Below, piece after piece: positions 1-64,000 of a DNA stretch of 64,000 nt; position 1 is the stretch's first letter; every line of letters starts with the position of its first letter. A program made the translations under genes and the position numbers. The notes under the pieces were generated by a model. It made no database searches and was not told the origin of the DNA. It was given only the letters and a program-made list of their open reading frames with translations. This stretch comes from an uncultured Prevotellaceae bacterium. Lineage in GTDB: Bacteria; Bacteroidota; Bacteroidia; Bacteroidales; Bacteroidaceae. Location: the NCBI GenBank assembly GCA_902780635.1, contig CACZGH010000011.1, positions 1 through 64,000 on the forward strand. The letters run 5' to 3'.

Positions 1-64
1 TGGCGGCCAATGACACCATGGATGTCAGAAGCACGCACATCAGGATGGATAGTCGTCTTTTCAT
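1..64 (-). CDS. Start of an exported protein, cut by the left window edge
   Basis: The first 21 codons begin at an ATG at 64-62 and read as a signal peptide: two arginines after Met-Lys, then a hydrophobic core (LSILMCVLLTSMVSLAA). The rest lies outside the window, so the product cannot be named. It is downstream of an AraC regulator and a hybrid two-component regulator on the same strand. In Bacteroidales such regulators often sit beside SusC/SusD outer-membrane uptake genes, so a TonB-dependent receptor is a reasonable guess but only a guess. Confidence 0.6.
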   Translation of the reverse strand, partial: MKRRLSILMCVLLTSMVSLAA

Positions 65-109
65 AACAATGTATTTTTTAGGTTAATTGGTGAATAAATT
101 ATTTCTAAG

Positions 110-141
110 GAGTTCAGGAGTCGAGGAGTTCAGGAGTTCAG
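110..141. repeat. Four-unit GAGTTNNG octamer array
   Basis: There are four perfectly phased 8-bp units: GAGTTCAG, GAGTCGAG, GAGTTCAG, GAGTTCAG. The array lies in the leader of the exported-protein gene at 1-64, downstream of the AraC gene. Three more arrays of the same family, also with exactly four units, occur at 20012, 48315 and 48364. Confidence 0.9.
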
Positions 142-164
142 ACATTTCCCTTGCCGGCTCCTAT

Positions 165-194
165 CTCCCCTCCTTTGGAGGGATTGGGGGAGGT
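165..194. repeat. GC-rich palindromic spacer element, copy 1
   Basis: CCCTCC-TTT-GGAGGG (168-182) is a perfect 6-bp inverted repeat, followed by ATTGGGGGAGGT. The reverse complement of the element at 29026-29053 matches it closely, differing mainly at two bases after the stem and one G, so this is a dispersed repeat. It has no T-run on either side and so is not a classical terminator. Confidence 0.75.
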
Positions 195-211
195 GTTTCC
201 TTTCTATTTCG

Positions 212-219
212 CAAAGATA
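212..219 (-). promoter_or_regulatory. Bacteroidetes -7 box for the left-edge gene
   Basis: On the minus strand the bases read TATCTTTG followed by CG, a good match to the TAnnTTTG -7 element. No clear -33 TTTG is seen at the right distance. A transcript from here would have a leader of roughly 140 nt containing the palindrome and the octamer array before the ATG at 64. Confidence 0.5.
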
Positions 220-281
220 CTCAATTATTCAAAAAGAGCGTTGTCAGAAATAAGCCTATGTTTGTCTAAAACAAGCGAGTG

Positions 282-800
282 CTAAATTCCCTCTTCAATA
301 TCAGTCTCTATGGACGCATTGACCGCATCGGCTCTCTCACCTGCATGGAACGCTTGACGCTTGATATGCTCCTCGAGAGAGGGGCCTTTGTCCATATGGG
401 CCTTGGCATATTGAGAGGGTGACATCCCGACACAATGCCGGAAGACATGGCATAAATGGGCAGAGTCAGCAAAGCCACAACGATGGGCCACTTCCAGCAC
501 TGAGATATTGGGGTATCGCTCAAGCAGCCGCTTTGACTCCTCTATCCGTAAGTCCGTGACAAATTTCTTGGCTGTCATTCCTGTGGCCGCCTTGACACGT
601 CGGTTGAGCTGAGAGGTACTCATACTTAGTTGGTCAGCCAAGGAACAAAGGTCGACCTGTCTTGAAGGCATATTCTCGAATAATGCTTTGACCAACAATT
701 CAAAAAGCTGTTTGTCGCTGTATGTCTTGATACTCATAAGGTGAGATTGTGATGATGTGAAGTCACGAGAGTGACATAGGGTTTGCAGTCTCAGAATCAT
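282..800 (-). CDS. Small AraC-family DNA-binding regulator
   Basis: This 172-residue protein is essentially a free-standing AraC DNA-binding domain with two helix-turn-helix units (about residues 50-140), including the signature VAHRCGFADSAHLCHVFRH and the PSQYAK end. There is no ligand-binding or dimerisation domain of the usual AraC type. Its sequence parallels the C-terminal output domain of the adjacent hybrid kinase, suggesting duplication of that domain. An internal ATG at 737 (MSIKTYSD) is an alternative start and marks where similarity to the kinase tail begins. A TGTCAT-G-ATGACA palindrome at 802-814 abuts the upstream start and could serve autoregulation. The family call is firm, the target genes unknown. 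Confidence 0.85.
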   Translation of the reverse strand: MILRLQTLCHSRDFTSSQSHLMSIKTYSDKQLFELLVKALFENMPSRQVDLCSLADQLSMSTSQLNRRVKAATGMTAKKFVTDLRIEESKRLLERYPNISVLEVAHRCGFADSAHLCHVFRHCVGMSPSQYAKAHMDKGPSLEEHIKRQAFHAGERADAVNASIETDIEEGI

Positions 801-860
801 CTGTCATGATGACAAGAATCATCTGGCTGCAAAAAAACAAAAAACATCACCAAGTCATTT

Positions 861-907
861 GTCAAAACGGAACATATTTTTGTCAATATAGAACATATTG
901 ACAAAAA
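861..907. promoter_or_regulatory. Probable operator: nested direct and inverted repeats
   Basis: A perfect 13-bp inverted repeat, TTTTTGTCAATAT (877-889) and ATATTGACAAAAA (895-907), is separated by 5 bp. Overlapping it is a direct repeat with a 21-bp period: GTCAA-N4-GAACATATT at 861-878 and again at 882-899. Two turns of helix between direct half-sites is the usual geometry for AraC-type output domains. The site lies between the hybrid kinase stop codon and the small AraC gene. It could also fold as an AT-rich hairpin at the kinase mRNA end. Confidence 0.55.
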
Positions 908-3790
908 CTAACCACGCATCGACTTCACATACTGCGTAGGGGTCATACCAAACTTGCGACGGAACGTGTGGGTGAGGTGTGAATGATCGGCAAAACCACA
1001 ACGAAGGGCAATATCAAGAAGCGTCAAAGGGGGCTGCTCCAACAATAGCCGCTTCGCCTCATCCAAACGACGGGAGACAATGTATTCGGAGGGAGTGACG
1101 TCTGCCACCGCTTTGAGTTTACGCCCTAACTGCTGACGACTGATGGCCAACTCCTGAGCCACGGTAGTGGCATCGCATGTGCCCTGAGGCATGAGACGGA
1201 AGATGATGCCGTCGAGCTTACTTAGGAACTGCTCATTGGCCACCATCACATGTTGCTCATAGACGTTCTTCTCTGCGGTGATAGAAGATTCCGCTGTCTT
1301 ATCCTCTTCCGTCTGCTGGGTTTGCAAATACTTTTGCTGCAACAGATGGCGCTGCTCCAACAGCTTGGCAACCCTTAGTTGCAACTCCTCAGCAAGGAAG
1401 GGTTTGAGAAGATAGGCGTCGGCACCAGCTGAAAGGCCTGTGAGACGGTCGGCATCCGTGGCACGCGCCGTGAGGATGATGATAGGTATATGATTGGTCA
1501 ACTCGTCTGAGCGGATCTGTTGACATAGTTGAAGACCATCCACATCGGGCATCATGATATCGGTGACAATCAAGTCGGGCATCTGCTGGCGGGTCATCTC
1601 AAGCCCTTGACGGCCATCACTGGCATAGATCACATCATATTCATCATGGAGCACACTACCGATATAATAGGCCACGTCATGGTTGTCCTCCACCACAAGA
1701 ACACGGGTTCGTGTATCGTCGTCTATCTGATCCTCAGAGGGGGTCTCAGGCTGTTTGTCGAGCGAAGAAGGGCCAAGGGAAAGAGGAAGCTGGGTGTCTA
1801 TGGGTTCCTCAGCGGCCACAAGGCGGTCATTGCCAGACAAAGACTCCTTGAGAGGAAGGGTGATAGTGAACACGGTCTGTTCTCCCGGGGTGCTACTCAC
1901 TTCCACTTTTCCACCCAATGCCTTGGCCAACTGACTAACGAGTGTCAGTCCCACACCTGTGCCTGTATAGGTTTGGTTGGCACCTTGATAGAATGGCTCA
2001 AACACATGGCCGAGGTCCTCGGGACGGATGCCGACACCCGTGTCGGCCACACTGACACGCATCGCCTCATCGGCGTAGTCCGCCGTCACTGTCACCACAC
2101 CGCCTTGTGGGGTGAATTTGAGGGCATTGGAGAGCAGGTTGCCCACCATTTTCTGCATATAGTCGGCAACGAAATAGGTGCTCTTCTGACCTAAGGGACG
2201 GTGGAAACGAAGTTCGACACCCCTCATCTCCGCCATCGGGCGAAAACGCTCGACAATCATCTCTATATAAGTCGCCACATCGCCCTCCTGCCATGCCAAC
2301 TGACTGTTGAAGGCGGTCACCTTGGAGATGTCAAGCAACTGGTTGACCAGATGAAGCAGTGACTGGCCATTGCGTTCGATGGCAGCCAGTGACTCCTTTT
2401 TGCCGTGATCCTCTTCCACAGCACTCAGACGTTGTGCCAAGCCAAGGATGACTGTGAGGGGCGTGCGAAACTCATGGGTGACATTCGTAAAAAACGTCTC
2501 ACGGTCGGCCTGTAACCGACGTGTGGCCTCCTGGGTGCGCTTGCGAAGCCGGTTGATATAACCAAGCACAGCAATGATGGCCAACAGAAGTAGGATGCCC
2601 AAGGCAGAGCCAAATATGACCAGCCGCATGTGACGCCGACTCTCGGCATTGGCCTCCTGTAGTTCATCGTTATGAAAAGCAGCATTGGCATTGCTAAGAG
2701 CCTCATGCATCTCAGCATGGTGGAGAGAGTCGAGCATTGTAGCATAGCGCCGCAAGGCACGGTTGGCCTCGTGTGGGTTGTTGGGCTCAAGGGCGTCGCC
2801 AAGAGAGAAATAGTCGTAGCACGCAGAACGGAAATTGCCTATTTCTTCTTGAAGCGCTATCGCACGGCGGAGCACAGGCACCGCCTCACTGTTGCGCTTC
2901 ATGTCGATCAGAGTGTATGCCTCATTCTCCAAGGTGAGGGCGAGCAGATTGCGGTCCACCACCTCCATCTGTTCCACCATATGCACTACCTCACGTGCAA
3001 TAGCAAGAGACCGCTCGAAGTCGCCTTTGCGGTTGTAAGCGTAGCTCAACTGACACAGATGGTTGGCAACACCTGCATCATAGCCGATCGCACGGGCAGC
3101 CTCCACAGCCTGGTGACCATAATCGACGGCTTTGTCGGGTTCCTTGGCCACTGTATAGACCTCACAAGCAATGCCCAGATAGTTGTGTGTGTTCTGGTTT
3201 GAGCCGGTAAGCCGGTCGGTCTCGATGGCTTTCTCCACAAAATACTTTGCCTCATCAGTCATGCCAAGCGAGATGTTGATGATGGCCTGATAATTGTAAG
3301 AACGAGCCAAAGGTTGCATCAGACCATGCTTTCTGCTGAACTTTTCAGCATCCAGCTCACTCTCAGTGGCCTCGGCATTGCGACCTGTCTTGTAAAGGCA
3401 ATAGCCACGGTCGCATAACAAGGTGGCATGATATTCGGGGGAATTGCCATCCGCCAAGGGAAGAGCTTGTTCTATCAGCGCAAGGCTTTCTTTGAAATAA
3501 CCGTTGTTGTAATAGAATCGTTCTGCCGCCAGCCACACAAGGAAATGGAGGGTGTCGGTGGGAAGATTGCGATCAATCTCTCGGTTGAGATGTATCAATT
3601 GGTCATCGGCCATACATGAGGAGATAATCTGCCGACCAATCGTCACCTTGCCTTCTTTCTTAGTCTGTCCAAAAGCGGTGAGCAAAGAATCAATCGTAGC
3701 TGGAGCCACGACACCTTCTTTTCCCATGACAGACAAGGGTAACAACACAAGAAGGCAAACTATCACAACAACTAATCTATTTCTTTTCAT
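908..3790 (-). CDS. Hybrid two-component system regulator with TPR sensor
   Basis: This single protein carries sensing, phosphotransfer and DNA binding. The ATG at 3790 (MKRNRLVVVIVCLL) gives a clean signal peptide; an ATG 21 nt further upstream is possible. From 3790 (960 aa) the order is: periplasmic TPR-like helices to about 375, a membrane segment at about 390-412, HisKA with the phospho-acceptor His439 (NVTHEFRTPL), HATPase with N and G boxes (VGNLLSNALKF, DTGVGI, GTGVGL), a receiver with Asp744 (DIMMPD) and Lys796, and a C-terminal AraC domain (LRCGFADHSHLTHTF). It lacks the beta-propeller sensor of classical Bacteroides HTCS proteins, hence the shorter length. The signal it senses is unknown; it probably controls a nearby polysaccharide or peptide uptake locus. 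Confidence 0.92.
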   Translation of the reverse strand: MKRNRLVVVIVCLLVLLPLSVMGKEGVVAPATIDSLLTAFGQTKKEGKVTIGRQIISSCMADDQLIHLNREIDRNLPTDTLHFLVWLAAERFYYNNGYFKESLALIEQALPLADGNSPEYHATLLCDRGYCLYKTGRNAEATESELDAEKFSRKHGLMQPLARSYNYQAIINISLGMTDEAKYFVEKAIETDRLTGSNQNTHNYLGIACEVYTVAKEPDKAVDYGHQAVEAARAIGYDAGVANHLCQLSYAYNRKGDFERSLAIAREVVHMVEQMEVVDRNLLALTLENEAYTLIDMKRNSEAVPVLRRAIALQEEIGNFRSACYDYFSLGDALEPNNPHEANRALRRYATMLDSLHHAEMHEALSNANAAFHNDELQEANAESRRHMRLVIFGSALGILLLLAIIAVLGYINRLRKRTQEATRRLQADRETFFTNVTHEFRTPLTVILGLAQRLSAVEEDHGKKESLAAIERNGQSLLHLVNQLLDISKVTAFNSQLAWQEGDVATYIEMIVERFRPMAEMRGVELRFHRPLGQKSTYFVADYMQKMVGNLLSNALKFTPQGGVVTVTADYADEAMRVSVADTGVGIRPEDLGHVFEPFYQGANQTYTGTGVGLTLVSQLAKALGGKVEVSSTPGEQTVFTITLPLKESLSGNDRLVAAEEPIDTQLPLSLGPSSLDKQPETPSEDQIDDDTRTRVLVVEDNHDVAYYIGSVLHDEYDVIYASDGRQGLEMTRQQMPDLIVTDIMMPDVDGLQLCQQIRSDELTNHIPIIILTARATDADRLTGLSAGADAYLLKPFLAEELQLRVAKLLEQRHLLQQKYLQTQQTEEDKTAESSITAEKNVYEQHVMVANEQFLSKLDGIIFRLMPQGTCDATTVAQELAISRQQLGRKLKAVADVTPSEYIVSRRLDEAKRLLLEQPPLTLLDIALRCGFADHSHLTHTFRRKFGMTPTQYVKSMRG

Positions 3791-3850
3791 CAAAAAACAG
3801 TATTTCGCCATTCACACATTATATTCAGCCATATCTCCAACGAAACAATG

Positions 3851-3858
3851 CAAAAATA
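3851..3858 (-). promoter_or_regulatory. -7 box for the hybrid regulator
   Basis: The minus strand reads TATTTTTG followed by C, matching TAnnTTTG, about 60 nt upstream of the ATG at 3790. No clear -33 element was identified. Confidence 0.4.
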
Positions 3859-3933
3859 ATGAAAAATCCGGAAATGACCACTCTATGGTAACAATAATAT
3901 TACAAATTGTATACAAACAGGATACACTCTGTG

Positions 3934-4917
3934 TCAATATTCTAGATACGGGGCCAACCGCTCTATCATCTCAGGTGCAAACTCAGGTAACAGCCTCAGG
4001 TCATTGAGGTCATGGATGGAGCCACGCAACCTGCGATAACTGAGGATAGCGCGAGCCTGGTTGAAACTGATATAGGGGTGCTTGCGCAACTGGTCCTCAC
4101 GCAATTGGTTGATATTTAACTTATGTGTTGGACCCGCACTAACCAGCAGATATGGCAGGGCTTCCTGAGGGAAACCCTCTATCTCTAACAGCTGTCTAGG
4201 ATCATAAAAGCCACCCAGCTGGTCACGGTAGCGCACGATCCGACGAGCATAATATGCACCTATGCCTGGCACCTTACGCAACTGGGTAGTATCGGCCAAG
4301 TTGAGGTCAATGTGCTCACCAGCACTCAACTTGACAGGATATAGCAATGTATCACGCACGTAGCCACCAGACGAGGACATCCCGCCCTCACCAGAATGTC
4401 CAGGATAACCAGAGTTTCCGGAAAACCCGGAATGTCCAGGATTTCCGGTATTTCCGCTCTTTCCATGATGCCTTCTGCCATAGACCTCGGAGGCCGGCCG
4501 AAACTCCTCTGCAATACGAATATAGGGTGCAAGCCTGCGATACTGTCCCACCGTCAACCCATAGAGACGGGCAAAATCCTCTGGGTACGAATAGACACCC
4601 CCTTGAGCACGGTAACGATAGATGTTGCGCACCTGCCATGGCTGCAGTCCAAGACGAAGCAGCTGGGTGCTGTCAGCAGTATTGGGGTCGAAAGGGAAAA
4701 GTTCCACTTGGCGCCCCTCTGCCCCATACTGAGAAGCATGCGCCTCATCTCCCTTTGTCGCCGTCAAGACACTGTCGGGCATAGGATTGGGAGTCTCACT
4801 ATTGCCACGCCCGATGAGAAAGACAGCCACCAATGCCACCACCGCCACAGACAGAGCGACCATCAGCACACGGCGGTCTGACTTCTGAAAATAGAAAAAC
4901 TCTTTTAGAAACCCCAT
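3934..4917 (-). CDS. Membrane-anchored helix-hairpin-helix protein (ComEA-like repeats)
   Basis: The 327-residue protein has a short cytoplasmic N-terminus, one membrane segment (about residues 19-36, LMVALSVAVVALVAVFLIG) and three helix-hairpin-helix modules of the ComEA type: FDPNTADSTQL (about 75-135), IDLNLADTTQLRKVPGIG (about 205-260) and LNINQLREDQL (about 268-327). Such modules bind DNA non-specifically, as in the competence receptor ComEA. A role in DNA handling at the envelope is inferred, not shown. Between modules 1 and 2 lies a 28-residue collagen-like Gly-X-Y stretch, unusual for this family. The gene ends 117 nt from the HTCS start region and may be a single-gene unit. Confidence 0.8.
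   Translation of the reverse strand: MGFLKEFFYFQKSDRRVLMVALSVAVVALVAVFLIGRGNSETPNPMPDSVLTATKGDEAHASQYGAEGRQVELFPFDPNTADSTQLLRLGLQPWQVRNIYRYRAQGGVYSYPEDFARLYGLTVGQYRRLAPYIRIAEEFRPASEVYGRRHHGKSGNTGNPGHSGFSGNSGYPGHSGEGGMSSSGGYVRDTLLYPVKLSAGEHIDLNLADTTQLRKVPGIGAYYARRIVRYRDQLGGFYDPRQLLEIEGFPQEALPYLLVSAGPTHKLNINQLREDQLRKHPYISFNQARAILSYRRLRGSIHDLNDLRLLPEFAPEMIERLAPYLEY
4381..4464 (-). repeat. In-frame nonamer repeat encoding collagen-like Gly-X-Y
   Basis: Nine consecutive Gly-X-Y triplets plus a final Gly (GKS GNT GNP GHS GFS GNS GYP GHS GEG G) are encoded by 9-nt units resembling CCGGANNNT. It sits inside the helix-hairpin-helix gene as a linker. The repeat is visible at the DNA level, not only in the protein. 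Confidence 0.85.
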
Positions 4918-4961
4918 CCTTTTTCGTCAAGTCTTATTCGTTTCAGGTATTATCACCATGA

Positions 4962-6320
4962 TTATATCACTCTCAGCTGATGCAAAAACACCGCCAGAAT
5001 GCACGCCGGACACACAAAGCGCACCAACACCATATATATATCTATCAGATGGCCACGATGAGCGCCCCAGTTGGTGAGTTGCTCCTGCACCACACGACGA
5101 GGGATATACCAACCCACAAAAAGGCAGGTAAGAAACGAGCCCAACGGCAAAAGTACTTGGGCTGTCAGTCCATCGCAGAAGCCCAAAATGTTCATACCCC
5201 ACAGACGGAGGTCGGAAAGCACTCCATTGGACAACGAACACAGCACACCAATCACACAACATGCCACAGTGACCACCCAAGCGCCCCGCTGACGGCTCAC
5301 ATGCAGTTCCTCATGGAAAAACGCCGTGCCTATCTCATGCATGGAGATGGTGGAAGTGAGAGCAGCCAGGGCCAAAAGAGAATAAAAAAGGATGGACACG
5401 ACATACCCCACCACGGGAACTCCACCAAACGCTTCCTGAAAGACATTAGGCAGGGTAATAAAAATGAGTGACGGACCACTGTCGGGACTTACCCCCACAG
5501 AGAATGCCGCAGGGAATATCACCATACCTGCGAGGATGGCGATCAGCGTGTCGAGCAAAGCTATCTGACAGGCTGACTTCATCAGGTGGATGTCGCGACC
5601 GAAATAGGAAGCGTAGGTGCACAGACAAGCCGTGCCAAGACTGAGCGAGAAGAAAGCCTGACCCAGCGCCTCCAACATCACACTATGGGTGACCTTGGAA
5701 AAATCGGGCTTGAAAAGAAAGATGATGCCATCCATGGCGCCTGGCAACATACACGAGGCGACGATCAAGATGACCAACAACACCAAAAGCGTGGGCATGA
5801 GCAACTTGGAAGCCCGCTCTATGCCATTGCGTACACCACGTACCACCACAAAATGGGTGATGAGGATGAAACCTATCGTCCAAAGAGTGGGCTTGAGCGG
5901 ATGGGCGGAGAAAGACTCAAAATAATGCGCCACATAGGTGGCGTCGCCCTGAAGAGAACCCATCAGTGAAGCGAACAAATATTGCAGGCACCAACCAGCT
6001 ATCACGGCATAGAAACCCAGGATAATCATCGAGGTGAGCACTCCCAGATAACCGATCACACGCCATGGTGTGCGACCCGCCAACCGTTGATAGGCCCGGG
6101 CCGCATTGGACTGCGACGACCGACCCACAATAAATTCTGCCACCATGCCCGGGATGCCCAACAAAAACACACAGAACAGATAAATCAAGATAAAGGCAGC
6201 CCCACCGTTCATTCCCGTCATATAGGGGAAACGCCAGATGTTGCCCAGTCCCACCGCACTTCCTGCCGTGGCCAGGATAATGCCAATCCGACTGCCGAAA
6301 CTCGCTCTCTTTGACTCCAT
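4962..6320 (-). CDS. Sodium:neurotransmitter symporter family transporter (paralogue 1)
   Basis: This 452-residue polytopic membrane protein belongs to the SNF/NSS family of Na+-coupled amino-acid (or similar small solute) symporters. The diagnostic first helix is present: FGSRIGIILATAGSAVGLGN followed by IWRFPYM and GGAAFILIY, which forms part of the Na+ and substrate sites in the LeuT fold. About twelve hydrophobic segments can be traced, and the length is normal for bacterial members. The ATG at 6320 gives the conserved short N-terminus MESKRASFGSR. It lies 41 nt downstream of a close paralogue on the same strand and is probably co-transcribed. The substrate cannot be predicted from sequence alone. 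Confidence 0.92.
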   Translation of the reverse strand: MESKRASFGSRIGIILATAGSAVGLGNIWRFPYMTGMNGGAAFILIYLFCVFLLGIPGMVAEFIVGRSSQSNAARAYQRLAGRTPWRVIGYLGVLTSMIILGFYAVIAGWCLQYLFASLMGSLQGDATYVAHYFESFSAHPLKPTLWTIGFILITHFVVVRGVRNGIERASKLLMPTLLVLLVILIVASCMLPGAMDGIIFLFKPDFSKVTHSVMLEALGQAFFSLSLGTACLCTYASYFGRDIHLMKSACQIALLDTLIAILAGMVIFPAAFSVGVSPDSGPSLIFITLPNVFQEAFGGVPVVGYVVSILFYSLLALAALTSTISMHEIGTAFFHEELHVSRQRGAWVVTVACCVIGVLCSLSNGVLSDLRLWGMNILGFCDGLTAQVLLPLGSFLTCLFVGWYIPRRVVQEQLTNWGAHRGHLIDIYMVLVRFVCPACILAVFLHQLRVI

Positions 6321-6361
6321 AATGCTCTGATGAATAAAAGAAGAACCCTAAAAAACTGTCA

Positions 6362-7726
6362 TTAGATGACTTTGAGCTGATTCAGAAACACCAGCAAAAT
6401 GCACACAGGACACACAAAACGCACACAGAAGAGATAGACACCATACAGGGCACCGCTCACCGTGCCCCAATTGGTCAACTCATCATGCAACACCTGCTTA
6501 GGCACATACCAGCCCACAAACAAACAAGTAAGAAAACCGCCTATCGGCAGGAAAATCTGACCAGTGACAAAATCAAAGACGTCAAACAGCGACTTGCCAA
6601 ACAGGCTCAGACCTTCGTATGCGCCCAAAGACAACGAACAGAACACGCCTATGATGCCACATGACACCGTCACAATGGTAGCGGCACTGCCTCGGGAAAT
6701 GTGCAACTCCTCCTGGAAAAACGCGGTGCTCACCTCATGCAAGGAAATCAGCGACGTAAGAGCAGCAAGCGCCAGCAACAGATAAAACAACACCGAGACG
6801 ACAAAGCCCACCACCGGCATGGCGGCAAATGCCTGATGAAACACGTTGGGAAGGGTGATAAACACTAACGAGGCACCCGAATCGGGACTGATGCCGACAG
6901 AGAACGCGGCGGGGAATATCATCAGACCGGCAAGAATGGCCACCAAACAGTCAATCAGACTGATCTGGACTGCAGACTTCACCAAGTTGGTCTGACGGGT
7001 GAAATAGGAGGCATAGGTGCATAAACACCCCATGGCAATACTCATAGAATAAAACGACTGCCCCAATGCCCCTAAAAACACGCCACTGTCGACCTTGGAA
7101 AAATCGGGCTTGAAAAGGAAGGAGATGCCACGCTCAGCGCCTGGCAGCAAACACGAGGCCACCACGATGATCAGCAGCAGGACAAACAGGGTGGGCATCA
7201 TCATCTTAGATGCCCGTTCGATACCATTCTCCACCCCACGGACAATCACTACATGCGTGATGACCAAAAACAACAGCGCCCATACCACAGGCTTGACAGG
7301 ACTGGCCGTGAACTCGGCAAAATAGCGCTGCACATAGGTCGCATCACCATCCATTGTACCTGTCAGGGCACCATACACATACTGCAGGCACCAACCCGAC
7401 ACCACACAATAGTAACCGGTGATAAGGAATCCTGTGAGGACTCCCAAAAAGCCCACCCACTTCCAAGGGGTGCCATTGGACAACTTGGTATACGCACGCG
7501 CCGTATTGGAAGCACCATGCCGGCCGATGATAAACTCGTTGACCATACAGGGGATGCCCAATAACAGCACACAACACACATATACAATAATGAAAGCTGC
7601 ACCACCATTCTGACCTGCCATATATGGGAAACGCCATATATTACCTAAGCCCACCGCACTTCCTGCTGTGGCTAAGATAATACCCAGTCGGCTCCCAAAA
7701 TTGACCCTTTCTTTGCTTTGCGACAT
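6362..7726 (-). CDS. Sodium:neurotransmitter symporter family transporter (paralogue 2)
   Basis: This 454-residue SNF/NSS symporter strongly resembles its downstream neighbour along its whole length (FGSRLGIILATAGSAVGLGN, IWRFPYMAGQNGG, SFLFKPDFSKV, FPAAFSVGISPDSG). The start was placed at ATG 7726 (MSQSKERVNFGSR), which matches the paralogue's N-terminus; the open frame extends to a TTG at 7759, which is unlikely to be used. The pair looks like a tandem duplication that has diverged, possibly to handle different amino acids. A promoter lies just upstream in the divergent spacer with the VanZ-like gene. Confidence 0.92.
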   Translation of the reverse strand: MSQSKERVNFGSRLGIILATAGSAVGLGNIWRFPYMAGQNGGAAFIIVYVCCVLLLGIPCMVNEFIIGRHGASNTARAYTKLSNGTPWKWVGFLGVLTGFLITGYYCVVSGWCLQYVYGALTGTMDGDATYVQRYFAEFTASPVKPVVWALLFLVITHVVIVRGVENGIERASKMMMPTLFVLLLIIVVASCLLPGAERGISFLFKPDFSKVDSGVFLGALGQSFYSMSIAMGCLCTYASYFTRQTNLVKSAVQISLIDCLVAILAGLMIFPAAFSVGISPDSGASLVFITLPNVFHQAFAAMPVVGFVVSVLFYLLLALAALTSLISLHEVSTAFFQEELHISRGSAATIVTVSCGIIGVFCSLSLGAYEGLSLFGKSLFDVFDFVTGQIFLPIGGFLTCLFVGWYVPKQVLHDELTNWGTVSGALYGVYLFCVRFVCPVCILLVFLNQLKVI

Positions 7727-7806
7727 ACTAATATTCAACAACGACTGTGAAACTGACAAACGTCAATAAAGACAGCCAGAAACAAAAATATAAGAAAAAT
7801 ATGGCG

Positions 7807-7834
7807 CAAAATTATAAAAAACTATCTACTTTTG
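7807..7834. promoter_or_regulatory. Divergent promoters for the symporters and the VanZ-like gene
   Basis: Minus strand: TAATTTTG (7814-7807) is preceded 20 bp upstream by TTG of a TTTTGTTG stretch, a fair -33/-7 pair for the symporter genes. Plus strand: TACTTTTG at 7827-7834 is a -7 box for the VanZ-like gene, about 20 nt before its ATG. The two promoters overlap, so polymerase binding at one may exclude the other. Confidence 0.55.
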
Positions 7835-7854
7835 CAACAAAATCGTAAGCAGAA

Positions 7855-8247
7855 ATGAAATATCTCTATCATCTTATCATAAAATATCCACTTTCATGCC
7901 TCTTGATAGTGGTCATCTGGTATCTGTGTTTCTTCACACCACCTGAAACAAAACTCAACGAAGTGGACTACATTGACAAATGGACGCACATCGTCATGTA
8001 CCTAGGCACATGCTCCGTCATCTGGATAGAATATCTGAAAAGGCACACAAAAGTGGAATGGACAAAAGCCATCCTACTCGCATGGCTTGCGCCCATCCTG
8101 ATGAGTGGTCTGATAGAACTGCTCCAAGCCCATTGTACCAACGGCCGAAGAAGCGGCGAATGGCTCGATGTCGCAGCCAACTCTATCGGAGTGACTCTCG
8201 CACTCGTTATCGGTATTCTGGTGGCAAGGTATCACGGAAAAGCTTAA
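7855..8247 (+). CDS. VanZ-like small membrane protein
   Basis: This 130-residue protein has about four hydrophobic segments and the pattern of the VanZ-like family: an acidic/aromatic segment after helix 1 (DYIDKWTHIVMYLG) and a GLIELLQ...GEWLDVAANSIG stretch before the last helix. VanZ confers low teicoplanin resistance in enterococci, but most bacterial VanZ-like proteins have no known function, so no resistance role should be assumed. Its last 41 nt overlap the convergent CYTH gene. Confidence 0.8.
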   Translation: MKYLYHLIIKYPLSCLLIVVIWYLCFFTPPETKLNEVDYIDKWTHIVMYLGTCSVIWIEYLKRHTKVEWTKAILLAWLAPILMSGLIELLQAHCTNGRRSGEWLDVAANSIGVTLALVIGILVARYHGKA

Positions 8248-8707
8248 AAGGCATACGGCGCAACTGCTTGTTGTAGAAGCGGTGGTCATCTGTCACCTCC
8301 ATTCCTATGAAATCAGGTTTCTCAAACGACTCATCCTCCGCACTCAGTTCCACCTCTGCCATCACAAGCCCTTCGTTGTCGCCATAAAACTCGTCTACCT
8401 CGAAAGTGTGACTGCCACACTTCACCAGATAGCGGGTCTTATCTATCATGCCAGGCTCACACAGCCGGAACAATTGTTCGGCCTCCTCCATCGTGATCTG
8501 CTTCTCAAACTCATAGCGAGACATGCCGCCATTGTAAGAGGGACCCTTGATGGTGAGAAATGCCTCGCTGCCGCGCACACGTACCCTGACAGTCGCACCA
8601 CGGGCAGCGATATAGCCCTGACGGATGCGACTGCCAGAATAGGCGTGGCTCTTGAAATCCCTGTCTTTATGCACCAGGAATTTCCGCTCTATTTCCATCC
8701 CGCTCAT
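8207..8707 (-). CDS. CYTH-domain protein (triphosphate tunnel family)
   Basis: The 166-residue protein is a complete CYTH domain. The family signature ExExK is visible at residues 5-9 (EIERK), followed by alternating basic and acidic strands (RIRQGYIA, VRVRVRG, FLTIKG, FEVDEFYG, VMAEVEL) that line the tunnel binding a triphosphate and metal ions. Bacterial relatives include tripolyphosphatases and class IV adenylate cyclases; which activity applies here cannot be told. The start at 8707 follows the stop of the 48-residue gene upstream by one base, so the two are probably translationally coupled; an ATG at 8698 (MEIERK) is an alternative. Confidence 0.88.
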   Translation of the reverse strand: MSGMEIERKFLVHKDRDFKSHAYSGSRIRQGYIAARGATVRVRVRGSEAFLTIKGPSYNGGMSRYEFEKQITMEEAEQLFRLCEPGMIDKTRYLVKCGSHTFEVDEFYGDNEGLVMAEVELSAEDESFEKPDFIGMEVTDDHRFYNKQLRRMPFKLFRDTLPPEYR

Positions 8708-8708
8708 C

Positions 8709-8855
8709 TTACGAGATAGACACAAGCGTGAAGGCCAGATAAGCAATGGCAAGAATGATCAATGCCACACAAATGATGCGGACCACTGTCTGTGCTTGTT
8801 TCTCTTGCTTGGCTTCACGCTGAGCACGCTTAAGGTTTCGTTTTTCGTTGGTCAT
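8709..8855 (-). CDS. 48-residue single-span membrane protein
   Basis: The ORF reads MTNEKRNLKRAQREAKQEKQ, then a membrane segment (VVRIICVALIILAIAYLAFT) and a short tail ending in a TAA at 8711-8709. The strongly basic, alpha-helical N-terminus followed by one transmembrane helix suggests an N-in inner-membrane microprotein. One base separates its stop from the CYTH gene start, so the two form an operon. No family is recognised. Codon use, position and the tight junction all support it being a real gene. Confidence 0.7.
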   Translation of the reverse strand: MTNEKRNLKRAQREAKQEKQAQTVVRIICVALIILAIAYLAFTLVSIS

Positions 8856-8897
8856 GGTGATATGTTTTTATTTTAAAGATTTTTTTTGAGATTTTTT

Positions 8898-8972
8898 CTA
8901 GAGTGGCTAGATTTTCTAGAGTGTCTAGATATTCTAGATCTTCTAGATTTTCTAGATATTCTAGATATTCTA
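8898..8972. repeat. CTAGA nonamer array beginning at the prfB stop codon
   Basis: CTA occurs at 8898, 8907, 8916, 8925, 8934, 8943, 8952, 8961 and 8970, always at 9-bp spacing, mostly as CTAGANNNT. On the prfB strand each unit contributes TAG in the prfB reading frame. The first is the gene's own stop codon, and eight further in-frame UAGs follow. Confidence 0.95.
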
Positions 8973-10091
8973 GCTCTCTTCACTCACAGGAAACTCCATG
9001 AGATAGGCTTTGATGAAGCCATCGAGCTTGCCATTCATCACACCGTCTACATCGGTGGTCTGGTAGTTGGTGCGGTGATCTTTCACACGGCGGTCGTCAA
9101 ACACATAACTGCGTATCTGACTGCCCCACTCTATCTTCTTCTTACCGGCCTCTATCTTTGCCTGTGCCTCCAGACGCTTCTTCATCGCCCGGTCATAGAG
9201 TTGCGACTTGAGCAAACGCATGGCATTCTTGCGGTTCTCCAACTGCTTACGGCTCTCCGTGTTCTCTATGAGGATTTCCTCCTCCTCGCCGGTGTCAGGG
9301 TCGACATACTGATAACGCAGACGCACACCTGTCTCCACTTTGTTGACGTTCTGCCCACCTGCGCCTCCACTACGGAAGAGATCCCACGACACTTTGGAAG
9401 GGTCGACATACACCTCTATCGTGTCATCGACCAAAGGTGAGACAAAAACACTGGCGAAGCTGGTCATTCGTTTGCCCTGCGCATTAAATGGCGACACGCG
9501 TACCAGACGGTGGACACCACTCTCACTCTTGAGGTAGCCGTAGGCATACTCGCCACCCTCTATCTCCATGGTGACGCTCTTAATGCCCGCCTCATCACCG
9601 TCCTGTATATTGCTCACCGTCACCTTATGCCCGTGAGCTTCCGCCCAGCGCATATACATGCGCATAAGCATCTGTGCCCAGTCTTGACTCTCCGTGCCAC
9701 CGGCGCCACTGTTGATTTTCAGCACACAGTCCATCGGATCCTCTTTCTGGCGCAGCATATTCTTCAGTTCCAGTTCTTCGATAGCTTTGATAGCTTTGGC
9801 ATAATCAGCATCTACCTCCTCTTCTGTCACCATCTCGTCATGGTAGAAGTCGAAGGCGAGTTGAAGTTCATCAGCCTTGTCGCGCACATCTTTGTATCCT
9901 ACAATCCATCTTTCAAGGTCTTTCACCTTCTTCATCTGTTCCTGTGCCCTCTGCGGGTCATCCCAGAAATCGGGAGCCTGTGTGCGCAGCTGCTCCTCTT
10001 CGTATTCTATTTTCTTTCTGTCGATGTCAAGATAACGATGCAGCGCATCAGCGCGTTCCATGACATCTTTCAGTTGATCGCTTGTTATCAT
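8970..10091 (-). CDS. prfB: Peptide chain release factor 2
   Basis: RF2 releases the finished peptide at UAA and UGA codons. The 373-residue protein has the RF2 recognition tripeptide in context (RLVRVSPFNAQGKRM) and the catalytic GGQ loop (RSGGAGGQNVNKVETG). Many bacterial prfB genes carry a programmed +1 frameshift at the RGYL-UGA-C site. Here the equivalent segment (RYLDI, residues 19-23) is encoded CTT-GAC with no extra T and no internal stop, so the gene is uninterrupted. The stop codon is UAG, read by RF1, and is the first unit of a nine-UAG array. Octamer and heptamer arrays occupy the spacer upstream. Confidence 0.97.
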   Translation of the reverse strand: MITSDQLKDVMERADALHRYLDIDRKKIEYEEEQLRTQAPDFWDDPQRAQEQMKKVKDLERWIVGYKDVRDKADELQLAFDFYHDEMVTEEEVDADYAKAIKAIEELELKNMLRQKEDPMDCVLKINSGAGGTESQDWAQMLMRMYMRWAEAHGHKVTVSNIQDGDEAGIKSVTMEIEGGEYAYGYLKSESGVHRLVRVSPFNAQGKRMTSFASVFVSPLVDDTIEVYVDPSKVSWDLFRSGGAGGQNVNKVETGVRLRYQYVDPDTGEEEEILIENTESRKQLENRKNAMRLLKSQLYDRAMKKRLEAQAKIEAGKKKIEWGSQIRSYVFDDRRVKDHRTNYQTTDVDGVMNGKLDGFIKAYLMEFPVSEES

Positions 10092-10099
10092 CTTTTATA

Positions 10100-10160
10100 G
10101 TTGACAAGTTGACGAGTTGACAAGTTTTTTTAAGTAGACGAGTTGAAGAGTTGACAAGTT
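10100..10160. repeat. GTTGACRA octamer arrays (two blocks of three)
   Basis: Three units (GTTGACAA, GTTGACGA, GTTGACAA) occupy 10100-10123 and three more (GTAGACGA, GTTGAAGA, GTTGACAA) 10134-10157, separated by a T-rich decamer. They lie immediately upstream of prfB. The same octamer, inverted, recurs at 44373-44396. Confidence 0.9.
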
Positions 10161-10190
10161 ATTTGACTAACTAACTCCTAACTCTTAGCT

Positions 10191-10230
10191 ACTAATTACT
10201 AACTACTAATTACTAATTACTAACTACTTA
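10191..10230. repeat. ACTAAYT heptamer array
   Basis: Five perfect 7-bp units (ACTAATT or ACTAACT) plus a partial unit end on the stop codon of the acyl-CoA synthetase gene. On the synthetase strand each unit contains TAG and/or TAA, and a period of 7 moves these through all three frames. Confidence 0.9.
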
Positions 10231-12042
10231 CCCCTCTTCTTTGTACATTTCGTCAATTTCCTTTTTATAATTTTTGGCCAGCACGTTGCGGCGCAGTTTC
10301 AGTGTGTTGGTCAACTCACCGTCTGCCATGCTAAAAGGCTTGGGCATCAGCGTGAAGCGCTTGATACGCTCATAACTGGCCAGCCCCTGCTGCAGTGTTT
10401 CCAGCCTCTCCTCCATCATGCGGTAAATCTTCGGATTGGCGCAAAGCTCCTCATGGCTGCTATACTTGATGCCAGCCTCCTCAGCATACCCCTCCAGCAA
10501 CGGGAAAACCGGCACGATGAGTGCAGAGACAAATTTCCGCTCATCAGCGATGACCGCCACCTGCTCCACAAACTTGTCAACCAGTAATTTAGACTCTATC
10601 ATCTGCGGTGCGATATACTTACCATTGGAGGTTTTGAACAAGTCTTTGATCCTGTCTTTGAGGAACAGTTCCCCATCCTTCATATAGCCTGAGTCGCCAG
10701 TGCGGAAGAAGCCCTCCTCGTCGAAAGAGGCCGCCGTGAGGGAGTCGCGCTTGTAATAACCACGTGTGATGGTGGGGCCTTTGAGCAAGATCTCGTCGTT
10801 TTCACCAATCTTCACTTGTATACTTGAGATGGGCCTGCCCACCGAACCGATGGTATAAGGCTCTCCCAAATGGTCATTGGAGACGGTAGCCAAGCTCTCC
10901 GTCAGACCATATCCCACCATCATGTTGATACCGATAGAGTGGGTGAACTCCTCCACCTCCGGCGACACCGTCGCTCCTGCTGTGGGGAAGAAATGGGCAT
11001 TTTCCAGTCCAAGTTGTTTGCGGACCAGACTAAACACCGTCTTGTTGTAGAAAGCATACTCCATAGCCAAGTATAACGGCGGGCGCCGTCCATGGCTCAG
11101 ATACTCGATATTGTGGCGCCGTCCCACTTGGAGGGCCTTTCTGAAAAGTGCACGTTTGGCACCACTCGCACTATCAATTTTTGCCTTGACACCCACGTAG
11201 ACTTTCTCCCAGAATCTCGGTACAGAACTCATGCAGGTGGGGTGTATCTCCCGCAGTGTCTCCTGTATTTCCTTTGGATACGTATTGATGACCAGCCGGG
11301 CACCCTCTGTGAGACACAAAATAGCCCATCCCCGCTCAAACACATGCGTATAGGGCAGGAAATTCATCACCACATCCTCTTCCGTCACTGGCACCGCCTG
11401 GTGGTTGGCCTCAAACGCGGCATGATACTGCCCGTAGGTGAGGATGACACCTTTGCTGTCGCCCGTAGTGCCACTGGTATAAAGGATGTTGCAGATATCA
11501 TCGAATGATGCCTGGGCATACAGTTTCTCCACCTCCGTCTGACGTGGGAGTTGCTCACCAAGCTTCATGAAATCATCGAAAAAGATGGCATTGGGGTCAT
11601 CGTTGCTGATACGCACGCTACTATCGAAAATGATGATGCGCTCCAGTGTGGGACACAAAGGGAATATCCGATGTGCCTTATCATACTGCTCCTGCTCGCC
11701 AACGAAAAGGATACGTATCTCTGCGTCATTGATCATAAAACGTATCTGCTCCTCGCTGCTGGTGGCATAGAAGGGCACCGTGACCGCCCTGATGCCAAAA
11801 GCACCAAAGTCAGTATAAAGATACTGCACGGTATTCTGGGAGAACACACCTATGTTCTCCTGCACACCCACACCTACATTAAGAAGTGCATTGGAGACCT
11901 GCTTCACCATGGCGGAGAAATACTCCCACGAGACCGACTTCCACTTCAAGCTGCCGAAATCACGATAGGTAAGCGCAGGTTTTGAGCCATAATTCTTAGC
12001 CTGCTCATGGATAAGGACCGAAAGGTGACAATTTGTCTGCAT
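10228..12042 (-). CDS. Long-chain acyl-CoA synthetase (AMP-binding enzyme)
   Basis: This 604-residue member of the adenylate-forming family activates fatty acids with ATP and CoA. The P-loop-like motif ILYTSGTTGDSKGV lies at about residues 188-201. The downstream motifs are YGLTES, GELFLKDRIKDLFKTSNGKY and a C-terminal lysine segment (MADGELTNTLKLRRN). The length and the long-chain-type gate region agree with FadD-like bacterial enzymes that charge fatty acids for lipid synthesis. It is transcribed alone toward prfB, with repeat arrays between the two. Chain-length preference cannot be deduced. Confidence 0.92.
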   Translation of the reverse strand: MQTNCHLSVLIHEQAKNYGSKPALTYRDFGSLKWKSVSWEYFSAMVKQVSNALLNVGVGVQENIGVFSQNTVQYLYTDFGAFGIRAVTVPFYATSSEEQIRFMINDAEIRILFVGEQEQYDKAHRIFPLCPTLERIIIFDSSVRISNDDPNAIFFDDFMKLGEQLPRQTEVEKLYAQASFDDICNILYTSGTTGDSKGVILTYGQYHAAFEANHQAVPVTEEDVVMNFLPYTHVFERGWAILCLTEGARLVINTYPKEIQETLREIHPTCMSSVPRFWEKVYVGVKAKIDSASGAKRALFRKALQVGRRHNIEYLSHGRRPPLYLAMEYAFYNKTVFSLVRKQLGLENAHFFPTAGATVSPEVEEFTHSIGINMMVGYGLTESLATVSNDHLGEPYTIGSVGRPISSIQVKIGENDEILLKGPTITRGYYKRDSLTAASFDEEGFFRTGDSGYMKDGELFLKDRIKDLFKTSNGKYIAPQMIESKLLVDKFVEQVAVIADERKFVSALIVPVFPLLEGYAEEAGIKYSSHEELCANPKIYRMMEERLETLQQGLASYERIKRFTLMPKPFSMADGELTNTLKLRRNVLAKNYKKEIDEMYKEEG

Positions 12043-12061
12043 AACTCACTACATTTTTGTA

Positions 12062-12069
12062 CAAAGATA
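12062..12069 (-). promoter_or_regulatory. -7 box for the acyl-CoA synthetase
   Basis: The minus strand reads TATCTTTG about 20 nt before the ATG at 12042, giving a short leader of about a dozen nucleotides. No convincing -33 element was found. Confidence 0.5.
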
Positions 12070-12142
12070 CACTTTTCATAGCAAAAGTAGTCTAAATCAC
12101 ACGAAAAACCAAAAAAAAAGTTGATTTTCTTCGATATAGTGC

Positions 12143-12150
12143 TATCTTTG
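12143..12150 (+). promoter_or_regulatory. Upstream -7 box of the M20 peptidase region
   Basis: TATCTTTG lies 18 bp after TTGA (12121-12124). It lies 83 bp upstream of a second box, so the peptidase gene may have tandem promoters. A short CTTG-ctaaat-CAAG hairpin follows. Confidence 0.4.
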
Positions 12151-12225
12151 CTTGCTAAATCAAGCGAAAGTACTCACGCTCGGCAAAAAAAAGAATAAAT
12201 TCTTTTGTTTGCTCTCACTTAATCG

Positions 12226-12233
12226 TACCTTTG
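12226..12233 (+). promoter_or_regulatory. Promoter of the M20 peptidase gene
   Basis: TACCTTTG is preceded 18 bp upstream by TTTG (12204-12207), a good Bacteroidetes -33/-7 pair, with the ATG 28 nt downstream. Confidence 0.65.
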
Positions 12234-12261
12234 CTGTCAAAACACATCAAACATACGCACG

Positions 12262-13320
12262 ATGACAATCAATTACACCACAGAAGCCGTTGACTTGCTG
12301 CGCCAGCTGATCGCCACACCTTCCGTCAGTCGTGAAGAGCATGCGGCTGCCGATATCATGGCCCACACCATCCGTTCCTATGGCATGGACTGCCAGCGTG
12401 AGGCCAACAATATATGGTCCATAGCCGAAGGTTACGACCCAGACCGCCCCACCCTGCTGCTCAACGCACACATCGATACGGTGAAGCCTGTGACAACGTG
12501 GAAGAGAGACCCTTTCCAGCCCACTCTTGAGAACGGCATACTCTACGGTCTTGGCAGTAACGACTGTGGTGGCGGCCTGACCACACTGCTGCAGGTGTAC
12601 AGACACCTGTCGTCCCATCGCCAGAGTTACAACCTCATCTACCTGGCCACAGCAGAAGAGGAAGTCTCAGGTGCCGACGGAGCGCGCAGGGTGCTTCCAC
12701 TGTTGCCAAAGATTGATGTAGCCATTGTGGGTGAGCCGACAGGTATGCAGCCTGCGATAGCAGAAAGAGGGCTGATGGTGATAGACATGACATCAAGGGG
12801 GAAGTCGGGACATGCCGCCCGGGGCGAGGGTGTGAACGCCATTAACGCCATGCTCGACGACCTGTTGTGGCTGCGTGACTATCGTTTTGAGCGGGAGAGT
12901 CCTTTGCTGGGGCCTACCCGGATGAATGTCACCATGGTGAACGCCGGCACCCAGCACAATGTGATTCCCGACACCTGCCGTGCGGTGATTGACGTCCGCA
13001 CTAACGAGTTTTACGACAACGAGGCTGTCTTTCGTTTTATCCGTGAGCATGTCCGCAGCGAGGTGAGAGCACGCTCCTTCCACTTGCGGTCCTCCCATAT
13101 CGCCGAGAGCCACCCCCTCATCCAAAGATGCATCGCCATGGGGATGAAGCCCTTCGGGTCGCCCACCTTGAGCGACCAGTCGCTCATGCCATTCGCTTCG
13201 TTCAAGCTCGGTCCTGGAGATTCCTCCCGTTCCCACACTGCCGACGAGTTCATCCTTGTCAGCGAGATGGAGAACGCCATCACCCAATACATCCGTCTGC
13301 TCGACCGGGCCACCTTCTGA
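12262..13320 (+). CDS. M20-family metallopeptidase, ArgE/DapE-like deacylase
   Basis: This 352-residue zinc amidohydrolase probably cleaves an N-acyl amino acid such as N-acyl-ornithine or -citrulline in arginine synthesis. Metal-binding residues are visible: His70 and Asp72 (NAHIDTV), Asp101 (GLGSNDCGGG), the Glu pair near 133 (ATAEEEVSG), an acidic residue in VGEPTG, and the C-terminal His in SHTADEF. The dimerisation insert (GKSGHAARGEGVNAI) lies between. Length and order match ArgE-type enzymes. Bacteroidetes are known for using succinylated arginine intermediates, so the exact acyl group is uncertain. No other arg gene is nearby. Confidence 0.85.
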   Translation: MTINYTTEAVDLLRQLIATPSVSREEHAAADIMAHTIRSYGMDCQREANNIWSIAEGYDPDRPTLLLNAHIDTVKPVTTWKRDPFQPTLENGILYGLGSNDCGGGLTTLLQVYRHLSSHRQSYNLIYLATAEEEVSGADGARRVLPLLPKIDVAIVGEPTGMQPAIAERGLMVIDMTSRGKSGHAARGEGVNAINAMLDDLLWLRDYRFERESPLLGPTRMNVTMVNAGTQHNVIPDTCRAVIDVRTNEFYDNEAVFRFIREHVRSEVRARSFHLRSSHIAESHPLIQRCIAMGMKPFGSPTLSDQSLMPFASFKLGPGDSSRSHTADEFILVSEMENAITQYIRLLDRATF

Positions 13321-13509
13321 CACCACGTCGATAGTCTGCCCATAGTCGCGGTGGCGCTCTATGGCCTGTTGCAAGTCAGGATTGTCAGTGGTATAAAAAC
13401 TAAGGCTTCCATCTGGTGTGAAGCGAATTCGCCTTACACCAGAGGAAGTCCTCACATTGATGATGAGCCACGTCTGAGCCCAGTATGTCTTTTCCTTTTT
13501 CATATCCAT
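12793..13509 (-). CDS. Uncertain small gene whose frame runs antisense into the M20 gene
   Basis: A promoter-equipped frame starts at ATG 13509 (or MKKEK at 13503) and reads TYWAQTWLIINVRTSSGVRR, then IRFTPDGSLSFYTT, then LQQAIERHRDYG, protein-like sequence for about 63 residues up to the M20 stop. It then stays open for another 528 nt antisense to the M20 gene, where the composition looks like a shadow frame. I read this as a small gene that has lost its own stop codon or been truncated by a deletion joining it to the M20 gene end. No family is recognised with confidence. The part beyond 13320 toward lower coordinates should not be trusted as functional protein. Confidence 0.35.
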   Translation of the reverse strand: MDMKKEKTYWAQTWLIINVRTSSGVRRIRFTPDGSLSFYTTDNPDLQQAIERHRDYGQTIDVVSEGGPVEQTDVLGDGVLHLADKDELVGSVGTGGISRTELERSEWHERLVAQGGRPEGLHPHGDASLDEGVALGDMGGPQVEGACSHLAADMLTDKTKDSLVVVKLVSADVNHRTAGVGNHIVLGAGVHHGDIHPGRPQQRTLPLKTIVTQPQQVVEHGVNGVHTLAPGGMSRLPP

Positions 13510-13528
13510 GTTTCTTTGTTATCAGCCG

Positions 13529-13536
13529 CAAAGATA
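13529..13536 (-). promoter_or_regulatory. -7 box for the short antisense-overlapping gene
   Basis: The minus strand reads TATCTTTG followed by CGG, 19 bp before ATG 13509. It is a strong match and the main reason for taking that short frame seriously. Confidence 0.5.
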
Positions 13537-13575
13537 AACATGAACAAGAGAAAGGTGATGTCATTTTAAAACATT

Positions 13576-15357
13576 CTATTTGCCCAGCCAGGCCTCTGGA
13601 TTGAGCTTGGCTGTCTCACGGCGAAGCTGGAACTGCAGCACATTGTCCTGTCCGATGGTGCCGAGCGACTGTCGTGTGGACACCTGCTGGCCCTTACGTA
13701 CATGCACATTGCGCAAGTTGCAGTAGACAGAGATGAAGTCGCCATGACGCACCATGACCACCATCTGTCCAGCCACACTGACGACAGCGCTGACCTCGCC
13801 ATCATAGATGGAGCGCACGCTGGCACCTGGCTGACAGAGTATATTGATACCCTTATTGTCGAGCTTCACGTTTTTCAAACCCTCTACATCATACTGCCCG
13901 AAATGGCTCACTATCTTATAAGAGCCTGACACTGGCATAGGCAGACGGCCCTTGTTGCTCTCAAAACTACCACTGATCTGGCGGTCTACGGCAGACATCG
14001 ATTCGGCACGCTCTGCCTCACGGGCAGCAGCCTCAGCCTCTTTCTCACGGCGTGCGGCATCAGCCACGGCCTTACGCTCTGCCGCCACACGGGCCGACTC
14101 TGCCTCACGAGCCGCTTGCTCGGCACGCGCCTTTTCTTCAGCACTCCTACGTGCGGCCTCCTCGGCGGCTTTGGCCTCCTGTTCCGCTTTCTTTGCCAGT
14201 GCTGCAGCCTCACGGCGTGCCTTCGCCTCTGATTCGCGTTGGGCTTTCGCCTCTGCTTCAGCAGCAGCGCGCGCCCGTGCCTCGGCAGCAGCCTTCTCAG
14301 CGGCCACACGACGCTCATGCTCACGTGCGGCAGCCTCGGCAGCAGCCTTCAATCTGGCCTCTTCAGCCTTGGCAGCGGCAATGCGCCGCTCCTCTTCCCT
14401 TTTGGCCGCCTCGGCAGCAGCTTTCTGCCTTGCCAGTTCTTCCGCCCGTTTCTTGGCGGCAGCGGCCTCAGCCTTGCGTTTCGCCTCAGCCTCAGCCCTT
14501 GCGCGTGCCTTCTCCACCTCCACAGCGATGAGGCGGTCGATTTCGGCGTTGATCTGCGCATTTTTGCGCTCCTGTTCCGATATGATAGTCTGTATGGTGC
14601 GCTGCTCATTCTGCAGATCGCTCACCACTTTCTGCTGTTCGGTATGTTTGTTCTGCAATTCCGCCTTTGCGGCCTTTCCCTTGCTGAGCAACGTGTTTTT
14701 CTGTCCTTTGGCCGCCTGAAGCTGGCGGTTTTTCTGATTCAGTTCCTCTTGTTTGGCCTTGATCTGCTCTCCCTGCACGCGCTGATAGGCGGCATACTCC
14801 TGTACGAAACGGAGACGGCGGTATGCTTGTGTAAGGCTATTGGCACTGAAGATGAACATCAGTCGGTCTTGGATGGTACGATGTTTGGCCATATACCGCA
14901 TCGACTTGATGAACTTCTCCTGTCGGTCTTTCAACTGTCCCTCAAGTGTAGTGAGTTGTGACTTCAGGATGTCTATATTATTGTCGAGATGCTTGATATC
15001 ATTCTCATAGCCCTCGATATCCTTTTGCTTGGAGTCTATCTCCCCATTGATAACCAAAAGGTCCTGGAGTCGCTTCTCGACATCCATCTTATTGGCTCTC
15101 AGCTTGTTTTGTTGGTCACGGATATCCTGCTCCACCTGTTTGCGTTCTTTCTCAAGTCCACGTATCTCCTTGGTGGTATAATTGGCTTTCTTCCCACTCT
15201 TGGTAGTGGACTTGCCCTTGGTGGTGGCAGGCTGTTGTTTGCTCCGCCTGCTTTGCTGTGTGGTAGTGTGTTGCCGTCTTGTGCTCCCTCTACGAGTCTG
15301 AGCCTGCTGAGGAAGCACCGTCAGCATCAATAAAAAAAGGATGATATATCTTCTCAT
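13576..15357 (-). CDS. EnvC-like murein hydrolase activator (degenerate LytM domain)
   Basis: The 593-residue secreted protein has a signal peptide (about 1-20), a basic linker, coiled coil at about 60-280, a long Ala/Glu/Arg-rich helix at 281-452 and a LytM/M23 domain at about 478-593. The catalytic residues of M23 peptidases appear replaced: Asn501 and Asn505 in NKGINI (normally His and Asp), Asn547 in YCNL (normally His) and Gln576 in LQFQL (normally His). This points to an EnvC-type activator of cell-wall amidases in cell separation rather than a peptidase. It is last in the operon dut-TPR-DUF4292-EnvC, starting 3 nt after the DUF4292 gene. The roughly 170-residue Ala-rich segment is much larger than in E. 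coli EnvC. Confidence 0.87.
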   Translation of the reverse strand: MRRYIILFLLMLTVLPQQAQTRRGSTRRQHTTTQQSRRSKQQPATTKGKSTTKSGKKANYTTKEIRGLEKERKQVEQDIRDQQNKLRANKMDVEKRLQDLLVINGEIDSKQKDIEGYENDIKHLDNNIDILKSQLTTLEGQLKDRQEKFIKSMRYMAKHRTIQDRLMFIFSANSLTQAYRRLRFVQEYAAYQRVQGEQIKAKQEELNQKNRQLQAAKGQKNTLLSKGKAAKAELQNKHTEQQKVVSDLQNEQRTIQTIISEQERKNAQINAEIDRLIAVEVEKARARAEAEAKRKAEAAAAKKRAEELARQKAAAEAAKREEERRIAAAKAEEARLKAAAEAAAREHERRVAAEKAAAEARARAAAEAEAKAQRESEAKARREAAALAKKAEQEAKAAEEAARRSAEEKARAEQAAREAESARVAAERKAVADAARREKEAEAAAREAERAESMSAVDRQISGSFESNKGRLPMPVSGSYKIVSHFGQYDVEGLKNVKLDNKGINILCQPGASVRSIYDGEVSAVVSVAGQMVVMVRHGDFISVYCNLRNVHVRKGQQVSTRQSLGTIGQDNVLQFQLRRETAKLNPEAWLGK

Positions 15358-15360
15358 GTC

Positions 15361-16254
15361 TTACATTTTCAGGATTTGGTTGATGACGCTCTCCAGGGTT
15401 ACTGGCTTATACTTTGAAGGCACCTTGGTGACGGTGTCCCAGTCGCTGTCGGTTTTCAGTCCTTTCATGGTGATATTGACCAAGATAGACTTATTGCCCT
15501 TTGAAGTGGTGGTGTTGATGGAGATGCTTTGTTTGGTGGGGAATTGCTTGGCGCTGAGAGGTTTGAAGTCCTCATAAAGCCACTTGAGAGAAGACGTGTC
15601 TCTGTTGGTGCCCACGTATACTGCTGACGTCTGCTGGATGCGTCCTGAGTTTTTCTCTATCTGCCATGCGTACTTGATACGTCCCTCATGACGGGTGATG
15701 TCGTCATTGATGACATCAAACTTTGCCACCTGTTGCTCATCGACTATCTTTTGTCCGGGAGCGAACAACTGGTTGCGGAACAATGCCTGCAGGGAATAGA
15801 AATTGATGCCATTGCGCTGCAAGAAACTCACCTGGTCGTAGCCACTCTTGAGATACTGCTTGTGAAGGCGGTCCATAATGAGCACGGAGTCGCGAGTGAA
15901 CTCCATGCGCCCCACTTCCACCAATCCCATGGGGGTGAGCTGGATGCGTATCACCTCATCCTGCCGCATGCTGATCTTGCCACCTACGGTGACATCCTTG
16001 CTCCCCACTTTGATATTAAAATCGATGCTGCTGACGATATTGGGCGCTGTCACGGCATTGTCGCACACCCTCTGTATCAAGGCGGCATGAGCAGCAGCAA
16101 CAGCCGACTGTCCCTCTGTGTTGCCAGACGGTGTGGTGGGCGTCACGACGGCCGTTGGCTCCGTCTTGCTATCGGTGACGGCTTTTTTGCTGGATCCGCA
16201 CGCTGTCAACAAGATAGGGACGGAAACTATGATGATTTTATATACAAGTTTCAT
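15361..16254 (-). CDS. DUF4292-type lipoprotein
   Basis: The 297-residue protein has a lipoprotein signal with lipobox LLTAC (Cys19), a Thr/Ser-rich linker and a beta-rich domain (VGSKDVTVGGKISMRQDEVI, RIQLTPMGLVEVGRMEFTRD) typical of DUF4292, which resembles LolA/LolB-like lipid-binding folds. Its function is unknown. In Bacteroidetes it commonly lies between a TPR protein and an EnvC-type protein, as here, which suggests an envelope role. Its ATG overlaps the stop of the upstream TPR gene (ATGA), indicating translational coupling. Confidence 0.8.
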   Translation of the reverse strand: MKLVYKIIIVSVPILLTACGSSKKAVTDSKTEPTAVVTPTTPSGNTEGQSAVAAAHAALIQRVCDNAVTAPNIVSSIDFNIKVGSKDVTVGGKISMRQDEVIRIQLTPMGLVEVGRMEFTRDSVLIMDRLHKQYLKSGYDQVSFLQRNGINFYSLQALFRNQLFAPGQKIVDEQQVAKFDVINDDITRHEGRIKYAWQIEKNSGRIQQTSAVYVGTNRDTSSLKWLYEDFKPLSAKQFPTKQSISINTTTSKGNKSILVNITMKGLKTDSDWDTVTKVPSKYKPVTLESVINQILKM

Positions 16255-18032
16255 TTCTCTATGTATTTTTTTAGTTTTATTTTCCTCTGTAGCAGTGCGC
16301 AGTCATCGTCCTCATCGGCCATCTCGAGCGCTTTCTGCCAATATTCAAGACCCTTTTCTGGCTCATTGTTCATATAGTAAATGTCGCCGGCATGCTCTGT
16401 GATGACCATGCTGTGGGTGGTGTCGTTTTTCACGGCCTGGTCGATATAGATACGTGCCTCCTCATATCGTCCCTGCATGAAAAGTATCCAAGCGTAGGTG
16501 TCGAGATAAGTAGAGCTGTTGGGCTCTGCCTTGACGGTGCGATAACTCATCTGCTCGGCTTTAGGCAGGTCTTTGCCCTGCAGACTCAGATAGTAGGCAT
16601 AATTGTTAAGGCAGGGAATATTGTCAGGCTTCCACTGCAGGCAGCTGTCATAGGCTGCGAATGCCTCCTGCATAAAACCTTTCTCATGCAACAAGTCGCC
16701 CATGATCTCATAAAAATCGGAGACCAAGGCCGGATTGCTGTCGCTATTGATCTGGCTGACTCCCCTCCGGAAAGCATCGAGCGACTCGTCTTTCTCATCT
16801 TTCATGGAGTGTGCCAAGCCCAGGAAATAATAAAAGCCCATGTTGTCGGGGTTGTATTCCACTCCCGTCTTACTCAACTGTATGATACGGTCATAGTCTT
16901 TTGTTTTCCAGACAGACTGCAACAGTTCAAGACGTATGCCGGCATTGTCGGGCGCGATATCGAGTACGCGCTCAAAAGCCACATTGACAGTGTCTTCTGG
17001 CATCTGTTTAAGCGACATATAAGCAGCGCAAAGCTCTGCGATGTCAGCGTTTTTCTGCGGTTTCTCCAGCAGCCGCGCAAAAAGGTTGAGCACCTCGGTG
17101 CTGTCGCCCCGATTTTTCTCATTTTCGCTGATGACCTGACGGAGCAAGATGATTTTACTTTCGTTCTCTGTCTTATCGCTCATCAACAACGATTCGGTCT
17201 GCGCTTTGACCAGCGAGTCCATACCCTGTGTCTTATAGTAGTCGAGCAGCGACATCTGAGCCATCATATGGTCGGGCTCTTTCTTGAGCACTGCATGATA
17301 CTCGTTGAGCGCCTCTTTCTCCTTGCCATTCTGCAGGAGCCAGTTGCCGATCATCACACGGTAGTTGTAGTCATTGGGATGCTGGCGTGCCAGGTTGCAC
17401 AGTTCTTTGTATTCCTCCTTTTTCTTGCCCTGCTTGGAATACACCCGCATCCTTGAGAGAGTGATATCCTCAGAGGGACCGTCAATCATCTCCAGGCGAT
17501 GGAGCACATCGATCATGCCCTGATAATTCTTGTCTTGCTGATAGAGCTGCAGCAGTACTGTCAACACATCAGGACTGCCGGCATTGGCAGCGGCAAGCTG
17601 CTCATACACTTTTGTGGCTTTGGCATAGTCGCCGATTTTGATATAGGTCTGTCCAAGCCTTTCCTGATAGTTGTTATTGGTAGGACTAAGAGCCGCCGCA
17701 CGCTCCATGCACGAGAGCACGGTGGAGTCTTCTCCAAGCTCCACATAATAGGAAGACAACAAGAAATAAGTTTCTGCGGATGACGGATTGATCTCAAGGC
17801 AATGACGAAGCAGGTCGAAAGCCGCTGCATAATTGCCTTTCTCCTGCTGGCGCACAGCCTCCAAGTAGAAATAGCTGAACCGCCGCGCGTCATTGTCGCT
17901 CAGTCTCACCGTCACGACAGGTTGCGTCTGTACACGGCGCGGTTTTTTCCTCGCTTGTACACAGACGGTGACTGCCAGCAACAACGCCAGCAACATCATT
18001 CTCCAAAAACAGGTATGCTTGAATGTTGTCAT
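16251..18032 (-). CDS. Exported TPR-repeat protein
   Basis: The 593-residue protein has a signal peptide (MMLLALLLAVTVCVQA near residues 12-27) and about ten or more tetratricopeptide repeats filling the rest, for example SAETYFLLSSYYVELGEDS and NIPCLNNYAYYLSLQGKDLP. TPR arrays mediate protein-protein contacts. In this conserved operon it probably supports assembly of an outer-membrane or cell-wall complex. The start at ATG 18032 avoids overlap with dut; an ATG at 18068 would overlap dut by 29 nt. Its stop overlaps the DUF4292 start by 4 nt. Confidence 0.82.
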   Translation of the reverse strand: MTTFKHTCFWRMMLLALLLAVTVCVQARKKPRRVQTQPVVTVRLSDNDARRFSYFYLEAVRQQEKGNYAAAFDLLRHCLEINPSSAETYFLLSSYYVELGEDSTVLSCMERAAALSPTNNNYQERLGQTYIKIGDYAKATKVYEQLAAANAGSPDVLTVLLQLYQQDKNYQGMIDVLHRLEMIDGPSEDITLSRMRVYSKQGKKKEEYKELCNLARQHPNDYNYRVMIGNWLLQNGKEKEALNEYHAVLKKEPDHMMAQMSLLDYYKTQGMDSLVKAQTESLLMSDKTENESKIILLRQVISENEKNRGDSTEVLNLFARLLEKPQKNADIAELCAAYMSLKQMPEDTVNVAFERVLDIAPDNAGIRLELLQSVWKTKDYDRIIQLSKTGVEYNPDNMGFYYFLGLAHSMKDEKDESLDAFRRGVSQINSDSNPALVSDFYEIMGDLLHEKGFMQEAFAAYDSCLQWKPDNIPCLNNYAYYLSLQGKDLPKAEQMSYRTVKAEPNSSTYLDTYAWILFMQGRYEEARIYIDQAVKNDTTHSMVITEHAGDIYYMNNEPEKGLEYWQKALEMADEDDDCALLQRKIKLKKYIEK

Positions 18033-18039
18033 CCTACTC

Positions 18040-18477
18040 TTATTTGACCCCTGTATGTCCATATCCACCTTCGCCGCGCTCCGTCGTGTCGAGTTCTGTC
18101 ACCTCGACCATCTCTGCTTGCTCATGGCGCGCGATGATCATTTGTGCAATGCGCTCACCATCGTTGATAACAAAATCAGTATCCGACAAATTGACGAGCA
18201 ACACGCCCACCTCACCTCTGTAGTCGGCATCAATAGTGCCTGGTGAATTGAGTACCGTGATACCATGCTTGAGGGCCAGTCCGCTACGGGGCCTCACCTG
18301 TGCCTCAAATCCTTCTGGCAGCGCAATATGCAGTCCGGTGGGAATCAGTCGTCGCTGCATGGGATGCAGCACAACCGGTGTGTCAAGATTGGCGCGCAGA
18401 TCCATGCCGGCGCTCTGGGGTGTAGCGTATGCTGGCAGTTGCTGATGGCCTTTGTTGACAACTTTTATCTGAATCAT
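18040..18477 (-). CDS. dut: dUTP diphosphatase
   Basis: dUTPase hydrolyses dUTP to dUMP, keeping uracil out of DNA and supplying thymidylate synthesis. All five trimeric dUTPase motifs are visible in the 145 residues: [31 protein letters not shown] (with catalytic Asp), GERIAQMII and the C-terminal [10 protein letters not shown] loop. It is the first gene of the four-gene minus-strand operon, 7 nt ahead of the TPR gene. Confidence 0.97.
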
Positions 18478-18505
18478 ATGTATGAGTTGTTTGCGAAATG
18501 AGTTG

Positions 18506-18513
18506 CAAATTTA
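18506..18513 (-). promoter_or_regulatory. -7 box for the dut operon
   Basis: The minus strand reads TAAATTTG followed by C, 28 bp before the dut ATG, consistent with TAnnTTTG. Confidence 0.5.
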
Positions 18514-18620
18514 GTTATTTCTGCCCACATATTCTTATTTTTGCCTCAGAAAACACCTTTTTTATACAAATTTATGAAATAACGCCACCTACAACATCAA
18601 GGGTTTTGCCATTTTTTTTA

Positions 18621-18628
18621 TACTTTTG
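18621..18628 (+). promoter_or_regulatory. -7 box for the dGTPase gene
   Basis: TACTTTTG followed by C lies 22 bp before ATG 18651. It places the transcription start after the long upstream in-frame extension, supporting the shorter protein. Confidence 0.5.
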
Positions 18629-18650
18629 CATGAACATACATATCATGACC

Positions 18651-19988
18651 ATGAACTGGAAGCAACTCATCTCCAACAAGCGTTTAGGGCAAGAAGACCG
18701 GCATCCTGAGCGGCACGACGACCGCTCGGAATTCAAGCGTGACAGCGACCGTCTGGTGTTCTCCGCCCCTTTCCGCCGTTTGCAAAACAAGACACAAGTA
18801 TTCCCACTACCGGGCAGTGTGTTTGTGCACAACCGTCTCACCCACAGCATAGAAGTGTCAAGTGTGGGCATGTCACTGGGCAACGATGTGGCTCATCGGC
18901 TGATTAAGAGACACCCTGCACTAAAAGACACGCTTTTCGAGGAGATTGGCACGATTGTCTCTGCCGCTTGCCTGGCTCATGACATGGGTAATCCTCCTTT
19001 CGGCCATTCCGGCGAAAAAGCCATGCAGACTTATTTCTCCGAGAGCAAAGGCAGTTATCTGAAAGAGCGGCTCACCCCCGCTTTCTGGAGCGACATCACC
19101 CATTTTGAGGGCAATGCCAACGCCTTCCGTCTGCTTACCCATCGGTTTAAAGGACGTCGTGACGGTGGGTTTGTGCTCACCTACTCAACTCTGGCTTCTA
19201 TCGTGAAATACCCCTTCTCTTCCCTGGCCGCCGGCAAGAAAGGGAAGTTTGGCTTCTTTGAGTCAGAGCAAGACATTTACCTCAGGATAGCCAATGAACT
19301 GGGTATCAAACAGCTGTCGGCGCCTGGTGAGCCTTTGCGGTATGCCCGCTACCCACTGGTATACTTAGTGGAGGCTGCCGATGACATCTGCTATGAGATC
19401 ATGGACATAGAGGACGCCCATAAATTGCATATCCTGTCATTTGCCGAGACAGAAGAGCTGCTCCTTGGCTTTTTTGACCCGGCGACCCAAACCCACATGC
19501 GTAAGAGAGTGCAGGATGAGGGTATCACTGACAACAATGAGAAAGTGGTGTATATGCGTGCCTGTGTCATCGGCCTTTTGGAGCATGAGTGTGTGGATGT
19601 GTTTGTCGGCCATGAGCAGGAAATACTGGACGGCACGTTTGAAGGCAGTCTGATCGATCACATCTCGCCCATTCCCCTCGCAGCATACAAGAGGTGTGTA
19701 GCCTTGTCACGCAAACGCATCTATAACAGCAAGCCTGTGTTGGATGTGGAATTGTCGGGTTATAAAATCATCGAGACACTGATGGAAAAGATGGTGGAAG
19801 CTGCTGTCTATCCCGAACGTTTTTACTCCCGCCAGTTGCTGCAACGAGTGAGCAGCCAATATGACATCGGTTCAGACCAACTAGAGACCCGCATCATGGC
19901 CGCCATCGACTACATCAGTGGCATGACAGACGTCTATGCACTGGACATCTATCAGAAAATCAATGGCATCTCACTGCCTATTGTTTGA
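18651..19988 (+). CDS. dgt: dNTP triphosphohydrolase (dGTPase-like, HD domain)
   Basis: The 445-residue enzyme is predicted to cleave dGTP (or other dNTPs) to the nucleoside and triphosphate. HD-domain metal ligands are visible in HNRLTHSIEV and AACLAHDMGNPPFGHSGE, with a later Asp in EAADDICYEIMD. The N-terminal RDSDRLVFSAPFRRLQNKTQ is characteristic of the dGTPase family. The ATG at 18651 (MNWKQLISNKR) was chosen because the promoter box lies just upstream; ATG 18645 is equally possible, and the 150-nt upstream extension is not protein-like. It is divergent from dut, giving a dNTP-pool pair. Confidence 0.9.
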   Translation: MNWKQLISNKRLGQEDRHPERHDDRSEFKRDSDRLVFSAPFRRLQNKTQVFPLPGSVFVHNRLTHSIEVSSVGMSLGNDVAHRLIKRHPALKDTLFEEIGTIVSAACLAHDMGNPPFGHSGEKAMQTYFSESKGSYLKERLTPAFWSDITHFEGNANAFRLLTHRFKGRRDGGFVLTYSTLASIVKYPFSSLAAGKKGKFGFFESEQDIYLRIANELGIKQLSAPGEPLRYARYPLVYLVEAADDICYEIMDIEDAHKLHILSFAETEELLLGFFDPATQTHMRKRVQDEGITDNNEKVVYMRACVIGLLEHECVDVFVGHEQEILDGTFEGSLIDHISPIPLAAYKRCVALSRKRIYNSKPVLDVELSGYKIIETLMEKMVEAAVYPERFYSRQLLQRVSSQYDIGSDQLETRIMAAIDYISGMTDVYALDIYQKINGISLPIV

Positions 19989-20011
19989 TTTCAACTCTCA
20001 TAAGTAGGGAG

Positions 20012-20043
20012 GAGTTGAGGAGTTAAGGAGTTAAGGAGTTAAG
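20012..20043. repeat. Four-unit GAGTTRAG octamer array
   Basis: Four phased units (GAGTTGAG then three GAGTTAAG) lie between the convergent dGTPase and beta-helix genes. It has the same family and copy number as the arrays at 110, 48315 and 48364. Confidence 0.9.
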
Positions 20044-20046
20044 CCA

Positions 20047-22596
20047 TTACTCATCTATTCTTAACGTGAGATGATGAAGCATGGTGGTGCTCTCACCGCA
20101 AGAACCTGTATGCTGAAGACAGAAACCACCGAAAGTAGATGCCTCGACTGAAGCCTTCAGATGAACGGAAGTATGCAGCGCGGGGTCATCAGGCTGTGTC
20201 AGAGGTGTGTCGGTAGAAACGTGGGCGGTCAATTCCCCTTTAGTGTATCTCACGACGATATGACACCCTGTGCGGTAGCAGACAGCGCTGACTGGCTCCG
20301 TAAGAGGTGTCACCTTTCCCTGGTCGTATCTCACGAGATAGAAGTCTACCGCCTTGGCATACTTCACGGTGCGGATGATGCGCAAACCATAGCCCGACAG
20401 TGTGCGTGTATCGAATTTGAGGCAGATATCCATATACTGTCCGGTGGCACTGCCAAAACCCTGCCCTGCCGTCTTGGTGGGATCGACATCAAGCCTCACC
20501 TCCATATCGCCATAGTCACCCGTGAGAGGTGTGTACATCAGTCGTGCTCCACGCTGTGCCTGCAAGAGTCCTCTGCCGACAGCACCATTGAAACCCTCGC
20601 CATACTCCCACATCGGCTTGTTGCGGTCGAAAGTCCATGGAAACTCCTCTGTGTCAGCAGGTTTATATCCATCGACTGTCCAGAAGCCCTCCTTGACAAG
20701 AGGTTGCCACTGGCATGGGAAATCATGGAAGTCGGTCTCCACCACCTGAGGGGCTAGAGGATCTAGAGGGGCTAGATGATCTAGAGGGTCTAGATGATCT
20801 AGAGGGTCTAGACTATCTAGAGATTCTAGAGATTCTAGAGGTTTGGGATAGATGGCCGTTTTCATCTCCCCGTAAGGGCTTCGAGCATGCCGTGGGCGTA
20901 TGGACGCCATCAGATACTTTCCCCGGTTCTCCGGTTTGATTTTCCAACCCCTTTCAGGACTATCGTGGCTCACCGCCACAGGTATCGCCCCCATGCCACT
21001 CTTGTCTGATGAGAGATACCAGGTGATGTCTGACTCATCTCGATGACCTGCAGGTGTGTAAGTGTAAACCAAATGCGCGGAGTCGCCCTTGATGATGATT
21101 TTGGGTGCGGTTCTCCACACTGGCGCTGGCAGGTCACGACCCTTTAGGATCAGCACGGCAGCCCCTTCGAGCCCTTCATCTGTCGTGGCTGTGACGCAGC
21201 ACAGCAATGGGTCGTCGCCATCATAAGTTGAGGTGACACTGCATGAGCCATCATCCCGCTCCTCCAATGTGACGAAATCGGCCAAATCGGGCTGAACAGT
21301 CCACGTCAGTGGGCGGGCTTCCAAAGATGGGTATCCGCTATGTCGTATCTGCCTGGAAGTGAGCACGATAGGGTCTCCACCTGCTTTGACTGTGTCCCGT
21401 TCTGGATGGATCTTTATACTGGTATTGAAAAGACTCGTGTCCTGCCCTTTGGTCATCTCCATTGGAGCCCATCCGTCAGGTCCGGCTAAGAGTGCATTGA
21501 CGTTATAAACATCTTTTGAAGGGCGGAAATGTTGTAAAAGTTTTTTGTTCTCAATATTCACTGTCACACCTGCATATTTCCCTTCTATCGACAGAGGTTT
21601 TCCATTGAGGGTGACACCACTCTGATAGCAACGAAGCGAGGAAGAAGGATAAGGTGCCCATCCTATTTTAACATCCTTTGATACAGAGTGAAAACGGCAG
21701 TCAATCAGCGTCAGCGGCCCTGCCTGCTTGCAAAAATAGTGCTGTCGGCTCTCTCCTGTCAGATAGATGTCACAATCGAGTAGCACAGCCCCTGCAGGAT
21801 GGGTGGTATAGAAAGGCTTTTGTCCATAAAATTCAAAGTCACAATGTAGGTATACACCATTGCCTGTCAAGGCATCATCGGTACACTCGAAGTGGCAATC
21901 GTCGAATAGTATACGCCGTGCTCCATTGAGTGGATTCATGTTGAGTCGGCTGACAAACCTCACATTACGAGCCACGACTTTGTCGCCATGGCAATATGCC
22001 ACGTGCGCCTGCGTGATGGCAGACGAGCGGCGTGGCCGGTTTTTTTGAGGATTGCGTGGATAGACCAGGTCGACATTACAATAATTGCCCATCGTCAGAT
22101 TACTGACTTCCAATCCGTCACCCCAGAAGTCAAACATGGTGAAGTTGCCCACTGCTCCTTGCGTCTGTCCACGTTGCGATGCCAGCACCACATCATGTGC
22201 ATCAGGCGAAAGCCCTGCCAGATGCAGATACTGACATTTCACCACCATGCCAAAAGGCTCTCTCCCATTTTTTCCTATGGCCACTGTCGGGTCATCGGGG
22301 TCATCCACCCAATACACATCAGGTGCGATAAAGACGGTCATAGGTTGTTCGGGGGTACCGTCTATCACATGTAGCATAGCCTCCTGGAAGTGGCGATATA
22401 TGTATGGATTGGATGATGCGGCTGCGTCATCGAGCGTACCGTCGACCAAGAGATGGTACTGGTCGAGGGGATAGGTCACACCTCTGTATTCGAAACTATT
22501 GCTGCCTATAAAAAGCATGTCATTGCCGGCAGAGGCCGACAATGACATGAATATCATCACTTGCAAAAGCAGTGATATTGCTTTTTGCATGTTCAT
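20047..22596 (-). CDS. Secreted right-handed beta-helix protein (pectin-lyase-like fold)
   Basis: The 849-residue exported protein has a signal peptide (AISLLLQVMIFMSLSASAG). Residues about 60-340 show short repeated strands with Asn/Asp/His turns (VSNLTMGNYCNVDLVYPRNP, ARNVRFVSRLNMNP, LFDDCHFECTDDALTG), typical of parallel beta-helix carbohydrate-active or lyase-like proteins. An Ig-like region and a C-terminal lectin-like beta domain (about 640-849) follow, separated by a ten-fold Leu-x-x repeat encoded by the CTAGA nonamer array. ATG 22596 overlaps the glsB stop (TGATG), so it is translationally coupled to the lipid genes. A carbohydrate substrate is likely but unidentified. Confidence 0.72.
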   Translation of the reverse strand: MNMQKAISLLLQVMIFMSLSASAGNDMLFIGSNSFEYRGVTYPLDQYHLLVDGTLDDAAASSNPYIYRHFQEAMLHVIDGTPEQPMTVFIAPDVYWVDDPDDPTVAIGKNGREPFGMVVKCQYLHLAGLSPDAHDVVLASQRGQTQGAVGNFTMFDFWGDGLEVSNLTMGNYCNVDLVYPRNPQKNRPRRSSAITQAHVAYCHGDKVVARNVRFVSRLNMNPLNGARRILFDDCHFECTDDALTGNGVYLHCDFEFYGQKPFYTTHPAGAVLLDCDIYLTGESRQHYFCKQAGPLTLIDCRFHSVSKDVKIGWAPYPSSSLRCYQSGVTLNGKPLSIEGKYAGVTVNIENKKLLQHFRPSKDVYNVNALLAGPDGWAPMEMTKGQDTSLFNTSIKIHPERDTVKAGGDPIVLTSRQIRHSGYPSLEARPLTWTVQPDLADFVTLEERDDGSCSVTSTYDGDDPLLCCVTATTDEGLEGAAVLILKGRDLPAPVWRTAPKIIIKGDSAHLVYTYTPAGHRDESDITWYLSSDKSGMGAIPVAVSHDSPERGWKIKPENRGKYLMASIRPRHARSPYGEMKTAIYPKPLESLESLDSLDPLDHLDPLDHLAPLDPLAPQVVETDFHDFPCQWQPLVKEGFWTVDGYKPADTEEFPWTFDRNKPMWEYGEGFNGAVGRGLLQAQRGARLMYTPLTGDYGDMEVRLDVDPTKTAGQGFGSATGQYMDICLKFDTRTLSGYGLRIIRTVKYAKAVDFYLVRYDQGKVTPLTEPVSAVCYRTGCHIVVRYTKGELTAHVSTDTPLTQPDDPALHTSVHLKASVEASTFGGFCLQHTGSCGESTTMLHHLTLRIDE
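20754..20843 (-). repeat. In-frame CTAGA nonamer array inside a coding sequence
   Basis: Ten perfectly phased 9-bp units, all beginning CTAGA and nine ending in T, encode ten Leu-(Glu/Asp/Ala)-(Ser/Pro/His) triplets in the beta-helix protein (LESLESLDSLDPLDHLDP and on). It is the same repeat family as the array after prfB, read in a different frame so that TAG is not in frame. Confidence 0.95.
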
Positions 22597-23603
22597 CACA
22601 GCTGTTTTTTCGCTACATTACTGTAAATCATCTTTGCCATATCTCCAGATGACACATTCAAGATGTCAGGATTCTCTGTCACGAAAGAGTCGATATGTCT
22701 TTTACGTTTCTGCTCCAATATCTCATCCACCGCAATCAGGATGCCGGTCTCCTCCACGTCGCCAAAACCGTCGTTGATGGCAGTTCCAAACATTTTCATG
22801 GTAGGGCTCAGACCCATATATGCATTGACCAGAGGTGGGATGTTGATACCCAGTTTTCGGATCTCCGTGTTGAGAATCTTGTAATCCTCACGCAGTGAAT
22901 CCTGGTTGAGGATAGCGGCCAGTTCGTTAACGTCGGTCTCTATCTTCAATGGTTTCATGGGGATGATCAGGTTATCTTTGTCACTGAAATGCTTGTTCAG
23001 GAAATAGAGGATCATGTCACGCCCCTTACGGATGTAGGAGGGATACATGGTCATCTTTCCAAAGAAATACTTCACATCAGGCATAATGACCGTCAGGGCA
23101 CCAAGGCCATCCCATAAATTGTCGAGTGCGAAGAGGCTTTTTGAGCCCATCTTGCTGCTCTGGTAGGGCAAAGTGACGTAGGAACGTGCCAGTTCGACAG
23201 TCTGCGGCAAATATTCTTTGATAAATTTTTCAGAGAAATGAAACAAATGGCTGGTGGCCAGAATCGGTTGTCCATTCTTGTCGAAATCAACCTCTGTGCC
23301 CAGTTTGAAACGATAGCCACCGATGATTTCCTCTTCTTCCGGATTCCATACCAGCAACTGCTTATAGCAATTGTCCATCAGGTCGAACTCGTCCAAGTCG
23401 AGTTCTTTGCCTGTACCTCCACCGGCCGCGCGAAAAACCTCCTCGCGCTGCCGTCCGATTTCCCTGACGACATTGGGTGAGTCATGGATATCGACGATAA
23501 AGATTTTGTTATGACTTTTGTTGGTCATCCGCAACTGCTTATCGGGTGTCAGCTCACTTTTAAGCAGTTCTTTGTCTACGGGAGGGATAATAGGTTGATC
23601 CAT
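22596..23603 (-). CDS. glsB: Glycine N-acyltransferase of glycine-lipid synthesis (GlsB)
   Basis: In Bacteroides, GlsB transfers a 3-hydroxy fatty acid to the amine of glycine, the first step toward glycine lipids. The family resembles the ornithine-lipid enzyme OlsB. The 335-residue protein has the expected GNAT-like core (REEVFRAAGGGTGKELDLDE, DNCYKQLLVWN, IIGGYRFKLG, ELARSYVTLPYQSS) followed by a helical C-terminal half. It lies 17 nt downstream of the glsA homologue on the same strand, matching the known pairing of these genes. The identification rests on family resemblance and neighbour order. A general hemolysin-type acyltransferase is the alternative. Confidence 0.82.
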   Translation of the reverse strand: MDQPIIPPVDKELLKSELTPDKQLRMTNKSHNKIFIVDIHDSPNVVREIGRQREEVFRAAGGGTGKELDLDEFDLMDNCYKQLLVWNPEEEEIIGGYRFKLGTEVDFDKNGQPILATSHLFHFSEKFIKEYLPQTVELARSYVTLPYQSSKMGSKSLFALDNLWDGLGALTVIMPDVKYFFGKMTMYPSYIRKGRDMILYFLNKHFSDKDNLIIPMKPLKIETDVNELAAILNQDSLREDYKILNTEIRKLGINIPPLVNAYMGLSPTMKMFGTAINDGFGDVEETGILIAVDEILEQKRKRHIDSFVTENPDILNVSSGDMAKMIYSNVAKKQL

Positions 23604-23620
23604 GGTGTGATAGATGTTTT

Positions 23621-24451
23621 TTATTTGAGTTCATAGACTTTGTCCTGAACATATTGTGCCCATTGGGCCGGAGTTTTTGACTTGTCGAAAGTTTGCCATG
23701 GTATGGGTTTGCCGATGGTCACTTTAAACGTCTTATGCACATTCTTGTACATCTCGTCGACGAGGAACAGCATGGCTATATTGAACTTAATACCCAGCCG
23801 TTTGCAGAGATTGGCTACCCGGTAGAAGAAGTCGGAATTCTTGCCACTGAAGTGAATGGGCACGACATCCCGGTGCGTCTCAACACTCTTAGATACGAAC
23901 GTCTTTTTCCAGGCCAAGTCACGTATCTGCCCATTTGTCTTTCTGGAGCAAAGTCCCGCCGGGAACATCAGCATGTGGCTGTCGCTCTTGAAACCTGCGT
24001 TGACCATGGCTGGGAAATTGCGGCTTTGTGAACCGGTCTTGTTGATGGGGATACAAAGTGGGGCCAGCCCTGGGAGGTTCATCAGCAAGTCATTGACCAA
24101 GTATTTGAAATTGCCGTCATAATGCCTTCCGATCACAGCACCAAGGGCGACACCGTCTTCCCCTCCAAGAGGGTGATTGCTCACAAAGGTGTAGAGCCGG
24201 CCGTCATCTTTTGAAGGCAGGTTTTCCTTGCCCTCTATGACCAAGGTCATGTCGAGATATCTCACACACTCTTCCAGCCAGTCGACTCCCATCTTGTCAC
24301 GTGATTCCCACAGGAATCGGTTGACCTCATCCTGATGAACGATGTGTTTGAGCCATTTACGGACAAAGGCAGGTACGTATTTAGCCTTTGGTCCCATTTT
24401 CTCACCTATGATTTTGTCGATATCGATTGTTTTCTCTGTGATCTCAGTCAT
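23621..24451 (-). CDS. glsA: O-acyltransferase of glycine-lipid synthesis (GlsA)
   Basis: GlsA adds a second fatty acid to the hydroxyl of N-acyl glycine. The 276-residue protein is a PlsC-type acyltransferase. The catalytic box reads SNHPLGGEDG with His93 and Asp99, an H-x5-D variant instead of the usual H-x4-D, as seen in this subfamily. A second motif, MFPAGLCSRKTNG, binds the phosphate or carboxylate end. It is first gene of the glsA-glsB-beta-helix unit and lies divergent from the division cluster. OlsA-like activity on another amino-acid lipid is possible. Confidence 0.82.
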   Translation of the reverse strand: MTEITEKTIDIDKIIGEKMGPKAKYVPAFVRKWLKHIVHQDEVNRFLWESRDKMGVDWLEECVRYLDMTLVIEGKENLPSKDDGRLYTFVSNHPLGGEDGVALGAVIGRHYDGNFKYLVNDLLMNLPGLAPLCIPINKTGSQSRNFPAMVNAGFKSDSHMLMFPAGLCSRKTNGQIRDLAWKKTFVSKSVETHRDVVPIHFSGKNSDFFYRVANLCKRLGIKFNIAMLFLVDEMYKNVHKTFKVTIGKPIPWQTFDKSKTPAQWAQYVQDKVYELK

Positions 24452-24819
24452 TTTTTTGGTTGAAAGTTGTTTGTTGTTTTGGGAGTCGTTATGATGTGAC
24501 GACGACGAATTTCAATTCCACTATTAAATCCATATTTAAACTGCAAATTTAATGTAAGTTTTCTAAAAATTACATTTTTTTTCTAAAAAATGTCTTAAAA
24601 ATATGGATTCACCCTCATTTTTTTACTTTTTGACATAAAAAGCGTATGAATAGCGACTCTACTACCATGAGCTCCGGTCATCTCCTATCAACTGAATGGC
24701 GAAAGGCCATCAACCTTTTCACGATCACCATATCGAAGCGTCTCCTACAGATGTCAACAACACAAAATGACACGTAAAAGATGACATGTGTCAAGACCTT
24801 ATTTTTTTTTGAAAAAAAA
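24452..24819. other. Spacer between glsA and the division cluster
   Basis: These 368 bases are AT-rich. They hold the glsA -7 box, an AT-rich 9-bp hairpin (24572-24593) and a TGACAC/GTGTCA inverted repeat near 24768-24793. A 43-codon ORF at 24646-24777 is too weak to call. No RNA gene was recognised. Confidence 0.6.
24544..24551 (-). promoter_or_regulatory. -7 box for the glsA-glsB operon
   Basis: The minus strand reads TAAATTTG followed by C, about 93 bp upstream of the glsA ATG, leaving a leader of about 85 nt. Confidence 0.45.
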
Positions 24820-24844
24820 GTGGGGAAAAGTGGGGGATTGTGGG
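24820..24844 (+). promoter_or_regulatory. MraZ operator: three GTGGG direct repeats
   Basis: GTGGG occurs at 24820-24824, 24830-24834 and 24840-24844, a strict 10-bp period with 5-bp spacers. This is the arrangement to which E. coli MraZ binds upstream of its own operon. Here it sits immediately upstream of the -7 box, replacing a recognisable -33 element, so bound MraZ would contact the promoter directly. Confidence 0.82.
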
Positions 24845-24854
24845 GAAAAATACG

Positions 24855-24862
24855 TAACTTTG
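24855..24862 (+). promoter_or_regulatory. -7 box of the division cluster
   Basis: TAACTTTG lies 11 bp after the last GTGGG repeat and 27 bp before the mraZ ATG. No -33 TTTG is present at the right distance. Confidence 0.6.
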
Positions 24863-24889
24863 AAGCCGATTTATAAGATCATTGATTGG

Positions 24890-25348
24890 ATGCGTTTATT
24901 AGGCAACATAGAAGCTAGAACTGATGCTAAAGGAAGAGTATTTCTCCCTGCTTCATTCCGCAAAGTACTGCAGTCCTCACAAGAGGAATGCCTCGTCCTG
25001 CGGAAGGATGTTTATCAGTCGTGCCTCGTCCTATATCCCGAAAAGGTATGGAACGAGCAGATGGATATGTTGCGCTCACGGCTGAACAGATGGAACCCAT
25101 CCCATCAACAGCTTTTCCGTCAGTTTTTATACGACGTAGAGATCATTTACCCTGACAGTAGCGGCCGTATACTGATACCCAGGAAACTCCTGGTTGCGGC
25201 AGGCATCGACCAGCGAATCAGGTTTATAGGGATGGGCGATTCTATAGAGATCTGGAACGGTGACAGGACAGAGCGTCCATTTATCGAACAAGAAGACTTT
25301 ATCAAGGCTCTCGAGGATGTCATGAGCGACGTCCCCTCCTCCAACTAA
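24890..25348 (+). CDS. mraZ: Transcriptional regulator MraZ
   Basis: MraZ is a SpoVT-AbrB-type DNA-binding protein that represses the division and wall cluster it heads. The 152-residue protein has the two tandem AbrB halves, each with the Asp-x-x-Gly-Arg motif: TDAKGRVFLPASFR (about residues 10-23) and PDSSGRILIPRKLL (about 85-98). The start at ATG 24890 (MRLLGNIEARTD) matches the family N-terminus and follows the promoter; the upstream in-frame extension covers the operator and is not coding. Its probable binding sites are the GTGGG repeats just upstream. Confidence 0.95.
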   Translation: MRLLGNIEARTDAKGRVFLPASFRKVLQSSQEECLVLRKDVYQSCLVLYPEKVWNEQMDMLRSRLNRWNPSHQQLFRQFLYDVEIIYPDSSGRILIPRKLLVAAGIDQRIRFIGMGDSIEIWNGDRTERPFIEQEDFIKALEDVMSDVPSSN

Positions 25349-25371
25349 GAAAAAGATAACACAAGCACATC

Positions 25372-26286
25372 ATGTCAAACACCGTCCAGACATATCACGT
25401 TCCCGTTCTTCTCAAAGAGAGCGTCACAGGGTTGGCCATCCGCCCCTGTGGTGTTTACGTGGATGTGACCTTCGGCGGTGGTGGACATAGCAGAGAGATA
25501 CTCAAGAACCTCTCCAATGAAGGAAGACTCTTCGGTTTTGACCAAGACGCAGACAGTCTAGCCAACATCCCCGACGACCCTCGATTCACATTCGTCAGAA
25601 GCAATTTCAGGTATCTGAAAAACTGGATGCGTTATTACGACATCGAGCAGATAGACGGTTTGATTGCCGATTTAGGCGTCTCAAGTCATCATTTCGATGA
25701 TGAGACAAGAGGGTTCTCATTCAGATTTGACTCGCCGCTGGACATGAGGATGAACAAGTCGGCACCTGTGACAGCCGCTGATGTGCTCAACACCTACAGT
25801 GAGCAACAGTTGGCCGACATTTTCTACCTGTATGGAGAACTGAGGAATGCCCGGCGCATAGCGTCGGCTGTTGTCAAAGAAAGAAACCACAGTCCCCTTA
25901 CCACGACAGGTCAGCTGGTGGAGCTAGCCACACGTCTGCTGCCCCGTGACAGGGAGAAGAAAGAGACGGCCAAACTGTTTCAGGCGTTGCGGATAGAAGT
26001 GAATCATGAGATGGAGGCGCTGAAAGACCTCCTGAATTCAGCCACCGCCCTTTTGGCTCCCTCTGGCCGGTTGGTGGTCATCACCTACCACAGTCTTGAA
26101 GACAGGCTGGTGAAAAACATCATGAAGACCGGTGATGTTAACGGGCATGTCGAACAAGACTTTTATGGCAGGACACTCTCTCCGCTGACCCCTGTCAACA
26201 ACAAAGTCATCGTGCCAGACCAGGAGGAGCAACAAAGAAACCCAAGAAGTAGAAGTGCAAAACTAAGAATTGCAGAGAAAAGATGA
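25372..26286 (+). CDS. rsmH: 16S rRNA (cytosine1402-N4)-methyltransferase
   Basis: RsmH methylates C1402 in the decoding centre of 16S rRNA using S-adenosylmethionine. The 304-residue protein has HVPVLLKESV, the SAM-binding VYVDVTFGGGGHSREIL, DGLIADLGVSSHHFD and the C-terminal VVITYHSLEDRLVKN, all typical of the family. It lies 23 nt after mraZ and overlaps ftsL by 4 nt. Confidence 0.97.
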   Translation: MSNTVQTYHVPVLLKESVTGLAIRPCGVYVDVTFGGGGHSREILKNLSNEGRLFGFDQDADSLANIPDDPRFTFVRSNFRYLKNWMRYYDIEQIDGLIADLGVSSHHFDDETRGFSFRFDSPLDMRMNKSAPVTAADVLNTYSEQQLADIFYLYGELRNARRIASAVVKERNHSPLTTTGQLVELATRLLPRDREKKETAKLFQALRIEVNHEMEALKDLLNSATALLAPSGRLVVITYHSLEDRLVKNIMKTGDVNGHVEQDFYGRTLSPLTPVNNKVIVPDQEEQQRNPRSRSAKLRIAEKR

Positions 26287-26810
26287 TAACAGACAATAAT
26301 GACCCAACCATAAAAAACTCTCAGCCCAAACTCCCAACCACAGAAATGTATGAGGAGCAGGAGGACCAAGAAGAGTACCTCTCGGACACCCCCGATGAGG
26401 AGCAAGACGACAAGGCATACACGTCACATCCTACACTCAAGGAAGTGATTGAAGAGAATGCGCGTGAGGACGAGCGTCCCATGCCCTCCTCACTCACCCT
26501 GCGTAAGATACTTGGTGGTGACATTCTCAACGCCGACGCCATACGCCGCCAAGTATGGCTGTTTCTGCTGATTGCCCTGTTTGGAGTGTTCTATATCTCC
26601 AACAGATACAGCTGCCAGAAGAAGCAAGTTGAGATAGACCAACTGACAAAAAAACTGAAGACAACGAAATACAAGACCCTCTCGCTGTCGAGCATCTTGA
26701 CAGAGCGTTGCAGGGAGAGCCAGGTGACAGAATTGCTGCGTGCCAACAACGACAGCACCATCCATCCAGCCGACCAACCACCTTATATAATAATAGTCAA
26801 CGAAGAATGA
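26283..26810 (+). CDS. ftsL: FtsL-like division protein
   Basis: The 175-residue protein is a bitopic membrane protein: an acidic cytoplasmic N-terminus of about 90 residues, one membrane helix (VWLFLLIALFGVFYI) and a short periplasmic coiled coil (KKQVEIDQLTKKLKTTKYKT). Position between rsmH and ftsI, topology and the coiled coil identify it as the Bacteroidetes FtsL equivalent, which with FtsQ and FtsB activates FtsWI. The N-terminal region is longer than in E. coli FtsL. Its ATG overlaps the rsmH stop. Confidence 0.82.
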   Translation: MITDNNDPTIKNSQPKLPTTEMYEEQEDQEEYLSDTPDEEQDDKAYTSHPTLKEVIEENAREDERPMPSSLTLRKILGGDILNADAIRRQVWLFLLIALFGVFYISNRYSCQKKQVEIDQLTKKLKTTKYKTLSLSSILTERCRESQVTELLRANNDSTIHPADQPPYIIIVNEE

Positions 26811-26872
26811 GGCGGCAGCCCATCAGGGGCGCCAGCAGAATGCCACAAGAAGAATACAACGATTGATAGGAA

Positions 26873-29023
26873 ATGAGTAAGTTTAATAACAAAAAAATCA
26901 TACCACGATACTCCTTTATTGCTATCTTGATGACCATTGCCGGTGTGGCTGTCATCATCAAAGCTACCTACATCATGACTGTCAAGCATGATTATTGGAT
27001 GGACGTGGCCAAACAAAAAAAATTTGACAGCATCAGTGTGGCTCCTGCACGCGGCAATATTCTGAGCGACAAGGGAGAATTAATGGCGAGCACACTGCCA
27101 GAATATAAGATGTACATGGACTTCATGGTCGGTGGCAAAGAGAAGGACTCACTATGGAATGCCAAACTCGACAGCATCTGCATGGGGCTCCATCAAATAT
27201 TCCCCGAAAAGTCGGAGACAGAGTTCAGAGAGCATCTTGAGGAAGGGCACAAAGAGATGAAGCGTCACTGGCCTATATGGCCCCTGCGTGTGGACTACAA
27301 CACATTCACCAAAGTGAGGAAATTGCCAATCTTCAACCTCTCCACCCTCAAGGGAGGCTTCCACTACGAAGAGAACAACGCACGCCGCCAGCCTTTTGGC
27401 TCGCTGGCCAAACGCACTATCGGCGACATGTACGGCGCCAAAGACTCCGCACAGTATGGGCTGGAGTTGTCTTTTGACAGTATCCTGCGCGGCCGTTCGG
27501 GTCTGACACACAAGCGGAAAGTGATGAACCACTTCCTCAACATTGTGGACACCCCTCCCACCGATGGCGACGACATCGTGACCACCATCAATGTGCAGAT
27601 GCAAGACATCGCAGAGAAAGCCACAGCCGAGGAGCTGGAGCTGATCAATGGCGACGTGGGTGTGGCCATTGTGATGGAGGTGGCAACGGGCGACGTCAAG
27701 GCTATTGTCAATCTAGAGAAATGCGGCGACGGGAAATACCGTGAGCGGAAAAACCACGCCGTAAGCGATCTGCTGGAACCAGGTTCTGTGTTTAAGACTG
27801 CCTCGGTGATGGTGGCCCTCGACGACGGTGTGGTAGACACCACCTACAAAGTCAACACCGGCAATGGCCAGATGAAAATGCATGGCTCTATGATGAACGA
27901 CCACAACCGCGCCTCGGGCGGCTACGGCACCATCACGTTGGGAAGGGCTCTTCAGGTCAGTTCCAACATCGGCATCAGCTACGCCATTGACGAGCATTAT
28001 AAGAACAATCCGTCACGTTTCACCGACGGCCTCCACAGGATAGGCATCGACGAAGACTTCAAGATACCCATCAAGGGAGCATCGCCCGCACGTATCAAAC
28101 ATCCATCTGACAAGGTCAACGGTCAGTCGGTGTGGTATCAGACCACCCTGCCATGGATGAGCATCGGTTATGAATCGCAAGTGCCACCCATCTCCACGCT
28201 CGCCTTCTACAATGCCATTGCCAACAACGGGAAGATGATGCGCCCCCGGTTTGTGAAAAAGATCGTCAGAGAAGGAGAAGTCATCAAGGAATATCCTCCT
28301 GTCGTGGAGCGGGCACAAATCTGTAAGCCTACAACCCTTAAGAAGGTCCAGAAACTACTGGAACAAGTGGTCACCCACGGCACAGGCAAAAAGGCTCGCT
28401 CAGAGTCGTTTGCCATAGCCGGCAAGACCGGTACAGCCCAGATTTCCAAAGGCCGTGGCGGCTACAAGTCAGGCGCCATGAGATACTTAGTGAGTTTTGC
28501 GGGATATTTCCCCGCCGACAACCCACGCTACAGCTGCATCGTCTGTCTGCAAAAGACAGGCTTGCCCGCCTCTGGCGGCACCATGAGCGGATGGGTGTTC
28601 CACAACATCGCCGAGGGTATCATGGCGCACAGTCTGAATGTAGACGCATCAAGTGCACGCGACACGGTGGGCATGCTTCAGCCCATCATACAACCGGGTC
28701 ATCTTAAAGCCACCAACCTCGTGCTGGGGCATCTCGGTTTCCAGACACGTCAGAAATGGGACAGTCAGGTGCTTATGAGTGAACAAGACTGGGGCTCTGT
28801 CGGTTTTAACAACGGCGAATATCTCCTACACAAGCAAGATATTACCAACGACAACATCATGCCCGACGTGCTCGGCATGGGCATCCGCGACGCCATGTAC
28901 CTGCTTGAGAGCAAAGGCCTGAGGGTACAGGTCACCGGTCGTGGCAAGATCGTGTCTCAAAGTCCTTACGCAGGTACCAAAATCAACAAAGGAGAGACCT
29001 GTTCGCTCAAACTGCAATTATAG
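26873..29023 (+). CDS. ftsI: Septal peptidoglycan transpeptidase with PASTA domain (FtsI/PBP3)
   Basis: This class B penicillin-binding protein cross-links septal peptidoglycan. The 716 residues comprise a membrane anchor (about 13-35), a dimerisation/pedestal domain, and a transpeptidase domain with Ser305-x-x-Lys308 (GSVFKTAS), the Ser-Ser-Asn motif at 363-365 and the Lys-Thr-Gly motif at 518-520 (KTGTAQ). A single C-terminal PASTA domain (about 658-716, [20 protein letters not shown]) is present; E. coli FtsI lacks it, but it is usual in Bacteroidetes. The gene is between ftsL and murE. Confidence 0.95.
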
Positions 29024-29025
29024 GA

Positions 29026-29053
29026 ACCTCCCCAGCCCCTCCAAAGGAGGGGA
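29026..29053. repeat. GC-rich palindromic spacer element, copy 2
   Basis: CCCCTCC-AAA-GGAGGGG (29036-29052) is a perfect 7-bp inverted repeat, preceded by ACCTCCCCAG. It is the near-exact reverse complement of the element at 165-194. It starts 3 bases after the ftsI stop, in the ftsI-murE spacer. With no T-run after it, it should not terminate the operon but could pause transcription or affect mRNA decay. Confidence 0.8.
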
Positions 29054-29097
29054 GACAGAAAGACTACCAAACGACAAAACATAATAATAGCATTGAC

Positions 29098-30549
29098 ATG
29101 AAACTAAGAGATCTGACCAAAAATATAAGAAACGCCACCTTCTGCGGCTCTGACGAGGCAGACATCAAGGGTGTGAACATAGACTCCAGAAAGATTGAGG
29201 CGGGGCATCTGTTCATCGCCATCAAAGGCACACAGGCTGACGGCCATCAGTTTATCTCAAAAGCGATAGAAAAAGGGGCTGTAGCCGTCCTGTGTGAAGA
29301 CCTTCCCCAGGAGAGAGCTGAGGGCGTCACCTACATTCAGGTGCCTTCAACAGAAGAGGTGGTGGGCGAAGTGGCCACGCTCTTTTACGGCGACCCTTCC
29401 AGGAAACTGCATCTTATAGGTGTGACGGGCACCAACGGCAAGACCACTATTGCCACATTACTATATAACATGTTTCGCAAATTCGGTCACCGGTGTGGCC
29501 TGTTGTCAACCGTCTGCAACTATATCGAAGACGAGGCATACCCCACGGCCCACACCACCCCTGACCCTATAGCGCTCAACAGTATGCTGGCCAAGATGGT
29601 GAAAGCTGGATGCGAATACGTCTTCATGGAGTGCAGTAGCCACGCCATCCACCAAAGACGTATCGGCGGACTGAAGTTCGACGGCGGAATCTTCACCAAT
29701 CTCACCCGCGATCATCTTGACTACCACAAGACATTCGAGAACTACCGCGACGCCAAGAAGAGGTTCTTCGACGACCTGCCCAAGACGGCCTTCGCCATCA
29801 TCAATGCCGATGACAAAAATGGCATGGTGATGGTACAAAACACTAAAGCCACCGTGAAGACCTACTCGACCAGAAGCATGGCCGACTTCAGGGCCAAGAT
29901 ACTCGAATGTCATTTTGAAGGCATGTATCTAGAGATTGACGGTCATGAGGTGGGGGTACAGTTTATCGGCAAATTCAATGTCAGCAACCTGCTCGCCGTC
30001 TACGGTGCCGCCGTCATGCTCGGCAAGAAGCCCGAGGATATCCTTCTGGTGCTCAGTACCCTGAAAAGTGTCAGTGGCCGTTTGCAGCCTGTCCATTCAC
30101 CGGAAGGTTTCACAGCCATTGTAGACTATGCCCACACGCCCGACGCCTTGTCCAACGTGCTCAACGCCATTCATGAGGTGCTCAACGGCAAAGGCCACGT
30201 CATCACTGTCTGCGGTGCCGGCGGCAACCGCGACAAGGGCAAACGCCCTCTGATGGCACAAGAGGCAGTGCGGCAGAGCGACCGTGTCATCATCACGAGC
30301 GACAATCCAAGGAACGAGGAGCCCCAAGCCATCATCGATGACATGCTTGCAGGGCTCACCCCTCAGCAAATGAAGAAAGTGCTGTCTATCGTCGACCGCC
30401 GTGAGGCCATCCGCACCGCCTGTATGCTAGCCCAGAAAGGCGATGTGGTGCTGGTGGCTGGCAAGGGACATGAGAACTATCAAGAAATCAAGGGTGTGAA
30501 ACATCACTTTGACGACAGAGAAGTGCTTCAAGACATCTTCTCCGCCTAA
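29098..30549 (+). CDS. murE: UDP-MurNAc-tripeptide ligase
   Basis: MurE adds the third residue (meso-diaminopimelate in most Bacteroidetes) to UDP-MurNAc-L-Ala-D-Glu. The 483-residue Mur ligase has the ATP-binding [16 protein letters not shown] (about residues 108-123), the acceptor-side [17 protein letters not shown] and the C-terminal [12 protein letters not shown] box; the DNPR motif marks diaminopimelate-adding enzymes. It is in the middle of the division cluster after the palindromic spacer. Confidence 0.97.
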
Positions 30550-30579
30550 TCAACCAACATATCACAAAAACCTCACAAA

Positions 30580-31851
30580 ATGTTATACTATTTTTTCAGA
30601 CTTCTCGAACAATACGACATCCCCGGCTCACGGATGTGGCTGTACATATCGTTTCGCTCCCTGCTGACACTCATCTTATCACTGATCATCTCAGCATGGT
30701 TTGGCGAACGGTTTATCAAATGGATGAAACGGCGCAATATCTCAGAGACACAGCGTGACGCCTCCATCGACCCCTTCGGCACTGCCAAGAAAGGAGTACC
30801 TACGATGGGCGGCATCATCATCATGGTCTCCATATTAGTGCCTGTAATACTGCTTGGCAGAATGCGCAACATCTATCTGCTTCTGATGATCGTCACGACC
30901 ATCTGGCTCGGCTTCCTCGGTTTCCTCGATGATTATATCAAAATCTTCAAGAAAAACAAAGACGGCCTGAAAGGCAAATACAAAATCGTGGGTCAGGTGA
31001 GTATCGGACTAATCGTTGGCCTGGTGCTTTGGGCCAGTCCCGACGCCACCATCCATGAGAATGTGACCGTCGAGAAGCAAGGGGTCAATATGGTGGTGAA
31101 ACACAAGTCAGAGCCAGTGAAGTCGCTTAAGACCACTATCCCGTTTTTCAAGAATAATAACCTCGACTATTCTGAGGTCATGTCATTCTGTGGGAAATAC
31201 AAGAATGCGGCGGGATGGATACTCTTCGTGATTATGACCATCCTTGTGGTCACAGCAGTGAGCAATGGCGCCAATCTCAACGATGGTATGGATGGCATGT
31301 GTGCGGGCAACTCCGCCATCATCGGTGTGGCACTGGGCATTTTCGCCTACGTCAGCAGCCACTTCGAATATGCCTCCTACCTCAATATCATGTACATACC
31401 CGGCTCTCAAGAACTTGTAGTATTCCTATGTGCCTTTATCGGAGCCATGATCGGTTTCCTATGGTACAATGCCTATCCGGCACAGGTGTTCATGGGCGAT
31501 ACCGGTTCGCTCATGGCAGGCGGCATTATCGGTGTCTGTGCCGTCATTATCCACAAAGAATTGCTTGTGCCCATTTTGTGTGGCATCTTCTTGGTGGAGA
31601 GTCTCAGTGTCATCCTTCAGACAAGTTATTTCAAATATCGCAAGCGCAAAGGTGAGCGTGTGAGAATATTCCGCGCCACCCCCATACACGACAATTTCAG
31701 AAAACTGGACTCACAACTTGACCCATCGAGTAAATATCTCCTGAAAAACTGGCCTGAGCGGCAGTTCCATGAGTCAAAGATCACTGTCAGATTCTGGATC
31801 ACCACCATCATCCTTGCAGCAATGACCATCATCACGCTGAAAATAAGATGA
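30580..31851 (+). CDS. mraY: Phospho-N-acetylmuramoyl-pentapeptide transferase
   Basis: MraY joins UDP-MurNAc-pentapeptide to undecaprenyl phosphate, making lipid I at the inner membrane. The 423-residue polytopic protein has the catalytic-site segments TMGGIIIM, LGFLGFLDDYIKI, NGANLNDGMDGMCAG and FMGDTGSL. It is longer than the E. coli enzyme because of an insert of about 60 residues (about 147-210) after a membrane helix, common in Bacteroidetes. A heptamer array follows its stop. Confidence 0.97.
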   Translation: MLYYFFRLLEQYDIPGSRMWLYISFRSLLTLILSLIISAWFGERFIKWMKRRNISETQRDASIDPFGTAKKGVPTMGGIIIMVSILVPVILLGRMRNIYLLLMIVTTIWLGFLGFLDDYIKIFKKNKDGLKGKYKIVGQVSIGLIVGLVLWASPDATIHENVTVEKQGVNMVVKHKSEPVKSLKTTIPFFKNNNLDYSEVMSFCGKYKNAAGWILFVIMTILVVTAVSNGANLNDGMDGMCAGNSAIIGVALGIFAYVSSHFEYASYLNIMYIPGSQELVVFLCAFIGAMIGFLWYNAYPAQVFMGDTGSLMAGGIIGVCAVIIHKELLVPILCGIFLVESLSVILQTSYFKYRKRKGERVRIFRATPIHDNFRKLDSQLDPSSKYLLKNWPERQFHESKITVRFWITTIILAAMTIITLKIR

Positions 31852-31870
31852 AAAAGGATGAAAAAGAAAG

Positions 31871-31912
31871 ATGAAAGATGAAAGATGAAAGATGAAAGAT
31901 GAAAGATGAAAG
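31871..31912 (+). repeat. ATGAAAG heptamer array
   Basis: Six perfect 7-bp ATGAAAG units lie in the mraY-murD spacer, followed by looser GATTGGAAA-like repeats to about 31955. Except near the 3' end of the array, each ATG opens a five-codon frame (Met-Lys-Asp-Glu-Arg) that ends at a TGA formed by later units. Confidence 0.92.
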
Positions 31913-32025
31913 ATTGAGATTGGAAAATTGAAGATTGGAAATTATAGATTGGAAATGTAGAAATGTCGAAAAAGAAACATCGACACCTAAAAAACTTGTC
32001 AAAAAAAATGTATATTGAATAGAAT

Positions 32026-33357
32026 ATGAAGAAGATTGTAGTTTTAGGTGCGGCTGAGAGTGGTGCAGGTGCAGCCGTACTAGCAAAGAAAGAAGGATTT
32101 GATGTGTTTGTGTCGGACATGGCTACCATTAAAGACAAATATAAAGCCATCCTCGACGACCACGATATCGCCTGGGAAGAGCGCCAGCACACAGAGAGCA
32201 TCATTCTCAGCGCCGACGAGATCATCAAAAGCCCCGGTATCCCTTGTGATGCGCCTATCGTGCGCCATGCAGAGGAGCGAGGTATCCATGTGATCAGCGA
32301 GATAGAATTTGCCGGCAGATACACCCGTTCGAAGATGATCTGTATCACAGGCAGCAACGGTAAGACCACCACTACATCGCTGATATACCACATCTTCAAG
32401 TCGGCTGGATACGACGTGGGACTGGCTGGCAACATCGGTCGCAGTCTGGCGCTTCAAGTGGCAGAAGATCCACACGAATATTATGTCATTGAGCTGAGCT
32501 CTTTTCAGTTGGACAACATGTACGACTTCAGAGCCAACATTGCCATCCTGCTCAACATCACACCCGACCATCTTGACCGTTACGACCACAACATGCAAAA
32601 CTATGTGGACGCCAAGATGAGAATCATCCAGAATCAGACCCACGATGATAGTTTCATCTACTGGAACGATGACCCCATCATCAAGCGAGAGTTGGAAAAG
32701 TATGACATCAAAGCCATCCAGTATCCCTTCTCGGAGTTGAAAGAGAAAGGATCGATTGGGTATATCGAAGAAGGCATGTACACCCTGGAGAAGCCGACAC
32801 CCTTCAACATGGAGCAGGAGGAACTGAGCCTCACAGGCAAGCACAACATCTACAATTCGCTGGCTGCAGGTCTGGCATCCAACATCTCTGGCATCCGCAA
32901 AGAGTGTATTCGTCAATGTCTGAGTGACTTCCCTGGTGTGGAGCATCGTCTGGAAAAGGTGGCCACCGTGAGAGGTGTGCTCTATATCAATGACTCCAAA
33001 GCCACTAATGTGGACGCCTGCTGGTATGCGTTGGAAAGTATGAAGACGAAGACCGTCTTGATACTTGGTGGCAAAGACAAAGGCAACGATTATAACGAGA
33101 TCCGTGACTTGGTGAAAGAAAAGTGCAGCGGTCTGGTATTTCTTGGTGCCGACAACAGCAAGCTCCATCAGTTCTTCGACCCGATGGGTATCCCCACGCG
33201 CGACACCCATAGTATGAACGACTGTGTGCAAGCTTGCTACGAGATGGCCCAACCTGGTGAGACCGTCCTGCTCAGTCCATGCTGCGCCAGTTTCGACTTG
33301 TTCAAAAACATGGAAGACCGTGGTGATCAGTTCAAAACTTTAGTGAGAAACCTGTGA
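32026..33357 (+). CDS. murD: UDP-MurNAc-L-alanine:D-glutamate ligase
   Basis: MurD adds D-glutamate to UDP-MurNAc-L-alanine. The 443-residue Mur ligase starts with the Rossmann-like IVVLGAAESGAGAAVLA and has the ATP loop ICITGSNGKTTTTSLIY (about residues 104-120), ELSSFQLD, LNITPDHLDRYD and the C-terminal VLLSPCCASFDLFKNME typical of MurD. It is preceded by an unusually long 174-nt repeat-filled spacer, and ftsW starts 4 nt after its stop. Confidence 0.97.
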   Translation: MKKIVVLGAAESGAGAAVLAKKEGFDVFVSDMATIKDKYKAILDDHDIAWEERQHTESIILSADEIIKSPGIPCDAPIVRHAEERGIHVISEIEFAGRYTRSKMICITGSNGKTTTTSLIYHIFKSAGYDVGLAGNIGRSLALQVAEDPHEYYVIELSSFQLDNMYDFRANIAILLNITPDHLDRYDHNMQNYVDAKMRIIQNQTHDDSFIYWNDDPIIKRELEKYDIKAIQYPFSELKEKGSIGYIEEGMYTLEKPTPFNMEQEELSLTGKHNIYNSLAAGLASNISGIRKECIRQCLSDFPGVEHRLEKVATVRGVLYINDSKATNVDACWYALESMKTKTVLILGGKDKGNDYNEIRDLVKEKCSGLVFLGADNSKLHQFFDPMGIPTRDTHSMNDCVQACYEMAQPGETVLLSPCCASFDLFKNMEDRGDQFKTLVRNL

Positions 33358-33361
33358 AAAA

Positions 33362-34624
33362 ATGAAAATATCGATAGGCAACATATTCAAAGGCGACAAA
33401 GTCATTTGGATGATCTTTTTCTTCCTGTGCATCATCAGCATCCTGGAAGTATTCAGTTCGAGTAGTTCACTGACCTATGACAAAGCCAGCTACTGGGGGC
33501 CTGTGTTCAAGCACACCGTCATTCTGCTGGTCGGCATCTTCCTGATGGTCATTGTGCAAAACATCGACTGCAAATACTTCAAGATTGCCACGCCCTTTCT
33601 GCTTATCTTCTCTGTGCTGACACTGATATGGGTCTTGGCCGCCGGCCAGAGCACCAATGGCGCCCAGCGATGGGTCAGTCTGTTTGGCATCCAGTTTCAG
33701 CCTTCCGAGATCGCCAAAGGCACTATCGTACTGGCTGTGGCCCAGATTTTGAGTGCCATGCAGACAGAAGACGGCACGGAGGAGAACACATTCAGGCACA
33801 TTATGATGACCTCCTGTCCGCTGTTGTTGCTCATCGTCTTTGAAAATCTCTCTACTGCCATGCTCATCGGCATGGTGGTGGTAGGCATGATGTTTTTCGG
33901 CCAAGTATCTCTGAAGACCCTTGGCAAGCTCCTGGGCGGTTTTGCGCTGTTTGTGGTCATCATGCTCGCCCTGGTACTGCTTGTTGGGCGTGCGGAAGAG
34001 AAACCCAACGACAGGCAAAACCTGACCGAACAAGTGGAGGGTGCGGAGAGAAACGCCTCTCCCTCCCTCATAGAGAAAATCTTCCACCGCGCAGACACCT
34101 GGAAAGGCCGTATCCTGAAATTTGTCAACAGCGAAGAGGTCACACCCGACAAGTTTAACCTTGACGAAGACTCGCAGATAGGTCATGCCAATATCGCCAT
34201 CGCCTCGTCGGAGATAGTGGGCAAAGGGCCTGGCAACTCCGAAGAGCGAGACATGCTCCCCCAGGCGTTCTCCGACTTCATCTATGCCATTATCATCGAG
34301 GAACTTGGCCTTGCCGGCGGTATCGTCGTCATGCTGCTCTATATTTTCCTGTTGTTCAGGGCAGGCCGCATCGCCGACCGTTGTGTCAATGCTTTCCCAG
34401 CCTTTTTGGTCATGGGTCTGGCCTTGCTGTTGGTGAGTCAGGCGATGTTTAACATGCTTGTTGCGGTAGGTCTCGCCCCTGTGACCGGTCAGCCTCTTCC
34501 CCTTATCAGCAAAGGCGGTACGTCGACGATTATCAACTGTATCTACATCGGCGTGATACTAAGTGTAAGTATTTCGGCTAAAAAGAGAAATACACTTGAA
34601 AATTTAGGCGTGGAAAAATTGTGA
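33362..34624 (+). CDS. ftsW: Septal peptidoglycan polymerase FtsW
   Basis: FtsW is the SEDS-family glycosyltransferase that polymerises septal glycan with FtsI. The 420-residue protein has about ten membrane segments and the SEDS signatures GAQRWVSLFGIQFQPSEIAK, DFIYAIIIEELGLAGG and NMLVAVGLAPVTGQPLPLIS with GG(T)S following. A charged loop (about residues 215-265) is longer than in E. coli. It is tightly packed between murD and murG. Confidence 0.95.
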   Translation: MKISIGNIFKGDKVIWMIFFFLCIISILEVFSSSSSLTYDKASYWGPVFKHTVILLVGIFLMVIVQNIDCKYFKIATPFLLIFSVLTLIWVLAAGQSTNGAQRWVSLFGIQFQPSEIAKGTIVLAVAQILSAMQTEDGTEENTFRHIMMTSCPLLLLIVFENLSTAMLIGMVVVGMMFFGQVSLKTLGKLLGGFALFVVIMLALVLLVGRAEEKPNDRQNLTEQVEGAERNASPSLIEKIFHRADTWKGRILKFVNSEEVTPDKFNLDEDSQIGHANIAIASSEIVGKGPGNSEERDMLPQAFSDFIYAIIIEELGLAGGIVVMLLYIFLLFRAGRIADRCVNAFPAFLVMGLALLLVSQAMFNMLVAVGLAPVTGQPLPLISKGGTSTIINCIYIGVILSVSISAKKRNTLENLGVEKL

Positions 34625-34636
34625 AAAGAGAAAAAA

Positions 34637-35788
34637 ATGAGTAATTTTGCCAATCAAAACAACGACATGGGTAAACGGCTAAGAATCATCATCAGCGGAG
34701 GCGGTACCGGGGGACATATTTTCCCGGCAATTTCCATTGCCAATGCCATCAAAGACAAGCGTCCTGACACCGAAATCCTGTTTGTGGGAGCCGAGGGACG
34801 TATGGAGATGCAGCGTGTGCCTGCTGCCGGCTATGAGATCAAGGGTCTGCCGATCTGTGGCTTTGACAGGAAGCATCTGCTGAAGAACATCAGTGTGTTG
34901 CTAAAGATCTGGAAGAGCCAGCGTCTGGCCAAGGCTATCATCAAAGAGTTTAAGCCCATGGCAGCTGTTGGCGTCGGTGGCTATGCCAGTGGTCCTACGC
35001 TCAACAAATGCGCCGACATGGGCATACCCTGCCTCATTCAGGAGCAGAACTCTTACGCCGGTGTCACCAACAAGCTGCTGGCCAAGAAAGCCGAGAAGAT
35101 CTGTGTAGCTTACGAGGGGATGGAGCGTTTCTTCCCTGCCGAGAAGATTGTGCTCACAGGCAACCCCGTGCGCCAGGCACTGTTGGAGACCACCATCACT
35201 CATGCAGAAGCCCTCAGCCAGTTTGGCCTTAGCCCTGAGCGCAAGACCATCCTCTTGGTAGGAGGAAGCTTAGGTGCGAGGACCATCAACGAGAGTGTGC
35301 TCCGCCACCTTGACCTGATCGAGAGCTCTGGGGTGCAGTTCATCTGGCAGACGGGCAAATATTACCATGAGCAGATCAAGGAGCAGCTGAAAAAGCATCA
35401 GCCACTGCCCATGCTCCATGTGACCGACTTCATCAGCGACATGGGAGCAGCCTATAAGGCCGCCGACCTGGTGATCAGCCGCGCGGGAGCCAGCAGCATC
35501 TCTGAGTTCTGCCTGATTGGCAAGCCCGTGATCCTGGTGCCCTCGCCCAATGTGGCTGAAGACCATCAGACCAAGAACGCCATGGCTCTGGTCAACAAAG
35601 ACGCCGCCCTCTACGTGAAAGACGCCGACGCTCCTGACACCCTGCTTCCGCTGGCCATCAAGACAGTGGAAGACGACAGCCGCCTGGCCTCACTGAGCAA
35701 AAACATCCTGAAGATGGCCCTGCCCAACTCCGCGTCGATCATCGCTGACGCCGTGATAGAAATGGCAGAGAACATGCATAAATATTGA
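34637..35788 (+). CDS. murG: Lipid II synthase (UDP-GlcNAc transferase MurG)
   Basis: MurG adds GlcNAc to lipid I on the cytoplasmic face of the membrane. The 383-residue GT28 enzyme shows ISGGGTGGHIFPAISIAN, VGVGGYASGPTLNKC, IQEQNSYAGVTNK, LLVGGSLGARTINES and SRAGASSISEFCLIGKPVIL. The start could also be the ATG at 34667 (MGKRLRIII). It lies 12 nt after ftsW and 5 nt before the chosen murC start. Confidence 0.97.
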   Translation: MSNFANQNNDMGKRLRIIISGGGTGGHIFPAISIANAIKDKRPDTEILFVGAEGRMEMQRVPAAGYEIKGLPICGFDRKHLLKNISVLLKIWKSQRLAKAIIKEFKPMAAVGVGGYASGPTLNKCADMGIPCLIQEQNSYAGVTNKLLAKKAEKICVAYEGMERFFPAEKIVLTGNPVRQALLETTITHAEALSQFGLSPERKTILLVGGSLGARTINESVLRHLDLIESSGVQFIWQTGKYYHEQIKEQLKKHQPLPMLHVTDFISDMGAAYKAADLVISRAGASSISEFCLIGKPVILVPSPNVAEDHQTKNAMALVNKDAALYVKDADAPDTLLPLAIKTVEDDSRLASLSKNILKMALPNSASIIADAVIEMAENMHKY

Positions 35789-35793
35789 ATCAA

Positions 35794-37167
35794 ATGGAAC
35801 TGAAAGATATCAAGGCAGTATATTTCATCGGTGCGGGAGGCATTGGCATGAGTGCCATCGCCCGCTATTTTCTCCACCGGGGCCTCACCGTGGCTGGCTA
35901 CGACAAGACACCGTCGCAACTGACCACCCGTCTGATGGAAGAAGGCATGCTGATTCATTTTGATGATGACACCACCCAGATACCGGCACCCTGCCTCGAC
36001 AAAGACACCACCCTGGTAGTCTACACACCGGCAGTGCCCTCCAGTCACAGTGAGCTGTGCTATTTCCGGGAGCACGGATTTGAGATACAGAAGCGCGCCC
36101 AACTGCTGGGCACCCTGACACGCACTCACAAAGGGCTCTGTGTGGCCGGCACCCACGGCAAGACCACTACATCCGCCATGTGTGCCCACCTCATGCACCA
36201 AAGCCATCTTGACTGCAACGCTTTCTTAGGCGGCATCTCCAAGAACTACGGCAGCAACTATATCCTGTCCGACAGCGACTATGTGGTAATCGAGGCCGAC
36301 GAGTTCGACCGCTCTTTCCACTGGCTCCGCCCCTGGATGAGCGTCATCACCGCCACAGACCCCGACCATCTCGACATCTATGGCACCAAAGAGGCCTATC
36401 TGGAGAGCTTCCGTCATTACACCACGCTCATCCAGCCCGGTGGTGCTCTCATCATCCACCAAGGTCTTGAGATGAAAGCCGCGCCTGCTGATGGTGTGCG
36501 TGTCTACGACTACAGCAGAGACGAGGGTGACTTCCACGCTGAGCATATCGTCATCGACAATGGCCGCATCACCTTCGACCTGGTGTCGCCCATAGAAAAC
36601 GTGAAAGATATCGAACTGGGCCAACCCATGCCCATCAATATAGAGAACAGCATCGGCGCCATGGCCATGGCCCAGCTTTGCGGCTGTACAGCCGACGAGC
36701 TCCGTGAGGGCATGCGCACTTATGGAGGTGTGGACAGACGGTTTGACTTCAAGATCAACGACCGCCGCCATGTGCTCCTGAGCGACTACGCCCACCATCC
36801 CATGGAGATCCTGCAAAGCATTAAGAGCATCAAGGAACTCTACGCTGGTCGTAAAGTCACCGTTCTCTTCCAGCCGCATCTGTACACCCGTACACGCGAC
36901 TTCTACCACGAGTTTGCCGACAGTCTGAGCTATGCCGATGAAGTGGTGCTTTGCGATATCTACCCCGCCCGCGAGGAGCCCATCCCCGGTGTGACCTCCG
37001 CCCTGATTTACGACCATCTGCGCGAAGGCGTGGAGAAATCGATGATCACCAAAAGCGAAGTCATTGACTATGTAAAAAGCCGTGACTTCGACGTGCTGGT
37101 AGTACTTGGTGCCGGCGACTTAGACAACTACACCCCACAAATCACAGAAATCATCCAAAATAAATGA
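35794..37167 (+). CDS. murC: UDP-N-acetylmuramate:L-alanine ligase
   Basis: MurC adds L-alanine to UDP-MurNAc, opening the peptide branch of wall synthesis. The 457-residue protein has GAGGIGMSAIARYFL, the ATP loop VAGTHGKTTTSAMCAHLM, EADEFDRSF and YAHHPMEI. The ATG at 35794 (MELKDIKAVYF) was preferred over a TTG at 35785 that would overlap murG. Its stop overlaps the ftsQ start (ATGA). Confidence 0.96.
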   Translation: MELKDIKAVYFIGAGGIGMSAIARYFLHRGLTVAGYDKTPSQLTTRLMEEGMLIHFDDDTTQIPAPCLDKDTTLVVYTPAVPSSHSELCYFREHGFEIQKRAQLLGTLTRTHKGLCVAGTHGKTTTSAMCAHLMHQSHLDCNAFLGGISKNYGSNYILSDSDYVVIEADEFDRSFHWLRPWMSVITATDPDHLDIYGTKEAYLESFRHYTTLIQPGGALIIHQGLEMKAAPADGVRVYDYSRDEGDFHAEHIVIDNGRITFDLVSPIENVKDIELGQPMPINIENSIGAMAMAQLCGCTADELREGMRTYGGVDRRFDFKINDRRHVLLSDYAHHPMEILQSIKSIKELYAGRKVTVLFQPHLYTRTRDFYHEFADSLSYADEVVLCDIYPAREEPIPGVTSALIYDHLREGVEKSMITKSEVIDYVKSRDFDVLVVLGAGDLDNYTPQITEIIQNK

Positions 37168-38048
37168 ACATCAACTGGAAAAAAACTGTCATGGTAGTGC
37201 TCGACCTCACACTGGCCACCTACTTAGGGCTGGCGGTCACTACCTTCAACCACCCGGACAAAAGTGCCCAGGTGTGTGAGAAGGTGAGCATCAACATCAC
37301 AGACCAGGAGACCAACGGATTTCTGAGTGCCGCCGAGATCAAACATATCCTCCAGCAAAAGCATCTGTATCCCAAAGGCAAAACGCTCGCTCTCGTAGAC
37401 CCTCGCACTATAGAAGAGTCTCTTCAGGGCAATGCGTTTATCGACCAAGTGCAGTGCTACAAGACAGTCAGCGGCACAGTAGGCATCAACGTATCACAGC
37501 GGGTGCCCTATATCCGCGTGAAGCCTGACGACGGCAGCGACTATTATCTTGACGCCGACGGTGAGGTGATGAAAAACTCGAGCTACACCTCAGACCTGAT
37601 TGTCGCCACCGGCAACATCAGCAAATGGTATGCCCAGAACTATCTCTCCGTAGCAAGCAGATATATCATGGGGAATGAGTTCTGGAAGAACCAGATAGAA
37701 CAAATCAACATCTTGCCTGACAAGAACCTTGAGATGGTGCCTCGTGTGGGCAACCATATCATCTGCTTAGGCCGTCTGCCTGAAACCACCAACAAGGAAA
37801 AGCGTGAGAAAGAGATTGCGCGTTTCATGGCTTTAAAACTTCACCGTCTGGAGAAGTTTTACAAATATGGCCTCAATGCGATTGGGTGGAACAAGTACGA
37901 TTACATCAACTTAGAGTTTGACAACCAGATTATCTGCAAGAAAAGCAAGAAACCATTGAAAGAACAGCAGGACACCTCTGCCGACCATGCAGAAAAGCCG
38001 GCCAACGCCACCAGTCAGACAACAACCCAGCAACCAAAGACAAATTAA
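37164..38048 (+). CDS. ftsQ: Cell division protein FtsQ/DivIB
   Basis: FtsQ is a bitopic divisome protein that recruits and controls FtsL/FtsB and FtsWI. The 294-residue protein has one N-terminal membrane helix (VMVVLDLTLATYLGLAV), a POTRA-like domain with the typical INITDQETNGFLSAAEIK and VDPRTIEESLQGNAFI, and a low-complexity Thr/Gln tail. Sequence conservation is weak in this family, so the position between murC and ftsA is an important part of the call. It is translationally coupled to murC. Confidence 0.9.
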   Translation: MNINWKKTVMVVLDLTLATYLGLAVTTFNHPDKSAQVCEKVSINITDQETNGFLSAAEIKHILQQKHLYPKGKTLALVDPRTIEESLQGNAFIDQVQCYKTVSGTVGINVSQRVPYIRVKPDDGSDYYLDADGEVMKNSSYTSDLIVATGNISKWYAQNYLSVASRYIMGNEFWKNQIEQINILPDKNLEMVPRVGNHIICLGRLPETTNKEKREKEIARFMALKLHRLEKFYKYGLNAIGWNKYDYINLEFDNQIICKKSKKPLKEQQDTSADHAEKPANATSQTTTQQPKTN

Positions 38049-38072
38049 CTCAAGAAATAAATCATATACAAT

Positions 38073-39536
38073 ATGGCAGCAAAGGATTTTATCGTAGCTA
38101 TTGAATTAGGCTCTACAAAAATCACCGGCATCGCCGGCAGGAAGAGCATGGACGGAAGTATACAGATACTTGCCGTGGTGAGAGAGGATGCCACCTCATG
38201 CATCCGTAAAGGAGTGGTCTACAACATTGACAAGACCAAAGCATGTCTGACTAACGTCATGAAGAAACTGAAGACCCTGCTCAAGTCTGAGATCGCACAT
38301 GTCTATGTCGGTGTGGGTGGCCAGTCTATCAGGAGCATCAAAAACGTGATTGTGAAAAACCTCTCTGACGACACCATCGTCACTCAGGACATGATCAACG
38401 AGTTGATGGACAACAACCGTAGCATGGTCTACCCCGACCTGGAGATACTTGACGCCGCCACACAGGAGTACAAAGTGGGCACCCAATACACGACCGAGCC
38501 CGTAGGCATCCAGTGCAGCAAATTGGAGGGCAACTTCCTCAACATCCTGTGCAGGAAATCATTCTATCGCAACCTCAACAAATGTTTCGATGAGACCAAC
38601 ATCGGTATTGCCGAGATGTATCTCTCGCCCATCGCTCTGGCTCACAGTGTGCTCACCGACACCGAGAAGCGCAGCGGCTGTATGCTCGTCGACCTGGGCG
38701 CCGACACCACCACCGTCTCCGTCTATCATAGAAACATTCTCCGTCATCTGGCCGTCATCCCCCTGGGTGGCAACAACATCACCAAAGACATCGCCTCACT
38801 GCAACTGGAAGAGAAAGATGCCGAGGAGCTGAAACTCAAATATGCCTCCGCATTTACTGAGAGCAGCGAGATTGACCCCAACAGAGAAATACCTCTTGAC
38901 AGCGAGCGCAAGAAAGACTACAAGACCTTTGTGGAGATTGTAGAAGCCCGTGTCAACGAGATCATCCAGAACGCCTGGTGCCAGGTGCCTGAGGAATACC
39001 ACAACAAACTGTTGGGCGGCATCATCCTGACTGGTGGCGGCTCCAACATGCCTAACATCAAGAGAGCCTTCACTGAGCAGACAAAAATCCAGAAAGTGCG
39101 TATCGCCGGCAGTGTCATTCAGAATGTCACCTCCTCAGACAACGAGATCAACGCCCACAACGGCACAATGAACACCGCTATCGGCCTGCTGGCCAAAGGC
39201 GACATGAACTGCGCCGGCTCACCCATCAAGAACAAAGGCGACCTCTTCGGCGAGGAGAGTGCTACCACCTCCACTACCCCCGATGCCCACAAGCCCCCAC
39301 GCAAGCCCGGCGAGATCGGCCCTGGCGTTGTCATGACTGAGGCAGAGAAACAAAAGATTGAGGAAGAGCGTCTGCGCAAGCAGCGCGAGGCCGAAGCCGA
39401 GCGCCAGCGTATCGAGGACGAGCGCCGTCAGTTGGAAGAGCAGAAGCAGAAGAAGAACAGTTTCTGGAAGAAATCCGTCAATTCCTTCAAGGAGTTTGGC
39501 AAGAAACTGATTTCCGAGGAAGATGATGAAAGATAA
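38073..39536 (+). CDS. ftsA: Cell division protein FtsA
   Basis: FtsA is the actin-like protein that tethers FtsZ to the membrane. The 487 residues contain the phosphate-1 loop IVAIELGSTKITGIAG, the SHS2-like insert, LVDLGADTTTVSVYH and ILTGGGSNMPNIK. The C-terminus carries a long charged coiled region (about 425-465) and ends in an amphipathic helix (FWKKSVNSFKEFGKKLIS), the membrane-targeting sequence. The linker is longer than in E. coli FtsA. It lies 24 nt after ftsQ. Confidence 0.96.
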   Translation: MAAKDFIVAIELGSTKITGIAGRKSMDGSIQILAVVREDATSCIRKGVVYNIDKTKACLTNVMKKLKTLLKSEIAHVYVGVGGQSIRSIKNVIVKNLSDDTIVTQDMINELMDNNRSMVYPDLEILDAATQEYKVGTQYTTEPVGIQCSKLEGNFLNILCRKSFYRNLNKCFDETNIGIAEMYLSPIALAHSVLTDTEKRSGCMLVDLGADTTTVSVYHRNILRHLAVIPLGGNNITKDIASLQLEEKDAEELKLKYASAFTESSEIDPNREIPLDSERKKDYKTFVEIVEARVNEIIQNAWCQVPEEYHNKLLGGIILTGGGSNMPNIKRAFTEQTKIQKVRIAGSVIQNVTSSDNEINAHNGTMNTAIGLLAKGDMNCAGSPIKNKGDLFGEESATTSTTPDAHKPPRKPGEIGPGVVMTEAEKQKIEEERLRKQREAEAERQRIEDERRQLEEQKQKKNSFWKKSVNSFKEFGKKLISEEDDER

Positions 39537-39601
39537 CAAACCTCTCTACCCCATTTTGAAAAGACCATCAACAACAAGAACATTTCAAAACATACAATCA
39601 T

Positions 39602-40915
39602 ATGGCAAACGATAAATCACATACACTCCCTTTTGAAGGATTACCAAAAGAGAACAGCATCATCAAAGTCATCGGTGTGGGTGGCGGTGGAGGCAATGCC
39701 GTCAATCACATGTATCGTGAGGGAATCCACGATGTCACCTTCGTGCTTTGCAACACAGACCGCCAGGCACTCAGCGACTCTCCCGTACCCGTGCATCTCC
39801 AGCTGGGCCAGGAAGGCCTCGGCGCCGGCAACAAGCCAGAGAAAGCCCGCAAAGCAGCCGAAGAGAGCGAGGACGAGGTGCGAAAAATGCTCAACGACGG
39901 CACCAAGATGTCGTTTATCACCGCTGGTATGGGTGGTGGTACCGGCACCGGCGCCGCTCCCGTCATCGCCCGTGTCTCCAAGGAGCTGGGTATCCTCACT
40001 GTCGGTATCGTGACCATCCCATTCCGTTTTGAGGGCGCCAAGAAGATCGACCAGGCCCTCGACGGTGTGGAAGAGATGGCCAAGCATGTCGACGCGCTGC
40101 TTGTGATCAACAACGAGCGTCTGCGTGAGATCTATCCAGAGCTGGGTGTGCTCGACGCCTTTGCAAAAGCTGACGACACGCTGAGCATCGCCGCCAAGAG
40201 TATCGCCGAGATCATCACCGTGCATGGCCTCATCAACCTAGACTTCAACGATGTGAAGACCGTGCTCAAAGACGGTGGTGTGGCCATCATGAGCACCGGC
40301 TACGGTGAGGGTGAAGGTCGTGTGAAGAAAGCCATCGAGGATGCGCTCAATTCACCGCTTCTCAACGACAACGACGTGTTCAACTCCAAGAAGATACTTC
40401 TGAGCATCGCTTTCGCCAACGAGAAAGGCACAAGTGGCCTGATGATGGAAGAGATGAACGATGTCAACGACTTCATGGCTAAATTCGGCGATGACTTTGA
40501 GATCAAGTGGGGTCTCGCTATCGACCCCGAACTGGGCAAGAAAGTGAAGGTGACCATTCTGGCTACAGGCTTCGGTATCGAAAGCATTGACATGATGGAC
40601 GACCGCATCCAGAAACACACCCAGGAGGAAGCCCGCAAGAAACGTGAGGAAGAGGAGAAAAAAGCCATCAACGAAGAGCGCCGTGGCCGCTACTACAAGG
40701 ATGAGAACAAGCCCACCAAGCGTCATTCCTATATTTTTATTTTCAAGCAGGAAGACCTTGACAACGAGGACGTCATTCTGGCAGTGGAGAACACTCCCAC
40801 CTACCTCCGTACCAACCAGATGCTCAAAAACATCCGTCACCAAGCCTCTGGCGACACCCCCGAGACTCCGGAGACCGAAACTCCCACTAACAGTTCCAGC
40901 AAAATCGTCTTCTAA
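39602..40915 (+). CDS. ftsZ: Cell division GTPase FtsZ
   Basis: FtsZ is the tubulin-like GTPase that forms the division ring. The 437-residue protein shows IKVIGVGGGGGNAVNHM, the GTP signature GMGGGTGTGAAPVIARV, and the T7-loop segment NLDFNDVKTVL. The C-terminal linker (about 345-437) is charged and proline/threonine-rich with a short conserved-looking peptide region, RTNQMLKNIRHQA. It ends the division cluster, its last bases overlapping the convergent recO gene by 4 nt. Confidence 0.98.
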   Translation: MANDKSHTLPFEGLPKENSIIKVIGVGGGGGNAVNHMYREGIHDVTFVLCNTDRQALSDSPVPVHLQLGQEGLGAGNKPEKARKAAEESEDEVRKMLNDGTKMSFITAGMGGGTGTGAAPVIARVSKELGILTVGIVTIPFRFEGAKKIDQALDGVEEMAKHVDALLVINNERLREIYPELGVLDAFAKADDTLSIAAKSIAEIITVHGLINLDFNDVKTVLKDGGVAIMSTGYGEGEGRVKKAIEDALNSPLLNDNDVFNSKKILLSIAFANEKGTSGLMMEEMNDVNDFMAKFGDDFEIKWGLAIDPELGKKVKVTILATGFGIESIDMMDDRIQKHTQEEARKKREEEEKKAINEERRGRYYKDENKPTKRHSYIFIFKQEDLDNEDVILAVENTPTYLRTNQMLKNIRHQASGDTPETPETETPTNSSSKIVF

Positions 40916-41640
40916 GACTGTGCAAACAGCTGTTTGAGCACAGGATAGGACTTCAGTTCTGGAAACCCTGGCACATGCAGTCTGTAATACTCCATGATCA
41001 CCTCTGTGCATCGATTGCGGTCAGCCCGCGTCATCGCACAGAGGTGCATTGTATTATAACCCAGCCGCATTAGCATCCCGATTTTGGAAGCGTCGTTTGG
41101 TGGAAGGAAATGGCTGTGCGACGGAGCAGTCTGACAGAAGCAGCCATTCTGCATGTCAAAATAGTCACCCTCACGATAATCCTCCGTGTTGGGAAGGAAA
41201 CCGATAAAGCGTGACACCCTGATCATGAAAACGAGATGGAAGTTGGAGAAACTTCCTTTCACCCCATCCAGCCATGAGATGCTGTTCTCCACATATTTAT
41301 ATAGTGGCTCGTTGGCCTGCTCGCCTTTGGTGGCATGATAGACAAACTCAGCCACAAACAGGGCGATAGAAAGCTTATAAGGGTCAAAAGGCAAGGACAC
41401 GAGCGGGGTGGCGATACGTATGTCACTGATACGCTGCAGACTGGCATTGGAGCGGTAGTCGAAGTCGATCTCGACGATATGGAGCGGCTGAAACAGTTGT
41501 TTGCGCATCTTCCCTTTGCGCGAGGTAGACAGTCTGACCATAAACGACATTCTCCCCATCACTTCGGTCAGCATATCCACCACCAATGAGGAGTCGCCGT
41601 ATTTCACTGTTCGCAGCACAATGGCCCTTGTTCTTGTCAT
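40912..41640 (-). CDS. recO: DNA repair protein RecO
   Basis: RecO works with RecR and RecF to load RecA on SSB-coated single-stranded DNA. The 242-residue protein starts with the OB-fold segment TRAIVLRTVKYGDSSLVVDM, followed by the helical middle (LSIALFVAEFVYHATKGEQ) and the usual C-terminal RLGYNTMHLC. The zinc-finger cysteines of some RecO proteins are reduced here. An ATG two codons upstream (41646) is equally usable. It is convergent with ftsZ. Confidence 0.92.
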   Translation of the reverse strand: MTRTRAIVLRTVKYGDSSLVVDMLTEVMGRMSFMVRLSTSRKGKMRKQLFQPLHIVEIDFDYRSNASLQRISDIRIATPLVSLPFDPYKLSIALFVAEFVYHATKGEQANEPLYKYVENSISWLDGVKGSFSNFHLVFMIRVSRFIGFLPNTEDYREGDYFDMQNGCFCQTAPSHSHFLPPNDASKIGMLMRLGYNTMHLCAMTRADRNRCTEVIMEYYRLHVPGFPELKSYPVLKQLFAQS

Positions 41641-41739
41641 TATCATGGTGTAAAATTACGTCAAAGTACAGAAAAATCAAAGAGAAAACATCAAAAAATA
41701 AGAGAAAAAGCACAAGAAGCAAAAAAATATTTCAGAAAA

Positions 41740-41771
41740 TTTGGTCAGAAAAAGAAAAAGTTGTAACTTTG
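41740..41771 (+). promoter_or_regulatory. Promoter of the tRNA-Glu/rpsT unit
   Basis: TTTG at 41740-41743, a 20-bp spacer, and TAACTTTG at 41764-41771 form the clearest Bacteroidetes -33/-7 promoter in the window. The tRNA begins 21 nt downstream. Confidence 0.8.
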
Positions 41772-41791
41772 CAGCCGCAAATCAAGTCAAC

Positions 41792-41863
41792 GGTCCATTC
41801 GTCTATCGGTTAGGACGAGAGATTTTCATTCTCTAAAGAGCAGTTCGACTCTGCTATGGACTA
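41792..41863 (+). tRNA. tRNA-Glu (anticodon TTC)
   Basis: The 72-nt sequence folds as a tRNA. The acceptor stem pairs GGTCCAT (41792-41798) with ATGGACT (41856-41862), ending in one G-U pair. The anticodon stem is AGAGA/TCTCT around loop TTTTCAT, giving anticodon TTC. The T arm is GCAG-TTCGACT-CTGC, followed by discriminator A. CCA is not encoded. It is followed after 28 nt by rpsT. Confidence 0.95.
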
Positions 41864-41891
41864 CAATCACAATAAAGAAAGTTTAATTAAG

Positions 41892-42146
41892 ATGGCAAAT
41901 CACAAATCATCACTTAAGAGAATCCGTCAGGATAGGAAGAAACAGCTTCACAATAAGTTTTACGCAAAGTCGATGCGTGTAGCAGTGCGCAAATTGCGCG
42001 CCATGACCAACAAAGAAGAGGCAGCCCAGCTTTATCCCAGCGTACAGAAGATGCTGGACAAATTGGCAAAGACCAACATTATCCACAAGAACAAGGCTTC
42101 TAACCTGAAGTCTAGTCTGTGCAGCCATATCAGCAAATTAGCATAA
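41892..42146 (+). CDS. rpsT: 30S ribosomal protein S20
   Basis: S20 is a three-helix protein that binds 16S rRNA early in small-subunit assembly. The 84-residue, lysine/arginine-rich sequence starts [13 protein letters not shown] and ends [20 protein letters not shown], matching the family along its length. ATG 41892 was chosen as the conserved start; the frame extends back into the tRNA gene but that part is not protein. With no promoter between them, tRNA-Glu and rpsT probably share one transcript, ending at the strong terminator downstream. Confidence 0.97.
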
Positions 42147-42173
42147 TAGCAAACAAACATCAGCATATTGGTG

Positions 42174-42205
42174 AAGGCTGTGACCCATGGGTCACAGCCT
42201 TTTTG
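42174..42205 (+). terminator. Rho-independent terminator after rpsT
   Basis: GGCTGTGACCCA and TGGGTCACAGCC form a perfect stem, flanked by AA and a run of T (CCTTTTTG). It is the cleanest intrinsic terminator in the window. Confidence 0.95.
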
Positions 42206-42346
42206 CGTGTCTCATTTTGAAAAAGAAGAAAGGAGAGACTCTCTATAAGAAGACACTTCGGTAGTCCGTAACTTCTTGGAGTCATTAGTCGTATCTATTG
42301 ACTGATTTTTGGCACTAAATAATTTTATTATTTAGTGGAAATTTCG

Positions 42347-42354
42347 TACCTTTG
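42347..42354 (+). promoter_or_regulatory. -7 box for gyrB
   Basis: TACCTTTG followed by C lies 24 bp before the gyrB ATG. The -33 region is AT-rich without a clear TTTG. Confidence 0.55.
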
Positions 42355-42378
42355 CACTCTATCATTCACAATACAAAA

Positions 42379-44349
42379 ATGTCAGAGATTCAAACTAACG
42401 AAAGCAATTATTCAGCGAAAAATATACAAGTGTTGGAAGGTCTGGAAGCTGTTCGCAAGCGTCCGGCCATGTACATTGGAGACATCAGTGAGAAAGGCCT
42501 CCATCATCTTGTCAATGAGACAGTAGACAACTCCATCGACGAGGCGATGGCCGGCTATTGCAGTCACATCGAAGTAACCATCAACGAAGACAACTCCATC
42601 ACCGTCCAGGACAACGGCCGTGGCATCCCTGTCGACGAGCACAAGAAATTGCACAAGTCAGCCCTTGAGGTGGTGATGACCGTCTTGCACGCCGGTGGTA
42701 AGTTTGACAAAGGCTCCTACAAGGTGAGCGGCGGTTTGCACGGTGTCGGCGTGAGCTGTGTCAACGCCCTCTCCTCCCACATGAAGTCGCAAGTGTTCCG
42801 CGACGGCAAGATCTACCAGCAAGAGTACGAGAAGGGCAAGGCCCTTTATCCCGTCAAAGTCATTGGCGAGACTGACAAGCAAGGCACCCGCCAGCAATTC
42901 TGGCCCGACCCCACGATTTTCACCACCACTGTCTATCAATATGACATCATCGCACGTCGTATGCGCGAGTTGGCCTACCTCAACGCAGGCATCACCATCA
43001 CGCTCACCGACCTTCGTCCCAACGAGGAAGGTCAGACGCGCCAGGAGGTGTTTCACGCCAAGGAAGGTCTGAAGGAGTTTGTGCGTTTCATCGACCGTCA
43101 CCGCACCCATCTCTTCGACGATGTGATTTATCTGAAAACCGAGAAGCAGAACATCCCCATCGAAGTGGCCGTGATGTACAACACCGACTATTCGGAGAAC
43201 ATTCACTCCTACGTCAACAACATCAACACCATCGAGGGCGGTACCCATCTGATTGGTTTCCGCATGGCTCTGACACGTACCCTTAAAAAATACGCAGACA
43301 ACGACCCTGTCATCTCCAAGCAGATAGAGAAGGCCAAGATAGAAATCACGGGCGAGGACTTCCGTGAAGGACTGACCGCCGTCATCTCCATCAAAGTGGC
43401 AGAGCCACAGTTTGAAGGCCAGACCAAGACAAAATTAGGCAACAGCGAAGTGACCGGTGCCGTGCAGCAAGCTGTGGGCGAGGCCCTTTCCAACTACTTA
43501 GAGGAGCACCCGAAGGAGGCCAAGCAGATCTGCGACAAAGTGGTGCTGGCTGCCACCGCCCGTATTGCTGCCCGCAAGGCCCGTGAGAGTGTGCAGCGCA
43601 AGAATGTCATGTCGGGCGGCGGACTTCCCGGCAAGTTGGCCGACTGCTCCAACAAAGATCCCAAGGAGTGTGAGATTTTCCTGGTGGAGGGCGACTCCGC
43701 CGGTGGTTCTGCCAAGCAAGGCCGCGACCGTCACTTCCAAGCCATCCTTCCCTTGCGCGGCAAGATTCTCAACGTGGAGAAAGTGCAATGGCACCGTGTT
43801 TTTGAGGCAGAGTCGGTGATGAACATCATACAGTCTATCGGTGTGCGTTTCGGTGTGGACGGTGAGGGCGACCGCGAGGCTAACATCGACAAGCTGCGCT
43901 ACGACAAGATCATTATCATGACCGACGCCGACGTCGATGGTTCCCACATCGACACCCTCATCATGACTCTTTTCTACCGCTTCATGCCCCAGGTAGTGCA
44001 GGGAGGTCATCTCTACATCGCCACTCCCCCACTCTACAAGTGCACCTATAAGAAAATATCAGAATATTGCTATACTGAGCAGCAGCGTCAGGCATTCATC
44101 GATAAATACGTTGCGGGCGACGAGAACAGCAGTGCTCTGCACACCCAGCGTTACAAAGGTCTTGGTGAGATGAACCCCGAGCAGTTGTGGGAGACCACCA
44201 TGAATCCTCAAAACCGTCTGCTCAAACAGGTGACCATTGAGAATGCCGCAGAAGCCGACGAGATCTTCTCCATGCTGATGGGCGACGACGTGGAGCCGCG
44301 ACGCGAGTTTATCGAGGCCAACGCCACTTACGCCAATATTGACGCTTAA
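42379..44349 (+). CDS. gyrB: DNA gyrase subunit B
   Basis: GyrB supplies the ATPase and part of the metal-binding cleavage site of DNA gyrase. The 656-residue protein has the GHKL ATP site (NETVDNSIDEAMAG, VQDNGRGIPVD, SGGLHGVGVSCVNALS), the transducer domain and the TOPRIM segment (LVEGDSAGGSAKQGRDR, MTDADVDGSHI), ending with QRYKGLGEMNPEQLWETT. The length matches gyrases without the large insert of E. coli. ATG 42379 (MSEIQTNESNYSAKNIQVLEG) fits the family. ParE is a possible confusion, but the GLGEMNPEQLWETT tail favours GyrB. Confidence 0.95.
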   Translation: MSEIQTNESNYSAKNIQVLEGLEAVRKRPAMYIGDISEKGLHHLVNETVDNSIDEAMAGYCSHIEVTINEDNSITVQDNGRGIPVDEHKKLHKSALEVVMTVLHAGGKFDKGSYKVSGGLHGVGVSCVNALSSHMKSQVFRDGKIYQQEYEKGKALYPVKVIGETDKQGTRQQFWPDPTIFTTTVYQYDIIARRMRELAYLNAGITITLTDLRPNEEGQTRQEVFHAKEGLKEFVRFIDRHRTHLFDDVIYLKTEKQNIPIEVAVMYNTDYSENIHSYVNNINTIEGGTHLIGFRMALTRTLKKYADNDPVISKQIEKAKIEITGEDFREGLTAVISIKVAEPQFEGQTKTKLGNSEVTGAVQQAVGEALSNYLEEHPKEAKQICDKVVLAATARIAARKARESVQRKNVMSGGGLPGKLADCSNKDPKECEIFLVEGDSAGGSAKQGRDRHFQAILPLRGKILNVEKVQWHRVFEAESVMNIIQSIGVRFGVDGEGDREANIDKLRYDKIIIMTDADVDGSHIDTLIMTLFYRFMPQVVQGGHLYIATPPLYKCTYKKISEYCYTEQQRQAFIDKYVAGDENSSALHTQRYKGLGEMNPEQLWETTMNPQNRLLKQVTIENAAEADEIFSMLMGDDVEPRREFIEANATYANIDA

Positions 44350-44372
44350 GTTGGTATTTGAATACTATTAAC

Positions 44373-44396
44373 TCGTCAACTTGTCAACTCGTCAAC
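44373..44396. repeat. GTTGACRA octamer array (three units, inverted)
   Basis: TCGTCAAC, TTGTCAAC, TCGTCAAC are three phased 8-bp units, the reverse complement of the family at 10100-10160. They fill the spacer between gyrB and the fucosidase, five bases before the fucosidase ATG. Confidence 0.9.
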
Positions 44397-44401
44397 TAAA
44401 A

Positions 44402-46810
44402 ATGAAAAGGATATTCATTACTAAACTATTGTTGCTTTTGGGTGTCCTTGGCATGACAGCCCAGCAACCCGCTATGCGCCTGTGGTACGACCGTCCTGCC
44501 GACTTTTTCGAGGAGACCCTGCCCATCGGCAATGGCAAATTAGGAGCGCTGATTGACGGCGGTGTAAAAGACAACACCATCCATCTCAACGACATCACGC
44601 TATGGACGGGCCATCCTGTGAATCACGAGGAAGACAAAGACGCCCATGTATGGATACCCGCTATCAGGGAAGCCCTCTTCGCTGAGGACTATGCCTTGGC
44701 TGACAGCCTGCAACTGCGTGTGCAAGGCCCCAACTCGCAGTTTTACCAACCCCTTGGCACCTTGCATATCCTAGATGACAACGAGGGAGCCTACGCCGAT
44801 TACACCCGTGAGCTGGATCTCGACCAGTCGCTCTGCCGTGACCAATACACCCAAAACGGTCACGCCTTCCACCGTGAGTATTTCGCCAATCACCCTGACA
44901 AAGTCATCGCCATGCGCGTCACGTCAGAGCAACCACAAGGCATCAACTGCCGCGTGGTGCTGACCTCGCAGGTGCCCCATCATGTCAAGGCCAGTAACAA
45001 CAGTCAGCTCACCATGACCGGCCACGCTGTCGGCTCACCCCAGGAAAGCATCCATTTCTGCGGCATCCTCATGGCCCATAGCAGCGACGGAAGCATCACA
45101 TCGTCCGACTCCACACTCACAGTGCGTGGTGCCAGTGTCCTGACCCTATATTTTGTCAATGAGACCAGTTTCAACGGTGCTGCCCGCCATCCTGTCAAAG
45201 AGGGAGCGCCCTATCTGGAAAATGCCACCAACGACAGTTGGCATCTTGCCAACTACACCTATGAGGAGTTTCGCCAGCGACATATCGATGACTACCGACA
45301 GTATTATGACAGACTAAAGCTCCGTCTGGGCGATGACGACCGCCAACTGGAGGCCGACCTGAAGACACCGACCGACGTGCTGCTCAAACAATACACCGAT
45401 GCAGGAGCCAACAGCCGTCTGCTTGAGACCCTCTACTTCCAATACGGCCGTTACCTGCTCATCTCATGCTCACGCACTCCAGAGGTGCCCGCCAACCTGC
45501 AAGGTCTTTGGACGCCCCATCTCTACTCGCCCTGGAGAGGCAACTACACGGTCAACATCAACTTGGAAGAAAATTACTGGCCCGCTGAGGTGTGCAACCT
45601 GAGCGAGATGGCCATGCCGCTGTGGGGCTTTATGCAGTCATTGGCGAACAATGGGAAATACGTGGCCAAAAACTACTACGGCATCACACGTGGTTGGTGT
45701 TCCAGTCACAACAGCGACATCTGGGCGATGGCCAACCCTGTAGGCGAGAAGCGTGAGAGCCCCGAGTGGAGCAACTGGAACCTTGGCGGTGCTTGGCTAT
45801 CCCAAGCCCTTTGGGAGCATTACCAATACACCCAGGACACCGCTTTCCTGCGCGACACCGCATACCCGTTGCTCAAAGGAGCCACTGACTTCTGCTTAGA
45901 CTGGCTGATCGACAACCCCAAACAGCCGGGCCAACTCATCACGGCTCCAAGCACATCACCTGAGAATGAGTACAAGACCCCGGAAGGTTACCATGGCACT
46001 ACCTGTTATGGCGGCACTGCTGACCTGGCCATTATCCGTGAACTCATCACCAACACGCTCCACGCCCAGCAGGTGCTCTCTCGCACCAAAGGCGGCAATT
46101 GGTCGACACCCACATCCCTGAGCGAAACCAGGACACTGACCGACGTGCTCAACCGCCTGCATCCCTATACCATCGGCCATGAAGGCGACATCAACGAATG
46201 GTATTACGACTGGGATGACTGGGACCCGCAGCATCGCCATCAGTCACATCTTATCGGTCTATACCCCGGTCATCAGATCACAGTCCAACAGACCCCAGAG
46301 CTTGCCCAAGCTGCCCGCCGGAGTCTTGAGATCAAAGGCGACAAGACTACAGGTTGGAGCACCGGTTGGCGTATCAACCTTTGGGCTCGTCTGCACGATG
46401 CCCAAAACGCCTACAACATCTACAAGAAGTTGCTTACCTACGTCTCGCCCGACAAATACCAGGGGCCTGACCGACGTCGCTCAGGCGGCACCTATCCCAA
46501 TCTTTTCGATGCCCATCCCCCATTCCAAATAGATGGCAATTTTGGTGGTACTGCAGGTGTCTGCGAGATGCTCTTACAAAGCGACAACCAGAGCATCCAA
46601 CTACTCCCGGCGCTACCCTCCGAGTGGCAGACAGGCAGCGTGAGTGGTATCTGTGCCCGTGGCGGCTACACCATCGATATGGAGTGGCGTGACGGTCAGG
46701 TGACTCACCTGGTGGTACATTCCCGTCAGCCTGGTCGCACCACCCTTCTTTTCAATGGCAAGAAAAAGGTCATCAAAATGCGCGGGGCGGGTACCAAAAA
46801 GATACTCTAA
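44402..46810 (+). CDS. GH95-family alpha-L-fucosidase, exported
   Basis: The GH95 family removes alpha-1,2-linked L-fucose (or L-galactose) from host or plant glycans by inversion. The 802-residue protein has a signal peptide (MKRIFITKLLLLLGVLGMTA), an N-terminal beta domain beginning LWYDRPADFFEETLPIGNG, and an (alpha/alpha)6 barrel with the conserved segments NLQGLWTP, NINLEENYWPAEVCNL, APSTSPENEY (the region of the catalytic Glu), and FQIDGNFGGTAGV (the region of the catalytic Asp). ATG 44402 gives the signal peptide. An AraC gene follows after 16 nt on the same strand. Confidence 0.93.
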   Translation: MKRIFITKLLLLLGVLGMTAQQPAMRLWYDRPADFFEETLPIGNGKLGALIDGGVKDNTIHLNDITLWTGHPVNHEEDKDAHVWIPAIREALFAEDYALADSLQLRVQGPNSQFYQPLGTLHILDDNEGAYADYTRELDLDQSLCRDQYTQNGHAFHREYFANHPDKVIAMRVTSEQPQGINCRVVLTSQVPHHVKASNNSQLTMTGHAVGSPQESIHFCGILMAHSSDGSITSSDSTLTVRGASVLTLYFVNETSFNGAARHPVKEGAPYLENATNDSWHLANYTYEEFRQRHIDDYRQYYDRLKLRLGDDDRQLEADLKTPTDVLLKQYTDAGANSRLLETLYFQYGRYLLISCSRTPEVPANLQGLWTPHLYSPWRGNYTVNINLEENYWPAEVCNLSEMAMPLWGFMQSLANNGKYVAKNYYGITRGWCSSHNSDIWAMANPVGEKRESPEWSNWNLGGAWLSQALWEHYQYTQDTAFLRDTAYPLLKGATDFCLDWLIDNPKQPGQLITAPSTSPENEYKTPEGYHGTTCYGGTADLAIIRELITNTLHAQQVLSRTKGGNWSTPTSLSETRTLTDVLNRLHPYTIGHEGDINEWYYDWDDWDPQHRHQSHLIGLYPGHQITVQQTPELAQAARRSLEIKGDKTTGWSTGWRINLWARLHDAQNAYNIYKKLLTYVSPDKYQGPDRRRSGGTYPNLFDAHPPFQIDGNFGGTAGVCEMLLQSDNQSIQLLPALPSEWQTGSVSGICARGGYTIDMEWRDGQVTHLVVHSRQPGRTTLLFNGKKKVIKMRGAGTKKIL

Positions 46811-46826
46811 ACGACACGACTTAACT

Positions 46827-47690
46827 ATGACAGACATTACGATATCCCACGCCAAAGAGGCGTTAGGCGACAACACCAGCATCGGCGACGACCTTGTGCT
46901 ATTCGGTACTTTTGAGGAAGTGCCGCTCTCTTCAGAACCCAGAAAGATGGGATGTATGTTTGTCGCCTTATGCCTTGGAGGCTCCGCACAATACACTGTC
47001 GACACTAAAGAGCAGATGGTGCATCAAAACGATGTGATCATCGTCAACGAAGGTCAAGTGATCAGCAACTATCTATTGAGCCCCGACTGCCACGGTGTCG
47101 CCATGATGGCCTCCAATAGTTTTTTCGCAGAGTTTATCAAGGAGGTTCAAGAAATGTCGCAGCTGTTTCTCTTTGCCTATTCCAACCCTGTGTTTAGCTT
47201 GACAGAAGACAAGGTGGACATGTTTATGGAATACTTCAACCTGATCAAGAAGAAGATGGATGAGCCCAACCACCACTTCCGCCATGAACTTGCCATGTCG
47301 CTGCTGAAAGCCATGCTCTATGACATAGGCAATGAGATTTATCAACTGCAAATCAACGGTCCCAAACGTACGCGTGCCGAAGCCATTTTCAATGATTTCA
47401 TCAAGTTGGTGAAAGGAAACTTCCGTCATGAGCGCCGAGTAGGCTGGTATGGCAAGCAGATGTGTATCACACCCAAATATCTCTCTGAGAGTGTGAAACA
47501 AGTGAGCCGCCGCACGCCCAACGACTGGATAGACCATTATGTGACGCTGGAGATACGTGTGCTGCTAAAAAACACAAATATGAGTATCAAGGAAATCGCC
47601 CAAAAGCTGAATTTCCCCAACCAATCGTTCCTTGGCAAATATTTCAAGGAACATGTGGGTATATCGCCCTCCGCATACCGTAAGAGCTGA
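46827..47690 (+). CDS. AraC-family regulator next to the fucosidase
   Basis: The 287-residue protein has an N-terminal cupin-like domain (about 20-160, FVALCLGGSAQYTVDTKEQ) and a C-terminal AraC DNA-binding domain (about 190-287) ending MSIKEIAQKLNFPNQSFLGK, FFKEHVGISPSAYRKS-like. ATG 46827 (MTDITISHAK) was chosen over an upstream ATG that would overlap the fucosidase. It probably belongs to one transcript with the fucosidase, and may respond to a small ligand in the cupin pocket, but the ligand and targets are unknown. Confidence 0.87.
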   Translation: MTDITISHAKEALGDNTSIGDDLVLFGTFEEVPLSSEPRKMGCMFVALCLGGSAQYTVDTKEQMVHQNDVIIVNEGQVISNYLLSPDCHGVAMMASNSFFAEFIKEVQEMSQLFLFAYSNPVFSLTEDKVDMFMEYFNLIKKKMDEPNHHFRHELAMSLLKAMLYDIGNEIYQLQINGPKRTRAEAIFNDFIKLVKGNFRHERRVGWYGKQMCITPKYLSESVKQVSRRTPNDWIDHYVTLEIRVLLKNTNMSIKEIAQKLNFPNQSFLGKYFKEHVGISPSAYRKS

Positions 47691-47705
47691 GAGATCTGTC
47701 AGCGC

Positions 47706-48290
47706 TTACTTCTCTTTGAGCAAGGCGTCGGCCGTCTCCTCTAGCTGACGATACCATTCCTCACCAAACCTCCTAACTAGCGGTTCCTTCAAAAAACGAT
47801 ACACTGGCAACTGCATTTTTTCCCCAAGTGCCACAGCGCTCTTGCACACCACCCATTCATTGTAATTGAGGCCTATGAGGCCATTCCCCAGTTTTTTCTC
47901 CCTGATGGGATAAAGCGCGCAACTGATGGGTTTGCAGAAAGGAATCTTCCCCTGCCTGAATTTTCTCTCCAAGGCACAAAGGCACACCCCTTTCTCATAA
48001 CAAGTAAACACACAGTCTTTGCCCGCCACGATACTGGTGACCAAGTCGCCATCCTGGTCCACATAAGCCACACCCTGCTTGTCTATCACCGCCTGTGCAG
48101 AGGCAGAAAGGTCTTCCCACACCTCGTCAAGGCTGTCTTCTATGCTGGCCACCTCGTCGAGCGTCACCGGCGCCCCTGCATCGCCCTCGACGCAACATTG
48201 TCCGCCACAAACACTGATGTCGCAGCAGAAGTGGCGGGTGAGAATATCAGGTGAGAGGAGCACCTCTCCTACTTGGATGATGGGAAGCAT
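47706..48290 (-). CDS. DUF3109 cysteine-rich protein
   Basis: The 194-residue protein has a cysteine-rich first half (FCCDISVCGGQCCVEGDAG, GKDCVFTCYEKGVCLCALE, PFCKPISCALYPI), consistent with a YkgJ/DUF3109-type metal or iron-sulfur-binding domain. No enzymatic role is known for the family. ATG 48290 (MLPIIQVGEVLLSPD) matches the family start; the open frame upstream runs through two octamer arrays and is not credible as protein. It is convergent with the AraC gene. Confidence 0.85.
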   Translation of the reverse strand: MLPIIQVGEVLLSPDILTRHFCCDISVCGGQCCVEGDAGAPVTLDEVASIEDSLDEVWEDLSASAQAVIDKQGVAYVDQDGDLVTSIVAGKDCVFTCYEKGVCLCALERKFRQGKIPFCKPISCALYPIREKKLGNGLIGLNYNEWVVCKSAVALGEKMQLPVYRFLKEPLVRRFGEEWYRQLEETADALLKEK

Positions 48291-48314
48291 TGTTTTGAGG
48301 AGGTTTTTCTTGAG

Positions 48315-48346
48315 GAGTTCAGGAGTTGAGGAGTTGAGGAGTTCGG
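48315..48346. repeat. Four-unit GAGTTNNG octamer array (first of a pair)
   Basis: The units are GAGTTCAG, GAGTTGAG, GAGTTGAG, GAGTTCGG, preceded by TTCTTGAG and followed by ACAAATGA. A second array with the same flanks starts 49 bp later. Confidence 0.92.
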
Positions 48347-48363
48347 ACAAATGACTTCTTGAG

Positions 48364-48395
48364 GAGTTCGGGAGTTCAGGAGTTGAGGAGTTCAG
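48364..48395. repeat. Four-unit GAGTTNNG octamer array (second of a pair)
   Basis: The units are GAGTTCGG, GAGTTCAG, GAGTTGAG, GAGTTCAG, again flanked by TTCTTGAG and ACAAATGA. The two arrays form a 49-bp tandem duplication whose unit variants differ in order. Confidence 0.92.
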
Positions 48396-48457
48396 ACAAA
48401 TGAATGTGAGAGACGACGAAAAGCGAACGTCGAAAAGCGAACAACATATCGCCCCAT

Positions 48458-49123
48458 TCACCAATCAATGGGTTCCAGGCCATGCTGAGCGAGATAGGCA
48501 TTGGCCTGCGAGAAATGATGATTGCCAAACCAGCCACCTCTGTTGGCAGAGAGTGGCGATGGATGCACCGACTGGAGTATCAGATGTCGGGAGCGGTCTA
48601 TCAAGTACGCCTTGCTGCGGGCATAGCCACCCCAGAGAATGAACACGAGATGTTCTCTCTCCTGATTGAGCACCTTGATGGCAGCATCAGTAAACTCCTC
48701 CCACCCTTTACGTTGATGGCTGGCAGCCATGTGTGCCCTCACGGTGAGTGTAGCATTGAGCAGGAGCACTCCCTGTTGAGCCCATCTTGTCAAGTCGCCA
48801 GAGGCAGGCATCGGCTTTCCGAGGTCGTTCTGTATCTCCTTGAAGATATTGATAAGCGAGGGCGGCATCATGACCTGCTCGGGCACAGAGAAACTCAGTC
48901 CCATAGCCTGACCCGGCTCATGATAAGGGTCCTGCCCGATGATAACCACTTTCACCTTCTCAAAGGGACATAAGTTGAAAGCATTGAAAATGAGCCTCCC
49001 TGGCGGGTAGCAGGTGTACTGGCTGTACTCCTGCCTCACCAGGGCGGCTAAGTTGGCGAAATAAGGTTTGTCAAACTCCCCTTTCAGCCTTGACTTCCAC
49101 GACTCCTCTATCTTGACCTCCAT
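48458..49123 (-). CDS. ung: Uracil-DNA glycosylase
   Basis: Ung removes uracil from DNA, starting base-excision repair; it complements the dut and dGTPase genes elsewhere in the window. The 221-residue protein has the water-activating motif VVIIGQDPYHEPGQAMGLSF and the minor-groove loop HPSPLSANRGGWFGN with catalytic His. The length is normal. Its ATG overlaps the gpmI stop by one base (TGATG), so both are translated from one mRNA. Confidence 0.97.
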   Translation of the reverse strand: MEVKIEESWKSRLKGEFDKPYFANLAALVRQEYSQYTCYPPGRLIFNAFNLCPFEKVKVVIIGQDPYHEPGQAMGLSFSVPEQVMMPPSLINIFKEIQNDLGKPMPASGDLTRWAQQGVLLLNATLTVRAHMAASHQRKGWEEFTDAAIKVLNQEREHLVFILWGGYARSKAYLIDRSRHLILQSVHPSPLSANRGGWFGNHHFSQANAYLAQHGLEPIDW

Positions 49124-50637
49124 CAGCAGATGAGGTTTTCGCCTGTCATGTCGGCGGGTTGTTCAAGACCCATGATATGGAGGATAGAGGGCGCCACATC
49201 AGCCAGTCGTCCGTTTTTCACCTTGGCACTGTTATTATTGGTGACATAGATGAACGGCACGGGGTTAAGAGAGTGTGCGGTATTGGGTGTGCCATCCTCA
49301 TTGATAGCGTTGTCGGCATTTCCATGGTCGGCGATGATGATGGCCTCATAGTCATTGGCTTTGGCGGCCTCAATCACCTCTTTCACACAATGGTCTACGG
49401 CCCACACAGCCTTGGCGATGGCATTGTAAACACCGGTATGTCCCACCATATCGCCATTGGCGAAGTTGACCACGATGAAGTCATACTCCTGAGTGTTGAT
49501 AGCGCCCACCAGTTTGTCTTTCACCTCATAGGCACTCATCTCTGGTTTCAAATCATAGGTAGCCACCTTTGGCGAGGGTACCAAGATGCGGTCCTCATTG
49601 TCAAATGGAGCCTCACGTCCTCCATTGAAGAAGAAGGTGACATGAGCATATTTCTCTGTCTCAGCAGTGTGCAACTGTTTCTTTCCCATCTTGGAGAGGT
49701 ATTCTCCGAGCGTGTTCTCCACGTTCTCTTTGGGGTAGAGAATATGCAGCCCCTTGAAGTTGGCGTCGTATGGAGTCATTGTATAATACTGCAAACCGGG
49801 GATGGTGTGCATGCCTTCCTCAGGCATGTCCTGCTGTGTGAGCACGATGGTGAGCTCTTTGGCACGGTCGTTGCGGAAATTGATGAAGATTACCACATCA
49901 CCCTCCTGGATAGTGCCATCGACGGTAGCATTGTTGATGGGTTTGATAAACTCATCCGTCACTTCCTCTTCATAACTTTCGAGCATGGCCTTCACCATGT
50001 CATCAGCCTGCTTGCCCTTGCCCTCTACGAGCAGGTCGTAAGCCTCCTTGACACGGTTCCAACGCTTGTCGCGGTCCATGGCATAAAAACGCCCTACGAT
50101 GGATGCGATGTGAGCGTCATTTTCACGGCACACCTCGTCAAGTTGCCTGATGAATCCCACACCACTCTTCGGGTCTGTGTCACGCCCGTCCATGAAACAG
50201 TGAACGAAGGTGTTTTTCAGACCGTATTCTTTGCTGATCTGCACCAGTTTAAACAGATGATCGAGTGAGGAGTGTACGCCACCGTCAGAGGTCAGCCCCA
50301 TCAGATGGAGTCTCTTTCCTGTTTTCTGTGCATAACTGTATGCGCTGACAATCTCAGGGTTTTTCAGGATGCTTCCATCCTTGCATGCCCTGTTGATTTT
50401 CACCAAGTCCTGATACACGATACGCCCTGCACCGATATTAAGGTGTCCCACTTCTGAGTTGCCCATCTGTCCGTCGGGTAGTCCTACATCCTCTCCCGAG
50501 GCCTGCAGCTGTGAGTGTGCGCTGACAGCGTTGAGATAGTCCAGATAAGGTGTGGGTGTGTTGAAGATTACGTCGCCCTCACCGTGTTTGCCGATACCCC
50601 ATCCATCGAGTATCATCAGTAATGCTTTCTTTGCCAT
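49123..50637 (-). CDS. gpmI: 2,3-bisphosphoglycerate-independent phosphoglycerate mutase
   Basis: GpmI interconverts 3- and 2-phosphoglycerate in glycolysis with two Mn2+ ions. The 504-residue alkaline-phosphatase-fold enzyme has [17 protein letters not shown], the catalytic-Ser segment [20 protein letters not shown], the [15 protein letters not shown] motif and the metal-binding ADHGNADN. It is first in a gpmI-ung operon and has a promoter within the unusual spacer upstream. Confidence 0.97.
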
Positions 50638-50714
50638 AATTCTATGAAATCTTATAGTTGGTTTTTTCTTGTTATCTCAAAGTTTCTTCATCATTGAAAT
50701 AAGGTTTCGGGATG

Positions 50715-50722
50715 CAAAATTA
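50715..50722 (-). promoter_or_regulatory. -7 box for the gpmI-ung operon
   Basis: The minus strand reads TAATTTTG followed by C, 78 bp before the gpmI ATG, preceded by a T-rich tract. Confidence 0.5.
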
Positions 50723-50820
50723 GCAAAAAAAAGTGTATATTTGCATTATTTCTTGAAAAATCGGATGTTTCAGTAAAAAAAGCATAGAGGATGGATTGCC
50801 CTATATAGAGAGCCACTATT

Positions 50821-50906
50821 GTTGTCTCACCGAAGCTAGGTTTTTGGTAGCCCTCTGCCACGTATGTTTTTGGGCGTAAAAGGCCATAAACGCCCGAAGT
50901 GACAAC
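50821..50906. other. Foldable region, possible structured RNA or repeat element
   Basis: GTTGT-CT-CAC (50821-50830) can pair with GTGACAAC (50899-50906), closing a region with an inner stem GGGCGT/ACGCCC (50872-50877 and 50890-50895, loop of 12) and a weaker GCTA/TAGC stem. The arrangement resembles a three-way junction. Direction of transcription is unknown. Confidence 0.35.
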
Positions 50907-51041
50907 ATTTATATTACATCCTGGCATAAGAGATGATAAACAGTCATCGCAGATGACAAATATTTACACGTCTTTTGTTTTTTTCGGAATCAAATTTGAA
51001 AATCTTTATGGTGTGTGACTTAAGATTTCAGTTTTTTTATC

Positions 51042-51049
51042 TAAATTTG
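51042..51049 (+). promoter_or_regulatory. -7 box for the C10 protease
   Basis: TAAATTTG followed by C lies 53 bp before the chosen ATG at 51103. Confidence 0.5.
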
Positions 51050-51102
51050 CTGACGGATTGGAAAAAGCACCCCCTATTCTCTCATTTGATAACAACTGTA
51101 AG

Positions 51103-54081
51103 ATGAAAAAAGCCTTCGCTCTCCTTATGTTTTACGTCACCTTGCTCTGTGGCAACGTGGCGGCAGAACCAGTGTCACTGCAGTCGGCCCTGCAGATCGC
51201 CCGTGAGTTTATAGGCATGAGAAAGGCAAAGAGCGGCGACACTGCTGTGCCACTGACCCTTTCCTACACACAAAAAAGCGATGACACTTTTTCGGCTGAC
51301 AGCCAACCCCTCTTTTATGTTTTCAACGTGGGGAAAGACAGAGGGTTTGTCATCATCTCTGGAGACGATACCACCTTGCCTGTGTTAGGCTACAGTGACG
51401 AGGGAACATTCGACTATGACATAGCTCCCGACAACATGAAGACATGGCTCAAGGGCTACGCCACCGATGTGACATGGAGCCGCGCCCAACACCTCAGACC
51501 TTATCAATCCGTGCGGAAAACTACCACCCGAGAGAGTATACCCTATCTCGTCAAGGCAAAATGGGGCCAGGGGTCGCCCTATTATATAAAGACACCTGTC
51601 TATTCCGGCAAATACTGTTACACAGGATGCGTCGCTGTGGCGATGGCAGAAGTGATGTACTACTGGGCCACAGTGAAAGACTTCCGGCACGGATCTACTG
51701 CCATTCCGGGCTACACCACGTCGAAGCTTGCCATTCAGGTGGCAGCACTGTCAGCCATAGAGCAGTTTGACTGGGACAACATGACCGACGGCAAGCCTAC
51801 CACCACTGCCGGTAAAAATGCGGTGGCCCAACTGATGAGATACTGCGGTCAGGCGGTACAAATGGACTACAGACCTACGGGATCGGGTGCTTTCCCCGAT
51901 GACATTCCTTATGCCATGCACACCTACTTCGGCTATGACAAACGAGTGCGTATCATCAACTCTTACGACATCACTATGAGCGAATGGGAGGAGACCCTCT
52001 ATCAAGAGTTGGCCGAGGGGCGGCCTGTGTGCATGAGTGGCGACAACCTTTTCAAAAACTCGTCGCATGAGTTTGTGTGCGACGGCTATAATGCCACCAC
52101 TGACAAGTATCACTTCAATTGGGGCTACGACGGCACCAACAACGGCTATTTTGCCATCAGCGCCCTCAACCCCACCACAAAGACCTCTTACAACGACCGT
52201 AAGATCATGGTGGCAGGCATCCAACCCGACACCCACGACGACACCCTACTTGACCTAGACCTACCCACCGTAAGTTGGCTCTACCTCACCAGCCCCAAAA
52301 CCGTCAGCCGTGACCATCGCACGGAGAACGGTTCCGAGATGGTGTCCGTCTACGGCGCCTGGAAGATGGAAACGGCAAGTGCTGGACTTTTCGACTGCGC
52401 TTGTGGCGTATACGACAGCCAAGGCCGTCTGGTGGATGTGGCGTGTGAGCAGACCCTGCAAATCGCCGATTATGAGAGGCGGGAGTACCACTACACCTTG
52501 TCCTTCGGCGCCGAACTACCCGACGGTGACTACACCATCGTGCCGGTGTGCAGGCCACACGGTCAGCAGGAATGGAAGCGGATGAACCACGCTGGTACCA
52601 AATATGCCACGGCCACGGTAGCTGCATCGACCATCACCCTCACCTCATCGTATGACATCAAGGTAGAAAACTTCTCGCACAACGATGACGACGGTCTGGC
52701 CACCCTGACACTCACCAATAAAGGTACGGAAGAGACGATGGGCTATCTCACCCTCTTTGTCGATGGCAAACAGATAGGCTGGGTAGAACCTCATCTCGCT
52801 GTGGGCGAGACCCGTAGCTTTCAAGTGAACTATAGCGGCGACATCACACCCACGAGCCTGTTGATGATACAGGGTGATGACATGACCGAGCATGAGATCT
52901 ACAACACCGACAGCAGTTATGGCGACGTGCTCTGGCATCACACCTGGGACAACTACGTCGATGCAGGCCATCGTCTCTATGGTGACAGTTGCAAGGCGCG
53001 GCTGTTGCTCAACAACAAAGGCACACATCCCTATATACATGAAGTGACAGCCACCCTATATGAGTTGGGCTCAGACCCCACGACCGGACAACGACAGACC
53101 ACGACGGTGTCACTCCCCCCGAAGTCGTCGACCATAGTGTCGATGGACTTCGGCGACCTACGCATAGGTACCACTTATGATCTGCGGTGGACTTTCACCT
53201 GCGGACACGAGGTGAAAGACATAGAAGTCAGCACCCTTGGCATGCAGGTCACTCCCACTTATGGGGTGGTGGCCATCAGCCGTCAAGACACTCTCTGTAT
53301 GGAAGACGATGACCATGACACTTTTGTCATCCCGGAAGAGACGGTCTATGTAGACGCCAGGTATACCACCAAGCCTCATGCCACCATGAGTGGCGGCAAT
53401 GCCAACACGCTGTTTGTCTTCGCTCAAGACGCAGCGCCCTCCTTGTCGACTCAGGGGCGCAACGTGGTAACAGGCCACCACGCTGACCGTCTGACCCTTG
53501 TCGACGGCCTCGACTTCCTCTCGCCCGTCGATTTTGTGGTCGATGAGGCCACTTACACTCGTGTGTTTGAGCAGGGTCATGGCCAGCAACGTGATGGGTG
53601 GAGCACCATCATGCTGCCCTTTGCCGTTCAGCCTCAGGACGTGTCAGTGGAAGGAGTGCCCACCCCCTGGTATCAGCATGCTGGTGACCGTGGTGAGAAA
53701 TTCTTCCTCTTTTCCTTCGACGGCGAAGACGACGGCCAAGCTGTTTTCAACTATGTCTCTGTATTAGAGGCCTATCAGCCCTACCTCATCGCTGTCACCG
53801 ACGACTCATGGGGGGCGAAATATGACTTAAGACACAAGACTTTCTGCTTCAAGGGTACCAATGCCCATATCAAAGCTGGCTGTCCTAAAGCGGTGACAAC
53901 AGGTGGCCAATACGACTTCGTGGGCCGCACGTATGGCGCCAACCGTCATCTCATCCATGCGCTGAACGCACAGGGCAGTTCCTTTGTCCACACCGATGAG
54001 GCCTTGGCTGTGCCCCCCTTCCGTGCTTATTTTGTGAGTTACGACAAACAAAAAGCCGCATGGTCCATGCGGCTTCGATAG
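51103..54081 (+). CDS. Secreted C10-family cysteine protease (streptopain-like)
   Basis: The C10 family includes streptococcal SpeB and Prevotella interpain. The 992-residue protein has a signal peptide (AFALLMFYVTLLCGNVAA), a Spi-like propeptide (about 25-110, FYVFNVGKDRGFVIISGDDT), and a catalytic domain (about 145-390) with Cys176 (YTGCVAVAMAEVMYYW), His322 (SSHEFVCDGYN) and Trp340 (YHFNWGYDG). The remaining 600 residues are beta-rich Ig-like domains with no recognised sorting tail. ATG 51103 gives the signal peptide. The likely role is extracellular proteolysis after autoprocessing. Its last codons contain a hairpin that looks like the terminator of the convergent hsp20 gene. Confidence 0.93.
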   Translation: MKKAFALLMFYVTLLCGNVAAEPVSLQSALQIAREFIGMRKAKSGDTAVPLTLSYTQKSDDTFSADSQPLFYVFNVGKDRGFVIISGDDTTLPVLGYSDEGTFDYDIAPDNMKTWLKGYATDVTWSRAQHLRPYQSVRKTTTRESIPYLVKAKWGQGSPYYIKTPVYSGKYCYTGCVAVAMAEVMYYWATVKDFRHGSTAIPGYTTSKLAIQVAALSAIEQFDWDNMTDGKPTTTAGKNAVAQLMRYCGQAVQMDYRPTGSGAFPDDIPYAMHTYFGYDKRVRIINSYDITMSEWEETLYQELAEGRPVCMSGDNLFKNSSHEFVCDGYNATTDKYHFNWGYDGTNNGYFAISALNPTTKTSYNDRKIMVAGIQPDTHDDTLLDLDLPTVSWLYLTSPKTVSRDHRTENGSEMVSVYGAWKMETASAGLFDCACGVYDSQGRLVDVACEQTLQIADYERREYHYTLSFGAELPDGDYTIVPVCRPHGQQEWKRMNHAGTKYATATVAASTITLTSSYDIKVENFSHNDDDGLATLTLTNKGTEETMGYLTLFVDGKQIGWVEPHLAVGETRSFQVNYSGDITPTSLLMIQGDDMTEHEIYNTDSSYGDVLWHHTWDNYVDAGHRLYGDSCKARLLLNNKGTHPYIHEVTATLYELGSDPTTGQRQTTTVSLPPKSSTIVSMDFGDLRIGTTYDLRWTFTCGHEVKDIEVSTLGMQVTPTYGVVAISRQDTLCMEDDDHDTFVIPEETVYVDARYTTKPHATMSGGNANTLFVFAQDAAPSLSTQGRNVVTGHHADRLTLVDGLDFLSPVDFVVDEATYTRVFEQGHGQQRDGWSTIMLPFAVQPQDVSVEGVPTPWYQHAGDRGEKFFLFSFDGEDDGQAVFNYVSVLEAYQPYLIAVTDDSWGAKYDLRHKTFCFKGTNAHIKAGCPKAVTTGGQYDFVGRTYGANRHLIHALNAQGSSFVHTDEALAVPPFRAYFVSYDKQKAAWSMRLR
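54045..54075 (-). terminator. Terminator of hsp20, embedded in the protease gene
   Basis: AAGCCGCATGG and CCATGCGGCTT form a perfect 11-bp stem (54053-54075). On the minus strand the stem is followed by TTTTTGTTTG, a proper U-tract; on the plus strand there is none. It lies 24 nt after the hsp20 stop and entirely within the last codons of the protease. Confidence 0.85.
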
Positions 54082-54098
54082 GTGTCTGTTGGTCAGTA

Positions 54099-54524
54099 TC
54101 AGTCTATAGCGATCTGTCTCGACACTTTCACTTTTGTCTCTTCTAACTTCGGCAGAGTGATGGTCAGGATGCCGTCGCAAACCTTGGCACCGATTTTCTC
54201 CTTGTCCACATCATCGGGCAGGATGAGTGTCTGCTCAAATTTGGTGTATGAGAACTCGCGGCGCAGATAGTGAACATTCTCCTGTTCCTCTTTCTTTTCT
54301 TCTTTCTGCTCCATCTTGATGGTGAGGTTGCCCTCATCATTGATGTGTACAAAGAAGTCCTCCTTTTTCAATCCCGGTGCGGCAAGCTCTACCAAATATG
54401 CTTTATCACTCTCTTTCACGTTGATGGCTGGTGCCGTGCAACTGGGTTTTGGTGCGGGGAAGTCCACATTCATCAAATCGTTGAACAGGTCGGGCAGCCA
54501 TAAATTACCATGCATACGTCTCAT
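54099..54524 (-). CDS. Small heat-shock protein (Hsp20/alpha-crystallin)
   Basis: This ATP-independent chaperone holds unfolding proteins during stress. The 141-residue protein has a short N-terminal arm (LWLPDLFNDLMN) and an alpha-crystallin domain at about 35-130 with the family's ELAAPGLKKEDFFVHINDEG and DGILTITLPKLEE, then a short tail without an obvious I-x-I motif. It is transcribed alone and ends at the terminator within the protease gene. No CIRCE-like inverted repeat was seen upstream. Confidence 0.95.
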   Translation of the reverse strand: MRRMHGNLWLPDLFNDLMNVDFPAPKPSCTAPAINVKESDKAYLVELAAPGLKKEDFFVHINDEGNLTIKMEQKEEKKEEQENVHYLRREFSYTKFEQTLILPDDVDKEKIGAKVCDGILTITLPKLEETKVKVSRQIAID

Positions 54525-54710
54525 AATTATAATCTCCTATCATTTAAATGGTTAATAATTTCGTATTTGATTGCTTTCACTCTCCTTTTAGGCAACTCTC
54601 ATGCCAACCATAAATTGCTGCCAAACTGTCATTTCCAAGCCTTGTAGTTTATATTTCTTGTGTCATATTGTCATGTTTTTGTTTTTTCTTCGCTTTATTC
54701 ACTCCTTTTT

Positions 54711-54741
54711 TTTCTTATGTTAGAAAAAAAGGCTATTTTTG
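54711..54741 (+). promoter_or_regulatory. Promoter of the ATP-grasp/CapA operon
   Basis: TTTC (54711-54714), a 19-bp spacer and TATTTTTG (54734-54741) fit the -33/-7 pattern. The ATG follows only 9 nt later, so the mRNA may be almost leaderless. Confidence 0.5.
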
Positions 54742-54750
54742 TCTTCACTT

Positions 54751-55911
54751 ATGATTGACAAATATTTAGCATCCTTGATCTATCGTTCTGACCGTTCTCT
54801 ACGCGGGTGGTTGGAAAAAAGTGAAAGAGGCGCCCACTTTTATGACAAAAGGGTGCTCTCGTTGGCGGCAAAACTGATGGTAGCCTCTGACTATCGTCTT
54901 TTTAAAAAGCACAACAAATATTACGACGACTATTTCCGTGATGAGCAGGAGGCCTTAACGCTCTTCCTCTCTGATGCTCAAAGAGCCGACCAACGATACT
55001 GCGCACATCTGCGAAAGGATATGATGAAGGCCTTTCTTCTAGGTCATCTCTATCCTTCAGAATATTTCCTTTACCGTCTTGAAAATCAAGAGTTGAGAGA
55101 GAGAAAAGAGTGGCTGAGCGACTGGGACCGCTATTTCTATCTGCGCCATTATCTCAAGGACAAAACCTTCCGGCAACTGCTGGACAAGTCGTTCTTCTAC
55201 CAACTTGCAAAGCCCTATTTTCATCGTGAGATATGCATGATCAATAAAGAGAGAGACGCTGAGGCGTTTCTGTCTTTCACCAGACGACACCCCCGCTTCA
55301 TTGTCAAACCCATCAAAGGGAGTCTGGGGGCCAATACGTTTATTACTTCTGTCGGCAGCGAGGAAGAGGCCAAGGATTTCTACCAAAAACAGACAGATAA
55401 TGGAAGTTGGCTAGTGGAAGAACTGATCGTGCAGAGTAAGGAGACCGCCGCATGGAATGAGTCAAGCGTCAACACCGTGAGGGTACCCTCTTTCCGCACT
55501 TCGGACGGCGTCTGCATCCTGCAACCTTTCTTCCGCACAGGTCGCAAGGGGTCAGTGGTCGACAACGCCGGTCATGGCGGTGTTTTCGCCGTCTTTGATC
55601 CTGAGACGGGTGTGATCACGACCGATGGTGTCGACGAACATGGTGGCCGTTACGAATGCCATCCCGACTCAGGCAAGAAGTTCAAGGGTTGGCAGATACC
55701 TCGTTGGCAGCAATTAAAAGCATTGGTCAAGGAGATTCATAACTCTCTGCCTCAACATCACCGCTATGTAGGCTTTGACTTTGCCCTCGACAAAGACCAA
55801 CAGTGGGTACTCATAGAGGGCAACTGGGGCCAGATGGTAGGTCAGATGGCTGAACTGAAAGGCATCCGTCGCCCCTTCCTGAAACTTATTTCCTCCGACA
55901 CTCATCAGTAA
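54751..55911 (+). CDS. ATP-grasp protein of the sugar-transfer-associated type
   Basis: The 386-residue protein has a helical N-terminal half (about 1-170) and an ATP-grasp ligase fold after it: FIVKPIKGSLGANTFI (nucleotide-binding strand-loop), GSWLVEELIVQ, NTVRVPSFRTSDG, VDNAGHGGVFAVFDPETG, and the metal-binding GFDFALDKDQQWVLIEGNWG. This resembles the ATP-grasp family found in exopolysaccharide and sugar-transfer clusters (PF14397 type), whose reaction is poorly known; ATP-grasp enzymes usually join a carboxylate to an amine. ATG 54751 (MIDKYLASLIYRSD) was chosen over an upstream TTG. The capA-like gene follows after 14 nt. Confidence 0.82.
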   Translation: MIDKYLASLIYRSDRSLRGWLEKSERGAHFYDKRVLSLAAKLMVASDYRLFKKHNKYYDDYFRDEQEALTLFLSDAQRADQRYCAHLRKDMMKAFLLGHLYPSEYFLYRLENQELRERKEWLSDWDRYFYLRHYLKDKTFRQLLDKSFFYQLAKPYFHREICMINKERDAEAFLSFTRRHPRFIVKPIKGSLGANTFITSVGSEEEAKDFYQKQTDNGSWLVEELIVQSKETAAWNESSVNTVRVPSFRTSDGVCILQPFFRTGRKGSVVDNAGHGGVFAVFDPETGVITTDGVDEHGGRYECHPDSGKKFKGWQIPRWQQLKALVKEIHNSLPQHHRYVGFDFALDKDQQWVLIEGNWGQMVGQMAELKGIRRPFLKLISSDTHQ

Positions 55912-55925
55912 CCCCCAACAAGACA

Positions 55926-57065
55926 ATGAAATATCATACACTTATAGCAGTAGCACTGGTTGCCGCCACTTCTTGTTGCACCGGCAACGCCCGTAACCCC
56001 TTCACCCTGAACAACGACACCATTCCCGCAGAGCCAATCATCCACCAAGTCACCCTGCTTTTTGGGGGCGACCTCATGCAGCATGAGCCACAGATCAAGT
56101 CGGCGGCTCGACCCGGCGGGAAATACGACTACACGGGTGTGTTCGACCAGATGAAGGCAGAGATTGAGAGTGCCGACCTGGCCATCGCCAACTTCGAAGT
56201 CACCCTCGGCGGCCCTCCCTACCGTGGCTATCCACAGTTTTGCGCCCCTGACGAGTACCTCCAGGCCATCAAAGACGCCGGATTTGACGTGCTTACCACC
56301 TGCAACAATCACAGCGTGGACACCTATGCCCGCGGCATCGACCGTACCATCACCATGATGGACTCACTGCGCATCCCCCACCTCGGCACCTACCGCAATG
56401 AGCAGGAGCGCGCCGCACAATACCCCTTCATCATCGAGCACGACAGCATTCGCATCTGCCTGCTCAACTACACCTATGGCACCAATGGCATCCCTGTGCC
56501 CAAACCATGCATCGTCAACGCGCTCGACACGCTTATCATCGCTGCCGACATCGAGCGTGCCAAAGCCATGCACCCCGATGTCATCATCTGTATGCCTCAC
56601 TGGGGCGACGAGTATCACCTGCTACCCAATGCGGGTCAGAAACAATTGGCCGACTGGTTGTTCGCCCATGGTGTCGACCACATCATCGGTGGTCATCCAC
56701 ACGTAGTAGAACCCATTGAGGTGCGTGAGGGAGCCGACGGACGGCATGTGCTGGCCTACTCATTAGGCAATTTCGTCTCCAACCAGTCACGGCCCAACAC
56801 CGACGGAGGCACGATGGTGCGCCTCACCCTCACCAAGCAGGACGGCAAGACCACGCTGACCGACTGTGGCTACAACCTCTACTGGGTGTCGCGCCCTGTC
56901 AACTCGGGCAAACGCTACTACCGCGTCCTCCCCTCCAATTTCCCCACCGACAGCCTTAACGCCAATGAGCGTACCAAGATGAACACGTATCTCAACAACA
57001 CCCGCGCCCATTTCGCTAAATACAACATCGGCATCACGGAGTATGCCCCAGCGTCATCACGGTGA
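55926..57065 (+). CDS. CapA-family metallophosphoesterase-like lipoprotein
   Basis: CapA/PgsA proteins take part in poly-gamma-glutamate capsule synthesis or export in Bacillus; many homologues have unknown roles. The 379-residue protein has a lipoprotein-like signal (HTLIAVALVAATSC) and the calcineurin-like motifs LLFGGDLMQHEPQI, ADLAIANFEVTLGG, VLTTCNNHSVDTY, MPHWGDEY and GGHPHVVEPIE. All metal-ligand positions look intact. It probably acts in the periplasm or on the surface, together with the ATP-grasp protein encoded just upstream. It is the last gene of the unit. Confidence 0.87.
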   Translation: MKYHTLIAVALVAATSCCTGNARNPFTLNNDTIPAEPIIHQVTLLFGGDLMQHEPQIKSAARPGGKYDYTGVFDQMKAEIESADLAIANFEVTLGGPPYRGYPQFCAPDEYLQAIKDAGFDVLTTCNNHSVDTYARGIDRTITMMDSLRIPHLGTYRNEQERAAQYPFIIEHDSIRICLLNYTYGTNGIPVPKPCIVNALDTLIIAADIERAKAMHPDVIICMPHWGDEYHLLPNAGQKQLADWLFAHGVDHIIGGHPHVVEPIEVREGADGRHVLAYSLGNFVSNQSRPNTDGGTMVRLTLTKQDGKTTLTDCGYNLYWVSRPVNSGKRYYRVLPSNFPTDSLNANERTKMNTYLNNTRAHFAKYNIGITEYAPASSR

Positions 57066-57232
57066 CGCATGACCTTTGCATTACAAACCATGATTTCTTA
57101 AATGGAATATTTCCATTTTCGCAACATAAATGTAGGGGCACGGCGTCCGCATCAACCATTCCGCCTCAAAAAAACGACTAAAAAAAACGGAAAAAATGGG
57201 GAGAAAAATGATGCGGTTTGCAAAAAAAAGTT

Positions 57233-57240
57233 TATCTTTG
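57233..57240 (+). promoter_or_regulatory. -7 box for the secreted Ig-like protein
   Basis: TATCTTTG followed by CG lies 119 bp before the ATG. The nearest TTTG upstream is only 12 bp away, too close for a standard -33. The leader is about 110 nt. Confidence 0.55.
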
Positions 57241-57269
57241 CGACAACAGAAAGACTAAAATACCCTGAC

Positions 57270-57296
57270 GTGCGGCAAGGCATTTCTTGCACGCAC
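57270..57296 (+). promoter_or_regulatory. Leader hairpin upstream of the secreted Ig-like protein
   Basis: GTGCGGCAAG (57270-57279) pairs with CTTGC-A-CGCAC (57286-57296) around the loop GCATTT, a 10-bp stem with one bulged A. It forms early in the leader, about 60 nt before the ATG. There is no T-run, so a stabilising or regulatory role is more likely than termination. Confidence 0.5.
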
Positions 57297-57358
57297 TATA
57301 TCGTATTGATAATCAACGGAAAACATAAATCTAAATCTATTAATTAATAAACACTATT

Positions 57359-60300
57359 ATGATTAAACCATTACGTTATTTCTTTACACTCTTGCTGCTG
57401 GCAGTAGCAAGTGTGGGATGGGCAGAAGACATCACGTTTTCACCATCCGAATTTACGGCGACGACAAGCGCTGATTATTCTTTGACGAAAGACGGAGTAA
57501 CACTGGCAGTAACAGCAAGTACTGTCACAACCGACCAATTCCGCATTTTTAAATCTCAAGCCATGACAATTTCCTCCACAGGGGCAGCTATTTCTAAAAT
57601 TGTCATCACTTGCACTGCAAGTGAGACAGAAAAGTATGGTCCTGGCTGTTTTGCTGAACAAGAAGGTTACTCATACGAAGACAAAGTAGGTACATGGGTT
57701 GGTAATTCTAACGAAGTGACTTTCACTGCTTCGTCAAACCAAGTGCGCGCTACAGAAATTGTTGTGACTATTAGTGAAACCACAGGAAAACAAAACGCTA
57801 CTGTCACCATCGGCTCCAATTCCATCGAAATTGGTGGATCAACAGAAGTTACAACCAATGGTCCTGCTCTCACGGTTACAACCTCCAACGATAAAATCGC
57901 ATCTGTGTCTGGCACAACAGTCACTGGTGTTGCCGAAGGTGAGGCAACTATCACAGCCACATGGAGTGAAAATGACAAGTTCACTGGTGGTTCAAAGGTA
58001 TTTTCCATTACCGTTACCGACCCCAATGGTGCTGGAACTGAGGCCAATCCTTACACCATAGCACAGGCTCTCGAAGTCATCAGTACTTTGGCTGACAATG
58101 GCAAGACTCCGAATAACGTCTATGTTAAAGGAACTGTAACTAATGTTGAGGAAGTAAACACCGAGTTTGGCAACGCTACTTATTTTATCACTGACGATTC
58201 AAATAAAGAACTGTACGTTTATCGTGGAAAATATTTAGACAATGAAAAATTCACCAGTACAAGTCAGCTCAACACCGGTGATGCGGTCGTTATTTTTGGC
58301 CAGCTTCAAAAATATGTGAAAAACGATGCTGTGACACCAGAAATTGCTGCTGGCAACTATCTTGTATCTATTACACCGAGCACTCCCCCCGTTGAAAAGA
58401 AAGATGTAACGATGTCTTTCAATCCAGAAGAGGTAACCATCACTGAGGGTGAGACTTTCACTGCTCCAACACTTACCACTGAGCCGGCTGGACTCACCGT
58501 CACGTACACCAGCAAAAATGAGAAAGTGGCTACCGTCGACGCAGAAACGGGTGCCGTTGAGATTGTGGGAGTTGGAACGGCCACTATCACCGCATCATTT
58601 GCCGGCAATGAAGAATACAACCCCGGAGAGGCTTCTTACAAGCTGACGGTCAACAAAGCTCCTGTGATCAATAATGATCCTGATGCCATCGTATTCGCTG
58701 ATTCCGAACTTAACCTAGAAAACAGTGTGGCCTATACAGAACCGTTTGAGAATAAGAACGAGACTTTCACTGTCACTTTCGGAGGTGGTGGAAACAACGG
58801 CAAATATTACACAACTGGCGAGGGCATCCGTGTCTATGGTGATGGAACAATGACTATCGAAGCTGTCAAAGGCAAGAAACTGGTGAAAATAGAAATTTCC
58901 TATGATGGAAACAACAAGCCAGAAAGTGCAGATGTAGTTGATGTGCCCACATATAACCCAGAGACGGGTGTATGGGAAGGAAGTTCTAACAAAGTGGTGT
59001 TTACCCGTCCTTCTGGTTCAGGCCACTGGCGTGTGCAGAAGGTTAAAGTGTATGTTGAGGATGACACAACACCTCCCGTACCCGAAAAGAAAGAGGCAGG
59101 CTTGTCCTATAGCAAAGAGACCGCAGAGGTGACCATTGATGCCAACGACAATGTGTTCCCCATCCTGTCGAATCCCAACAACCTCAGTCCGATTACCTTC
59201 ACCAGCAGCAACACAGAGGTGGCTACCATCGACACAGAAGGTAAAGTGGAACTTGTGGCTGCCGGCGAGACCACCATCACCGCCTCCTTCGCTGGCAATG
59301 ATGAATTCAAGCCAGGCGATGCCAGCTATGTGCTCACAGTCAATCCTGCAGTAGTGGTAGAACTGAAAGATCCTGAGATTTCCTATCTTGTCAAGGAGTT
59401 CAATGCCTATATTGGCGACGAAGTAGAGTTCCCCGTACTGCAGAATCCTAACAACCTCAGTCCGATCGTCTACACCAGTGCCAAGGAAGACATTGCTACT
59501 ATCGACGCTGACGGCCAGGTGACCCTCAAGGCTGCAGGACGTGTCCAGATCAAAGCCTCTTTCGCCGGCAATGAGGAATATCAGGCTGGTGAGGCCAACT
59601 ATATGCTCAACGTGATGGAACATCCACAGAAGGGTACGGAGGTATTTGACCTCGTGACCGACGCCTCTACCCTCTCCGCTGGAGATGAGTTTGTCATCGC
59701 AGCTCCTTACACTGACAGCGAGACAGGCACCACTAAGTATTTCGCCCTCGGTGTGACTCAGAACAACAACAACCGCGCTGCTGTGGAAATTGAGTTGGAG
59801 GCTGACGGCACTATCATGCCACACACCACCACTCAGCGTATCACCCTCGAAGGTGAGGCAGGCGCATGGAATCTCTATGTAGTGGGTGAGGGTGACAATC
59901 CTACCGGCTACCTCTATGCCTCCAGCAAGAGTTCCAACCAGCTCAAGACCCGTGCCTCTGTAGGTGAGGATGGCGCTGCCGACGCCACCATCACCATTTC
60001 TTCTGAAGGCACTGCCTCTATCGTGTTCCATCGTGAGGAGGGTCGCAACGACCTGAGATACAACAATGGCAGCACTATCTTCTCCTGCTATGCTGAGGGC
60101 AACAACCAGACACCAGTGCAGATCTTCCGCAAGCGCCTTGACTACCAGCCTGTCACCATTGGCGATGCTGGTTTCGCTACCTTATATTATAGTGACAAGA
60201 ACCTGCAGGTACCTGCCGGCGTGAAGGCTTACACCGTCGTGGTAGAGGGCAAGTCTGCTGTGGTCTCGACAGAGTACAATGTGATCCCGGCTGGCTCAGC

Positions 60301-60715
60301 AGTGATTCTGCAAGGCGCTCCTGGTGACTACGAGTTCGCCATCAAGATCAAAGGCGACGAGGCGGATGAGGCCAACATGCTCATGGGTTCTGACGAGGAA
60401 GCTATGACAACAGCTCCTGGCGACGGCAACTACAAGTTCTACAAACTCGCCAACGGCAAGAGCCACGGCTTAGGCTTCTACTTCGACGCTGAGGGTGGTG
60501 CCGCATTCATGAATGGCGCACACAAGGCTTATCTCGCTGTCGAGGCAACCAAGGCTGTGGAGGCTTACGGATTCAACCCGACTGGCATCAAGAATGTGAT
60601 GGCTAACCTGCCGGAGAACGCTGAGGTCTACACCATCTCTGGCGTGCGTGTCAACAACACCAACCTGCCTGCCGGCCTCTATATCGTGAATGGCAAAAAG
60701 ATGGTTATTAAATAA
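57359..60715 (+). CDS. Large secreted protein with bacterial Ig-like repeats and sorting-type tail
   Basis: The 1118-residue protein has a signal peptide (YFFTLLLLAVASVGWA), a beta-rich N-terminal domain, and at least four BIG2-like Ig repeats with the ATVTIG/ATITASFAGNEEY...GEASYKLTV pattern (about 140-220, 340-430, 580-660, 665-755). Between them lie an OB-like domain (about 225-330, NVYVKGTVTNVEE) and a lectin-like domain (about 440-565). The C-terminus ends NLPAGLYIVNGKKMVIK, preceded by VYTISGVRV, resembling type IX secretion sorting domains of Bacteroidetes. Exact function is unknown; adhesion or glycan binding on the cell surface is likely. A 55-residue ORF follows after 18 nt. Confidence 0.82.
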   Translation: MIKPLRYFFTLLLLAVASVGWAEDITFSPSEFTATTSADYSLTKDGVTLAVTASTVTTDQFRIFKSQAMTISSTGAAISKIVITCTASETEKYGPGCFAEQEGYSYEDKVGTWVGNSNEVTFTASSNQVRATEIVVTISETTGKQNATVTIGSNSIEIGGSTEVTTNGPALTVTTSNDKIASVSGTTVTGVAEGEATITATWSENDKFTGGSKVFSITVTDPNGAGTEANPYTIAQALEVISTLADNGKTPNNVYVKGTVTNVEEVNTEFGNATYFITDDSNKELYVYRGKYLDNEKFTSTSQLNTGDAVVIFGQLQKYVKNDAVTPEIAAGNYLVSITPSTPPVEKKDVTMSFNPEEVTITEGETFTAPTLTTEPAGLTVTYTSKNEKVATVDAETGAVEIVGVGTATITASFAGNEEYNPGEASYKLTVNKAPVINNDPDAIVFADSELNLENSVAYTEPFENKNETFTVTFGGGGNNGKYYTTGEGIRVYGDGTMTIEAVKGKKLVKIEISYDGNNKPESADVVDVPTYNPETGVWEGSSNKVVFTRPSGSGHWRVQKVKVYVEDDTTPPVPEKKEAGLSYSKETAEVTIDANDNVFPILSNPNNLSPITFTSSNTEVATIDTEGKVELVAAGETTITASFAGNDEFKPGDASYVLTVNPAVVVELKDPEISYLVKEFNAYIGDEVEFPVLQNPNNLSPIVYTSAKEDIATIDADGQVTLKAAGRVQIKASFAGNEEYQAGEANYMLNVMEHPQKGTEVFDLVTDASTLSAGDEFVIAAPYTDSETGTTKYFALGVTQNNNNRAAVEIELEADGTIMPHTTTQRITLEGEAGAWNLYVVGEGDNPTGYLYASSKSSNQLKTRASVGEDGAADATITISSEGTASIVFHREEGRNDLRYNNGSTIFSCYAEGNNQTPVQIFRKRLDYQPVTIGDAGFATLYYSDKNLQVPAGVKAYTVVVEGKSAVVSTEYNVIPAGSAVILQGAPGDYEFAIKIKGDEADEANMLMGSDEEAMTTAPGDGNYKFYKLANGKSHGLGFYFDAEGGAAFMNGAHKAYLAVEATKAVEAYGFNPTGIKNVMANLPENAEVYTISGVRVNNTNLPAGLYIVNGKKMVIK

Positions 60716-60733
60716 ATATAAGGAGACAGAGAT

Positions 60734-60901
60734 ATGAAAACATACATTTCACCGAGCATCAAAACATTGATAATGACCCGCTTCATGCAGGACCTCAATG
60801 ATATCGTTTCCACAGCCGCACAGTTGGGCAATGAGGGGCAGTTCGACGAGAACGAAAGTGCCGGCAACATTGTGTCAGGCAAAAGCGTCTGGGAAGACTA
60901 A
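60734..60901 (+). CDS. 55-residue peptide encoded with the secreted Ig-like protein
   Basis: The ORF reads MKTYISPSIKTLIMTRFMQD, then LNDIVSTAAQLGNEGQFDEN, then ESAGNIVSGKSVWED. AAGGAGACAGAGAT precedes the ATG, with a good ribosome-binding sequence (AGGAG). The N-terminal third is basic with Ile/Leu/Met; the rest is polar and acidic and ends Trp-Glu-Asp. Short Bacteroidales peptides with an MK-x-YI-x-PSI start and a Trp/acidic end are familiar to me from related genomes, but I know no function. There is no signal peptide or membrane helix. It sits between the large gene and a strong terminator, so it is the last cistron of that mRNA. Confidence 0.75.
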   Translation: MKTYISPSIKTLIMTRFMQDLNDIVSTAAQLGNEGQFDENESAGNIVSGKSVWED

Positions 60902-60923
60902 TCCATCTGTTTCAACAACTTCA

Positions 60924-60959
60924 AAAGGGGCATCCTGCTTAGCAGGGTGCCTCTTTTTT
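60924..60959 (+). terminator. Rho-independent terminator after the 55-residue ORF
   Basis: GGCATCCTGC-TTA-GCAGGGTGCC forms a 10-bp stem with one G-T pair, extended by an A/T-rich base (AAAAGG and CCTCTTTTTT). A run of six T follows. Confidence 0.92.
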
Positions 60960-61077
60960 CGGTATTCGCTTTTTGTTTTTTGCCATGCAATATGATATTG
61001 TGATTGGCGATGTAGGGACGCAATCAAAGCATCACTCGTCAAAATACATTTTATGTAGATGATTTGTGTGCAATCTG

Positions 61078-61107
61078 TTGATGTTTCGAAGAAAAGTGCT
61101 ATCTTTG
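61078..61107 (+). promoter_or_regulatory. Promoter of the GH3 operon
   Basis: TTG (61078-61080), a 19-bp spacer and TATCTTTG (61100-61107) match the -33/-7 pattern, 53 bp before ATG 61161. Confidence 0.55.
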
Positions 61108-61160
61108 TATTTATAATAGAGAGCAAAACGAAAGATCATACTCAACGCGACAATTTACAG

Positions 61161-63482
61161 ATGATGTACGGCAAATCTTTTATTACCATGGCGATGACCG
61201 TGATGCTGATGATGCTGTCGGCATGTGACGGGCAGAAATGGTCGGAAGAGCAGGTAGGCTCTTTCATGCTTGTGACCCAAAGAGGAGGCGCCACATTAGG
61301 CTACTCCCCCCAGTCGGGTGTCAAACTACTGACAGCCGATGGTTACGCGTTCAAAGACCTCAACCGCAACGACACCCTCGATGCCTACGAAGACTGGCGT
61401 CTCAGCGCGCAGGATCGTGCCGCCAACCTGGCTTCGATGTTGTCGATAGAAGAGATTGCGGGCCTAATGTTATACAGCAGCCACCAGTCAGTGCCGATGA
61501 TTTCGAGCATGGGTTTCGGGGCATCCTTGTATGAGGGCAAATCTTTTGAGGAGAGTGGTGCCAAGCCTTCTGACCTTTCCGACGACCAGAAGAAATTCCT
61601 GCGCGACGACCATCTGCGTGCTGTCTTGGTGACAGGAGTGGAGAGCCCGGCTGTAGCAGCAGAGTGGAACAACAACATGCAGGCTTTTGTGGAAGGTCTC
61701 GACCATGGCATACCCGCCAACACCAGTTCCGATCCCCGCCATGAGGCCAAAGCCACGACAGAGTTCAATGCCGGTGCTGGTGGTCATATCTCACAGTGGC
61801 CCACCTCACTTGGTTTAGCTGCCACCTTCGACCCACAGTTGGTGCACCGTTTTGGCGAGATCGCCTCAGAGGAGTATCGTGCCTTAGGCATCGCCACGGC
61901 CTTGTCGCCCCAGGTTGACATCGCCACCGATCCGCGCTGGTTCCGTTTCAGTGGGACGTTTGGCGAAGATCCCGATCTGTCCACCGACATGGCCCGTGCC
62001 TACTGCGACGCTTTCCAGACCACCCCTACGGCCAAAGGATGGGGGGAGAAAAGTGTGAATGCGATGGTGAAGCACTGGTATGGCTATGGGGCACAGGAGG
62101 GAGGGCGCGACTCCCATTTCGCCTCTGGCAAATATGCCGTCTATCCCGGTCACAACCTGGCCATGCACAAGCGTTCGTTTGTGGAGGGAGCTTTCCGTCT
62201 GCCGGGTGGCACGGAGATGGCCTCTGCCGTGATGCCCATCTACAGCATCCTGTGGGGACAGGATCCTTCGGGTGAGAATGTGGGAGGCAGTTACAGCCAG
62301 TGGATGATTGAGCAGCAACTCCGCAAGGAGGCGAAATTTGAGGGTGTGGTATGTACCGACTGGAGCATCACCAAGGATATGAAAGTGCTTGACACCCCTA
62401 TTGGCGGCAAACCATGGGGCGTGGAACAGCTGACAGAGGCAGAGCGGCACTACAAGATCCTAAAGGCTGGCGTCGACCAGTTTGGCGGCAACAACGAGAT
62501 TGGCCCCATCATCGAGGCCTACCAGATGTGGTGCAAGGAGTATGGCGAAAAGAGCGCACGCGAGCGCTTTGAGTTGTCTGCCCGCCGGCTGTTGCTCAAC
62601 GTGTTCAGAGTGGGTCTTTTTGAGAACCCCTACCTGAATCCCACAGAGACAGAGAAGATTGTCGGCAACCCACAGTTTATGAAAGAAGGCTATGACGCCC
62701 AGTTGAAATCGGTCGTGATGCTGAAGAATCATGGCAACCAAACTTTGCCGATGAAAGGTAAGAAGAAGGTATACGTGCCCAAGCGCCATTTCCCTGCCAT
62801 ACCAGGTATGTGGGGCGGTATCTCTGAGGAGAAGACCGTAGAGCCAATCGACCTGGACTTAGTGAAGAAATATTTCGAGGTGGTGACGCAGCCTGAGCAA
62901 GCCGATTTTGCCCTTTGCCTCATCCAGGAGCCAAGCACTGGCGTGGGTTACAGCAAAGCTGACGCCATGAAGGGTGGCAATGGTTATGTGCCTGTCAGTC
63001 TGCAATATGAGGACTATACCGCCACCCATGCCCGCGCTGTCAGCATCGCTGGCGGCGACCCGATGGAACGCACCACCAACCGCAGCTTCAAGGGCAAGAG
63101 CGTGAAGACCTACAACCGTGATGACATGCTCTTGGTGGCAGACACCAAGGAGAAGATGGGCGACAAACCTGTGGTGGTTATCGTGGAAACAGGGCGCCCT
63201 GTGGTGCTCTCGGAGATAGAGCCGCATGCCGATGCGATACTTATCTCTTTCAACGTGCAGCACCAGGCATTGCTCGACATCATCAGCGGTCAGGCAGAGC
63301 CCACCGCCCTGCTGCCCATGCAGATGCCCGCCGATATGCAGACTGTGGAGGAACAGCAAGAGGATATGCCCCACGATATGCGCTGCTACCGTGATGCTGA
63401 CGGCCATCTATACGACTTCGCCTTCGGTCTCAACTGGAGCGGAGTGATCAAAGACGACAGAGTGAAGAAATATGCAAAATAA
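61161..63482 (+). CDS. GH3-family glycoside hydrolase, predicted lipoprotein
   Basis: GH3 enzymes remove beta-linked sugars from the non-reducing end of glycans. The 773-residue protein has a lipoprotein signal (MTVMLMMLSAC), so it is probably anchored in a membrane, and the N-terminal GH3 barrel with ALSPQVDIATDPRW, the KHWYGYG His-containing loop and the nucleophile segment GVVCTDWSITKDM (Asp). The C-terminal alpha/beta sandwich follows (about 530-760). The usual fibronectin-type tail of many beta-glucosidases is missing. ATG 61161 was chosen for the signal peptide; ATG 61164 is equivalent. The partial sensor gene starts 6 nt later. Confidence 0.9.
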   Translation: MMYGKSFITMAMTVMLMMLSACDGQKWSEEQVGSFMLVTQRGGATLGYSPQSGVKLLTADGYAFKDLNRNDTLDAYEDWRLSAQDRAANLASMLSIEEIAGLMLYSSHQSVPMISSMGFGASLYEGKSFEESGAKPSDLSDDQKKFLRDDHLRAVLVTGVESPAVAAEWNNNMQAFVEGLDHGIPANTSSDPRHEAKATTEFNAGAGGHISQWPTSLGLAATFDPQLVHRFGEIASEEYRALGIATALSPQVDIATDPRWFRFSGTFGEDPDLSTDMARAYCDAFQTTPTAKGWGEKSVNAMVKHWYGYGAQEGGRDSHFASGKYAVYPGHNLAMHKRSFVEGAFRLPGGTEMASAVMPIYSILWGQDPSGENVGGSYSQWMIEQQLRKEAKFEGVVCTDWSITKDMKVLDTPIGGKPWGVEQLTEAERHYKILKAGVDQFGGNNEIGPIIEAYQMWCKEYGEKSARERFELSARRLLLNVFRVGLFENPYLNPTETEKIVGNPQFMKEGYDAQLKSVVMLKNHGNQTLPMKGKKKVYVPKRHFPAIPGMWGGISEEKTVEPIDLDLVKKYFEVVTQPEQADFALCLIQEPSTGVGYSKADAMKGGNGYVPVSLQYEDYTATHARAVSIAGGDPMERTTNRSFKGKSVKTYNRDDMLLVADTKEKMGDKPVVVIVETGRPVVLSEIEPHADAILISFNVQHQALLDIISGQAEPTALLPMQMPADMQTVEEQQEDMPHDMRCYRDADGHLYDFAFGLNWSGVIKDDRVKKYAK

Positions 63483-63488
63483 CTATAT

Positions 63489-64000
63489 ATGAAGACGATC
63501 CATTCCACTTTCATATCCATGTTTCTGCTGGCGGCCATTCTGCTGACCGCATGTTCTGAAAGCCGCAAAACTTATAAAATAGGTGTGTCGCAATGTTCGG
63601 CAGGACAATGGCGAGACAAGGTGAACCGTGAGATGCTGGCCGCACAGCACCTCTATGATACAGACGCGAAAGTAGTAATAGCCAATGCCCACGACGACAC
63701 ACAGTTGCAGATACGGCAGATAGACAGTCTGTCGGAAAGCGGCATTGACCTGTTGGTGGTAGCCCCCAGCGAAGCGGTACCCCTCGCAGAGGCCATCCAG
63801 CGCACAAGAAAGAAAGGCATCCCTGTCATCTTCTTTGACCGTAAGGCTGAGACCAATGACTATAAGGCATTCATCGGCGGAAACAATGTGGAGGCTGGAC
63901 AGACAATGGGCGACTATGCCGTACTTCTGGCCAGGCAAATAACAGGACACCGTCCTGTCGTACTGGAGGTGACCGCAGCGATGAACACCTCACCGGCCCG
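63489..64000 (+). CDS. Periplasmic sugar-binding-type protein or sensor, cut by the right edge
   Basis: The first 170 codons encode a signal with lipobox-like LLTAC and then a type I periplasmic binding domain (Peripla_BP_4-like): YKIGVSQCSAGQWRDKVNRE, the helix ending near MLAAQHLYD, IRQIDSLSESGIDLLVVAPS, KGIPVIFFDRKAE and FIGGNNVEAGQTMGDYAV, then VVLEVTAAMNTSPAR at the edge. It could be a free binding lipoprotein, or the sensor half of a hybrid two-component regulator like B. thetaiotaomicron BT1754, which begins with such a domain. Its position 6 nt after the GH3 gene suggests the operon senses the sugar that the GH3 enzyme releases. Confidence 0.75.
   Translation, partial: MKTIHSTFISMFLLAAILLTACSESRKTYKIGVSQCSAGQWRDKVNREMLAAQHLYDTDAKVVIANAHDDTQLQIRQIDSLSESGIDLLVVAPSEAVPLAEAIQRTRKKGIPVIFFDRKAETNDYKAFIGGNNVEAGQTMGDYAVLLARQITGHRPVVLEVTAAMNTSPA

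Follow-up and report, generated by a model that had tools for sequence, protein, structure and literature searches.

Introduction

STRR repeats occur in cyanobacteria, and the palindromic elements of Rickettsia are longer, single elements which are inserted in frame in protein genes. Tandem operators are bound by ribbon-helix-helix proteins, with heptads recognized by omega and 8-mers by MetJ. Direct repeats of TAACTGA are described by MacGregor (2015, PMC4679880) as keeping the heptamer constant and, in the main species, as mostly located just upstream of start codons; long simple sequence repeats (5-11 nt) are named in the same paper. The programmed frameshift of prfB, the gene encoding release factor 2 (RF2), takes place at a UGA codon close to the beginning of the gene (PMC12421855).

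Here we analyze an array of CTAG nonamers behind prfB in a 64-kb stretch of DNA, called the window, and in the genome to which it belongs (G000; 4.07 Mb in 57 contigs) as well as in related genomes. In our searches of openly licensed papers, we found no report of CTAG nonamer arrays.

Results

The array at the 3'-end of prfB

In the window, prfB runs on the minus strand from 10091 down to 8970 and encodes a protein of 373 amino acids with the Pfam domains PCRF and RF-1. Its reading frame is uninterrupted and does not contain the stop codon of a programmed frameshift. The 3'-end of the gene enters an array (8898..8973) of nine CTAG at 9-nt steps, starting at 8898, 8907 and so on up to 8970, with a core that is mostly TCTAGA and with three variable bases between the cores. 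Read on the minus strand in the prfB frame, this region (8900..8972) contains nine TAG codons, at 8972, 8963, 8954, 8945, 8936, 8927, 8918, 8909, and 8900. The stop codon of prfB, TAG at 8972-8970, is the first array CTAG read on the minus strand. These coordinates bear out the initial annotation, which had described nine TAGs at 9-nt steps in the prfB frame and a UAG stop codon that is itself the first unit of the array. The nine in-frame codons are not independent of one another: with a 9-nt period, all units necessarily share the reading frame of the first one. The next open reading frame downstream of prfB is a small one of 48 amino acids on the minus strand (8709..8855; no Pfam match at 1e-5), which starts 42 nt past the end of the array.

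Three CTAGs in 9-nt register were matched 15 times in the window, every time within one of two arrays, and not once across 100 dinucleotide shuffles of the window. The prfB array is real and lies far above chance expectation.

Eight other short tandem arrays of 7- to 10-mers were found in the window (108-141, 10099-10160, 10170-10228, 20010-20043, 24816-24849, 31857-31914, 44370-44397, and 48313-48395). A stop codon is found no more than about 21 nt away from those at 10170, 20010, 31857, and 44370, but not from the remaining four. Among the other 7- to 10-mer arrays of G000, 10 out of 18 begin at -16 to +21 nt relative to a stop.

The prfB locus in related genomes

We compared the locus with 80 named relatives whose RF2 protein is 80-93% identical. 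A CTAG array behind prfB was found in one of them, uncultured Prevotellaceae RUG13814 (locus L113, genome G060). There the prfB stop codon is UGA, and no in-frame UAG occurs in the 86 nt available, the contig ending inside the array. None was found behind the prfB stop in loci L081-L109, of which L101 ends before the stop. Among 398 genus genomes, an anchored search yielded two with the array behind prfB, G000 itself and G344; this search may miss a few genomes, because the anchor occurs in 71 of the 80 named loci. The comparison of related prfB 3'-ends proposed in the initial annotation therefore gave an array-free locus in 79 out of 80 relatives and, by the anchored search, in 396 out of 398 genus genomes. 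Conservation of the array at prfB, as would be expected of RF2 autoregulation, was thus not observed (1/80 named relatives, 2/398 genus genomes), and a programmed-frameshift motif was not found in the uninterrupted prfB of G000 either.

The prfB genes of G344 and G060 are 90% identical in DNA and are followed by the array at matching positions. In both, the stop codon is UGA, which is read by RF2 itself. Five in-frame UAGs follow prfB in G344 and none in G060, because the first unit of the G344 array has decayed to eight bases. A common array with a different frame means that the array can persist while the frame is lost. The array is in frame in two out of three genomes that have it behind prfB (G000 and G344, not G060), a number too small to weigh. 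As to the stop codons of the 80 relatives, 41 are UAA, 21 UGA, and 18 UAG. Termination of the G000 prfB by RF1, which had been deduced from its UAG stop, is hence true but ordinary.

Seven out of eight loci at the order level (L102, L103, and L105-L109) have the classical frameshift site at the 5'-end of prfB. The same scan found no in-frame UGA with slippery CTTTGA at the 5'-end in the same-genus loci L080-L101. Behind the prfB stop, 7- to 9-mer arrays of other motifs were present within 150 nt in 22 out of 80 relatives (23 including L113), and 20 of these begin no more than 40 nt from the stop. In coding control stretches no short tandem array was found (0/80).

A dispersed family of CTAG nonamer arrays in G000

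The genome-wide check for further CTAGA arrays, suggested in the initial annotation, revealed the same arrays in G000 at many other genes, either inside them or behind them. The pattern CTAGA(N4CTAGA)2 had 192 matches per strand, compared to 5 and 1 when the pattern was reversed. From array-start searches and 19 extracted stretches we derived 24 (CTAG N5)n blocks of 4-18 units each at 23 sites, one of which consists of two blocks out of register; the array-start patterns can miss arrays with an edge C or CT in register. 21 of the 22 intergenic blocks begin between -9 and +24 nt from a stop codon, where distances are accurate to a base or two since genes in the extracted stretches were called by a simple codon-usage script and have approximate starts. 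The single exception lies 156 nt from the stop. None of the 24 blocks was found between divergent genes. The genes upstream of the blocks belong mostly to different Pfam families, among them QueH, an arabinofuranosidase, a GH2 enzyme, cysteinyl-tRNA synthetase, TsaD, and GMP synthase. Recurrent upstream genes are two citrate-transporter genes and several glycoside hydrolases.

Two blocks are located in coding sequences, one in the window at 20754 and one at L066 3987. The latter (3987-4044) was placed between genes by the script and in reality is found in the tail of a helicase open reading frame. The former is the second array of the window and has ten units (20754..20838). It is situated in an open frame within an 850-amino-acid open reading frame on the minus strand (20047..22599; no Pfam match at 1e-5) and encodes LES/LDx repeats. 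A similar open reading frame of G060 (L217:30-524), compared by eye, does not contain the repeat at the corresponding place.

With a unit below about 11 nt, a tandem arrangement and many dispersed sites, the G000 blocks resemble short tandem repeat arrays. Near-identical units along an array, as in STRR repeats, were not found, positions 6-8 of the unit being variable.

Unit structure and avoidance of CTAG

In G000 the core is TCTAGA, with A5 and T9 each kept in 211 out of 217 internal units. The commonest base at positions 6, 7, and 8 accounts for 56, 35, and 38%, respectively. Only 2 out of 265 units were broken, and this count remained unchanged when up to 4 consecutive breaks were allowed; the constancy of the core is partly given by construction, because arrays are found by their CTAGs. 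Outside of arrays CTAG is avoided about fivefold, with 77 occurrences observed and 364 expected in 225 kb of G000 (the window and L061-L079), which is the strongest avoidance among the 16 palindromic tetramers.

Across genomes, CTAG and the 9-nt step are the only constant features. T-CTAG-A flanks occur in 202 out of 213 internal cores in G000 and in 109 out of 113 in G249. In most of G007 the flanks are T-A or A-T, and in G009, G393, and G401 they are mixed and mostly non-palindromic. A fixed orientation of the spacers relative to the gene was considered and found not to be firm, since in gene sense the spacers were purine-rich in 16 and pyrimidine-rich in 8 of the 24 blocks.

Frame and position relative to stop codons

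With a period of 9 nt, which is divisible by three, the units of an array are either all in frame or all out of frame. In G000, the TAGs of 7 out of 22 intergenic blocks share the frame of the closest stop codon upstream. In 13 genomes, most of which were picked as array-rich and of whose arrays a part was extracted, 33 out of 95 post-stop arrays were in frame, where one third equals 31.7. Not included in these 95 are 38 coding arrays, 32 at a large distance from a stop codon, and 7 for which no gene was called. The frame of the arrays relative to the upstream gene is at chance level. Hence, an excess of in-frame stops, as would mark fail-safe tandem stop codons, was observed neither in the 13 genomes nor in G000. 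The initial annotation had named random frames behind many unrelated genes as the outcome that would speak against a link to RF2, and this is the outcome given by the 95 post-stop arrays and the 24 blocks of G000. In 14 of the 33 in-frame arrays, a TAG of the array itself is the stop codon of the gene, as at prfB.

In the 13 genomes, a stop codon was called upstream of 127 intergenic arrays, and 81 of these arrays are located between -9 and +30 nt from it. The proximity to stop codons is not universal, with 0 out of 12 arrays in G009 and 0 out of 10 in G393.

Distribution across genomes

Runs of five CTAG were found in 183 out of 398 sampled genus genomes and were not found in the other 215. 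In the family, 66 out of 301 genomes from 11 out of 30 genera had such runs. Runs of three CTAGA were not found in any of 24 order-level genomes. Viral contigs also contain runs of four CTAGA at 9-nt steps, in at least 120 stretches (L219 onward).

In the near-complete genome G009, 13 of the 17 array sites found fall within 104 kb (C3:1599592-1703162). A mobile island as the reason for this clustering was rejected, as 18 out of 20 scanned proteins had Pfam matches and the genes look like ordinary chromosomal ones; among the genes of the cluster are those for pyruvate kinase, GMP synthase, GrpE, DnaJ, and GAPDH. Several G009 arrays (L395-L424) are flanked by arrays of GAGAGTT-type and CTCTCAA-type heptamers. 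Because these two types are reverse complements of each other, the flanked arrays are composite inverted repeats.

Arrays inside genes

Arrays were located within called genes in 17 out of 34 cases in G007 and in 12 out of 15 cases in G032. The genes concerned include those for an RNB-domain nuclease, UvrA, GcvP2, AroB, a KDO transferase, the small chain of carbamoyl-phosphate synthase (CarA), a GH3 enzyme, and valyl-tRNA synthetase (ValRS). Relative to solved homologues, and depending on the homologue, the length changes by 0 or +3 residues in GcvP2 with its two homologues, +1 or +7 in AroB, and +4 in CarA; in the GH3 enzyme and ValRS the change is about +9 and +22 residues, respectively.

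One of these arrays lies in RF2 itself. The RF2 gene of G007 contains four CTAG units at codons 98-108, which are translated to LVCLDLLESLE (L096 1792-1822; G007:C36:46494-46533). Relatives have an AKAIxAIE-like sequence at this position, and the length of the G007 protein is unchanged compared to 20 other same-genus sequences.

Five array sites are common to G007 and G032, with flanks that are 71-93% identical. At these sites the spacers differ in four out of five cases and the unit number in two out of five. Location in an open frame inside conserved protein genes, as in Rickettsia palindromic elements, is thus found in both genomes. Insertion of a fixed sequence is not: unit number and spacers vary, and the length change of RF2 is 0.

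Changes of the arrays along their length

The likeness of spacers within 137 arrays was compared to that in permuted arrays. For lags 1 to 5, the z-scores were -4.1, +8.9, -1.7, +3.4, and -3.7, followed by +0.4 and -1.9 for lags 6 and 7. In the pooled data, the similarity between spacers is accordingly raised at distances of two and four units and lowered at distances of one and five. Without G000, the lag-2 z-score was +7.3. The two-unit pattern is strongest in G393 and G000, with G393 (lag-2 z-score 7.4) carrying much of the signal, and was absent from G007, G032, and G203 (-0.9, 0.1, and -1.2). Lag 1 was raised in G306 and G203. In a simulation of five step schemes, raised even and lowered odd lags resulted from the two even-step schemes only. 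From the raised even lags and the simulations we infer slipped-strand changes of 18 nt.

Discussion

The array is found at about two dozen sites in G000 and in many relatives, and the link to RF2 therefore looks like chance, which is its most likely explanation. The in-frame UAGs behind prfB are probably a side effect of a dispersed, slippage-driven family of (CTAG N5)n arrays, whose CTAG is possibly held by a putative CTAG-reading factor. Such arrays would lengthen and shorten through slipped-strand events that involve two units (18 nt) at a time and would persist where they do little harm, i.e. in many species just past stop codons, or in protein stretches in which TAG is out of frame. Where the frame of TAG happens to match that of the gene, the first TAG would serve as the stop codon, as in prfB. 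The least certain step concerns the preservation of CTAG: either only CTAG units may keep slipping, or something may read CTAG. Translation termination is not this reader.

Two observations do not fit slippage alone. CTAG stays intact while its neighbours vary, which is not obviously explained by neutral slippage, and the array in the RF2 gene of G007 replaces sequence at constant length, which slippage does not explain. Our confidence is further tempered because the two-unit pattern and the proximity to stop codons each fail in some genomes. From the alternatives that had been raised initially, the chance capture of a short repeat agrees with these results, whereas the selected fence or RF1/RF2 sensor is at odds with the frame counts, the relatives, and the G344/G060 pair.

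A possible, if on balance doubtful, explanation is that the arrays are cooperative platforms for a putative protein recognizing CTAG at 9-bp intervals, either in DNA or in RNA, with the cores under purifying selection. The constancy of CTAG next to variable spacers would fit such a platform, and its avoidance elsewhere (77 versus 364 expected) would make the arrays distinctive. The flank preference that differs between genomes, the five sites common to G007 and G032 with different spacers at four of them, and the clustering of G009 sites within 104 kb point in the same direction. On the other hand, the arrays are located behind and inside genes of many functions, runs of five are missing from 215 out of 398 genus genomes, and the polarity of the spacers relative to the gene (16 purine-rich versus 8 pyrimidine-rich blocks) is not firm. 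More tentatively still, many species of the family may carry a dispersed mark, CTAG at nine-base intervals, for a putative factor to read. The mark would be maintained as a nucleotide sequence also within conserved proteins, including RF2 of one species, where it would dictate LDx or SRx stretches, and CTAG would be purged elsewhere; we regard this as unlikely.

It is improbable that the palindromic cores pair as an RNA hairpin behind the stop codon which ends or protects the mRNA. All arrays of G000 are predicted to form long stems, with -26.9 kcal/mol for the prfB array, and they lie behind stop codons; inverted heptamer arrays flank some G009 arrays, and palindromic flanks exceed independence in G007 (70 versus 50.8). 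The spacers, however, are not arranged to pair. Compared to spacer-permuted arrays, the mean z-score of the 24 blocks was +0.4, and the prfB array was less stable (+2.0). Moreover, palindromic flanks were below independence in G009 (4/58), G393 (18/118), and G401 (6/53), and many arrays are located inside genes. A selected RNA hairpin was thus rejected, because the order of the spacers adds no stability and the flanks are non-palindromic in several species.

A stop-codon fence or RF1/RF2 balance sensor selected specifically at prfB is highly improbable: it would accord with the nine in-frame UAGs in G000, the five in G344, and the lack in the genus of the classical frameshift sensor present in seven of eight order-level loci, but the frame is at chance (33/95), the array is absent from 79 out of 80 relatives, the G060 array is out of frame, G060 and G344 stop at UGA, and a survey of eubacteria is reported to have given no evidence of selection for additional stops (PMC6764699).

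With a dispersed, slippage-driven family as the probable origin of the prfB array, the question arises what holds a rare CTAG at exact 9-nt steps, both in intergenic regions and in conserved genes, in 183 out of 398 genus genomes. Either answer would be useful, be it a slippage drive able to rewrite protein segments or, if true, a CTAG-reading factor. A word of caution also follows for annotation, as repeats with a period that is a multiple of three can, as a by-product, give rise to series of in-frame stop codons downstream of genes.

Comparison with known systems

Like the programmed frameshift of prfB, the array at this locus concerns RF2 and a stop codon. In contrast to that system, prfB of G000 has no frameshift site, and the array is not its substitute in relatives. 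The TAACTGA heptamers (PMC4679880) differ from the CTAG arrays, in which only CTAG out of nine bases is constant, proximity to stop codons is seen in many species, and many copies reside in genes. With the ribbon-helix-helix operators the arrays share repeated sites at 7-9 bp steps and a constant core. Unlike these operators, they are not located at promoters, number about two dozen per genome, and have a cognate protein that is only putative. Finally, the CTAG arrays resemble the Rickettsia palindromic elements in that a palindromic element is tolerated in open frames of conserved proteins, but they differ from these in being tandem nonamers with variable spacers and a changing number of units.
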